From a virus: DNA of 27,999 bases. The translations under genes and the position numbers were made by a program. Positions 1-27,999 of the stretch are shown here, piece after piece. The DNA lies in IMG/VR virus record IMGVR_UViG_3300036829_000014, positions 1 through 27,999 of that record; one strand, written 5' to 3'. How positions within the stretch are numbered: position 1 is the stretch's first letter; every line of letters begins with the position of its first letter. The notes beneath the pieces are model-generated. The model worked only from the letters and a program-made list of their open reading frames with translations, did not search any database and had not been told where the DNA came from.

Positions 1-57
1 GTACAATTCCATACCCTTATCCTTTGTCTCGCGAGTCAGGATCTGATAAAAATCCAT
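1..57 (-). CDS. Partial conserved phage protein (N-terminus only)
   Basis: Only the first 19 codons are inside the window, reading MDFYQILTRETKDKGMELY. The ATG follows a strong ribosome binding site (AGAAAGGAGACTG) and lies 11 bases past the stop of the upstream gene, so it is the next gene of the same operon. The opening MDFY followed by a charged, lysine-rich stretch resembles the start of a small protein family often found next to the NDDNR and FGHGS families in phage genomes. That resemblance comes from memory and the function of the family is unknown to me. The rest of the gene lies beyond the left edge. Confidence 0.7.
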   Translation of the reverse strand, partial: MDFYQILTRETKDKGMELY

Positions 58-68
58 CAGTCTCCTTT

Positions 69-587
69 CTACATATCAGTGTTTTCGTTGATATACGCGT
101 TCATCTGGTACCAAAGCTCAGTTTTGGTTTGGTCCTCTCTGGCATAGCGGAGAGGAAAGAAACTTCCACGACCATCTCTCTCAAACTGACGCCAGATCAT
201 TTGATCGAGAATGTCGTCAATCGCAGCGCGATCAATACCTGTTCTCAATCGATCTTTGTACTGGGCCAAGCCGAGATTATCAATTAGACGCCACGCCCAC
301 AATTCAGGAGCACCATCTGCATTGAACGCCAGCCGTCGGGAGAGGGCCACTAGTACTTCAAGGATTGAGACCCCTTGCTGAAGTACATCGTAGTGACCCC
401 CTCCCAGGAATTCCGTACGGAGGTCGAGACCATCCTCCACACGATTGTCATCGTTTGGAATGATCCAAACAAATTCCTTGCTATACATCAAAGTAAACAG
501 ACCTTCGTATGTGTGCGACGTTCGCCGCCCATACTCAGGAGCTATTTGATTTTTGAGCCAGATGAAATACTGTTCATCCTTCGTCAT
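69..587 (-). CDS. Conserved phage protein of unknown function (NDDNR / IWYQMNAYxNEN family)
   Basis: The product is 172 aa. I chose the ATG that opens MTKDEQYFIWLKNQ because it overlaps the last 14 bases of the upstream gene, as expected for translational coupling. A longer in-frame start lies deep inside that gene and has no ribosome binding site. Recognisable blocks are EFVWIIPNDDNRVEDGLDLR near the N-terminus, ISILEVLVALSRR-like helices in the middle, and FFPLRYAREDQTKTELWYQM near the C-terminus. This layout matches a family very common in phages of Gram-positive hosts, always beside small unknowns like its neighbours. No catalytic motif, signal peptide or membrane segment is visible. It is probably cytoplasmic. 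I do not assign a function. Confidence 0.8.
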   Translation of the reverse strand: MTKDEQYFIWLKNQIAPEYGRRTSHTYEGLFTLMYSKEFVWIIPNDDNRVEDGLDLRTEFLGGGHYDVLQQGVSILEVLVALSRRLAFNADGAPELWAWRLIDNLGLAQYKDRLRTGIDRAAIDDILDQMIWRQFERDGRGSFFPLRYAREDQTKTELWYQMNAYINENTDM

Positions 588-1380
588 CGAATCGAGGCTT
601 GTGCCTTCTTGCCCTACTCGCTGAGTGCTGTAGGAATCCATGCACGACCTCCGCAAAGTTGCCCGGATTACGAATGATTTCTAGCTCAATCGAGAGCTCG
701 TCATTCCTGACATAGACAACGTTCGGATCACCTGAGCCATGACCGAATTTCTCCGCGAAATCGACTGGGACATATCCGTCAACAGCGTTGACAGGTCTGT
801 CTACGTCGTTGGCGAGCACATCATCATCCGAGTAATACGTCCAGGTCATCTGGTCGTATTCCTTCTCGTTTGCCTTGTACTCATCCTTATGGATGATGTA
901 CGGATGAGTCGACGAACGCTGACTTTCTTCCGCCTCCTGATCCCATTCGGGAGTCTCAGGCTGAGGAGTTGCAAAGACGTTGGTTACATCCGTGACCGTG
1001 CCCTTCTCTACAACTACAGCTGGCTCTTTCGGACCAGCGTCGGAGCTTGGCTCGATTTCGGAATATGGAGTATATCCCGCACCCTTAACCACTTCCGCTG
1101 GAGACGGCTTCTCTTCCGCGGCTTCAGCCGCTTGAAGCTTCTGGAAATAATGTTCCCGCATTTGCGAGATTTCTTCTTCCGCCAATTTCTCATATTTTGT
1201 CTCCAGTTTCGACTTGGCCACAATGAATCCAACCGTTCCGCCAATTGCGGCACCAGCAGCAGTTCCGAGCAAGACAAGAGCAACTGAGCGCCCGTCAACA
1301 CGACGGGCGACCTCAGCCATCTCCTCGAGATTCTCGGCGACCTCTTCACCAACTTCTTCTACTAGTTCTCCAGTTGCCAC
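574..1380 (-). CDS. Membrane-anchored conserved phage protein (FGHGSxDPNVVYVRN family)
   Basis: The product is 268 aa with a GTG start seven bases after GGAGG, overlapping the upstream DUF6353 gene by 19 bases. Residues 1-30 are acidic and amphipathic. Residues about 32-55 (ALVLLGTAAGAAIGGTVGFI) form one glycine-rich membrane segment. Next come a short charged coiled stretch, a low-complexity Pro/Glu/Ala linker, and a C-terminal domain with HPYIIHKDEY, MTWTYYSDDDVL, FGHGSGDPNVVYVRN and FAEVVHGFLQHS blocks. This combination is a recurrent phage family that travels with DUF6353 genes. The N-terminal anchor with a soluble domain suggests a protein on the inner face of the host membrane. Its role is unknown. 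The tight overlaps on both sides suggest co-production with both neighbours. Confidence 0.85.
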   Translation of the reverse strand: MATGELVEEVGEEVAENLEEMAEVARRVDGRSVALVLLGTAAGAAIGGTVGFIVAKSKLETKYEKLAEEEISQMREHYFQKLQAAEAAEEKPSPAEVVKGAGYTPYSEIEPSSDAGPKEPAVVVEKGTVTDVTNVFATPQPETPEWDQEAEESQRSSTHPYIIHKDEYKANEKEYDQMTWTYYSDDDVLANDVDRPVNAVDGYVPVDFAEKFGHGSGDPNVVYVRNDELSIELEIIRNPGNFAEVVHGFLQHSASRARRHKPRFDDEG

Positions 1381-2291
1381 CGAATATCCTCCTCAGCAGG
1401 ACTCTGCTCGATTAGATGATAAATAACTCCGTCAACATTGAAATCAAGAAGGATCGAACCTTCTCGACCATTGACGAATTCACGAACCATGTGGTTGTTT
1501 TGATCGTCAAATATACCGAAGTCAATGTAGTTGTCTGTGGTTCCGTCGTTCGACATGACCCAGCCAACCACAGCTCCAGCCTTTGACCGCGGAAGTCCGA
1601 GCCTGTCGTAGACCTCGTTGAGGAATACGTGACCTCTGACGCGCAGCATATCATTCAGATAGTTTTGCTGACACTTCAAGAAGAAGAAGTTCAGCTCCGG
1701 GTCCGAGTTCCAGTCCGCCGACGTCGGATCGAAGAATCTCGCATACGGCGAATGGCCCGTCGAACTTGCTCGAGTGATGGTTTTCTTCTTACCGGTTTCT
1801 TCGTCGGTGATTTGGACTTGTTCGGTTTCGAATCGGAAATTCCGATCCTCCTCCTCGCCATGCTTGTCGATGACTCGCTGACGATACTCACTGAACGCAC
1901 GGTCCAAAGCGGTATACGCAGCGGCCAGACCAGCGTTTCGTTGATTGAGAATCTGATGTGACTTTGTGAGAGCGGCAATCGACAGTACGCCAACACCAAC
2001 AGCCGGAGCGTACAGCTTTGCGATCTCTACAGCAGAACGGACATGGATAATTGTGATATCCCGTCGGCGATCCTCCTCGGAATAACGCTCGTCATCCAGA
2101 GACTTCGCGATTGCAAGATCATTCCGAGTCTCAGCCAGAACTTCGTCCAGCTTGAGTGTTGCGCGACAAGCAAGAACTGTCGTGCCCACAAAGCCAGTAA
2201 CTCCTGCACCGAAAAGAATCTGCGGCGCATTCTTCACCGCGACTAGGCTAGTGCGTGCGATCTTGTGGGTGATCGCTTCGGGTATATTCAT
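1362..2291 (-). CDS. DUF6353-like membrane protein, paralogue 2
   Basis: The product is 309 aa. I chose the ATG of MNIPEAITHK because AAGGAG sits eight bases upstream. The longer in-frame extension has no ribosome binding site and would run into the upstream gene. A first hydrophobic glycine-rich segment (APQILFGAGVTGFVGTTVLA) lies near residue 25-45 and a second (YAPAVGVGVLSIAALT) about 80 residues later. A soluble C-terminal domain contains NEVYDRLGLPRSKAGAVVGWV and an aromatic, acidic tail. The arrangement matches the gene at 4344-5159 in order and spacing, so the two are paralogues with low identity. DUF6353 proteins are frequent in siphoviruses of Gram-positive hosts and have no established function. 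Two membrane segments suggest an integral membrane protein with an intracellular domain. Confidence 0.85.
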   Translation of the reverse strand: MNIPEAITHKIARTSLVAVKNAPQILFGAGVTGFVGTTVLACRATLKLDEVLAETRNDLAIAKSLDDERYSEEDRRRDITIIHVRSAVEIAKLYAPAVGVGVLSIAALTKSHQILNQRNAGLAAAYTALDRAFSEYRQRVIDKHGEEEDRNFRFETEQVQITDEETGKKKTITRASSTGHSPYARFFDPTSADWNSDPELNFFFLKCQQNYLNDMLRVRGHVFLNEVYDRLGLPRSKAGAVVGWVMSNDGTTDNYIDFGIFDDQNNHMVREFVNGREGSILLDFNVDGVIYHLIEQSPAEEDIRWQLEN

Positions 2292-2301
2292 TAATTTCTC
2301 C

Positions 2302-2535
2302 TTAAAATAGGGATGCCTGGAGGAACTCTTCGACAGCATCAGGTCGCTCCTCCAGTAGAGCTTCCCGCATTTCGCGCTTCTTCTCAGCCAGCTCTCGCGT
2401 CTCTTCCTCGACTTCCAACTGTCGACGATGAATCGCGTAGAGCTGCTGAGTGGACATCTTGTCGACTCGCTCAGACCATTTGTTACTGAGCGGGTACATG
2501 GACTTGACGTATTTACGTACTTGGGATTCGTTCAT
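2302..2535 (-). CDS. Small helical charged protein, unknown function
   Basis: The product is 77 aa, starting at the ATG of MNESQVRKYVKSMYPLSNKW. This ATG shares one base with the TAA of the upstream gene (TAATG), a typical coupled start, so the longer in-frame reading inside the upstream gene is rejected. The N-terminal third is basic. The rest is a highly charged heptad-like helix rich in Glu, Arg and Lys (QLEVEEETRELAEKKREMRE), probably a coiled coil. The arrangement suggests a small adaptor or DNA/RNA-associated protein, but no family function is known to me. The gene ends 11 bases before the DUF6353 start and belongs to the same operon. Confidence 0.75.
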   Translation of the reverse strand: MNESQVRKYVKSMYPLSNKWSERVDKMSTQQLYAIHRRQLEVEEETRELAEKKREMREALLEERPDAVEEFLQASLF

Positions 2536-3143
2536 TATCCAATCGGGGTAGGGTCTGGTAGATCCAGCAAATAGCCTTCCCTGACTTTGGCTACTCCGGC
2601 TCCTCTTAGATCTGTCCAACCCCACTTGTAATCTGTATGGGCGGAATCGAATCCGACCAATTCATACAAGTCAGCAACGCTGGCCGTATCATACTTCCCG
2701 ACCAGATCGAAAAGCCGGTCAATAACATCCTCCGCTTCGGCTCGAGATGTCAACACAATCTCATCGAAATCGTGTCGAGCTCGTGCCCTCCGGCTCATAA
2801 CCGGCTGCGGGGCTTGGGCTGGCTGCGACATCCTGTGGTACTGCACGTACCCAGTTGGCCCAGCCATAGGTGACGGAGCTCCACCACGGCGGCGCCCGTC
2901 TCCGAGAATCAAACGCCTCAAATATGACTCTCCTGCATCAACGATCAATTCCCTGGCAGCAGGAACAAGCACGTCAAACAGGACATATTGAAACGTCGAT
3001 CGAGTATCGTTAGCTACGAAAGTCTCTCTGAATTGCTTTCGCAGAGGCTTCTTTCTACGGTGTGCCTCCGACGAGGTAACCCGCTCAACTCGCTTCGGCT
3101 TTCCGGACTTGCTTGCATCGCTGTTTGGCGGAAAGTCTTCCAT
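2535..3143 (-). CDS. Conserved phage protein with C-terminal KWGWTDLRGA motif
   Basis: The product is 202 aa. The start abuts the stop of the upstream gene with no gap, and there is a short AAAGGAG-like site (AAAAGAGGAATTAA). The N-terminus is basic and disordered (KSGKPKRVERVTSSEAHRRK). A helical middle contains VLFDVLVPAARELIVDAGES, followed by a Gly/Pro/Arg-rich linker. The conserved C-terminal domain begins around DFDEIVLTSRAEAEDVIDRL and ends with YKWGWTDLRGAGVAKVREGY and LDLPDP. I recognise this C-terminal block from small unknown proteins of many phages of Gram-positive hosts, but its function is not established. A basic tail plus a compact domain could fit nucleic-acid or protein binding, which is inference only. 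Confidence 0.8.
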   Translation of the reverse strand: MEDFPPNSDASKSGKPKRVERVTSSEAHRRKKPLRKQFRETFVANDTRSTFQYVLFDVLVPAARELIVDAGESYLRRLILGDGRRRGGAPSPMAGPTGYVQYHRMSQPAQAPQPVMSRRARARHDFDEIVLTSRAEAEDVIDRLFDLVGKYDTASVADLYELVGFDSAHTDYKWGWTDLRGAGVAKVREGYLLDLPDPTPIG

Positions 3144-3359
3144 TTAATTCCTCTTTTGATAAAGGCCGGTTGACGACATTACGAATTCTTCTTCCTCCTT
3201 GTTAACCATTCTTGAAACCAGAATCGGAGGCATCAAAATTGGAGGAGTATCTTGTTCCGGCAGATTTTGCTTAATCATGACGAACTGTTGATCTGCACCA
3301 GCAGCTAATCCTGCCAACTGAATAAGCTGGTCTCGATTGAGCAGCTCGATCATTTCCAT
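3144..3359 (-). CDS. Small hypothetical protein
   Basis: The product is 71 aa, with the start at MEMIELLNRDQLIQLAGLAA, seven bases after AAAGGAA. The N-terminal half looks like an amphipathic helix. The middle is proline-rich (TPPILMPPILVSRM) and the end is charged. No membrane segment or known domain is visible. It is the first gene after the terminator at 3381-3413, with no recognisable promoter in between, so its mRNA must come from read-through or from a promoter I cannot see. It is followed without a gap by the KWGWTDL-family gene, which supports it being real. Confidence 0.65.
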   Translation of the reverse strand: MEMIELLNRDQLIQLAGLAAGADQQFVMIKQNLPEQDTPPILMPPILVSRMVNKEEEEFVMSSTGLYQKRN

Positions 3360-3380
3360 ATAGATTCCTTTAAATTAGGG

Positions 3381-3413
3381 AAAAAGAAAAAGGAGAACCC
3401 TTGCGGATTCTCC
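3381..3413 (-). terminator. Rho-independent terminator after the 90-aa gene
   Basis: On the minus strand a nine-pair stem (GGAGAATCC with GGGTTCTCC, one G-U pair) closes a GCAA tetraloop and is followed immediately by TTTTTCTTTTT. It lies seven bases after the stop of the upstream gene. The stem, tetraloop and T-run are all visible, making this one of the clearest terminators in the window. It closes the transcript begun by the promoter at 3724-3756. Confidence 0.9.
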
Positions 3414-3420
3414 CTCAGCT

Positions 3421-3693
3421 TTACGCTGCGGTCTCAACAACCTGCTTAGCAGCAGCTCGTGTGGCCTTGCGCTCGACGTACTTGTCTGCAACCGTGTCTA
3501 CGGCCTTGTTCACCAGCGGCTTCGTGAAGCTAGTGAAGTAGAGCGCCGCGGTGTAACACGCCAGTCGCACCGGAAGGTTCTCTTCCGGAACGAAATCTGT
3601 GTTCTCCTCGACAGTCTTCTCAATAGTATCACAAGCCAAACTGTAAACGGCGTAGTTGGCAACAGCCTTAACGACATTACGCTTGGACATCAT
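3421..3693 (-). CDS. Small conserved phage protein, possibly membrane-associated
   Basis: The product is 90 aa. The first of two tandem ATGs is used because AAGGAG lies eight bases upstream. It begins MMSKRNVVKAVANYAVYSLA, continues with an acidic stretch (EKTVEENTDFVPEENLP), then a semi-hydrophobic helix around RLACYTAALYFTSFTKPLV, and ends in an Ala/Lys-rich helix. It sits alone between its own promoter (3724-3756) and a strong terminator (3381-3413), so it can be expressed as a separate single-gene unit, unlike its operon neighbours. The function is unknown. The separate expression suggests it is needed at a different level or time from the surrounding genes. Confidence 0.8.
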   Translation of the reverse strand: MMSKRNVVKAVANYAVYSLACDTIEKTVEENTDFVPEENLPVRLACYTAALYFTSFTKPLVNKAVDTVADKYVERKATRAAAKQVVETAA

Positions 3694-3723
3694 AATAAAC
3701 GCTCCTTAAATTTGGTTAGTTGG

Positions 3724-3756
3724 GGTCTCATTATGGTCCATGTTTATTCTGCGAAT
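3724..3756 (-). promoter_or_regulatory. Phage promoter P1 (copy 1 of a 33-bp family)
   Basis: Read on the minus strand, this element has a -10 box CATAAT (3730-3735) followed by GAGACC. Upstream are ACATGG and the TTCGCAG block that falls in the -35 region. It aligns without gaps over 33 bases to the elements at 5736-5768, 5819-5851 and 6231-6263. The upstream part also forms an inverted repeat, TTTATTC-GCA-GAATAAA. The predicted start of transcription is near 3723, giving a leader of about 30 bases before the 90-aa gene. The -35 hexamer does not look like TTGACA. Confidence 0.75.
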
Positions 3757-3765
3757 AAAAAGCTG

Positions 3766-4335
3766 TTACTCGAGAATCTTCAAGCTCCCAGCACGAAGTT
3801 CGGCCTGCGCCATTTCGAAATCGCTTGTGGAGAGATTCATGAACTCTTCCCTAGTAATAGTACGCGCCTGAACCTGCTCCTCAGGCGGTCGAACACCACC
3901 CATAGGGGATTGAGTAACCCCTTCGTTGTTCTGAGCAAGAACTTTCTCGGTTTCATCAATCAGATCCTTCGGCATGATCCCGGTTATGAAAGCCGAGGCA
4001 GCATCTGCATCTGTGACTAGTTCCATGAAGAATGTGGAATATGCCTCAGATGATTCGAAATCTGAACGAAGCTGATCGTTCTTGATGAAGCGCTTGCCAT
4101 CCGTCGACTTGACTCCGTAAGAGCCAAGAATGAGCTTCTTCATCTCCTGCATGATGACCTTACCGTTGACCTTTCCTTCCGGATCGGTCTCGATCATTCG
4201 CTGCATGGTTTCGGAGAAGCCTCCTTCCATGCTCAGCTCGAGCTCGACCAGCTCTGCGCGAGTCATGTTGAAGTAGAAGACTTCCGTCTCCTCCTCCCCG
4301 TTAAAATTGGTGTAAGTGATTGTCTTCTTGAGCAT
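3766..4335 (-). CDS. Conserved phage protein resembling a tail assembly chaperone
   Basis: The product is 189 aa. The start at MLKKTITYTNFNGEEETEVF is set by a strong AGGAGGTAAC site directly upstream; the longer in-frame extension has no such site. The opening beta-strand pair, MTRAELVELELSMEGG, the YGVKSTDGKRFIKNDQLR block and EAYSTFFMELVTDADAASAF match a widespread family in phages of Gram-positive hosts. Several members are annotated as tail assembly chaperone-like because the fold prediction and the lengths resemble lambda gpG relatives. The C-terminal third is an acidic, low-complexity tail (RPPEEQVQARTITREEFMN). It lies far from the tail genes, after the lysis genes, so a chaperone role here is uncertain. 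It ends just before promoter P1. Confidence 0.8.
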   Translation of the reverse strand: MLKKTITYTNFNGEEETEVFYFNMTRAELVELELSMEGGFSETMQRMIETDPEGKVNGKVIMQEMKKLILGSYGVKSTDGKRFIKNDQLRSDFESSEAYSTFFMELVTDADAASAFITGIMPKDLIDETEKVLAQNNEGVTQSPMGGVRPPEEQVQARTITREEFMNLSTSDFEMAQAELRAGSLKILE

Positions 4336-4343
4336 GTTACCTC

Positions 4344-5159
4344 CTAGTAGAACTTGTTGTAGTTTGGCTGAGGATGAGCACCAAAGTCGACCGCAATGCA
4401 TGGACGACCATCAGAAGACATGGTCGTCGAGAAAGCAATCGTCAATTGGTTATCGAGATTCCAGCCAACCTCGTCTGAGACTCCGGTCGGAGGCAATCCA
4501 ATCTCGTCATATAGCGAGCTGAGGCTCGCGTAGCTGTGGTTAATGATGTTGAAGTTGATCGTGTTCTCAGCCTTCTTGATTTCTTCAACACTGCTCTGGA
4601 AATACCTACCAGAGTAAATATCGAAGCACAGCACCTCTCCGGTTCCGGCAAGGATCACTTCTCGCGTGTTTACAGGAACTTTGTCCACCTTGTCCTGAGC
4701 CAGAGCCTCTCGGACAGACAGTTCCTTGTTCTCGCCAAGCTTCTCAACTACCTTGGCCTTGTACTCCTGGAGTGCTTTCTCTGATACACTCGAAGCAATC
4801 GTCAAAGCAGCAATCTGATTCGATGCCACCCGATTACCTGTCAGAATTGCCGCTAGAGTTCCAGCACCAGTGATAAATGGAGGAACATAAAGCGGATACA
4901 CAAGCTTGATCTTTTCGCGAAAAGTCAAGTCTGGTAAACCAGTGAAATCGTTTCCGATTGTCCTTGGTGTCCTATCGTCATCTCGAACTGGAGAAAGGTT
5001 GAGTGATTCTTTGTGAATCAATCTCGCGGCCTTGTATCCTGCCTGATGCGACAAATATGACGTACCGACTACGCCAGCGGACCCTGCCCCGGTAAGGAGC
5101 AGGGTTGAGTGATTGCTGGTGAACTGCTTGGCCTTACCGATGAGTTCTGCGATGTGCAC
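4344..5159 (-). CDS. DUF6353-like membrane protein, paralogue 1
   Basis: The product is 271 aa. I chose the GTG of (M)HIAELIGKAKQF because AAAGGTGG is five bases upstream. A TTG 15 bases earlier is possible but overlaps that ribosome binding site. The first membrane segment is LLLTGAGSAGVVGTSYLS near residue 20-40. The second is YPLYVPPFITGAGTLAAILT about 85 residues further. Next are a helical stretch (ALQEYKAKVVEKLGENKE) and a soluble C-terminal domain with YASLSSLYDEIGLPPTGVSD and VGWN. Order and motifs match the gene at 1362-2291, so these are paralogues. DUF6353 has no known activity. The first 26 bases overlap the end of the 47-aa micro-protein gene upstream, suggesting coupled translation. 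Confidence 0.85.
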   Translation of the reverse strand: MHIAELIGKAKQFTSNHSTLLLTGAGSAGVVGTSYLSHQAGYKAARLIHKESLNLSPVRDDDRTPRTIGNDFTGLPDLTFREKIKLVYPLYVPPFITGAGTLAAILTGNRVASNQIAALTIASSVSEKALQEYKAKVVEKLGENKELSVREALAQDKVDKVPVNTREVILAGTGEVLCFDIYSGRYFQSSVEEIKKAENTINFNIINHSYASLSSLYDEIGLPPTGVSDEVGWNLDNQLTIAFSTTMSSDGRPCIAVDFGAHPQPNYNKFY

Positions 5160-5277
5160 GGTTCCACCTTTCAATTAGCGACATGACGAGGTCATACATA
5201 TAGTCTATGGTTAGCCACATTATGAACCAAAATAACAACGCGACAGAAAGCCACGTTGCCGTTTGCACAGAGATCAT
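5134..5277 (-). CDS. 47-aa single-span membrane micro-protein
   Basis: The ATG overlaps the TGA of the 43-aa gene upstream (ATGA), and the TAA lies 26 bases inside the following DUF6353 gene. The product starts MISVQTATWLSVALLFWFIM, continues WLTIDYMYDLVMSLIERWNR and ends AHRRTHR. This gives one hydrophobic span at about residues 8-24 and a basic, aromatic C-terminus, which predicts an N-out, C-in topology. No family is recognised. The tight overlaps at both ends and the clear membrane character are the evidence that it is real. Its short length means conventional length filters would miss it. Confidence 0.6.
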   Translation of the reverse strand: MISVQTATWLSVALLFWFIMWLTIDYMYDLVMSLIERWNRAHRRTHR

Positions 5278-5405
5278 CGCTTGCGCATCTCTCGGACGAA
5301 AATCCAGATCAACCAGAGGCCACCGGTGATGATGGTCATAATAATGTCAAATATGAATGACATGCATCCGTACGGCTTGCTTTGCACGATGTAAATCCTT
5401 TCCAT
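5274..5405 (-). CDS. 43-aa membrane micro-protein (GGLWLIWxFVREMR type)
   Basis: The ATG is preceded by AGGTGA at about eight bases, two bases after the stop of the 78-aa gene. The product runs MERIYIVQSKPYGCMSFIFD then IIMTIITGGLWLIWIFVREM and RKR. One membrane segment covers about residues 15-36 and ends in a basic tail. The SFIFDIIMTIITGGLWLIW pattern recalls small unannotated membrane proteins present in many actinophages and other phages, usually near lysis or accessory genes; this is recognition from memory. Its stop overlaps the start of the next micro-protein by ATGA. A lysis-accessory or membrane-adaptor role is possible but unproven. Confidence 0.75.
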   Translation of the reverse strand: MERIYIVQSKPYGCMSFIFDIIMTIITGGLWLIWIFVREMRKR

Positions 5406-5407
5406 AA

Positions 5408-5644
5408 TTATTCACCTATACCCATCTCTACAAGAATGGTCCGAGCAATATCACTCGGATCCGTCATGTCCCTCCAGGGCTCCTTATCACGAATGGCAAA
5501 CAGCGCGTCAATGGAAGCCATCGGCGTACCAACAACCACAGCCATAATTCCTGGCTGTGCATCTTCACCATCAATTTGAAGCGCCAGCGTTGACAGCGAC
5601 TCCTCAAGAGCTTTCATCTTTTGCTGCTCAACTTCGGTCTTCAT
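5408..5644 (-). CDS. Small acidic hypothetical protein
   Basis: The product is 78 aa, starting at MKTEVEQQKMKALEESLSTL six bases after AAGGAG. The N-terminal third is a charged helix. A short hydrophobic strand (GIMAVVVGTPMASIDALFAI) follows, then an acidic, Trp-containing end (EPWRDMTDPSDIARTILVEM). No known domain is visible, and it is probably cytoplasmic. It is the first gene after the promoter at 5736-5768, but a strong hairpin with a T-run lies between promoter and gene, so its expression may depend on read-through of that hairpin. It starts the operon that continues into the two micro-proteins and DUF6353 paralogue 1. Confidence 0.75.
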   Translation of the reverse strand: MKTEVEQQKMKALEESLSTLALQIDGEDAQPGIMAVVVGTPMASIDALFAIRDKEPWRDMTDPSDIARTILVEMGIGE

Positions 5645-5660
5645 ATTAACTCCTTAGATT

Positions 5661-5709
5661 AGAAAAATAAAAAGAGAGTACCAGACTTGAACTGGTTGGA
5701 TAGTCTCTC
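5661..5709 (-). terminator. Hairpin with T-run in the leader of the 78-aa gene (terminator or attenuator)
   Basis: Minus-strand order is GAGAG, eight bases, then ACCAG-TTCAAGT-CTGGT, one A, then CTCTC and TTTTTATTTTT. The outer GAGAG/CTCTC and inner ACCAG/CTGGT helices stack, with an internal bulge, before the T-run. It lies downstream of promoter P2 and upstream of the 78-aa gene, so it would end transcripts from P2 after about 73 nt unless bypassed. Confidence 0.7.
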
Positions 5710-5735
5710 CACGATTGGTTACGTGGCACTTTATC
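5661..5735 (-). ncRNA. Candidate short leader RNA from P2 with a tRNA T-arm-like hairpin
   Basis: If P2 starts transcription near 5735, the RNA before the T-run would be about 73 nt and contains no credible reading frame. It has a first hairpin (CCACG / CGTGG, eight-base loop, 5709-5726) and a second five-pair hairpin with the seven-base loop TTCAAGT, which is the consensus shape of a tRNA T-arm. A D-arm and a CCA end are absent, so it is not a tRNA. It may be a regulatory leader, an attenuator or an independent small RNA. The call rests on predicted structure only. Confidence 0.4.
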
Positions 5736-5768
5736 GCTCTCATTGTAGACCATGTTTTTTCTGCGATT
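5736..5768 (-). promoter_or_regulatory. Phage promoter P2 (copy 2 of a 33-bp family)
   Basis: On the minus strand the -10 box is TACAAT (5742-5747) followed by GAGAGC, with ACATGG upstream and ATCGCAG in the -35 region. It aligns without gaps to the elements at 3724, 5819 and 6231. The T-run of the preceding terminator (5770-5774) touches its upstream edge, so a terminator and a promoter are packed back to back. Confidence 0.75.
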
Positions 5769-5769
5769 G

Positions 5770-5797
5770 AAAAACTGAAAGCCCCACGAGCTTTCAG
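5770..5797 (-). terminator. Rho-independent terminator ending the P3 transcript
   Basis: A perfect eight-pair stem (CTGAAAGC / GCTTTCAG on the minus strand) closes a seven-base loop and is followed at once by TTTTT. It lies about 20 bases downstream of the predicted P3 start site. The arm can alternatively pair AAGCCC with GGGCTT (5801-5806 with 5779-5784), which would exclude part of the terminator stem. Confidence 0.8.
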
Positions 5798-5818
5798 CTT
5801 GGGCTTACTTCTTGGGTA
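5770..5818 (-). ncRNA. Candidate 49-nt terminated RNA from P3
   Basis: Promoter P3 is followed within about 50 bases by a strong intrinsic terminator. No start codon with a ribosome binding site lies in between, so the expected product is a non-coding RNA made almost entirely of the hairpin region. Two mutually exclusive foldings are possible (see the terminator at 5770-5797). It could be a small RNA, or a switch that controls read-through into P2 and the genes beyond. No known RNA family is recognised. Confidence 0.4.
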
Positions 5819-5851
5819 GGTCTCATTATAGGCGATGTAATATCTACGACC
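5819..5851 (-). promoter_or_regulatory. Phage promoter P3 (copy 3 of a 33-bp family)
   Basis: On the minus strand the -10 box is a perfect TATAAT (5825-5830) followed by GAGACC. Upstream are ACATCGCC next to the -10 and GTCGTAG in the -35 region. It aligns without gaps to the other three copies. The palindrome at 5863-5877 lies 12 bases upstream of it. Confidence 0.8.
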
Positions 5852-5862
5852 CTGGACCGAAA

Positions 5863-5877
5863 TTTCCCCCGGGGAAA
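5863..5877. promoter_or_regulatory. Palindrome TTTCCCC-C-GGGGAAA upstream of P3
   Basis: This is a perfect 15-bp inverted repeat with a single central base. It sits between the terminator of the preceding gene and promoter P3, in the position expected for an activator or repressor site. The core CCCCCGGGG recurs at the right end of the window (27980-27988), also between genes. No protein can be assigned from the sequence. Confidence 0.4.
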
Positions 5878-5882
5878 ATGGC

Positions 5883-5911
5883 AAAAAATGAGAGCCCATG
5901 TTTCAGGGCTC
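5883..5911 (-). terminator. Rho-independent terminator after the 93-aa gene
   Basis: A six-pair stem GAGCCC / GGGCTC with an eight-base loop is followed three bases later by TTTTTT on the minus strand. It begins 22 bases after the stop of the 93-aa membrane-protein gene. With P4 upstream, it makes that gene a self-contained transcription unit. Confidence 0.8.
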
Positions 5912-5933
5912 CCACTTTTGAACTCTCTTGGAT

Positions 5934-6215
5934 TTATCTAGGCTTCTGGATCATGCGCATCGCGCTGGATGTGATTACGTGGTGGTGTTCGTAACCGATG
6001 ACCATCAGAATGCCCAAAAGATTGGTTCCGGCCAGAACCAGCGTGTCTTTGCTCACAGGTGAAGATTCCTCTTCGGTCTTCATCTTGTGTAGCTTGACAG
6101 CTCGGTCTAGGACGACTCCATATTCTTCTGAGGCAATCTTGTGATCAGCCAGTTCGGCTAACACTTCCTCGCATCGCGTTTCCAGTCTCGTTGGCAATTT
6201 CTTTGCAGCGAACAT
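5934..6215 (-). CDS. Small single-span membrane protein, conserved in actinophages
   Basis: The product is 93 aa, with the start six bases after AAGGAG. Residues 1-45 are a charged, mostly helical cytoplasmic stretch (LPTRLETRCEEVLAELADHK). Residues about 58-75 form one membrane span (TLVLAGTNLLGILMVIGYE), followed by a short conserved tail HHHVITSSAMRMIQK. The NLLGILMVIGYE plus VITSxA ending recalls a small unknown family in actinophages, usually near structural or accessory genes. It has its own promoter (6231-6263) and terminator (5883-5911), directly after the holin gene. A role in lysis timing or at the host membrane is possible from position alone; nothing in the sequence proves it. Confidence 0.85.
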   Translation of the reverse strand: MFAAKKLPTRLETRCEEVLAELADHKIASEEYGVVLDRAVKLHKMKTEEESSPVSKDTLVLAGTNLLGILMVIGYEHHHVITSSAMRMIQKPR

Positions 6216-6230
6216 AACGCTCCTTTGTAG

Positions 6231-6263
6231 GGTCTCATTATAGGCCGTGTCTAGGCCGCGAAC
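6231..6263 (-). promoter_or_regulatory. Phage promoter P4 (copy 4 of a 33-bp family)
   Basis: On the minus strand the -10 box is a perfect TATAAT (6237-6242) followed by GAGACC. Upstream are ACACGGCC next to the -10 and GTTCGCG in the -35 region. It starts seven bases after the holin stop codon, and the predicted leader before the 93-aa gene is only about 15 bases. It aligns without gaps to the other three copies. Confidence 0.8.
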
Positions 6264-6269
6264 GAGAAT

Positions 6270-6659
6270 CTACGGGGTCGTTGAAGGCGCGCTGGGAGTG
6301 TTCACCTTGAAAATGGCTTCCTCTTTCTTCTCAAGGTGTTCGGGCTGATGGTTCAGCTCCAGAGAAAAGACTTTCTTGTCGTCTTGCTGGGCGATGTTGA
6401 TTTCTCCGGCATACCGAGCACCGCTGTTCTTATATTGCGTGCTGCTGATGCCCAGAAGAAGTCCCAAAAACGCTTGAAGAGCGATTATAGATCCTAGTAC
6501 TTGTTGACCTGAAGGAAGTCCCCAGATTTGAGCCATAGCAAAATATAGAGTGCCCGTTCCGGGTAACACTACGGTAACGAGCCATTTCAGTTTGTTGTAT
6601 GTGGCGTTGCTAAGGATAAATGGCAAATTATCCTCATTGTTCTCGTCGCTCAAAATCAT
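6270..6659 (-). CDS. Holin (phage r1t-like)
   Basis: The product is 129 aa. It would assemble in the host inner membrane and trigger lysis. Two membrane segments are clear: residues about 26-48 (WLVTVVLPGTGTLYFAMAQI, ending WGLP) and 54-72 (VLGSIIALQAFLGLLLGIS). The YNKLKWLVTVVLPGTGTLYF and IWGLPSGQQVLGSI blocks match the Lactococcus r1t holin family. The N-terminus is short and acidic. The C-terminal 55 residues are longer than usual for the family, hydrophilic, and end in a Pro/Ser/Thr-rich tail. The start overlaps the upstream membrane-protein gene by 26 bases. Promoter P4 follows directly, so the structural transcript probably ends or is reinforced here. The matching lysin is probably the NlpC/P60 gene at 26402-26908. 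Confidence 0.9.
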   Translation of the reverse strand: MILSDENNEDNLPFILSNATYNKLKWLVTVVLPGTGTLYFAMAQIWGLPSGQQVLGSIIALQAFLGLLLGISSTQYKNSGARYAGEINIAQQDDKKVFSLELNHQPEHLEKKEEAIFKVNTPSAPSTTP

Positions 6660-7041
6660 CCTCTCCGCGTTCTATCATCTCTATAAGCTTATTTGTTCCT
6701 TCTGGTAATTTGTCGTGAGCTTGTCGAGCCGCTCTATATTCTCTTCGTTCGGGTTTGATCGGGAGAAGCTTGACGATATTCACAATACGTTCTGCGCTGC
6801 CATTACCCCCTAAGGAATGATATGGCTCCCAGAAGTATTTGATGAGATCATCGTACTCATCCTTGTCGACCCAACCCTTTTCGATGTACTTGAGCCCTAA
6901 ATATACAATCTTGTCGTGAGCCAGTCCCATCAAAAGAGACAGCAGAGCCTCTCTGCGCCTGTCTTTTCTTTCGTACTTGTTGCGCAAATATACCCAAAAA
7001 CCACCCGATGAAGCCAGGAAAGCAGCCGCCCCGACTACCAT
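6634..7041 (-). CDS. Membrane-anchored conserved phage protein, lysis region
   Basis: The ATG reading is 135 aa, with an N-terminal hydrophobic segment (VVGAAAFLASSGGFWVYL) and a soluble domain carrying LLMGLAHDKIVYLGLKYIEK, a Trp-Val-Asp-Lys-Asp-Glu-Tyr turn, and GGNGSAERIVNIVKLLP. That AHDKI...GGNGSA pattern is a recurrent small phage family between the tail and holin genes of phages of Gram-positive hosts; its function is not known. The given start is the first ATG, but it has no ribosome binding site. An in-frame CTG at 7060-7062, eight bases after GAAAGGGG, would add seven residues (DPATQA after the initiator) and is the better start on spacing. The holin gene overlaps its end. Confidence 0.85.
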   Translation of the reverse strand: MVVGAAAFLASSGGFWVYLRNKYERKDRRREALLSLLMGLAHDKIVYLGLKYIEKGWVDKDEYDDLIKYFWEPYHSLGGNGSAERIVNIVKLLPIKPERREYRAARQAHDKLPEGTNKLIEMIERGEDDFERREQ

Positions 7042-7077
7042 AGCCTGTGTTGCGGGATCCAGTGCGTATTCCCCTTT

Positions 7078-8217
7078 CTAATTAATTAGTGATAGCGTTG
7101 GATATTCGCGGGAACCAGCTGAGTCTTGAGCGTAAATATACTCTGTTACCCGCGCTTGTTTGATGGTTCCGCTATTTCCTTCTACTTCAACGACGTCGCC
7201 CATGTCGAAGTCATTATAGCGAGTTATTCCTCCGGGAACAATCTGACCGTCTATTCCGATGAAATATGAATGCTGTGCCAGATCTTCTCTGGCTCGAGCA
7301 TCAAGAATGGCCTGCAAAGTACCTGCGCTGCCGCCTACTTGGTCAGTAGTAATATCCTCAGCGAATGCCAGTGAGACTAACAGATCAAATCCCGCCTTAT
7401 CGGTATGATCAGAGTGAGACGTTATCCCTGACCCAGCAATTCCAGGATCAGTTGCCAATCCACCAGGGTTTGAAGGCGCAAAGACATAGGAAAGGTTCTT
7501 TTCGTCGGCATTAGTTTGAACTTCTTTGATGTTGGCCAACGTGTCTTCTTTCGGAGAAAATCGCACCACGGGCAATCCGCCAGCGTTTCCTGTCATTCTA
7601 TCCTTACCCTGATATGGATGAAACTCAAGCGTATACGAAGTATCGGTTACGATCGTTAACATTATTTTGAGTCCTATATTGTACGGTGAAGCAATGGCCT
7701 TCAAAGCATCGTATACAGGACCATACGGAATTGAGAAATCTCCTATGACACCGGATCCGACTACCGATACGGTAGTGAGACCAGGAATCTTCAAATATTG
7801 CGGAAAGGGTATGCCCATTGGTATTACGCCATTTAGATAATCGCTATCAATGCACCAATTCTGGACAATACTGTTCATAAGCGACATTATCTCTACGCTA
7901 GTATCAACCCAGTATCGATCTTCGTGCGCAGCTGACGCACGAATAAATCGATTGTTCAGCCACTGCATCAAAGAAATTCCCGTAACCTTCAACAACCCGT
8001 TTTCGATGTCGTATTCCTGGGTAATCATGGGCTCCTTGGATCCAGCAAACTCCATGAGTGTTCCAGGAAGCAGCGCACTGGCAAGAACATCATTGTTGGC
8101 ATCGACAGATAGCTGAAATTCCCCGTCACCAGCAAATCGATCTGTCCAGATGGCTGATTCAAATTCGTCAACCAACGTTTGTCGCTTAAACCCTCTGTCA
8201 AGTGCGTAAAATTCCAT
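7078..8217 (-). CDS. Tail hub protein, ReqiPepy6 Gp37-like
   Basis: The product is 379 aa. It resembles the siphovirus ReqiPepy6 Gp37-like family, which forms the central hub or tail-tip structure that attaches to the distal tail protein. Visible signatures are the beta-rich N-terminus (EFYALDRGFKRQTLVDEFES, IWTDRFAGDGEFQLSV), a SLMQWLNNRFI block, and a C-terminal stretch with DFDMGDVVEVEGNSGTIKQA and REYPTLSLI. No peptidase or lysozyme domain is appended. The start shares one base with the stop of the distal tail gene (TAATG), so the two are translationally coupled. The fibre expected downstream of a hub gene is absent here; the only fibre-like gene lies earlier, before the tape measure. Confidence 0.85.
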   Translation of the reverse strand: MEFYALDRGFKRQTLVDEFESAIWTDRFAGDGEFQLSVDANNDVLASALLPGTLMEFAGSKEPMITQEYDIENGLLKVTGISLMQWLNNRFIRASAAHEDRYWVDTSVEIMSLMNSIVQNWCIDSDYLNGVIPMGIPFPQYLKIPGLTTVSVVGSGVIGDFSIPYGPVYDALKAIASPYNIGLKIMLTIVTDTSYTLEFHPYQGKDRMTGNAGGLPVVRFSPKEDTLANIKEVQTNADEKNLSYVFAPSNPGGLATDPGIAGSGITSHSDHTDKAGFDLLVSLAFAEDITTDQVGGSAGTLQAILDARAREDLAQHSYFIGIDGQIVPGGITRYNDFDMGDVVEVEGNSGTIKQARVTEYIYAQDSAGSREYPTLSLIN

Positions 8218-9050
8218 TAGAGGCTCCCATAGCGGTCGTAATAAGAAAGAGTCCAGCTTTGTATTCCAGCATCTGACGTAACCTCGAACGGATTGCTACC
8301 TGGATGGAATAAAAGCCATTGGGAGTCACTTTCCAACAGATGAAGAAGATTATCGGTTGCGAATGTGGTTTCCTCTAAACGAATGGCATACTTCAATCCA
8401 GGATATGAACTCACATTCAAATTGTGAGTGCTGTCCATTTCAATCGCCCCGTCCAACTTGAATGTGGTGTCTCCAGCATGTATTTCAATATGAGTCGGAG
8501 AAGCACCTGACACAAAGTCTATTCCGACAACCATTCCGTAATCGACGTTTCCTGGATAGTCAATAGTGATTTCTGGATCATTGACATTTCCGTTAATGAT
8601 ATGAGATGAATAGGAGCGAAAATATGGATCGACGCAAATAAGGGAAACCTGCTGCTCCATGTCCTTGCTGAATATGCTTGGCTCCGATGACTCAACAATA
8701 CCCAGAATGGTCAGAATCCCTAGATCATCATCAGTGATAAGCAAATTACACGATTGCTTAGTCATGAAATATGCATCAAGAGTTCGGCGCAGCTTGCTAG
8801 GCGTGTTATCCGCCCAGTCCGGATTCAACCCAATAGTAAGCACGATGTTACGCTTGCCCACACGAGTACCAGTTAGAAATTCACCGTCAACTGATCCATA
8901 GGAGGTTGTGTTGACATCTGCCTTGATTGGATTTAACCCCTGAATATCGAGAATATTGAATAGTGGCTCTGAGTCCGGCGAATATCCCACCGGCATGTCA
9001 AGTATTGGCACTCCAGGGCGCAGGCTTTGCGCGCTAACGTTTGTCAACAC
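8217..9050 (-). CDS. Distal tail protein (Dit-like)
   Basis: The product is 277 aa with a GTG start; AGGAGG is about 11 bases upstream, slightly far. It follows the tape measure gene and precedes the hub gene, the standard Dit position. The N-terminal half contains LFNILDIQGLNPIKADVNTT, YGSVDGEFLTGTRVGKRNIV and LTIGLNPDWADNTPSKLRRT, typical of the ring-forming Dit/TIGR01633-type domain. The C-terminal half is beta-rich and ends in WTLSYYDRYGSL. The protein would make the hexameric ring joining tail tube to tip. A long hairpin (9078-9125) lies between the tape measure stop and this gene. Confidence 0.85.
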   Translation of the reverse strand: MLTNVSAQSLRPGVPILDMPVGYSPDSEPLFNILDIQGLNPIKADVNTTSYGSVDGEFLTGTRVGKRNIVLTIGLNPDWADNTPSKLRRTLDAYFMTKQSCNLLITDDDLGILTILGIVESSEPSIFSKDMEQQVSLICVDPYFRSYSSHIINGNVNDPEITIDYPGNVDYGMVVGIDFVSGASPTHIEIHAGDTTFKLDGAIEMDSTHNLNVSSYPGLKYAIRLEETTFATDNLLHLLESDSQWLLFHPGSNPFEVTSDAGIQSWTLSYYDRYGSL

Positions 9051-9077
9051 GAGGTATGGACCTCCTTTCTAAATATA

Positions 9078-9125
9078 GCTTAGCCGGGCCTCCGCGCGAG
9101 AGAGGTGACGAAGACCCGACTAAGC
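9078..9125 (-). promoter_or_regulatory. Long intercistronic hairpin between tape measure and distal tail genes
   Basis: On the minus strand GCTTAGTCGGGTC pairs with GGCCCGGCTAAGC over 13 pairs, two of them G-U, around a 22-base loop. The G-U pairs mean that only the minus-strand RNA folds perfectly. There is no T-run after it, so it is not a standard terminator. It begins two bases after the tape measure stop and may act in RNA processing, mRNA stability or partial termination. Confidence 0.6.
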
Positions 9126-9127
9126 GG

Positions 9128-12100
9128 TCACGGCGCAAACACTGGCTTGGCTTGCGCTAGTTGATTCCTTGTTTGCCGATATATTTCAATGGCAGACAGG
9201 GACTCAGGTGAGTAGTTGTTTTGCTCGAACTTGATTACCGAATCTGGCGTTCCACCGACGATATTTGACGCCACCTGTGGGCTAATCGCATTGGCGTGAA
9301 GCGAAGATACAGCAGGATTGAGTCCTGCAAATATAGAGTTCACGCTGTCTGCACCACTCTGAATTTGGGTAAGATCCAGTACCGGCGTAATCGTCGGATT
9401 CGGATCAATACCACTCAGAGCGTCGTGCATCGCAGATATAGCCGTATCGGCAACACTTGACACAGCAGTAGCAACATGATCGGATGAGTCGACAAGCCCT
9501 CGAGCCAAGCCCTGATTCATGAAGGTTCCTATCTCAGCAAACACTTCAGAAGGCGACTTGATCTTGAGCTTCTTCTTGATGGCCTTGACGATGGAGGTAG
9601 CAAGTGCTTCGGCTGTCTTCACAGCCGTGGAGATGCTATCGTTTATCCCCTTTACAAGGCCTTCTGCGATGGAAATGCCCGTCGCATACATTTCATCCGA
9701 GCCATGTTGTGCCATGACCTGAGCAGCATTTCTCAAATCGTTGTCCGCCGCATTGATTCCGGCAATACCGGACGGACCCAACTTGACCAGTGCGTCCGCA
9801 AACGATTGAGCAGCCGGACCAATATCTAAGAGTTGCTGATAGGTATCAGCATTCAACCCTAGATTTTGTAGCTGATCCATCGTGTTTGTAAACACGCCAA
9901 CAACGTCGTCGGCATTACTCAACGACGTCACATAGTTGTTTACCTGAGTTACAGGATCAATCGGGTTTCCGTTTGCGTCTTGCGACACAATTCCGGGCAA
10001 AGCAGAGAGTTTGTCAAACGTCTGCTGGAACAGACTATCTCTCTTCGACTTGAGATCATCAAGCTTCTGGGTTTGAGTTGTCAGATCGTTATTAAGCTGC
10101 TCAACAAGGGCTCGCTGACCTGCCAGATCTGCGGTCCACTTCTTGATGCTCGGATCTGTGAGAATAAACCCAGACGTCTGCCGCAATATACCAAGTAATG
10201 CCTCGTTGGCATTCTTTGCGTCGATAGCTGCGGCTTTCTCGTCTTGATGCTGCTTCTTGCTCTGATTAGCACTACGTTCAGCACTCTTGTCTTTCTTCTT
10301 ACGAGCTTGGTTAAGAGCTTCCCAATCCTGCTTTATATCAGAATTAGATTGTTTGATGCTCTTAGTTTCATCTTGAATCGACTTCTCAAGATCATCCTGA
10401 TTACCGGCGATCTGCTTGACAATGTCAGAGAAAGCTTGGGTAATTGGGTCTGGAGTATCTTGAGGGAACCCGCTAAGAAGCCCATTATAGAACGACGTAG
10501 ATATGTCGTTGCCAAGGCCGAACAGCAAGCGAATGTTGTCCGGACCCATCTTTGCAATACGAAGCTGCCACACGGTATCAAATATATCGAGCATACCTCG
10601 AACCGTGTCGGTCAAAGCTCTAACTGCCTTACTCGAGCTTAAACCAGCGGCAAATCCTAGAACAACATTCTCACCAATCTCATGGAACACGCTAGATGGT
10701 GAATGGATTCCCAGCGCCTTCTTAGCGAAGCCCGGTATACCGTTTGCCAGACTCTTAACCTTGTTGAACAACGATCCGGCAAGACTACCCAAGCCGCTGA
10801 TCATGCCTTGTACGATTGCCTTACCGATATTGACTCCCGCGGCAACAAGCTGAGGCTCATATTTGCGGATAGCCGACGCAACGCCATTCAGGAAACGGAT
10901 AACCGCTCGAGCACCAGTATCGACAAGCCTCAACGAGGCCGTAGCCATAGCGTTGATGAACTTGCCCATGGCGCTTGACGCCGCCGCTACGATTCGTGCG
11001 CCAGCATTCCCGATACCAGTAATGAAATGCACAATTAGGTTTGTACCAGCGCGGATAACCTTAGTTTCTCCAGCAGCAATTGCATTTAGGAACTTGGCTA
11101 GGGCATCTGCACCAGCTCGCACCAGCTTGCTAGCATTGCTACCAATTGCAGTAACAAATTTAGCAATGATGTCTGCCGCCACTGTGACTACCCTGGTGAT
11201 GTTATTCGCAATACCTTGCACGAATTTCAACACGACATTTAGTCCAGCAGCCATGATCTTGGGAATATTGTTCGCAATCGCTCCCAGGAATCTGGTAACA
11301 ATCTGAACAGCCATGTTCGTAACTTGGACAATATGCTGGCTTATACCCTTGAGCAACTGGATCAGCATCTGAGCACCGGCTGCAACAATCTTTGGGAATG
11401 CTTGAACGAGCACATGAAGTGCCACAGTAACAAGAGCCAAGAATGCTTCACCCAGCTTAGGTGCCAGAGGCGGAATAGCGTTTACAAGAGCGGAGACAAT
11501 TTTGACAATGGCGGCGACGAATTGCGGAGCCGTCTCTGCGAGTTTCTGCACAATAGACAGAAGTGCATTGACGAAACTTTCCGCAACCTTTGGAATAGCC
11601 TCTAGGAACGTCTCGAGAGCCTTGATCAGGATACCGATAGAAACCGGAGCCGAGACGGCAATAGCACTAAGACCAATTCCAACCAGCGCAACACCTGCAC
11701 CTACCAGAGCAAACCCGCCTCCGATAAGAACCATAGCGGCACCCAGAGCCAACAGCGCTGGTGTAATAGGAGCAAGCAATATACCTGCTGCTCCCAGCAG
11801 AGCCATAGCCGCGGCCAAGCCAATCATAGACTTGATCAGCTCGCCTACGCTCATGTCTCCTATTGTTTTGAGTGCCGGAGCCAATATGGCAATTGCACCC
11901 GCTGCCACAACCAAAGCCGCGGCTCCAGGAAGCGAACCTTCCATTGCCGCTAGCGCGATAGCCAGGATACCTAGCGCTATTGCCAAGCCGCCTATACCCT
12001 TTACCAGAGAACCTACGGACATACCGCCGAACTTGGAGATGGCATCGGCAATCTTTCCAATAGCTAGTGCTACAATACCTAGCGCCACTGCTTGAGCAAC

Positions 12101-14854
12101 CATACCCTTAGGCATGAGTCTCATAGCGAGGCCAATAGCTACGATAGCCCCTGCAACTCCCGCCAGGCCCTTTCCAATGGTGGCCCACTGCATGGTTCCG
12201 AAGGCTTTGACGCTCTTCGACAGTAGGAGGAGAGCTCCAGCCACAATGGCCAAACCCGCACCCATCTGAATCATTCCGGCAGGGAACAATCGAGACGCAG
12301 TACCTATGCCCGCGAGGGCTGCGGCAACTGCGCCCAAACCTTTACCAAGCGTAGCCATATCCATGCTTCCGAACTGGCGAACGGCCAGCGCGAGAATATT
12401 CAGAGCCACGCCAATGGCTGAAATACCCACACCCGCTCGTATGAGACCCGCGGAGTTACGTCCGAGAGGCCCAGCCGATACGGATATACCGGCAAGAATC
12501 GCACCTATTCCGGTAAGACCCTTGGCAAGCTGGTTCCAGTTCAACCTGGATAAACCCAGCACGGCCAACGTGAGCAAATCGATAGCCCCAGCTAATAGGA
12601 CCATGCTGGCGGCAATAACTGGGAGCTTGATGAACCCACCAGATTTGCCTACCTTGTCCAGAATGGCCATTGCGCCTAGGAGCTGGCCGAACATGATCGT
12701 CAGGGAACCCAAAGCACTGTTTAGCTTCTGTGGGTTTACCAGAGAAAGCGCAACAGCGGAGGCAGCGATAAGAGCGATAGCTATCGCGATATTCTTTAGT
12801 GCCTCGGACTTCAGCTTCTTCTGCATGGCGTCGAGATTGCCGGTTAGACCCTTCATAACGCCGCCAATGCCGCTGAACGTTTCGCCCACACCCTTAAACG
12901 CTGAGCCAAGGCCTTCGGTGAACGTTCCACCGAACAATCCTTTGACCAGGGCATCTCCCAGACCACCGTCCTTGAGACGCTTGATCATCACGGCGATACC
13001 GGCGGTGAAAGCTACGCCAAGCGCGGCAAATATAGAGCTGAAATCGATACTCTGTAGACTTCCGGCAATTGCCTGCCCCAGAGCAGTGAACGCTTGCGCA
13101 ATACCGCTGATAATCGGGTGAATTATCCCGTTACTCTTCTTTACCTGACCGGTAAGAGTGGCATAAGCCTGCGACACGCCATTCAGAATGGCTTGAAGAG
13201 GATGTAGACCTTGGGTAGAATTCGATACGGCGCCAGTAAGTTGCTCGAGAGCATGGATCGGCGCGAGAATAATCGTACCCAGAAGATTGAAGAAATTGTG
13301 GAGAAGATTCCCCTTCTTGAGAGTCTCGTCGACTTTGACCAAGAAATCGCCGATGGTTCCTGTGAAATCGAGAAATCCCCCGGAGCCTTTTCCGACTGCG
13401 CCAAACAACATGCCGAAGACATGAAATATGCCGCTGACGATTTGCTTGCCAATGTCTAGAACCGCAAACAATCCCCGAAAAGTCCGCCGGAGGTTTTCCA
13501 CGGTTTGTGGACTTGGCTTGAGAGTCTTGGTAAACTCCTCGAACCGCTTGGTCGCATCCGCCAGGCCCTTAGCTGTCTGAGCAGGGAAAATATCGCGGAA
13601 CGCGGCCTTGATCGGTGCCATGACAGCACCAAGTGCACGGAAGGCATTGTGCAAACCGCTGATAAGTGCCGTTCGACCACCCAGCTTGGCCCAACCCTCG
13701 AGAAGCTTATTCAGATTGTAGATCGGGATGGTTAGAGCATTTTCTGCCGTGGTGTGAATCGCACTGAACAGATGCGTTGCATCGCCCAAGTTGCCAAATA
13801 TAGTCTTGAAGATGGAACCCCAAGCAGTGGCAACTTCCTCCTTCAGCGCTTGCTGGAGCTGAGTGAAGGTCTTAATGTTCGTGGCCGCATGTTGAGCAAC
13901 TTGGCCCTGAGCTTGAATAGCCTTGATCTGAGCATCAGTGAAGCCCTGAGCCTTAAGCTGGGCCTTCGTCATGTCCCCAGTGAATTGCTTCAAGGTGTTC
14001 GTGAGAACATCAGAGGTGAGCCACGACTTCACACCAGGCTTGGTCTGCAGAGCCTGTCTGAAAGATTCGCCGTTGATCTGGAGCTGCTTCATCGGGCCGA
14101 CAAGCTTCACCGACCCGTCCTTCAGAGTACCCATGGCCTGCGCGGTGTTGGCGAGGGCCTTCTGGAAGACCTTACCACCTATACCCGCGTTGACCACGGA
14201 ATTCCAGTCCTGCAGGTGGACTTGACCAGCTGCGATCGCCTGAGAAAGCTGATACATTGCTGAAGAAGCCTGCTCAGATGTAGAACCCGACAGTGCTGCC
14301 AGGTTCGCGATACCCTTGATCGATGCAGTCGAGGTCTTCAGATCGACACCGGCGGCCGTGAAGGTACCGATGTTCCTAGCCATCTCAGAGAAGTTGTACA
14401 CCGTCTTGTTGGCGTACGTCTGCAACTCAGCGAGCGAGGCATTGACTTGATCAATGCCCTTCTTGCCTTTCAGACCAGTGTTTGCCAGAATCGTCTGGAC
14501 CGCATTTATCTGAGTCTCGTAGTTGTGAAAACCGGCAACAACTGGATCAATCGTAAGAGATTTGATCATGCGTGTGCCCGCTGCTACCGCCGATGACGCC
14601 AAGTTAGCGAACACCGCGATACCAGCAAGCCTCAACGCACCAAGACGGTTCTTGATTTGATCGACAGAATTTCCGAGACGTGAAAGGTTAAGGCCTTGTG
14701 CTGCTCGACCCACATCTTCCAAACCTTTACCCGCGTTTGGGAAGTGAAGAGTAGCCTTCAGACGCTCAATAGCGCTGATTGACTTGTTGACGCCCTGCTC
14801 GAACTTCGATGCCTCGAAGCTCATTGCTACAACTTTGTCATCAATAGTTGCCAC
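9128..14854 (-). CDS. Tape measure protein
   Basis: The product is 1908 aa with a GTG start sharing one base with the preceding stop (TAGTG). It sets tail length and is threaded through the tube. Residues 1-340 are the conserved helical N-terminal tape measure region (VAMSFEASKFEQGVNKSISA, QINAVQTILANTGLKGKKG, WNSVVNAGIGGKVFQKAL). Residues about 770-1050 hold four to five hydrophobic units of about 57 residues beginning near AKGL or GKGL. Residues 1089-1330 are eleven tandem 22-residue repeats. A charged coiled coil lies near 1470-1560. A module containing SPS-VF-EIG occurs twice, near 1385 and 1765. No lysozyme or peptidase domain is seen. At 0.15 nm per residue the predicted tail is about 0.29 um. 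Confidence 0.97.
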   Translation of the reverse strand: MATIDDKVVAMSFEASKFEQGVNKSISAIERLKATLHFPNAGKGLEDVGRAAQGLNLSRLGNSVDQIKNRLGALRLAGIAVFANLASSAVAAGTRMIKSLTIDPVVAGFHNYETQINAVQTILANTGLKGKKGIDQVNASLAELQTYANKTVYNFSEMARNIGTFTAAGVDLKTSTASIKGIANLAALSGSTSEQASSAMYQLSQAIAAGQVHLQDWNSVVNAGIGGKVFQKALANTAQAMGTLKDGSVKLVGPMKQLQINGESFRQALQTKPGVKSWLTSDVLTNTLKQFTGDMTKAQLKAQGFTDAQIKAIQAQGQVAQHAATNIKTFTQLQQALKEEVATAWGSIFKTIFGNLGDATHLFSAIHTTAENALTIPIYNLNKLLEGWAKLGGRTALISGLHNAFRALGAVMAPIKAAFRDIFPAQTAKGLADATKRFEEFTKTLKPSPQTVENLRRTFRGLFAVLDIGKQIVSGIFHVFGMLFGAVGKGSGGFLDFTGTIGDFLVKVDETLKKGNLLHNFFNLLGTIILAPIHALEQLTGAVSNSTQGLHPLQAILNGVSQAYATLTGQVKKSNGIIHPIISGIAQAFTALGQAIAGSLQSIDFSSIFAALGVAFTAGIAVMIKRLKDGGLGDALVKGLFGGTFTEGLGSAFKGVGETFSGIGGVMKGLTGNLDAMQKKLKSEALKNIAIAIALIAASAVALSLVNPQKLNSALGSLTIMFGQLLGAMAILDKVGKSGGFIKLPVIAASMVLLAGAIDLLTLAVLGLSRLNWNQLAKGLTGIGAILAGISVSAGPLGRNSAGLIRAGVGISAIGVALNILALAVRQFGSMDMATLGKGLGAVAAALAGIGTASRLFPAGMIQMGAGLAIVAGALLLLSKSVKAFGTMQWATIGKGLAGVAGAIVAIGLAMRLMPKGMVAQAVALGIVALAIGKIADAISKFGGMSVGSLVKGIGGLAIALGILAIALAAMEGSLPGAAALVVAAGAIAILAPALKTIGDMSVGELIKSMIGLAAAMALLGAAGILLAPITPALLALGAAMVLIGGGFALVGAGVALVGIGLSAIAVSAPVSIGILIKALETFLEAIPKVAESFVNALLSIVQKLAETAPQFVAAIVKIVSALVNAIPPLAPKLGEAFLALVTVALHVLVQAFPKIVAAGAQMLIQLLKGISQHIVQVTNMAVQIVTRFLGAIANNIPKIMAAGLNVVLKFVQGIANNITRVVTVAADIIAKFVTAIGSNASKLVRAGADALAKFLNAIAAGETKVIRAGTNLIVHFITGIGNAGARIVAAASSAMGKFINAMATASLRLVDTGARAVIRFLNGVASAIRKYEPQLVAAGVNIGKAIVQGMISGLGSLAGSLFNKVKSLANGIPGFAKKALGIHSPSSVFHEIGENVVLGFAAGLSSSKAVRALTDTVRGMLDIFDTVWQLRIAKMGPDNIRLLFGLGNDISTSFYNGLLSGFPQDTPDPITQAFSDIVKQIAGNQDDLEKSIQDETKSIKQSNSDIKQDWEALNQARKKKDKSAERSANQSKKQHQDEKAAAIDAKNANEALLGILRQTSGFILTDPSIKKWTADLAGQRALVEQLNNDLTTQTQKLDDLKSKRDSLFQQTFDKLSALPGIVSQDANGNPIDPVTQVNNYVTSLSNADDVVGVFTNTMDQLQNLGLNADTYQQLLDIGPAAQSFADALVKLGPSGIAGINAADNDLRNAAQVMAQHGSDEMYATGISIAEGLVKGINDSISTAVKTAEALATSIVKAIKKKLKIKSPSEVFAEIGTFMNQGLARGLVDSSDHVATAVSSVADTAISAMHDALSGIDPNPTITPVLDLTQIQSGADSVNSIFAGLNPAVSSLHANAISPQVASNIVGGTPDSVIKFEQNNYSPESLSAIEIYRQTRNQLAQAKPVFAP
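10865..11590 (-). repeat. Eleven 66-bp units encoding 22-residue repeats in the tape measure
   Basis: The segment divides into eleven consecutive units of exactly 22 residues with no insertion. Typical units are KIMAAGLNVVLKFVQGIANN(IT), KLVRAGADALAKFLNAIAAG(ET) and KVIRAGTNLIVHFITGIGNA(GA). The shared pattern is a basic or Gln first residue, two hydrophobics, often Ala-Gly at positions 5-6, a hydrophobic helix face and a small or polar end. The units differ at the DNA level, so the repeat is old rather than a recent slippage product. Confidence 0.85.
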
Positions 14855-15234
14855 TAGACCTTAGTCACCTCCTTCCACGCCTCGTTTGCCATCTCGTCAA
14901 ATATAGGTCGAATTGCGGGCATGATATAGTCACGCCCAGCCACATAGCCGCCCGTTCCAGTCCCGTGTCCGTATTGGATCAGGATTGCGATCGGGCGACC
15001 TTCGACAACGTGGCTGTTATGCCAGCGAATCGAGAAATATCCCTTTCGCTGAGTGATCGTGTAGCTCCAGGCACCAGCGGTTTCGCCTGAATCAACTGGT
15101 GTAGCGTTGGACAGCGCATTTACGCCACGTTCGCCGTACTTACTCAGAACTTGAAACGCCTGAAGGCGGCTTAGCTTGGACAAATATCGTTCAGTGTTCT
15201 TGAACGATCCCTTCTGAGTAAAGGAGATAGACAT
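14854..15234 (-). CDS. HK97 gp10-like neck/tail-completion protein
   Basis: The product is 126 aa with start MSISFTQKGSFKNTERYLSK. The helical N-terminus (LQAFQVLSKYGERGVNALSN), then ATPVDSGETAGAWSYTIT, a beta stretch (FSIRWHNSH) and IAILIQYGHGTGTGGYVAGR followed by DYIMPAI are the hallmarks of the HK97 gp10-like family. These proteins act at the head-tail joint or in tail completion. Members normally lie between capsid and tail-tube genes. Here the gene is moved to just before the tape measure, after the second tail tube and the fibre. The identity call is firm; the exact role in the particle is less certain because of the position. Confidence 0.85.
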   Translation of the reverse strand: MSISFTQKGSFKNTERYLSKLSRLQAFQVLSKYGERGVNALSNATPVDSGETAGAWSYTITQRKGYFSIRWHNSHVVEGRPIAILIQYGHGTGTGGYVAGRDYIMPAIRPIFDEMANEAWKEVTKV

Positions 15235-15237
15235 AAT

Positions 15238-16719
15238 TTACAATGATTGGTAGAAGCTAACACCCGCTAAATCAGCCCAGGTTAAACTGCCCGATTGCAA
15301 TTGCACATCTCCTGTACCCAATACCGAAAGAATACCAATGCCCGAGTTTGTCGCGATAGGAAGATTGATATTGTTTCCAACAACATTACCTCCGCTTGGA
15401 CGATAACCAGGAGGTAGTGTAAATATTGTCTGATTTAAAGCTGGACCAGTAATAAGGCCTCGCATGAAAACACGTTTACGATCCTTGTAGAACTGTGCAG
15501 GAGTACGAGCAATGTCATAATTTACCCAACTATTCTGAAATGCCGGTTCTCCAGAACCTCCTACAATATGAAAAGACTCAACAGCAAGATCATCTGTCTG
15601 TATAAGATCTGTTTTAAACGCAGCAGGACCATACGAACCAAGTAGCCGTTTGACTGTGCGTGCTCCGCCTGCTGGAGTAATAGCGCACATGAGATCATGT
15701 CTCTCTGGCTGAATTTGGTCAATTTCAAACGAATCGATCCAACTCACTCTGCTGTCTGAGTTGTTGTAACCCATAAACATAGTAGGATACAACATCTTAC
15801 CGGCACCATAAAGAGTTGCATTGGTACCCGATAGCGTTCGAGTATCAGTAAATATCTGAGCACCCGCTGCATTGAAGACTTTGGTCGTGATGTTGTTTCC
15901 AGAACGAGTCAATTCTACCGTATACCAGTTGCCAAAAGAAGCAACAGGGCCGCCAATATCAATGTCTCCGGATCCACTACCAAATCTAAGGACAAGGTGA
16001 CCATTGTTGCCAAACTCTGCCCTCATGATATGAGTTTGATCGGCTAAAGTAGTCGAGAAACCCGGAGCAAAATCAGTTTCGAAATTGGGATTAAGTGGTA
16101 TCTGGCCTCTAACACGAACACGAGATTGATCATCTACTTGGCCTGCTGAAACATAAGCATAATTGGCTCCGCCGCTACCATTACTTGAAAGATACCCCCC
16201 AGCATTCCAAGCAGCTGCTACACTTGAAAGCTGTACATAAGAAGAACGCGTGTCAGTAACAAAATCATCAAAGAAAGTTTGTGTAAGACCAGCCGCGGTC
16301 TTCAAACCATAAAGCTCAACAAGATCTGTGCCCGCAGGAGATTCCCAAGCTATTTTATCAGGAACATCAGCCGAGAGAGCAGCTATAGCCGCTTTTACCT
16401 GAGCATCTGTATATCCTGGTACACTAACATTGGTTCGAGCATTCGGTGCATCATCTGCAGCAACGACACCCGCACCAACGAAGTTCAGGTTTGGACGAAT
16501 AGTAACTGCTGTACCCTCGTCTTGAATTCCTGGGTTTGTTCCCGGAGTTCCAGGAGCTCCTGGTGCTCCGTCTGAACCTTTCACAACACCAGCATCGATT
16601 GTTGATCCGTCCTGCTGGGTAAGGATCAGATGACCCGAACCATCGACAGCGGCACCAACAATCATGTCGTTGGCAATTGCATTCATTGCATCAGCCGTTA
16701 GGCCGGTAACTGTAGTCAT
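15238..16719 (-). CDS. Tail fibre / minor tail protein with collagen-like and lectin-like parts
   Basis: The product is 493 aa, with a clear AGGAGG site before MTTVTGLTADAMNAIANDMI. The N-terminus (about 1-47) is a phage-attachment-type strand region (LILTQQDGSTIDAGVVKG). Residues 48-64 are collagen-like triplets (GSDGAPGAPGTPGTNPG). The middle resembles a concanavalin/laminin-G-like beta sandwich (SFGNWYTVELTRSGNNITTK, FNAAGAQIF). The C-terminus (MRGLITGPALNQTIFTLPPG, YRPSGG, ending FYQSL) matches C-terminal heads of phage fibres. It probably trimerises and binds the host surface. Its position between tail-tube paralogue 2 and the tape measure is unusual for a receptor-binding protein. Base composition looks more AT-rich by eye than in its neighbours; I did not measure it. 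Confidence 0.8.
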   Translation of the reverse strand: MTTVTGLTADAMNAIANDMIVGAAVDGSGHLILTQQDGSTIDAGVVKGSDGAPGAPGTPGTNPGIQDEGTAVTIRPNLNFVGAGVVAADDAPNARTNVSVPGYTDAQVKAAIAALSADVPDKIAWESPAGTDLVELYGLKTAAGLTQTFFDDFVTDTRSSYVQLSSVAAAWNAGGYLSSNGSGGANYAYVSAGQVDDQSRVRVRGQIPLNPNFETDFAPGFSTTLADQTHIMRAEFGNNGHLVLRFGSGSGDIDIGGPVASFGNWYTVELTRSGNNITTKVFNAAGAQIFTDTRTLSGTNATLYGAGKMLYPTMFMGYNNSDSRVSWIDSFEIDQIQPERHDLMCAITPAGGARTVKRLLGSYGPAAFKTDLIQTDDLAVESFHIVGGSGEPAFQNSWVNYDIARTPAQFYKDRKRVFMRGLITGPALNQTIFTLPPGYRPSGGNVVGNNINLPIATNSGIGILSVLGTGDVQLQSGSLTWADLAGVSFYQSL

Positions 16720-16733
16720 ACTAGCCTCCTGGC

Positions 16734-17528
16734 CTATACGTCTGTTGATGAAATGGTGTAAGTATCCGGATCGATGTACGTAGCATCAGCACCATCAATC
16801 ACGAACTCCGCACTACTTGCCATGGAAATATAAGTACCACTCAAATCGGTAGCGGTCCACGTTCCGTCCCCGTTATCCGTTATGACAAGATCATCATATG
16901 GTGCCAAGAAGGTAAACAACCCAGTTACTGTTGGAAAATATGGATCACTTGTCGAGGTGCCATAAAGAGCGGCCTCTATCGTATCGATGAGGCCTACCGG
17001 AGATCGAGTTGAATCAAACGAGTAATGAACCGTAGGTCTAATTCCGTCTATCTTTGGAGGAGTACCAGTCAGCGCCCATACAAACTCATTCAACGATGCC
17101 GAATTGTCAATCGTGGCAAACGTATACGTATCGGCAAGTGCACGAAGATTGTAAAGAAGATGGATTTTATACCCATGAACATCACCATCGACATCGTTAC
17201 CAATCATCGTCCTGTATGATAAGTTAAAACTTTGAGGTGGCTGCTCATAGAAAGACATTCCGGCCTTGAAGTCGATTCCCAGAACTTTTTCGAATTCTTC
17301 TGGATAAGTGTAGGCCTTGAGCTTTCCTACGAACTCTCCAGGATTTGCTCGCTCCAAGAACTTTACGCCGTCCATGTAATACGGCTTTACGTCTCCATCG
17401 GATCCTTGGTCTACAGAGGTAAGGCCGTTCCACGGAACGACGACGCCATCGTTGAGATACAGAACTCCTCGATCGACGCCCGTTTGATACTTGCGATCGC
17501 CCACCTTGTCCCACTCGAGAACTGTCAT
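16734..17528 (-). CDS. Tail tube protein, paralogue 2
   Basis: The product is 264 aa after a strong GAAAGGAGGTGGC site. It is clearly homologous to the gene at 18110-18991: both share VGDRKYQTGVDRGVLYL / VGDRTYETGVDRGVLYL, WNGLTSV / WNGLTTV, YPEEF, and LSYRTMIGNDVDG / LSYRTLLGNDVEG followed by GYKIHLLY / GYKLHLIY. These are the core strands of a siphovirus major tail tube fold. The last 60 residues differ from paralogue 1 and look like a small beta domain (DGTWTATDLSGTYISMASSA, ending DTYTISST). It is separated from paralogue 1 by a chaperone-like gene and followed by the fibre gene. It may form part of the tube, a tube-end ring, or a platform for the fibre. Confidence 0.88.
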   Translation of the reverse strand: MTVLEWDKVGDRKYQTGVDRGVLYLNDGVVVPWNGLTSVDQGSDGDVKPYYMDGVKFLERANPGEFVGKLKAYTYPEEFEKVLGIDFKAGMSFYEQPPQSFNLSYRTMIGNDVDGDVHGYKIHLLYNLRALADTYTFATIDNSASLNEFVWALTGTPPKIDGIRPTVHYSFDSTRSPVGLIDTIEAALYGTSTSDPYFPTVTGLFTFLAPYDDLVITDNGDGTWTATDLSGTYISMASSAEFVIDGADATYIDPDTYTISSTDV

Positions 17529-17540
17529 GCCACCTCCTTT

Positions 17541-18083
17541 CTATCCCGTAGTTCCTAGTTGCTTTCTGCGCTGAGCATTAAGTTCTCGATTGCGTTGTGC
17601 AACCTCGTTCCTGCTCATCTTCTCAGGCTTGGCCTGCTTGACGTTACAAATTCGGATCAAAGTGAAAAGTTTATTAAGATGCCAGTACTGACACTCAAAC
17701 GGGATGTTGAATACAATCATCCAGTAATAGATCAGCTCTGCCGTAATAACTTCTCGACTTCTAGGCGCCGAAGGTTGGTCGCTGAACCATGTTGCAGTCA
17801 TCTTGGCGTCAAGGTAGTCGTTGATCTGATTGAAGTTCTCTTCGCTGAGTTTGTGGAGAATTCCCTCTGGAACTTCTTCTGTCAACAACATCGTTTCGAC
17901 GTAGCTGATGACTTCTTCCGTTGTCTTCTCATCCCTGCCTAAGAAAGGCTTCTCGTATTTCGACTCCCATTTTGAAAGAGAGACTAGAGAATGCTCTAGC
18001 TCCAGAGTCACGTCGCCCACAGTGACGAATTCTGAGGTGTTTTCGTCGAAGTGTTCGTCGCCTGGCACTATTAAAGTGAGCAT
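17541..18083 (-). CDS. Tail assembly chaperone
   Basis: The product is 180 aa, with GAAAGGAG before the ATG. Position after a tail tube gene, size, and an alpha-helical body with SLVSLSKWESKYEKPFLG, YVETMLLTEEVPEGILHKLS and a charged, basic C-terminus (EKMSRNEVAQRNRELNAQRR) are typical of actinophage tail assembly chaperones that coat the tape measure before tube assembly. Classical pairs make a second product by ribosomal frameshifting into a downstream frame. I find no such extension because paralogue 2 of the tail tube follows 12 bases later. The short product alone seems to be made. A second chaperone-like gene lies far downstream at 3766-4335. Confidence 0.82.
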   Translation of the reverse strand: MLTLIVPGDEHFDENTSEFVTVGDVTLELEHSLVSLSKWESKYEKPFLGRDEKTTEEVISYVETMLLTEEVPEGILHKLSEENFNQINDYLDAKMTATWFSDQPSAPRSREVITAELIYYWMIVFNIPFECQYWHLNKLFTLIRICNVKQAKPEKMSRNEVAQRNRELNAQRRKQLGTTG

Positions 18084-18109
18084 CCCCTAGTCTCCTTTCA
18101 TTATTTGAC

Positions 18110-18991
18110 TTAGTAGTCGAAGCTCCAATCGGTATCACCCTGCAGAGAGTGACCTGGGGTCGGAACCGCGTCCACATCTGCTGTCTCTCCAACAGCAAGC
18201 GCTGGCTGCGCACCCGGCGCTGCGTCGTTGCCGTTGACTCGCCACTGAACACCGGCGACTGCCGGAAGCGTGACGACATGTGTTGTCGCATTGTACGTCG
18301 GCTGATTGGCGTAAACGCCCAGGTCAACCTCGACAACTGTGCCACTGAACAGCGCGATGACCTCATCCGGAAGCGGAAGTCGTGCATCACCAGCACCCGA
18401 TCCCCAAAGGAGATCTTGTAAGCTGGCAAGCGCAGTCGCATCCACCTTGGACGAGTCGACCACGATGAGCGAAGTCGGCTTGAGAGCGGCAACCGCGACC
18501 GGAGTCGTGGTGACGTCCCAGCTGAAGTCGATCGCCGCAGGCGAATCGTTGACTGTGGCGTAAGCCTTCTCTGCCGGTGCCGCCTGGCAGCCGTAAATCA
18601 GATGCAGCTTGTAACCATAGTCGTTGCCCTCGACATCGTTTCCGAGAAGAGTGCGGTAGCTCAGCCCAAAGGCCTTACGATGCTGCTGACCGACGATCAA
18701 GCCGGGAGAAGGAACTGCGGTGCCGTCACACTCCGCAAACTCCTCCGGGTACGTGAACGCCGCGATTGTTGCCCCGAACTCTTCAGCAGCGATGAGGTTC
18801 AGGTACTTGATGTTGTCGGCCCACTGCGGGGTCGCCGCAGCGCCGGTGGGCTTCTCCGTTACGGTCGTGAGACCGTTCCAGGCAACACCGGTATCGTAGT
18901 TGCCACTCCCATCCGGCAAATACAGAACGCCGCGATCGACACCCGTCTCGTACGTACGGTCGCCAACCAGATCCCATTGAAGGGCTGTCAT
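18110..18991 (-). CDS. Major tail tube protein, paralogue 1
   Basis: The product is 293 aa, starting MTALQWDLVGDRTYETGVDR. The order of blocks (GVLYLPDG, GVAWNGLTTVTE, AAFTYPEEFAECDGTAV, HRKAFGLSYRTLLGNDVEGN, YGYKLHLIYG) fits major tail proteins of siphoviruses. The tube core covers about residues 1-215. The last 75 residues form a separate Ig-like beta domain ending GHSLQGDTDWSFDY, closely similar to the C-terminus of the capsid protein at 19632-21710. The gene follows the tail terminator, the usual place for the principal tube protein, so I favour this copy as the main tube subunit. The paralogue at 16734-17528 lacks this C-terminal domain. Confidence 0.92.
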   Translation of the reverse strand: MTALQWDLVGDRTYETGVDRGVLYLPDGSGNYDTGVAWNGLTTVTEKPTGAAATPQWADNIKYLNLIAAEEFGATIAAFTYPEEFAECDGTAVPSPGLIVGQQHRKAFGLSYRTLLGNDVEGNDYGYKLHLIYGCQAAPAEKAYATVNDSPAAIDFSWDVTTTPVAVAALKPTSLIVVDSSKVDATALASLQDLLWGSGAGDARLPLPDEVIALFSGTVVEVDLGVYANQPTYNATTHVVTLPAVAGVQWRVNGNDAAPGAQPALAVGETADVDAVPTPGHSLQGDTDWSFDY

Positions 18992-19003
18992 TTGTTTCCT
19001 TTC

Positions 19004-19303
19004 CTAAAAGTAAACTGTGTACACATCGTGGTTGAGATCATCGGATGCGAAGAATCGATTGAACAGACTCATAGGTAGTTCTGCAATTTTTAAGGGAATA
19101 TCACTATCGGGATTTTGGTCCATAACAGTGATCATGTATCGCTGAGTATGCCGATAAGGTTTATTATCGGAAAATTCGGTCTTTGCATAGTCCCGATGAT
19201 AGACAATACAGGGGTAAATCAGATTGACGTTAGCCGGAGGCTGAAAATACACATTTGGAGTAAACGTCTTCAGGATCTCGTGGAGCTCAAGCCGTGGGGC
19301 CAT
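19004..19303 (-). CDS. Tail terminator-like protein
   Basis: The product is 99 aa. I start at the ATG of MAPRLELHEILKTFTPNVYF because GGGGGGTG lies eight bases upstream. A GTG nine bases earlier would sit on that site. The sequence has a beta-rich core (PCIVYHRDYAKTEFSDNKPY, YMITVMDQNPDSDIP) and a C-terminal FFASDDLNHDVYTVYF strand, as in small tail-terminator / tail-completion proteins that close the head-proximal tail end. The position directly before the major tail tube gene supports this. It overlaps the preceding neck gene by 17 bases. Sequence motifs alone would not be decisive. Confidence 0.75.
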   Translation of the reverse strand: MAPRLELHEILKTFTPNVYFQPPANVNLIYPCIVYHRDYAKTEFSDNKPYRHTQRYMITVMDQNPDSDIPLKIAELPMSLFNRFFASDDLNHDVYTVYF

Positions 19304-19616
19304 TGTAAACACCCCCCAATCTGAGAATTAAGCGAGGACGCTGCACTTCGACAGTCGGAACTGTCCACAACGTCCCCGCCCATTCCACGTATCTAATGGC
19401 AAAGAAATGCTCATTCGCATATTCGTCAGCAACTATGCTGATCGAATTAGACACTGAGAGATCCTTGTTGAGGTGATCTCCTTGATCGAGTCGCCTCGTA
19501 TCCCGAATGATGTCTCCGAAATATGAATACTCAACAATATGATCCACCCAGACACCTGATCCGGGTGGTTCCTCTACTGTATCTCCATATCCGACACGAC
19601 CTGAGAACTTCGCCAT
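19287..19616 (-). CDS. Head-tail joining (head closure) protein
   Basis: The product is 109 aa, starting MAKFSGRVGYGDTVEEPPGS. The blocks WVDHIVEYSYFGDIIRDTRR, SVSNSISIVADEYANEHFFA and RYVEWAGTLWTVPTVEVQRP with RLILRLGGVYNG are conserved across a very common siphovirus family found between capsid and tail terminator genes; many annotations call it head closure or stopper. I recall it as DUF7253-like but cannot verify the number here. It is a compact beta-rich protein with no membrane segment. It overlaps the tail terminator gene, fitting coupled production of head-tail joint parts. Confidence 0.82.
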   Translation of the reverse strand: MAKFSGRVGYGDTVEEPPGSGVWVDHIVEYSYFGDIIRDTRRLDQGDHLNKDLSVSNSISIVADEYANEHFFAIRYVEWAGTLWTVPTVEVQRPRLILRLGGVYNGPTA

Positions 19617-19631
19617 TTAGAGTTACTCCAA

Positions 19632-21710
19632 TCAGGCACCCGGCGTGTTCATGAACGTCCACTGCGTGTCGGCGTCCTCGCTGAAGTAATGGCCCGCTGC
19701 CGGTGTGGCAACGATCTCCAGCGTCTCACCGTCTGGCACTGCGATCGGCGAACCAGCCGCATTCACAACAGCACCGGTATCAGCACGCGTGTACACCACG
19801 TTCGGGGTATTGACAATTGTGATGGCGCTACCATCGAACGTCGGCTCAGTCGGAACAACCGGCGTGTCACCAGCAGCAGCACCCTGCCAGACAACCAGCG
19901 CTGACCGGATCTTGGTCAAAGCGCCGACGCACCGGGTCTCCAGCAGGTACTTGTACTGGTTGTAGTCGATGTCGAAGAAGTCAAAGAAATTGACCTCTCC
20001 GCCCTTGTCGGTACCGATCGTGTAGTCGGTCATATTGACGATGATACCGAACACATCGGGACGGCTCTCCATCACTTCGACCGGGACAATCGCTGCCACA
20101 CCAAGCTCCGCCGCGAGGTCGGAAGCTGTGCGGTACAGACGACGACCCAGCGTATCGCGAGCCAAGAGCATGTAGCTCAAGTTCGGTAGAGTCGTGTACA
20201 GGGTCGGAGAACCCGAACCCTTGTAGTACCGCATATTGGTGATGATCGCATCGACGACTTCCGTCGGCGATGAGCTGGCGTCTGCCAGATTGACGTTGAC
20301 ATCAACCTTGTAGAGCTCGTGCTCGTTGAGAATCGAGCGGATGCCAATACCATCGACAACTCCGGACGGATCCTTGATCTTGTCCTCGTCGTCGGCAGCG
20401 CGACCGTCGCCGATGAGTACCGCGCGAGCGAGCTCCTCGTCCAGCATCAGGCGCATCTCCGCCTTCAGCCAGACAACGACATCGAAATCCGTGATGTCGA
20501 GGATGTCGTCACGATCCAGCCTCTGTTTCTTGTAGATCGTGGTCGGGAGGGTGGTTCGACGCGAAACTGCGAAGAACTCCTCCTTCTTCAGAGTACCCTT
20601 GATGTAGCCACGCGCACGTGCCTCATCGTAGGTAATATCGGCAACGATCTGCTTGATCCGTGTGAACGGGATCTTGCGAGCACCGTCGATGACTCCGGCA
20701 ACCCACTCGACGCGACGGCTCAGGAACTCCGGCGTGTCGGTGATGTTTCGGACTTCGGGGAACAGGACATCGATGTTCTCAATGCCATGACTGAGAGCAT
20801 AACTCTCAACGGCGGCCTTCAGAGAGCCCTTGCTTGCGGCGTCCTCGAAGATGCCACGCATCGCGTCATGCGTGAGAACGTGCTGATCCTGATCCCCCTT
20901 GTTGCCTTCGTTCTGCTGCTCGAAGACGTTGCGGCTCATGCTCCGCCCTTTCTTGTCATTGTTGTCGTTATCATCCTTGGACTCTCCGTCCTTAGAATGA
21001 GTTGCTGTGGGTAGATTCTGCTTCGCGTCCTCGAGCGCAGCACCAACGAAGTAATGCACTACTTCCTTCTGTTGGCCTGTCATCGAGTCATAGACCTGCT
21101 GAACCGTCACGTTGTCGGTTTCGTCTGCCTCATCGGCACCCTGGTCGGCAACGTCTTCCGGATCGTCGATCACGGGATTATCTGCGTGCTCTAGCGGCAA
21201 GCCGGTGTAGATGATTGCCTCATCTTCCAGCGTGACCATGTCACCATCCGCGTGCGCGAGAGTGATGTTGTCAATCAACGCGCCCGGATTTGCACCGGCG
21301 AGGCAGAGACTCACTTCGCGGATTACGCCGTGAAAGACCTGCTTCGACTTCTCGATCAGCTGGTTGGCATAGATCGAGAGAGACTTGATGTCCTTGTGAG
21401 ACACCAGAGTCTTGGAGTTCTCCGCCTGTGGCGTACCATTGAAGTAGCCGTAGCAGTAAACGCCGTCGTTACCTCGGTTCTCGAGCACGACGTGCCCCAG
21501 AACATTGTCAGGTGTGTCATGATTGTGCTGCCAAACAAGCGGGACAGTCATCTTGTCCTGATGCTTGAAGGCATCTGGCATGATTGTCCGGCCATCTGTG
21601 CACTTGAGACCAGCCTTTGTGGCCCAGCCACTGAAATCCGGCTTGTCCGAGTGCATCAGGCTGCCCCCGATGACGACTTCATCATCGGAGAACTTGGCCT
21701 TTGCTTCCAT
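19632..21710 (-). CDS. Fused prohead protease-major capsid protein with C-terminal Ig-like domain
   Basis: The product is 692 aa, starting eight bases after AAGGAG. Residues 1-165 are an HK97-type (S78) prohead protease, with the catalytic His in QHNHDTPDNVLGHV (62/64) and Ser in IKSLSIYAN (112). Residues about 175-260 are an acidic linker containing YDSMTGQQKEVVHYFVGAAL, perhaps the scaffold-like delta part. Residues about 260-615 are the HK97-fold capsid (GIENIDVLFPEVRNITDTPE, VVWLKAEMRLMLDEELARAV, FDIDYNQYKYLLETR). Residues about 620-692 form an Ig-like domain (GETLEIVATPAAGHYFSEDA, ending in DTQWTF) similar to that of tail tube 1. Self-cleavage would release the capsid; the exact sites are not visible. 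Confidence 0.93.
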   Translation of the reverse strand: MEAKAKFSDDEVVIGGSLMHSDKPDFSGWATKAGLKCTDGRTIMPDAFKHQDKMTVPLVWQHNHDTPDNVLGHVVLENRGNDGVYCYGYFNGTPQAENSKTLVSHKDIKSLSIYANQLIEKSKQVFHGVIREVSLCLAGANPGALIDNITLAHADGDMVTLEDEAIIYTGLPLEHADNPVIDDPEDVADQGADEADETDNVTVQQVYDSMTGQQKEVVHYFVGAALEDAKQNLPTATHSKDGESKDDNDNNDKKGRSMSRNVFEQQNEGNKGDQDQHVLTHDAMRGIFEDAASKGSLKAAVESYALSHGIENIDVLFPEVRNITDTPEFLSRRVEWVAGVIDGARKIPFTRIKQIVADITYDEARARGYIKGTLKKEEFFAVSRRTTLPTTIYKKQRLDRDDILDITDFDVVVWLKAEMRLMLDEELARAVLIGDGRAADDEDKIKDPSGVVDGIGIRSILNEHELYKVDVNVNLADASSSPTEVVDAIITNMRYYKGSGSPTLYTTLPNLSYMLLARDTLGRRLYRTASDLAAELGVAAIVPVEVMESRPDVFGIIVNMTDYTIGTDKGGEVNFFDFFDIDYNQYKYLLETRCVGALTKIRSALVVWQGAAAGDTPVVPTEPTFDGSAITIVNTPNVVYTRADTGAVVNAAGSPIAVPDGETLEIVATPAAGHYFSEDADTQWTFMNTPGA

Positions 21711-21746
21711 TTTGAATGTTCTCCTTAAAGTAGGATCGTCGGCCTG

Positions 21747-23060
21747 TTAGCCGTTTCCATTGTTGCTGTTCCCGTTCCCATTGGACGAGGCGCCTACCGG
21801 ATCACCCCCGTTGCTTGTGCTTGGGTTGGCGGCTCCGCTGCTTGTTTCTGAGAATCCGCTGATCGTCTGACCTCGGATGTTGCTGTTGATCAGCTTGTCC
21901 GCCTTCTCCTCCTTCGAAGGACGGTAACCAATGATCTGCCTAATCTCGTTGGCAGCCAGGATCTCGTTACGACTGAAGACGTCTGCGATCTTGGCGATGT
22001 TCTCGATTGGGATCAATCGGAACGGATCACGGAAGTAAAGAACAGATTGACCTTGGCTGCGAGCAGTCTTGGTAAGGAAGCTTCGACACATCGCTTCGCT
22101 GACTGCAGTAAGAATTGGATCAATCGTACGATTCCAGTAATTCAACATCGTCTTCTCATCGGCCGTTCCATTCATGATTTCGGCCGTGATTCCAAGCTGC
22201 CCATACAACATCTCAATCAAATACTCAACCTGAGTCATAAGGTTGTTTTCAGCAGGACGATTAAGCTGAGTAATCTTCTCAGTTCCATCCGTATAGGCAA
22301 TACCGTACTTGCTGCCTTTCAACTGGAACTCAATGTCAGACCGACGCTGCTCCGCTTGTTGGCGACGAGCTTCGGACTTGATTACATAGGGGAGTTGGAC
22401 AATTAGATCAAGTTTTCCTGAAGCCGAAGCTTCATCAACGGTGTCCAGAAGTGAAAGCTTGTACTGCAGTCGCTTCAAGGTAGAGTTCGGTTCATTCATC
22501 GCCTCGTATAGAGGATTCTCGACGATGGCGACCGCAGATTTTGGAAGCGTAACTTCTTGGCGCGTTTGTGTAGCTTCATTAAACAAACTGATACGCACAT
22601 GCTTCGGGAACCACTGAGTGATTCGTCCAACACGCATGGTCAGGATGTCATAACCGCCAACTGTACTTCCTGGATTGATTGAGGTGTCCACTGGGACGAT
22701 GGCCACAATGCCCTCATCGAGCATCGTCATAACAATGTCCTGACGGAATGCCGTCGGGCCTTGGTCAATGTTGGCTTCTACAGTGAGGCAGTCATTGAGC
22801 CCACTTTCCATGTCATCACTGTAACGATCTTGATCATCTAGCCGAACGTGGCGCATGGCAACCGACGCGGCATCGATTCCAATACGGGTATAAATTGAGG
22901 AGATGATCGTGCGATCAAGATTGAACCGGTGCCAAGTTCGATCTGGCTTTCTTCCGGCGCTTGCTCCGTAGTACTCTGTCTGAGGCGATGTTCTACGCGC
23001 CTGTTCTGTGCTGGTAAAGATGTTCCAAGCGTGTTTCAGCGCGGAACCAAATCGTGACAC
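21747..23060 (-). CDS. Portal protein
   Basis: The product is 437 aa with a GTG start after GGAGGTGGAGG. The portal is the dodecameric ring at the capsid vertex through which DNA is packaged. Features of the siphovirus portal family are the N-terminal helix (GSALKHAWNIFTSTEQARRT), IISSIYTRIGIDAASVAMRH, AIVPVDTSINPGSTVGGYDI, a strand-rich wing, LIEMLYGQLGITAEIMNGTA, and the long helical stem ending RNEILAANEIRQIIGYRPSK. The last 40 residues are low-complexity Ser/Asn/Gly (NGNGNSNNGNG) and probably disordered, which is not needed for portal function and may bind internal proteins. The position between terminase and protease-capsid is standard. Confidence 0.95.
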   Translation of the reverse strand: MSRFGSALKHAWNIFTSTEQARRTSPQTEYYGASAGRKPDRTWHRFNLDRTIISSIYTRIGIDAASVAMRHVRLDDQDRYSDDMESGLNDCLTVEANIDQGPTAFRQDIVMTMLDEGIVAIVPVDTSINPGSTVGGYDILTMRVGRITQWFPKHVRISLFNEATQTRQEVTLPKSAVAIVENPLYEAMNEPNSTLKRLQYKLSLLDTVDEASASGKLDLIVQLPYVIKSEARRQQAEQRRSDIEFQLKGSKYGIAYTDGTEKITQLNRPAENNLMTQVEYLIEMLYGQLGITAEIMNGTADEKTMLNYWNRTIDPILTAVSEAMCRSFLTKTARSQGQSVLYFRDPFRLIPIENIAKIADVFSRNEILAANEIRQIIGYRPSKEEKADKLINSNIRGQTISGFSETSSGAANPSTSNGGDPVGASSNGNGNSNNGNG

Positions 23061-23079
23061 CCTCCACCTCCTTCCTTAA

Positions 23080-24825
23080 TCACTCGAAGACCTCCTTATT
23101 AGCCTTGTATGTAACCCAAGCATCCATCAACGCCGCCACATTGTCGATCTTCTCATCTTGGCGTTTCTTCAAGAGCTTCCTGTTACCATTGGTATCCTCG
23201 ATCGTAATCGAGTTACCCATGGCAAACGACATCAGCGCCTGATCGAAGATCAGGAGACGCTGCTCACTCAACTTCTTCAATTCACCAAGTGGGACCGATT
23301 CGGTCTTAGCTCCTTGGATTACCTTGTCGACAGCAAACGGACCGTTCTCTGCGACCCAGCGCTCGACAAACTCCTTGGCGTTGTACGGGTCATAGCCCAA
23401 GGCTCGCGTGTCGTACTCAGATGCGATGATGAACGCATCAAGATCATCATAGACTTCCATCATGTCCAAGACGGTTCCTGGCATGACGTGCAAGCTTCCT
23501 TCACTGATGAACTCGTCATACTTCTGCCGCATTGCCGCAGGTAGTTTCATCAACGTCAACTCAGTGATGTAACTCCTGGTCTTGATTCCGAACTTCTCTC
23601 CCCCTAGGGGAAACAGAAACGTGAATGCGCAGAAGTCATCGCCCTGCGATAGGTCCGCACCGAGAGCACAGGGCATCTGCCAGAATTCTCTCGGACGATG
23701 CGGTAGTGTCTCTTCATACGTGAAGAAATAGGTGTAACCTTCCATAGGAATCCCGAATCGCTTAGCAAGAATGTCGTTTCGGGATGCAGGAGCCTTCTCC
23801 GCCCGCTCGACGTCCAGATGATATGTTTCATAAGATACGGTCGCTCCTAGATTCGGGTTTGCTTTCCTCCACGTTGCAGGATCGCCAACTTCATCAATCT
23901 CATCGAGCTTGTAATGCCAGATGGAAACGTGCGGCGCTTGGTACTCACCCTTGAGTATGTCAGCAAGTTCCATTTTGATTGTATCGCCGGAACTATTACG
24001 GACGGTTCCCTCCGAGCTAATAGCTACAATGAGATAGTCGTCGAGTTTTGAAGCACCTTGCTCAACTGCGCCAACAACGTCCTCTCGTAGATCTCCGGAT
24101 AACCACTCGTCAATTGTAGAGATCTTGGGTCGTAGTCCCTGAAGCTTGTTGATGGACATTGGTCGTACTTCCAGTAACGAGCCGGTGAGGAAGTTCTCAA
24201 TGCCCTTCTTTGTGGCTGCGAGCTTGACACGATTGGCCCTCGATCCTGTTGTGTTTTGCAGAGAGCCCTCTGTGAGGAATTTGAACAGTGGTCCTCGCGC
24301 GCGCGTGATAGCAGTTCTGTTCGGCGACATGACTTCGTCCGCCTGTTTCATCGTTGGCGCCGTTGTAATCTGATGCGTCGTTGCTGTATCTATGTTCAGA
24401 AAGTAACTTTGAATCAACGATGCGTACATAGATTTGGCGGCTCCACGAGCAACGATCAAGTACTGCTTTAGGATCAAGCGTTTCTTAATCGTACGAGTTT
24501 CATAGTGTCCTCCATGGTTGTCTGGAGTAGGTACATAAACACTACGTTCAACAAAGTAGTACCAACCGAAGATCTGTTCTGCCCACAGTTTGAATGAAGG
24601 AAGTAGATGTAAGTCAGATCCATCAGTAAGAGTAAGCTCCCCTTCGCAGTACTCTATGAAACCCTCAACTGCCTGATCGTCGTAGTATATGTTAGGATTA
24701 GCAATGAGATTGTCAATGCGATTCATCTCCAGTGAGATTTCACGGTTGACTGGAATCTCACCATCGAGAACTGCTTTACGAAACTGACCGTAGTAGATCG
24801 GCATCGCAGTATTAGACAACCCCAT
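23080..24825 (-). CDS. terL: Terminase large subunit
   Basis: The product is 581 aa and powers and cuts DNA during packaging. The Walker A motif is ARGAAKS at residues 126-132 (Ala in place of the usual second Gly). Walker B is STIDEW with Asp239-Glu240. A coupling motif AISSEGT lies near 269-274. The C-terminal nuclease domain has conserved acids at Asp391 (ALGADLSQGDDF) and Asp479 (LGYDPYNA), as in RNase H-like terminase nucleases. The start has GAAAGGGGG upstream. The length and motif order are normal. It follows the DUF6131-like micro-protein gene and precedes the portal gene by 19 bases. Confidence 0.97.
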   Translation of the reverse strand: MGLSNTAMPIYYGQFRKAVLDGEIPVNREISLEMNRIDNLIANPNIYYDDQAVEGFIEYCEGELTLTDGSDLHLLPSFKLWAEQIFGWYYFVERSVYVPTPDNHGGHYETRTIKKRLILKQYLIVARGAAKSMYASLIQSYFLNIDTATTHQITTAPTMKQADEVMSPNRTAITRARGPLFKFLTEGSLQNTTGSRANRVKLAATKKGIENFLTGSLLEVRPMSINKLQGLRPKISTIDEWLSGDLREDVVGAVEQGASKLDDYLIVAISSEGTVRNSSGDTIKMELADILKGEYQAPHVSIWHYKLDEIDEVGDPATWRKANPNLGATVSYETYHLDVERAEKAPASRNDILAKRFGIPMEGYTYFFTYEETLPHRPREFWQMPCALGADLSQGDDFCAFTFLFPLGGEKFGIKTRSYITELTLMKLPAAMRQKYDEFISEGSLHVMPGTVLDMMEVYDDLDAFIIASEYDTRALGYDPYNAKEFVERWVAENGPFAVDKVIQGAKTESVPLGELKKLSEQRLLIFDQALMSFAMGNSITIEDTNGNRKLLKKRQDEKIDNVAALMDAWVTYKANKEVFE

Positions 24826-24840
24826 CGCTAACCCCCTTTC

Positions 24841-25005
24841 TTAGTATGGCGGCGGACCCCTTCGACTGTGCCAGTTTGAATAGCCATACGGAACTTGCGG
24901 TACGAAGAACAGAATTACTCCGATAACAATCAGAATAATTCCAAGTGTATGCAGGGTGGTAAGAGCCCATAGAATGACTCCTACTACGATCAATAACGGT
25001 CCCAA
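24841..25005 (-). CDS. 54-aa two-span membrane micro-protein, DUF6131-like, TTG start
   Basis: The TTG start follows GGGAGGTGAT with a five-base spacer and lies 14 bases after the stop of the 2H gene. The product is (M)GPLLIVVGVILWALTTLH, then TLGIILIVIGVILFFV and a basic aromatic tail (PYGYSNWHSRRGPPPY). Two short hydrophobic spans separated by TTLHT and the Arg/Tyr tail closely resemble DUF6131 proteins, which are widespread in actinobacteria and their phages and have no known function. The match is by remembered pattern. The gene would be missed by ATG-only searches or length filters. An unrelated frame over the same bases, with an earlier TTG, gives no sensible protein. Confidence 0.8.
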   Translation of the reverse strand: MGPLLIVVGVILWALTTLHTLGIILIVIGVILFFVPQVPYGYSNWHSRRGPPPY

Positions 25006-25019
25006 ACAATCACCTCCCG

Positions 25020-25967
25020 TTAGAGTATTGCTGCCGCAACGGCGGCTTTTCCGGCCTTAGTAATTGCGGCACTTTCAAGTCGGTTCAGCTGCTGGTTTCC
25101 CTGACCCTTTAGATTTCCTGAAATGAATCGCCTGGCAGCAGATTTGTTTTGCTGCTCAAGCCGCTTCACGTTCTGCTCGAGATTGAGACGCTCGGCGTAT
25201 TGACGGAGCTCCTCGTTGGAAAGAGACTGGTGCCCAGACTTCTTGGATTTCTGGCCAAGAGACTTTGCGGCAACGGCTTCCTTGGCTGCAGGATGGCCCT
25301 GCCCACCTTCCGCCTTTAGCCTCTTCTTGCCTTTCTGAGTAACAGTTACCGCCCTTGGAGATCCTTCGCCCTTGCGGACACCCCAACGCATACCCTTGAC
25401 GCCGTGATGCGAAATTATGTCGCTCATCTTTGCCGACCAAGCTGCGTCAGGTACATCGATATCGTACGGTCGAGGAGCATCATCAGCACCCTCGACGAGT
25501 GGAAAGGAAGTACCTGCGTAATCTGTATTCCAGACCGCGATCTTGTCGAACGTCACATAATCGACTTCTCCAGGATCCAGTTTATACTCTTTTGCAGGAG
25601 TTTCTGGGTATCCTAGGGTAATATGCGGCGTCCACTCAGGATACTGCTGCTGAGAGTTGTACGCGCTACGTATATTGACATCGCCCCGTAACATACTGTT
25701 GAAATCAAGAACCGGATAGGGAATATCGTCCGAGAAGAACAAGACATCTGCCTGATCGGGCCCAAGGATTCCTCGATGATCAACTCGAAGACTGAACGGC
25801 TCCATGTACTTGGTATACTTCTGGACGCTTTCGCAAATCTCGTCGAAATTCGGGTTGGAGTCCGCATCTCCGAGAAACAGAAACGTCATGTGCGGAACCT
25901 TCTCACTAGATTCCTGCCAAATATCGTCATCAGTAGCCGGAATGGCTACGATGCAGAGATTAGCCAT
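25020..25967 (-). CDS. 2H phosphoesterase fused to HGVKGMRWGVR structural tag and coiled coil
   Basis: The product is 315 aa. Two HxT motifs, His26-Met-Thr28 (PHMTFLFLG) and His115-Ile-Thr117 (PHITLGYP), define a 2H phosphoesterase / 2'-5' RNA ligase-like domain over residues 1-165. Enzymes of this superfamily cut 2',3'-cyclic or 2'-5' linked phosphodiesters. Residues 187-199 (HHGVKGMRWGVRK) are a short tag seen in many phage head-associated proteins. The rest is basic (TQKGKKRLKAEGG), then a charged coiled coil (NEELRQYAERLNLEQNVKRL) and an Ala-rich end. The combination suggests an enzyme packaged in, or tied to, the virion. Possible roles are RNA repair or removal of cyclic-nucleotide defence signals. 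It overlaps the connector gene by eight bases. Confidence 0.85.
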   Translation of the reverse strand: MANLCIVAIPATDDDIWQESSEKVPHMTFLFLGDADSNPNFDEICESVQKYTKYMEPFSLRVDHRGILGPDQADVLFFSDDIPYPVLDFNSMLRGDVNIRSAYNSQQQYPEWTPHITLGYPETPAKEYKLDPGEVDYVTFDKIAVWNTDYAGTSFPLVEGADDAPRPYDIDVPDAAWSAKMSDIISHHGVKGMRWGVRKGEGSPRAVTVTQKGKKRLKAEGGQGHPAAKEAVAAKSLGQKSKKSGHQSLSNEELRQYAERLNLEQNVKRLEQQNKSAARRFISGNLKGQGNQQLNRLESAAITKAGKAAVAAAIL

Positions 25968-26382
25968 AGAAGATCAGACCTCCTTCCCATCCGTCGTTCG
26001 GGTCTCGACTTGGAAGAACTGTTTCAGGATCGGGATCGACCCAGCCAGTTTCCTCACGGTGCACATTAAGACGCCACTCGAGCTCCTCAAGCTGCTTATT
26101 GAATGCATCAGTAAGGTACGCTGTTGTTGGCGGGTCAAACAGAAGACGAACACGTAGATGTACATACGTTTTGACCGAATTGTATTGAGCATCGTCGCCA
26201 ATAAAATCCGACCAGAGTGCAGTATCGTCCTCAATCGCATACCCCCCAATAGGCCCGACGCCAAGCTGGGTGAGAGTGGAAAGAGCACCATTAATGAACG
26301 TGATAATATCCAGATCGAAGGCAGTATAGTCGGCTGTAATATTCAGAGTCTTCTTTGTGCTGATTAGAATGCTGTTTTCCAT
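25960..26382 (-). CDS. gp6-like head-tail connector protein
   Basis: The product is 140 aa, with AAGGAGGTGAG before the ATG. The helical blocks ITADYTAFDLDIITFINGAL and STLTQLGVGPIGGYAIEDDT, then FIGDDAQYNSVKTYVHLRVR and FDPPTTAYLTDAFNKQLEEL followed by EWRLN, match gp6-like connectors, the first ring added to the portal. The C-terminal 25 residues (DPDPETVLPSRDPNDGWEGG) are acidic and flexible. Connector genes usually follow the capsid gene, so the placement before the terminase is unusual. Moderate doubt remains whether this copy acts as the connector. Confidence 0.8.
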   Translation of the reverse strand: MENSILISTKKTLNITADYTAFDLDIITFINGALSTLTQLGVGPIGGYAIEDDTALWSDFIGDDAQYNSVKTYVHLRVRLLFDPPTTAYLTDAFNKQLEELEWRLNVHREETGWVDPDPETVLPSRDPNDGWEGGLIFYG

Positions 26383-26401
26383 CTCTCACCTCCTTGCGTG
26401 C

Positions 26402-26908
26402 TTAGATATATCGACGCATAAGTTCACGTCGCCGATCTTTTCGATAATCCATTGGTAGGATGAACGGCCCCGATTCGCCACCATGCGAAAAGACGTGTCC
26501 ACCTCCAATGTAAATCGCCGTATGCTCCGAAATGCCGCCACCCTGGTCGCCATAGAAAATTCCATCGCCGATCAGAAGATTGCTTTCGTGCTTGACTTGC
26601 TTCCCACCGCTCTGAGCCGTTCCGGTGTAACCGGCTTTCCAGGCAGCATGATTGACAAGGTCATGCACGTGGTAAGAACGTGCAATGGCATCCCAGATCA
26701 ACCAGGTGAGAGTACTGGAACAATCCGCGTGATGTGGAAATGTCCCATCTAGATGATTACAGCGGTGATCGATCCCTTCCCAGCGTCGTGGGCCTTGGGT
26801 ATAGTGGATCGCTGCTTGATGCTGCATCATGTTGTGCACATCTTTGATAATGACGCGCCTTGCGTGGAATGCCTGAGCATCACTCAGGCCTGAAACACGA
26901 GCTGTCAC
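26402..26908 (-). CDS. NlpC/P60-type peptidoglycan hydrolase (probable endolysin)
   Basis: The product is 168 aa with a GTG start overlapping the previous stop by four bases (GTGA). The nucleophile Cys63 lies in HADCSSTLTWLIWDA. The catalytic His129 is in SEHTAIYIGGGHVFSHG, with His138 or His142 as further candidates. Blocks HYTQGPRRWEGI, WKAGYTGTAQSGGKQV and the IGDGIFYG turn fit the NlpC/P60 fold and resemble lysins of actinophages. It would cleave peptide stems in the host wall. It has no signal peptide and no separate wall-binding domain, so it probably relies on the holin (6270-6659), about 20 kb away. It may also be virion-associated. Confidence 0.85.
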   Translation of the reverse strand: MTARVSGLSDAQAFHARRVIIKDVHNMMQHQAAIHYTQGPRRWEGIDHRCNHLDGTFPHHADCSSTLTWLIWDAIARSYHVHDLVNHAAWKAGYTGTAQSGGKQVKHESNLLIGDGIFYGDQGGGISEHTAIYIGGGHVFSHGGESGPFILPMDYRKDRRRELMRRYI

Positions 26909-27159
26909 GAAGGCTGAGGCGGCTGGTTGACCTCATCCGGCTGAGGCGGCTGGTCTGTCTCTTCGCCCTGGAGTTCTTCCGGCACTTCGTGGTCACCAGG
27001 GGTGTCTGCATCTGGTGCTACCTCTGGATCTGCTTGAGTCGGTTGTGCCGGAGTAGATTCCGGTGTTGACTCCGGAGTTGGCCCTGTCGGCTGCGGCGGC
27101 TGCGGCGGCTGCGGCGGCTCGATCGGCGACTCATTCTGACCCTGCGGTTCTTCATGCAT
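26905..27159 (-). CDS. Proline-rich acidic protein
   Basis: The product is 84 aa with the start at MHEEPQGQNESPIEPPQPPQ, six bases after AAGGA. An earlier in-frame ATG that overlaps the HNH stop (TAATG, 27196-27198) would add 13 residues and is the alternative by coupling. The body is Pro, Gln, Glu and Thr-rich with PPQPPQPPQP and PESTPEST runs, and no folded domain is visible. It is probably disordered. Its GTGA overlap with the lysin gene suggests that it is made together with the lysin. The function is unknown; a linker or partner-binding role is inference. Confidence 0.6.
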   Translation of the reverse strand: MHEEPQGQNESPIEPPQPPQPPQPTGPTPESTPESTPAQPTQADPEVAPDADTPGDHEVPEELQGEETDQPPQPDEVNQPPQPS

Positions 27160-27197
27160 TGGATATCCTTTCAGATTGTCGATTCCTTCGATTCCCA

Positions 27198-27611
27198 TTA
27201 CCAAAGACTCGTATCTCCCGATCTTCTTTCCGTAGGTTCTCTGGGAAGAAGACTCGCGTCTCCATAGTGAATGGCGTTATGTGTTTGCATAGAAGTTGTG
27301 ATAAGATATTCTGGATCGAGGATCCAATCTGTTCTATTCTCAATATCTATTACGGTTATCGGATTCATGTGGTGAACAATAAGTCCACTATGAATTTCGA
27401 ATCCAGAAACACCAAGATCACATCCGCCATCCCTAAGAATAACGTGATGCCGAATAGTCTTCCACTCTCTCGAGCGGTAAAATATCTGGTTGATCCACCT
27501 ATCAAACCCGAACGTGCTCCTTCCCACTTCGCCGTTGAGTTTTAGGTATTCAAATCTCTCTAAGAACGTATTCGAGCGTTTAAGCTCGGAATATGTTCTA
27601 ATCCGGCTCAT
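27198..27611 (-). CDS. HNH endonuclease (packaging-associated)
   Basis: The product is 137 aa. I use the ATG of MSRIRTYSELKRSNTFLERF, which overlaps the previous gene by 14 bases. The longer in-frame start lies inside that gene. Motifs are SREWKTIRHHVILRDGG (first block), IVHHMNPI with the His80-His81 pair, and ITTSMQTHNAIHYG with Asn112 and His115, as in HNH nucleases. The zinc-binding Cys pairs of some family members are absent. HNH genes beside the terminase are common and can be needed for DNA packaging or act as homing endonucleases. The position next to a small-terminase-like gene favours packaging. Confidence 0.85.
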   Translation of the reverse strand: MSRIRTYSELKRSNTFLERFEYLKLNGEVGRSTFGFDRWINQIFYRSREWKTIRHHVILRDGGCDLGVSGFEIHSGLIVHHMNPITVIDIENRTDWILDPEYLITTSMQTHNAIHYGDASLLPREPTERRSGDTSLW

Positions 27612-27945
27612 CGTGCTCTTCCTCAGGAATATCACCGGCATATCTACGCATAGCTCGAATAGCTTCGCCATACAGCTCTTCCATCCGTGCCTGCGATTCG
27701 ATTTGCTCAATCTTGACCTTCGTCAGCTCGTTCTCGTGTCGCAATCGCTCTTGCTCGAGCTGCTCACGACTGGAACCAAGCTTAAGGAAGTGAGTAACCA
27801 CCTGAGATGACGCCGTGCCGTTTCGAATTTGCTCTTCTGCGAGGTCGTAAGCAAGAGAAACCGTCGCTTGCTCGCGGGCCTCAGGAGTACGCGCGGGTTT
27901 ACGGCGAGTTTCAGAGGCTTCGGAGCGTCTTCTTCTCGCTGCCAC
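27598..27945 (-). CDS. Small terminase-like / packaging-associated protein
   Basis: The product is 115 aa with a GTG start after AAAGGAGG. A basic N-terminus (ARRRRSEASETRRKPARTPE) precedes helices containing EQIRNGTASSQVVTHFLKLG and the long heptad-like REQLEQERLRHENELTKVKI with EQIESQARMEELY, then an acidic tail. This profile is a common phage family at the start of packaging operons. A small terminase subunit is a reasonable interpretation because the large subunit follows and no other candidate exists, but the classical helix-turn-helix is not evident. It overlaps the HNH gene by 14 bases. Confidence 0.75.
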   Translation of the reverse strand: MAARRRRSEASETRRKPARTPEAREQATVSLAYDLAEEQIRNGTASSQVVTHFLKLGSSREQLEQERLRHENELTKVKIEQIESQARMEELYGEAIRAMRRYAGDIPEEEHDEPD

Positions 27946-27978
27946 CCGTCCTCCTTTCAGTTTGTTTCTAGTTTTTTC

Positions 27979-27988
27979 TCCCCCGGGG
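27979..27988. other. CCCCCGGGG palindrome upstream of the packaging genes (possible cos/pac or operator)
   Basis: The bases TCCCCCGGGG form a GC palindrome flanked by T-runs, just upstream of the first packaging gene and 11 bases from the right edge. The same CCCCCGGGG core occurs at 5866-5874. Cohesive-end sites of phages often lie near this position, so a cos or pac element is one possibility; a protein binding site shared with the promoter region is the other. This is weak evidence because the region continues outside the window. Confidence 0.25.
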
Positions 27989-27999
27989 CATTTTTTGGG

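Follow-up and report, generated by a model that had tools for sequence, protein, structure and literature searches.

The window analysed here is a viral record of 27,999 bases, a partial contig whose structural genes are of the phage 1706/Deejayvirinae kind according to PHROG calls and all lie on the minus strand. Two pairs of paralogues occur on this strand, one of phrog_2152 (function not assigned in PHROG; 1362-2339 and 4344-5174) and one of phrog_2645 (major tail protein; 16734-17528 and 18110-18991). Previously, two minigenes, each consisting of a promoter, a hairpin and a terminator and encoding no protein, had been predicted from the sequence at 5661-5851. We inspected this block on both strands: the coordinates and the layout are correct, the elements of both units, P3 and P2, all lie on the minus strand (Table 1), and neither RNA contains a credible open reading frame (ORF). 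The overlapping ORFs 5654-5899 and 5646-5753 were rejected as genes because they start within the upstream terminator or the P2 promoter and have no convincing SD sequence. A near-perfect palindrome, TTTTCCCCGGGGGAAATT (minus strand), is situated at 5860-5880, just upstream of P3. The protein of the coding minigene 5934-6215, used as a query, matched no viral loci. On the other side of the block, the start codon of a 78-aa ORF lies about 20-30 nt beyond the P2 T-run. A 43-aa membrane protein with the conserved C-terminal ..GGLWLIWIFVREMRKR is encoded at 5274-5405 (minus strand).

Table 1. Features of the two-unit block and its surroundings, with members of related RNA families at other loci
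Feature	Position	Strand	Basis
Promoter of coding minigene 5934-6215 (reference coding unit)	6233..6261	-	26.7 bits, 29-nt matrix
P3 promoter, TCGTAGATATTACATCGCCTATAATGAGA	5821..5849	-	37.7 bits, 29-nt matrix
P3 transcript, about 55 nt, non-coding, coding-type start GAGACC	5770..5824	-	no ORF; unpaired 5' end
P3 terminator hairpin, 13 bp, into TTTTT (5774-5770)	5772..5800	-	fold
P2 promoter, TCGCAGAAAAAACATGGTCTACAATGAGA	5738..5766	-	34.9 bits, 29-nt matrix
P2 transcript, structured non-coding RNA, about 70-79 nt, end TTTTTATTTTT	5663..5741	-	fold; class membership
Hairpin CCACG-TAACCAAT-CGTGG, tip of single long arm	5709..5726	-	fold
Canonical tRNA T-arm ACCAG-TTCAAGT-CTGGT, perfect, 17 nt	5680..5696	-	fold; class enrichment
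Outer acceptor-like stem, 5' strand GAGAG, 3' strand CTCTC	5741-5737, 5674..5678	-	fold
P2-downstream ORF, 78 aa	5408..5644	-	without own promoter; heads promoterless gene run to 3754
Promoter of coding minigene 3421-3693	3726..3754	-	36.0 bits, 29-nt matrix
Family A members	L015 2173-2274; L057 3843-3949; L041 10285-10391; about 35 further loci
Gordonia tRNA mimic	L134 9351-9428 (phage Kenosha); about 33 further Gordonia records

In relatives of this phage, small genes are preceded by a common 29-nt motif with the consensus TCGCAGGAATTACATGGCCTATAATGAGA. Scanned with the position matrix of this motif, the fetched loci contain 746 sites, and their reversed sequences 0-4. Exactly four sites are present in the window, all on the minus strand: 6261-6233, 5849-5821 (P3), 5766-5738 (P2) and 3754-3726. 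With 37.7 and 34.9 bits, P3 and P2 score far above the reversed-sequence null, and the two predicted promoters are thus genuine members of a phage promoter family; the P2 motif begins 4 nt past the TTTTT run of P3. Among 84,980 species of bacteria and archaea scanned for the pattern, only 6 contigs carry the motif, and a slightly longer form of the pattern occurs in 111 viral stretches. A sigma70 scan, which requires a -35 box 16-18 nt ahead of the -10 box, listed neither P2 nor P3; therefore, these are not ordinary sigma70 promoters. The conserved boxes are located 13 and 5 nt upstream of TATAAT and not at -35. The same motif in Gordonia phages Vardy and Conley has been described as a sigma70 promoter of small genes (PMC9671010, PMC10868162). 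TATAAT is indeed a perfect -10 box, and terminators are expected between units; together with the two genome announcements, this would fit a scenario in which the host reads ordinary promoters and tight terminators insulate adjacent genes, the shape of the RNAs being incidental. This scenario is quite improbable, as the -35 box is missing, the spacing and the phage specificity of the motif speak against it, and covariation is found within the RNAs (see below).

The most likely reader of the promoter is a two-barrel (YonO/QDE-1-like) RNA polymerase encoded by the phage itself. Motif-bearing phages encode a protein of about 900 aa that falls into phrog_4291, 'RNA-dependent RNA polymerase', and the DFDGD motif is present in all five polymerases checked. 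The gene was found in 24 of the 25 motif-bearing records of 44 kb or more; the partial contig of the window contains none. Furthermore, phage records matching phrog_4291 show the same counts per actinobacterial host genus as the neighbour protein phrog_2152, and the polymerase is therefore a core gene of this phage group. A comparison of the polymerase with PDB sequences returned no polymerase match. The enzyme of Lactococcus phage P162 is about 38% identical to the Gordonia enzyme, and the P162 promoters retain ACA-N5-TATAATG, with a different upstream box.

Automatic classification of 1,034 distinct promoter units, in which some assignments will be wrong, gave 770 that lead into an SD-led ORF, 188 that are non-coding up to a T-run and 76 that are unclear. 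The two kinds differ at their start: coding units mostly begin with GAGACC, and non-coding units with GAGAAG, GAGAGG or GAGAGA. The hexamer that follows TATAAT in a non-coding unit is paired with bases among the 22 nt ahead of the T-run in 70-82% of minimum-energy folds, and its exact complement is present in 68/184 units (permuted maximum, 32). This exact-complement test supersedes a simpler count of closing stems, which for stems of at least 7 bp exceeded its swapped-end null only about threefold. Given this pairing, transcription probably includes the bases immediately behind TATAAT, which a start of the sigma type, 5-9 nt further downstream, would leave out. Beyond the T-run, 77 of the 188 non-coding units have a new promoter, in most cases no more than 20 nt away, and 95 have a promoterless SD-led ORF, in most cases 16-42 nt away. 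Thus, the back-to-back packing that had drawn attention to the block is a recurrent arrangement; the P3 unit is of the former kind and the P2 unit of the latter. In at least 15 of these 95 cases, a membrane-protein gene of the 43-aa type directly follows the non-coding unit. Some units (L023 10959, L024 11822, L102 2903, L067 5416) repeat a single hairpin module two or three times, with variation in the stems, and resemble sponges or arrays of binding sites. About 1 kb of another locus (L003 3600-4640) has no obvious genes, contains several long inverted repeats and promoter-like sites, and may hold further structured RNAs.

The two units of the block do not form the matched pair that the original prediction had envisioned; only the P2 RNA resembles the structured-RNA class. 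The P3 hairpin and its TTTTT are as predicted, with a 13-bp stem spanning 5800-5772. However, the P3 leader, GAGACCTACCC, is of the coding type, the ORF is absent, and the 5' end is not paired with the 3' end as it is in the class. An unpaired 5' end was seen in only 2 of 79 short non-coding units, namely P3 and a tRNA-like unit at locus L166. The P3 unit is probably a coding minigene emptied of its gene, which would yield a short by-product RNA from a coding-type minigene whose ORF was lost.

The P2 unit, by contrast, has the properties of the non-coding class: the promoter, no ORF, a T-run within 180 nt and pairing between the 5' and 3' ends. Its RNA would start at about 5741 and run to the T-run TTTTTATTTTT at 5673-5663. 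The layout agrees with the prediction; the single hairpin does not, since the fold is multi-branched, with an outer stem, one long arm and a T-arm. The outer stem, GAGAG/CTCTC, comprises 5 bp, runs end-to-end and lies just ahead of the T-run. By folding energy, the RNA stands out only moderately (z about -2.1 to -2.3). A canonical T-arm adjoins an acceptor strand fused to the T-run, which makes the unit tRNA-like. Canonical T-arms occur in 11/188 non-coding units, in 0-1 units of shuffled sets and in 1/770 coding units, and the full combination of a T-arm with an adjacent acceptor fused to the T-run is found in four units including P2 and in none of ten shuffled sets. The L166 unit (minus strand, 4284-4353) looks, by eye, like a second unit with the acceptor-arm-T-arm layout.

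The P2 RNA is not itself a tRNA, a candidate that we rejected since it has no D-arm, no CCA and no normal anticodon arm. Neither ARAGORN nor the Rfam tRNA model calls it a tRNA, and neither of our covariance models, R1 (family A) and R2 (Gordonia RNA), matches the window; the tRNA-like placement of P2 is therefore one of T-arm and acceptor geometry alone. An exact search of IMG/VR for the P2 3' end gave no match, and no close homologue of the RNA was found. In Rfam, the window and loci L002-L011 had no matches that reached the gathering score of a family, and the block had chance-level scores only. In Rfam and in the open-licence papers searched, where absence is not proof, we found no description of these RNAs, in line with the earlier statement that no described family with this layout was known. 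The P2 RNA is apparently one of a large, widespread and previously undescribed class of small folded phage RNAs.

The cores of phage attachment sites (attP) often match the 3' half of a tRNA gene, and the P2 T-arm region could in principle be such a core copied from a host tRNA gene. The PHROG calls of the window include no integrase. In addition, the 24-nt segment is matched (up to 3 mismatches) in only 1/395 genomes of the class Actinobacteria, and that match breaks the stem. We rejected this origin, which has hardly any probability left.

Related units establish the class as real. Family A is a pseudoknotted, strongly covarying RNA of about 100 nt behind the same promoter. Among its 18 seed sequences, both-sided changes occur in 14 of 18 pairs, against 9.3 in shuffles, and the covarying pairs include a pseudoknot helix formed by the GACACNAA segment with the TTTTN'G loop. 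A model lacking both promoter and pseudoknot gave 42 matches in 1.02 Mb, and all 39 that were checked sit 0-21 nt downstream of a promoter. Family A has no Rfam match in the loci searched and no match in 198 bacterial genomes, the latter being a weak negative because the search had no positive control. The second family, the Gordonia RNA, combines a D-arm, a T-arm and an outer stem with a 4-bp mini-hairpin that replaces the anticodon arm; paired changes occur in the T-stem, the mini-hairpin and the outer stem. It is present in about 34 records, none with an annotated feature under the match. Its model R2 also matches units of L166, L131, phage P162 and the Rhodococcus phages ReqiPoco6 and ReqiPepy6, where they are annotated as tRNA-OTHER. 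The P162 unit (L220 4268-4346), unannotated and behind a variant promoter, is an anticodon-less tRNA-like unit with the same tRNA mimic architecture as the Gordonia RNA; ARAGORN calls no tRNA there. The covariation evidence is that of these two related families.

These relatives also bear on whether P2 is a decayed remnant of a phage tRNA with no present function. Near-complete tRNA-like units behind the same promoter do exist in Poco6, Pepy6 and L166, and P2 keeps only the T-arm and the acceptor, as a remnant might. Nevertheless, the Gordonia RNA, with no anticodon arm, has compensatory changes and is kept in about 34 records, and a similar form exists in a Lactococcus phage; loss of the anticodon arm is thus a maintained state. 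Since the stems and T-run of P2 are also intact, decay is an improbable account, if less so than the host-read scenario.

The main rival is a cis-acting leader, because half of the units, including P2's, directly precede a promoterless gene. Here, the P2 RNA would be a structured 5' region, and its closing stem would terminate conditionally and thereby control how much transcription continues into 5408-5644 and the genes beyond. In the terms of the original prediction, which offered small RNAs, decoys or switches, this would be the switch. The genes that follow non-coding units head long promoterless runs in 67/95 cases, compared with 144/620 for coding units, and in several relatives such a unit precedes the same small membrane-protein gene. 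On the other hand, 77 units run into a new promoter instead, and the structures found ahead of one gene family are mutually unrelated. One RNA family can be found in either setting, as in Kenosha and OhMyWard and among members of family A. Therefore, we place a trans-acting tRNA mimic or decoy before a cis leader, which we consider less likely but a serious contender.

Our preferred explanation, to which we give a probability of roughly 55%, is that P2 produces a stand-alone tRNA-mimic RNA acting in trans from a promoter read by the phage polymerase, and that P3 is an emptied minigene. Computation shows the promoter family, the RNA class, the T-arm and the covariation in two related families; which enzyme reads the promoter, where transcription starts, that the units are expressed, how P2 acts in trans and how P3 arose are our inferences. 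The two-barrel polymerase would start at the GAGA right after TATAAT. Since the 5' end of the transcript pairs with its 3' end just before the U-tract, the outer stem would both close the RNA and terminate transcription. The product would be a small structured RNA, one of many RNA minigenes that 1706-like phages of Actinobacteria and Lactococcus carry beside single-gene protein minigenes under the same promoter. P2 retains the acceptor-plus-T-arm end of a tRNA, whereas CCA is missing and the fold shows neither a normal D-arm nor a normal anticodon arm; the RNA would therefore most likely be a mimic, bound in place of tRNA by a factor of the host or its defence that recognises this end. The absence of a close homologue, the lack of a match to either covariance model, the moderate folding energy, the promoterless gene directly downstream and the absence of a polymerase gene from the partial contig count against this explanation. 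More tentatively, phages with a two-barrel polymerase might maintain, as single-gene minigenes beside small protein genes, a rapidly evolving set of RNA effectors that includes tRNA mimics, pseudoknots and sponges of repeated hairpins, the RNAs acting in trans against host factors or defence and the promoter being the recognition sequence of this polymerase type; we regard this broader proposal as possible but less likely than not.

Among known systems, the 50- and 43-bp TATAAT motifs of Vardy and Conley are this promoter, situated in the corresponding gene region of phages that belong to the same group (PMC9671010, PMC10868162). Those papers report five copies and 'no tRNAs', with no RNAs and no link to a phage polymerase, whereas Vardy has an RNA unit in our set (L210). 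YonO of phage SPbeta, the characterised enzyme of this type, is likewise a phage-encoded two-barrel RNA polymerase, with an unannotated non-coding RNA at its start site and a promoter reported as undetermined (PMC5467207). The YonO host element is a Bacillus prophage, and the likeness to it here is by PHROG and motif evidence only. Our motif is a concrete candidate promoter for this type of polymerase.

Type III toxin-antitoxin systems use RNA antitoxins, of which phage mimics are also known. The units at L023, L024 and L102 resemble these antitoxins in having two or three copies of a hairpin module inside an outer stem, a hint that some members of the class may serve as sponges or mimic antitoxins; the P2 RNA, in contrast, has no repeats. 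The tRNA-OTHER of ReqiPoco6 (GU580942) and ReqiPepy6 (GU580941) has the same promoter as P2, a T-arm and an acceptor fused to the T-run with no CCA, but keeps the D-arm and anticodon arm that P2 lacks. In the tRNA-like structure of TYMV, too, viral RNA imitates the elbow or the acceptor side of a tRNA while other parts have diverged; mimics of this type form the 3' termini of the genomes of RNA viruses and are open to aminoacylation (PMC4810234), whereas the units here are separate small transcripts of DNA phages and have no CCA. As an unannotated class of structured RNA in sequenced, culturable phages (Gordonia, Arthrobacter, Rhodococcus, Lactococcus), they are open to tests of expression and function. 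If phages of two bacterial phyla make tRNA mimics that lack an anticodon, DNA phages would be putting tRNA mimicry to a new use.

Follow-up and report, generated by a model that had tools for sequence, protein, structure and literature searches.

Results

Gene neighbourhood of the tagged 2H protein

The window analysed here is an IMG/VR virus record of 27,999 bp. At positions 25020-25967(-) it holds an ATG-start open reading frame (ORF) of 315 residues that comprises a 2H phosphoesterase domain, one DUF7211 motif (the tag) and a basic helical tail. The protein was annotated with Pfam and PHROGs, and the latter assigns it to phrog_24711 (1.9e-57), a family without function. The order of genes on the minus strand is a phrog_4259 protein, an HNH protein, a proline-rich ORF, an NlpC/P60 protein, a connector, the 2H-tag protein, a 54-residue membrane-type ORF, the terminase large subunit (TerL), the portal protein and a fusion of head maturation protease with major capsid protein. 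The connector gene (25960-26382(-); Phage_connect_2, PF24829 1.1e-37, phrog_4247), which encodes a virion structural protein, lies upstream and shares eight bases with the 5' end of the 2H gene. On the other side lie TerL (23080-24825(-); phrog_9, PF20441), the portal (21747-23060(-); PF04860, phrog_12) and the protease-capsid fusion (19632-21710(-); phrog_3270 2.6e-227), which is the capsid type that co-occurs with the tag. The position next to the connector and the terminase, noted in the initial annotation, is borne out. Neither Pfam nor PHROGs detects a MuF or portal domain in the protein chain. The short ORF that separates the 2H gene from TerL (24841-25005(-), TTG start) encodes two hydrophobic segments and no tag, and it has a GGAGG site.

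A 2H domain of LigT-like build

The N-terminal part of the protein (residues 1 to about 159; 25494-25967(-)) matches the 2H profiles PF13563 (E 1.2e-8) and PF02834 (E 2.5e-7). As first proposed from the letters of the DNA, two intact HxT motifs provide a 2H active site, H26-M-T28 (25884-25892(-)) and H115-I-T117 (25617-25625(-)). In an alignment of 61 relatives both histidines and both threonines are invariant wherever the sequence covers them, which is the case in 58 of 58 relatives for the first motif and 61 of 61 for the second. An AlphaFold2 (AF2) model of the window protein built on this alignment gives a confident, bilobed 2H fold with a pLDDT of about 95 for residues 1-160.

The top solved folds matching the modelled domain are an archaeal 2'-5' RNA ligase-like protein (Z 13.0) and E. 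coli LigT (12.9), followed by Arabidopsis CPDase (12.9), the rotavirus VP3 phosphodiesterase (PDE; 12.2) and Usb1 (12.2). The phage BCSR5 PDE (9.3), the penguinpox cGAMP PDE (9.2) and Acb1 (7t26; 8.9) score lower. Because the nearest solved folds are LigT, CPDase, VP3 PDE and Usb1, the model describes a 2H phosphoesterase of LigT-like build; sequence searches with the window protein returned no credible solved relative. A specific likeness to Acb1, as suggested at the outset, is not supported. Membership of the Acb1 family (PF23474) was rejected by profile score (13.8 bits against a cut-off of 27), only 5 of the 61 relatives match this family even at E 0.1, and Acb1 falls well below LigT, VP3 and Usb1 in a structural comparison in which all of them have the superfamily fold. 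The LigT/ThpR equivalog TIGR02258 (RNA 2',3'-cyclic phosphodiesterase) is matched weakly by 55 of the 61 relatives, and the window protein scores 25.8 bits against it, below the cut-off of 65.7.

A short tag carried by unrelated phage proteins

The tag (25365-25427(-)) has the core HHGVKGMRWGVR at residues 187-198 and matches PF23847 (DUF7211) over residues 181-201 with E 3.4e-9, scoring 36.4 bits against a cut-off of 27 (40.3 bits in a second search). The window holds one copy, and since about 6e-11 are expected in its six frames the tag is no chance string. It is predicted to be disordered on its own, with pLDDT below 50 at residues 186-202. The tail that follows (residues 229-314; 25026-25283(-)) contains an LSNEEL...RLNLE module and is predicted by AF2 to form helices at residues 229-244 and 251-314, mostly with pLDDT of 77-95 and with 55-68 over the last 35 residues; its basic character was assigned by inspection. 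Tag and basic tail stand in the same chain as the 2H domain, as the initial annotation had it.

A DNA pattern for HGVKGM[K/R]WG occurs in at least 120 IMG/VR stretches, many of them with two to four copies. With the tags masked, the bodies of 443 tagged ORFs fall into more than 120 clusters by single linkage, one of which is large. DUF7211 is matched by 148 of 148 non-redundant tagged proteins, and the partners recognised among these include GNAT (6), papain-fold glutamine deamidase (6), DUF6883, M90 peptidase and others; in addition, one tagged family has an HExxH metallopeptidase-like stretch identified by eye. Outside the 2H set, 311 of 356 proteins have a tag that begins at or before residue 40. 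Genomes carry between one and nine copies on mutually unrelated proteins. Among individual examples, gp10 of Streptomyces phage GirlPower (locus L131, 7520-8224) is tagged and contains the metallopeptidase-like LTHESGHAIF but receives no Pfam name, and gp15 of Gordonia phage Secretariat (locus L005, 9829-11382), encoded between TerL and portal, combines two tags with GNAT and a papain-fold glutamine deamidase of toxin type.

In bacterial genomes a stricter DNA form of the tag was found in only 9 contigs across 84,980 species, mostly gut MAGs, and the tag is therefore a phage feature that is rare in host genomes. Two further ideas were discarded. Hydrophobic segments are not enriched in tagged ORFs (38/339 versus 135/971 control ORFs), which removes a membrane anchor as a common property, and weak DUF7211 matches of 13-15 bits in an ORF of about 900-1,000 residues near the right end of several genomes were taken as chance because only profile positions 5-13 match. 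A search of the literature library found no paper under DUF7211 and no relevant one for its peptide forms; within that library the tag appears to be undescribed as a carrier.

Relatives and the conserved slot

A scan of IMG/VR with the window protein alone gave zero close relatives; a profile scan yielded 380 candidates, of which the best 80 loci were retained. The same gene occupies the same slot in phages of Streptomyces (Bingvirus), Gordonia (Deejayvirinae) and Rhodococcus (Pepyhexavirus), where it is annotated as phosphoesterase, RNA ligase, hydrolase or hypothetical. Tag residues H187, G189, G192, W195 and G196 are invariant wherever covered in the alignment of 61. The most frequent domain order among 2H architectures is 2H-tag-tail. 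Some 2H proteins (loci L043, L038, L191, L199, L187 and L189) have two or three tags, and in three of them (L038, L191 and L199) the order is 2H-tag-GNAT-tag-tail, which from sequence looks like one tag per payload.

The gene lies directly upstream of TerL for 78 of 87 2H-tag ORFs, and so do 55 of 69 tag-tail ORFs that have no 2H domain. One protein of the latter kind is gp07 of Lactococcus phage 1706, which has the same slot, two tags and a homologous tail (31% identity to the window protein over residues 176-270; E 3e-6 when just these two sequences are compared) and differs by the absent 2H domain. It is recorded as a 'structural protein', an annotation that probably goes back to Garneau 2008. 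This is most simply read as the gain of a 2H domain by a tag-tail carrier already in place.

Homologous 2H domains also have other fusion partners. In phages of Microbacterium and Arthrobacter (Squashvirus and Silentrexvirus) the partner is a MuF-type protein, and in Rasputia it is a protein with a portal annotation, so that the tag is a third 2H carrier besides MuF and portal. In a rough tree the tag-fused 2H domains form one large group. A 2H-tag protein at locus L083 (2-1453(+)) is placed among the MuF/portal type instead, which hints at a second, independent fusion event.

The tag accompanies a protease-capsid fusion head

In 12 complete phage genomes all tag matches over the cut-off, one to nine each, fall among the head genes that surround TerL and portal, so the link between tag and head genes drawn in the initial annotation recurs well beyond the window. 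Tags are likewise clustered in 19 large IMG/VR contigs, and 19 of 19 encode the protease-capsid fusion. Across 50,697 phage records the tag (searched at E up to 10) is present in 248 and the window's fusion in 244, a comparison of genus tallies rather than of individual records. The two tallies agree in Arthrobacter (95/95), Gordonia (55/55), Streptomyces (54/54), Lactococcus (13/13) and Curtobacterium (7/7), and are equal in Microbacterium too.

A reverse test started from 80 IMG/VR loci picked by the fusion alone, 37 of which hold connector, TerL, portal and capsid. A tagged ORF is present in 35 of these 37 complete loci and a 2H-tag ORF in 14. The remaining two have the same head module without a tagged gene: at L235 the connector gene abuts TerL directly, and at L233 the slot is filled by unrelated ORFs. 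The head can therefore be built without tagged proteins, which makes them accessory. The tag is linked almost exclusively to one capsid module, and the genome evidence strongly suggests that the 2H-tag protein is associated with the head. Both this link and the spread of the tag over many unrelated proteins go beyond the initial annotation. Given that the tag is nearly always found with one kind of phage head, its probable role is to mark proteins that are to be loaded into the virus particle.

Discussion

Our results provide a model in which the 2H-tag protein is an accessory, head-linked effector. The N-terminal domain would be an active LigT-type phosphodiesterase, and the DUF7211 tag together with the helical tail may form a carrier module that docks the protein to or into the prohead, which is made of the protease-capsid fusion protein. 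Once docked, the 2H protein would be packaged, and it would probably leave the particle together with the DNA. The most likely target of the 2H domain in the newly infected cell would be a host (oligo)nucleotide signal or an RNA linkage of the 2',3'-cyclic or 2'-5' type, and its hydrolysis would blunt a nucleotide-activated defence or process RNA; anti-CBASS action is one option among several for such an enzyme. Taken as a whole this is the best explanation of the data, and we regard it as reasonably probable. The genomic position fits a protein inside the head, outside it or at its neck alike.

The choice of substrate admits other readings. The 2H domain could repair or trim RNA ends bearing 2',3'-cyclic phosphate, or be an RNase, and have nothing to do with nucleotide-signal defence. 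The bacterial LigT 2',3'-cyclic phosphodiesterase and the exonuclease Usb1 are among its closest folds, most relatives show weak similarity to TIGR02258, and a Usb1-like RNase is one of the options named by Iyer et al. (PMC5512222). However, the window protein stays below the TIGR02258 cut-off, the same authors reportedly never saw such 2H versions with RNA ligases, and a domain fused to head proteins is more suggestive of early delivery than of repair late in infection. This reading is possible but somewhat unlikely. A virion-delivered enzyme that, like Acb1, specifically destroys CBASS cyclic oligonucleotides is doubtful. Acb1 has the same HxT/HxT catalytic tetrad (PMC9117128) and the overall fold is common to both proteins, and LigT-like PDEs recur in viruses as enzymes directed against signals (PMC11410667). 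Against this, the Acb1 profile is missed, LigT, VP3 and Usb1 are closer in structure, and the 2H fold serves many substrates. The solved Acb1 is a compact single-domain enzyme.

Other readings concern the tag and tail. These may serve the structure or assembly of the head itself, as a neck, scaffold or portal-binding element, in which case the 2H domain would be a bystander that acts only in the cell producing the phage. The structural annotation of 1706 gp07, which has no 2H domain, and a slot common to tag-tail proteins with and without 2H are what this arrangement would produce, but the same head also occurs in phages that lack any tagged protein, and one to nine tags on unrelated enzymes are unlike a scaffold; we consider it unlikely. 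Finally, co-occurrence of tag and capsid could be plain co-inheritance of the head module, an association expected from synteny because both are linked in the same 10-kb block, but a tag unrelated to the capsid is improbable given that the same peptide occurs on mutually unrelated bodies, and between domains inside polyproteins, and spans Actinomycetota and Bacillota phages with 31-54% capsid identity.

The proposed head-linked effector has counterparts in other systems. Rotavirus VP3 is carried in the virus particle, and its C-terminal 2',5'-phosphodiesterase is a 2H domain within a larger protein, although it belongs to a eukaryotic RNA virus with another carrier and another host pathway. 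In bacteriophage T4 the internal proteins and Alt have a short, mostly N-terminal capsid-targeting address, which is used on several unrelated proteins that are packaged in the head and injected. The likeness of these sequences to the DUF7211 tag is drawn as an analogy. Injection of Alt is noted in PMC5512222. Bacterial LigT/ThpR has the HxT/HxT tetrad and a closely similar fold (Z about 13), whereas the window protein is only 16-19% identical to it, has a tag and tail fused and is encoded in a phage head locus.

The nearest precedents are the MuF- and portal-fused 2H domains of 'polyvalent' proteins described by Iyer et al. in 2017 and 2022 (PMC5512222; PMC9503650). For such fusions these authors proposed packaging, injection and degradation of nucleotide signals. 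Their 2H domains are homologous to that of the window protein, at about 32-40% identity to the MuF-fused ones, and are likewise attached to a head-gene product with the same proposed role. Unlike them, the window protein uses a 12-residue DUF7211 tag and a helical tail as carrier, and the tag is reused on many proteins per genome. The window enzyme extends the already predicted class of head-linked 2H proteins, and it is the tag as a general head address that would be a real advance.

In its broadest form this proposal makes DUF7211 a portable address by which phages with the fusion head load one to nine exchangeable, injected effectors, sometimes as polyproteins separated by tags, the window protein being one payload. 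We give this extension an even chance. The tagged set read as effectors would include the 2H nuclease, the acetyltransferase, the deamidase, the metallopeptidase-like protein and others. If true, a 12-residue sequence would predict particle-borne proteins from genome data alone for one head type, which is shared by phages of Streptomyces, Gordonia, Arthrobacter, Lactococcus and gut Bacillota, and hundreds of 'hypothetical proteins' would become candidate early effectors and counter-defence genes. The tag would also offer a simple means of loading such heads with a protein of choice. With the 2H payload, the removal of nucleotide signals by a virion-delivered enzyme, to date no more than a prediction made for fusions to MuF and portal, could be put to the test in cultured phages.

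Two features elsewhere in the window deserve mention. The NlpC/P60-type protein at 26402-26908(-) occupies the place at which related phages have an endolysin. Two DUF6353 proteins (1362-2339 and 4344-5174(-)) lie in one tail region and flank other ORFs, including 2535-3143 and the tail assembly chaperone (3766-4401), an arrangement that looks like a gene duplication.
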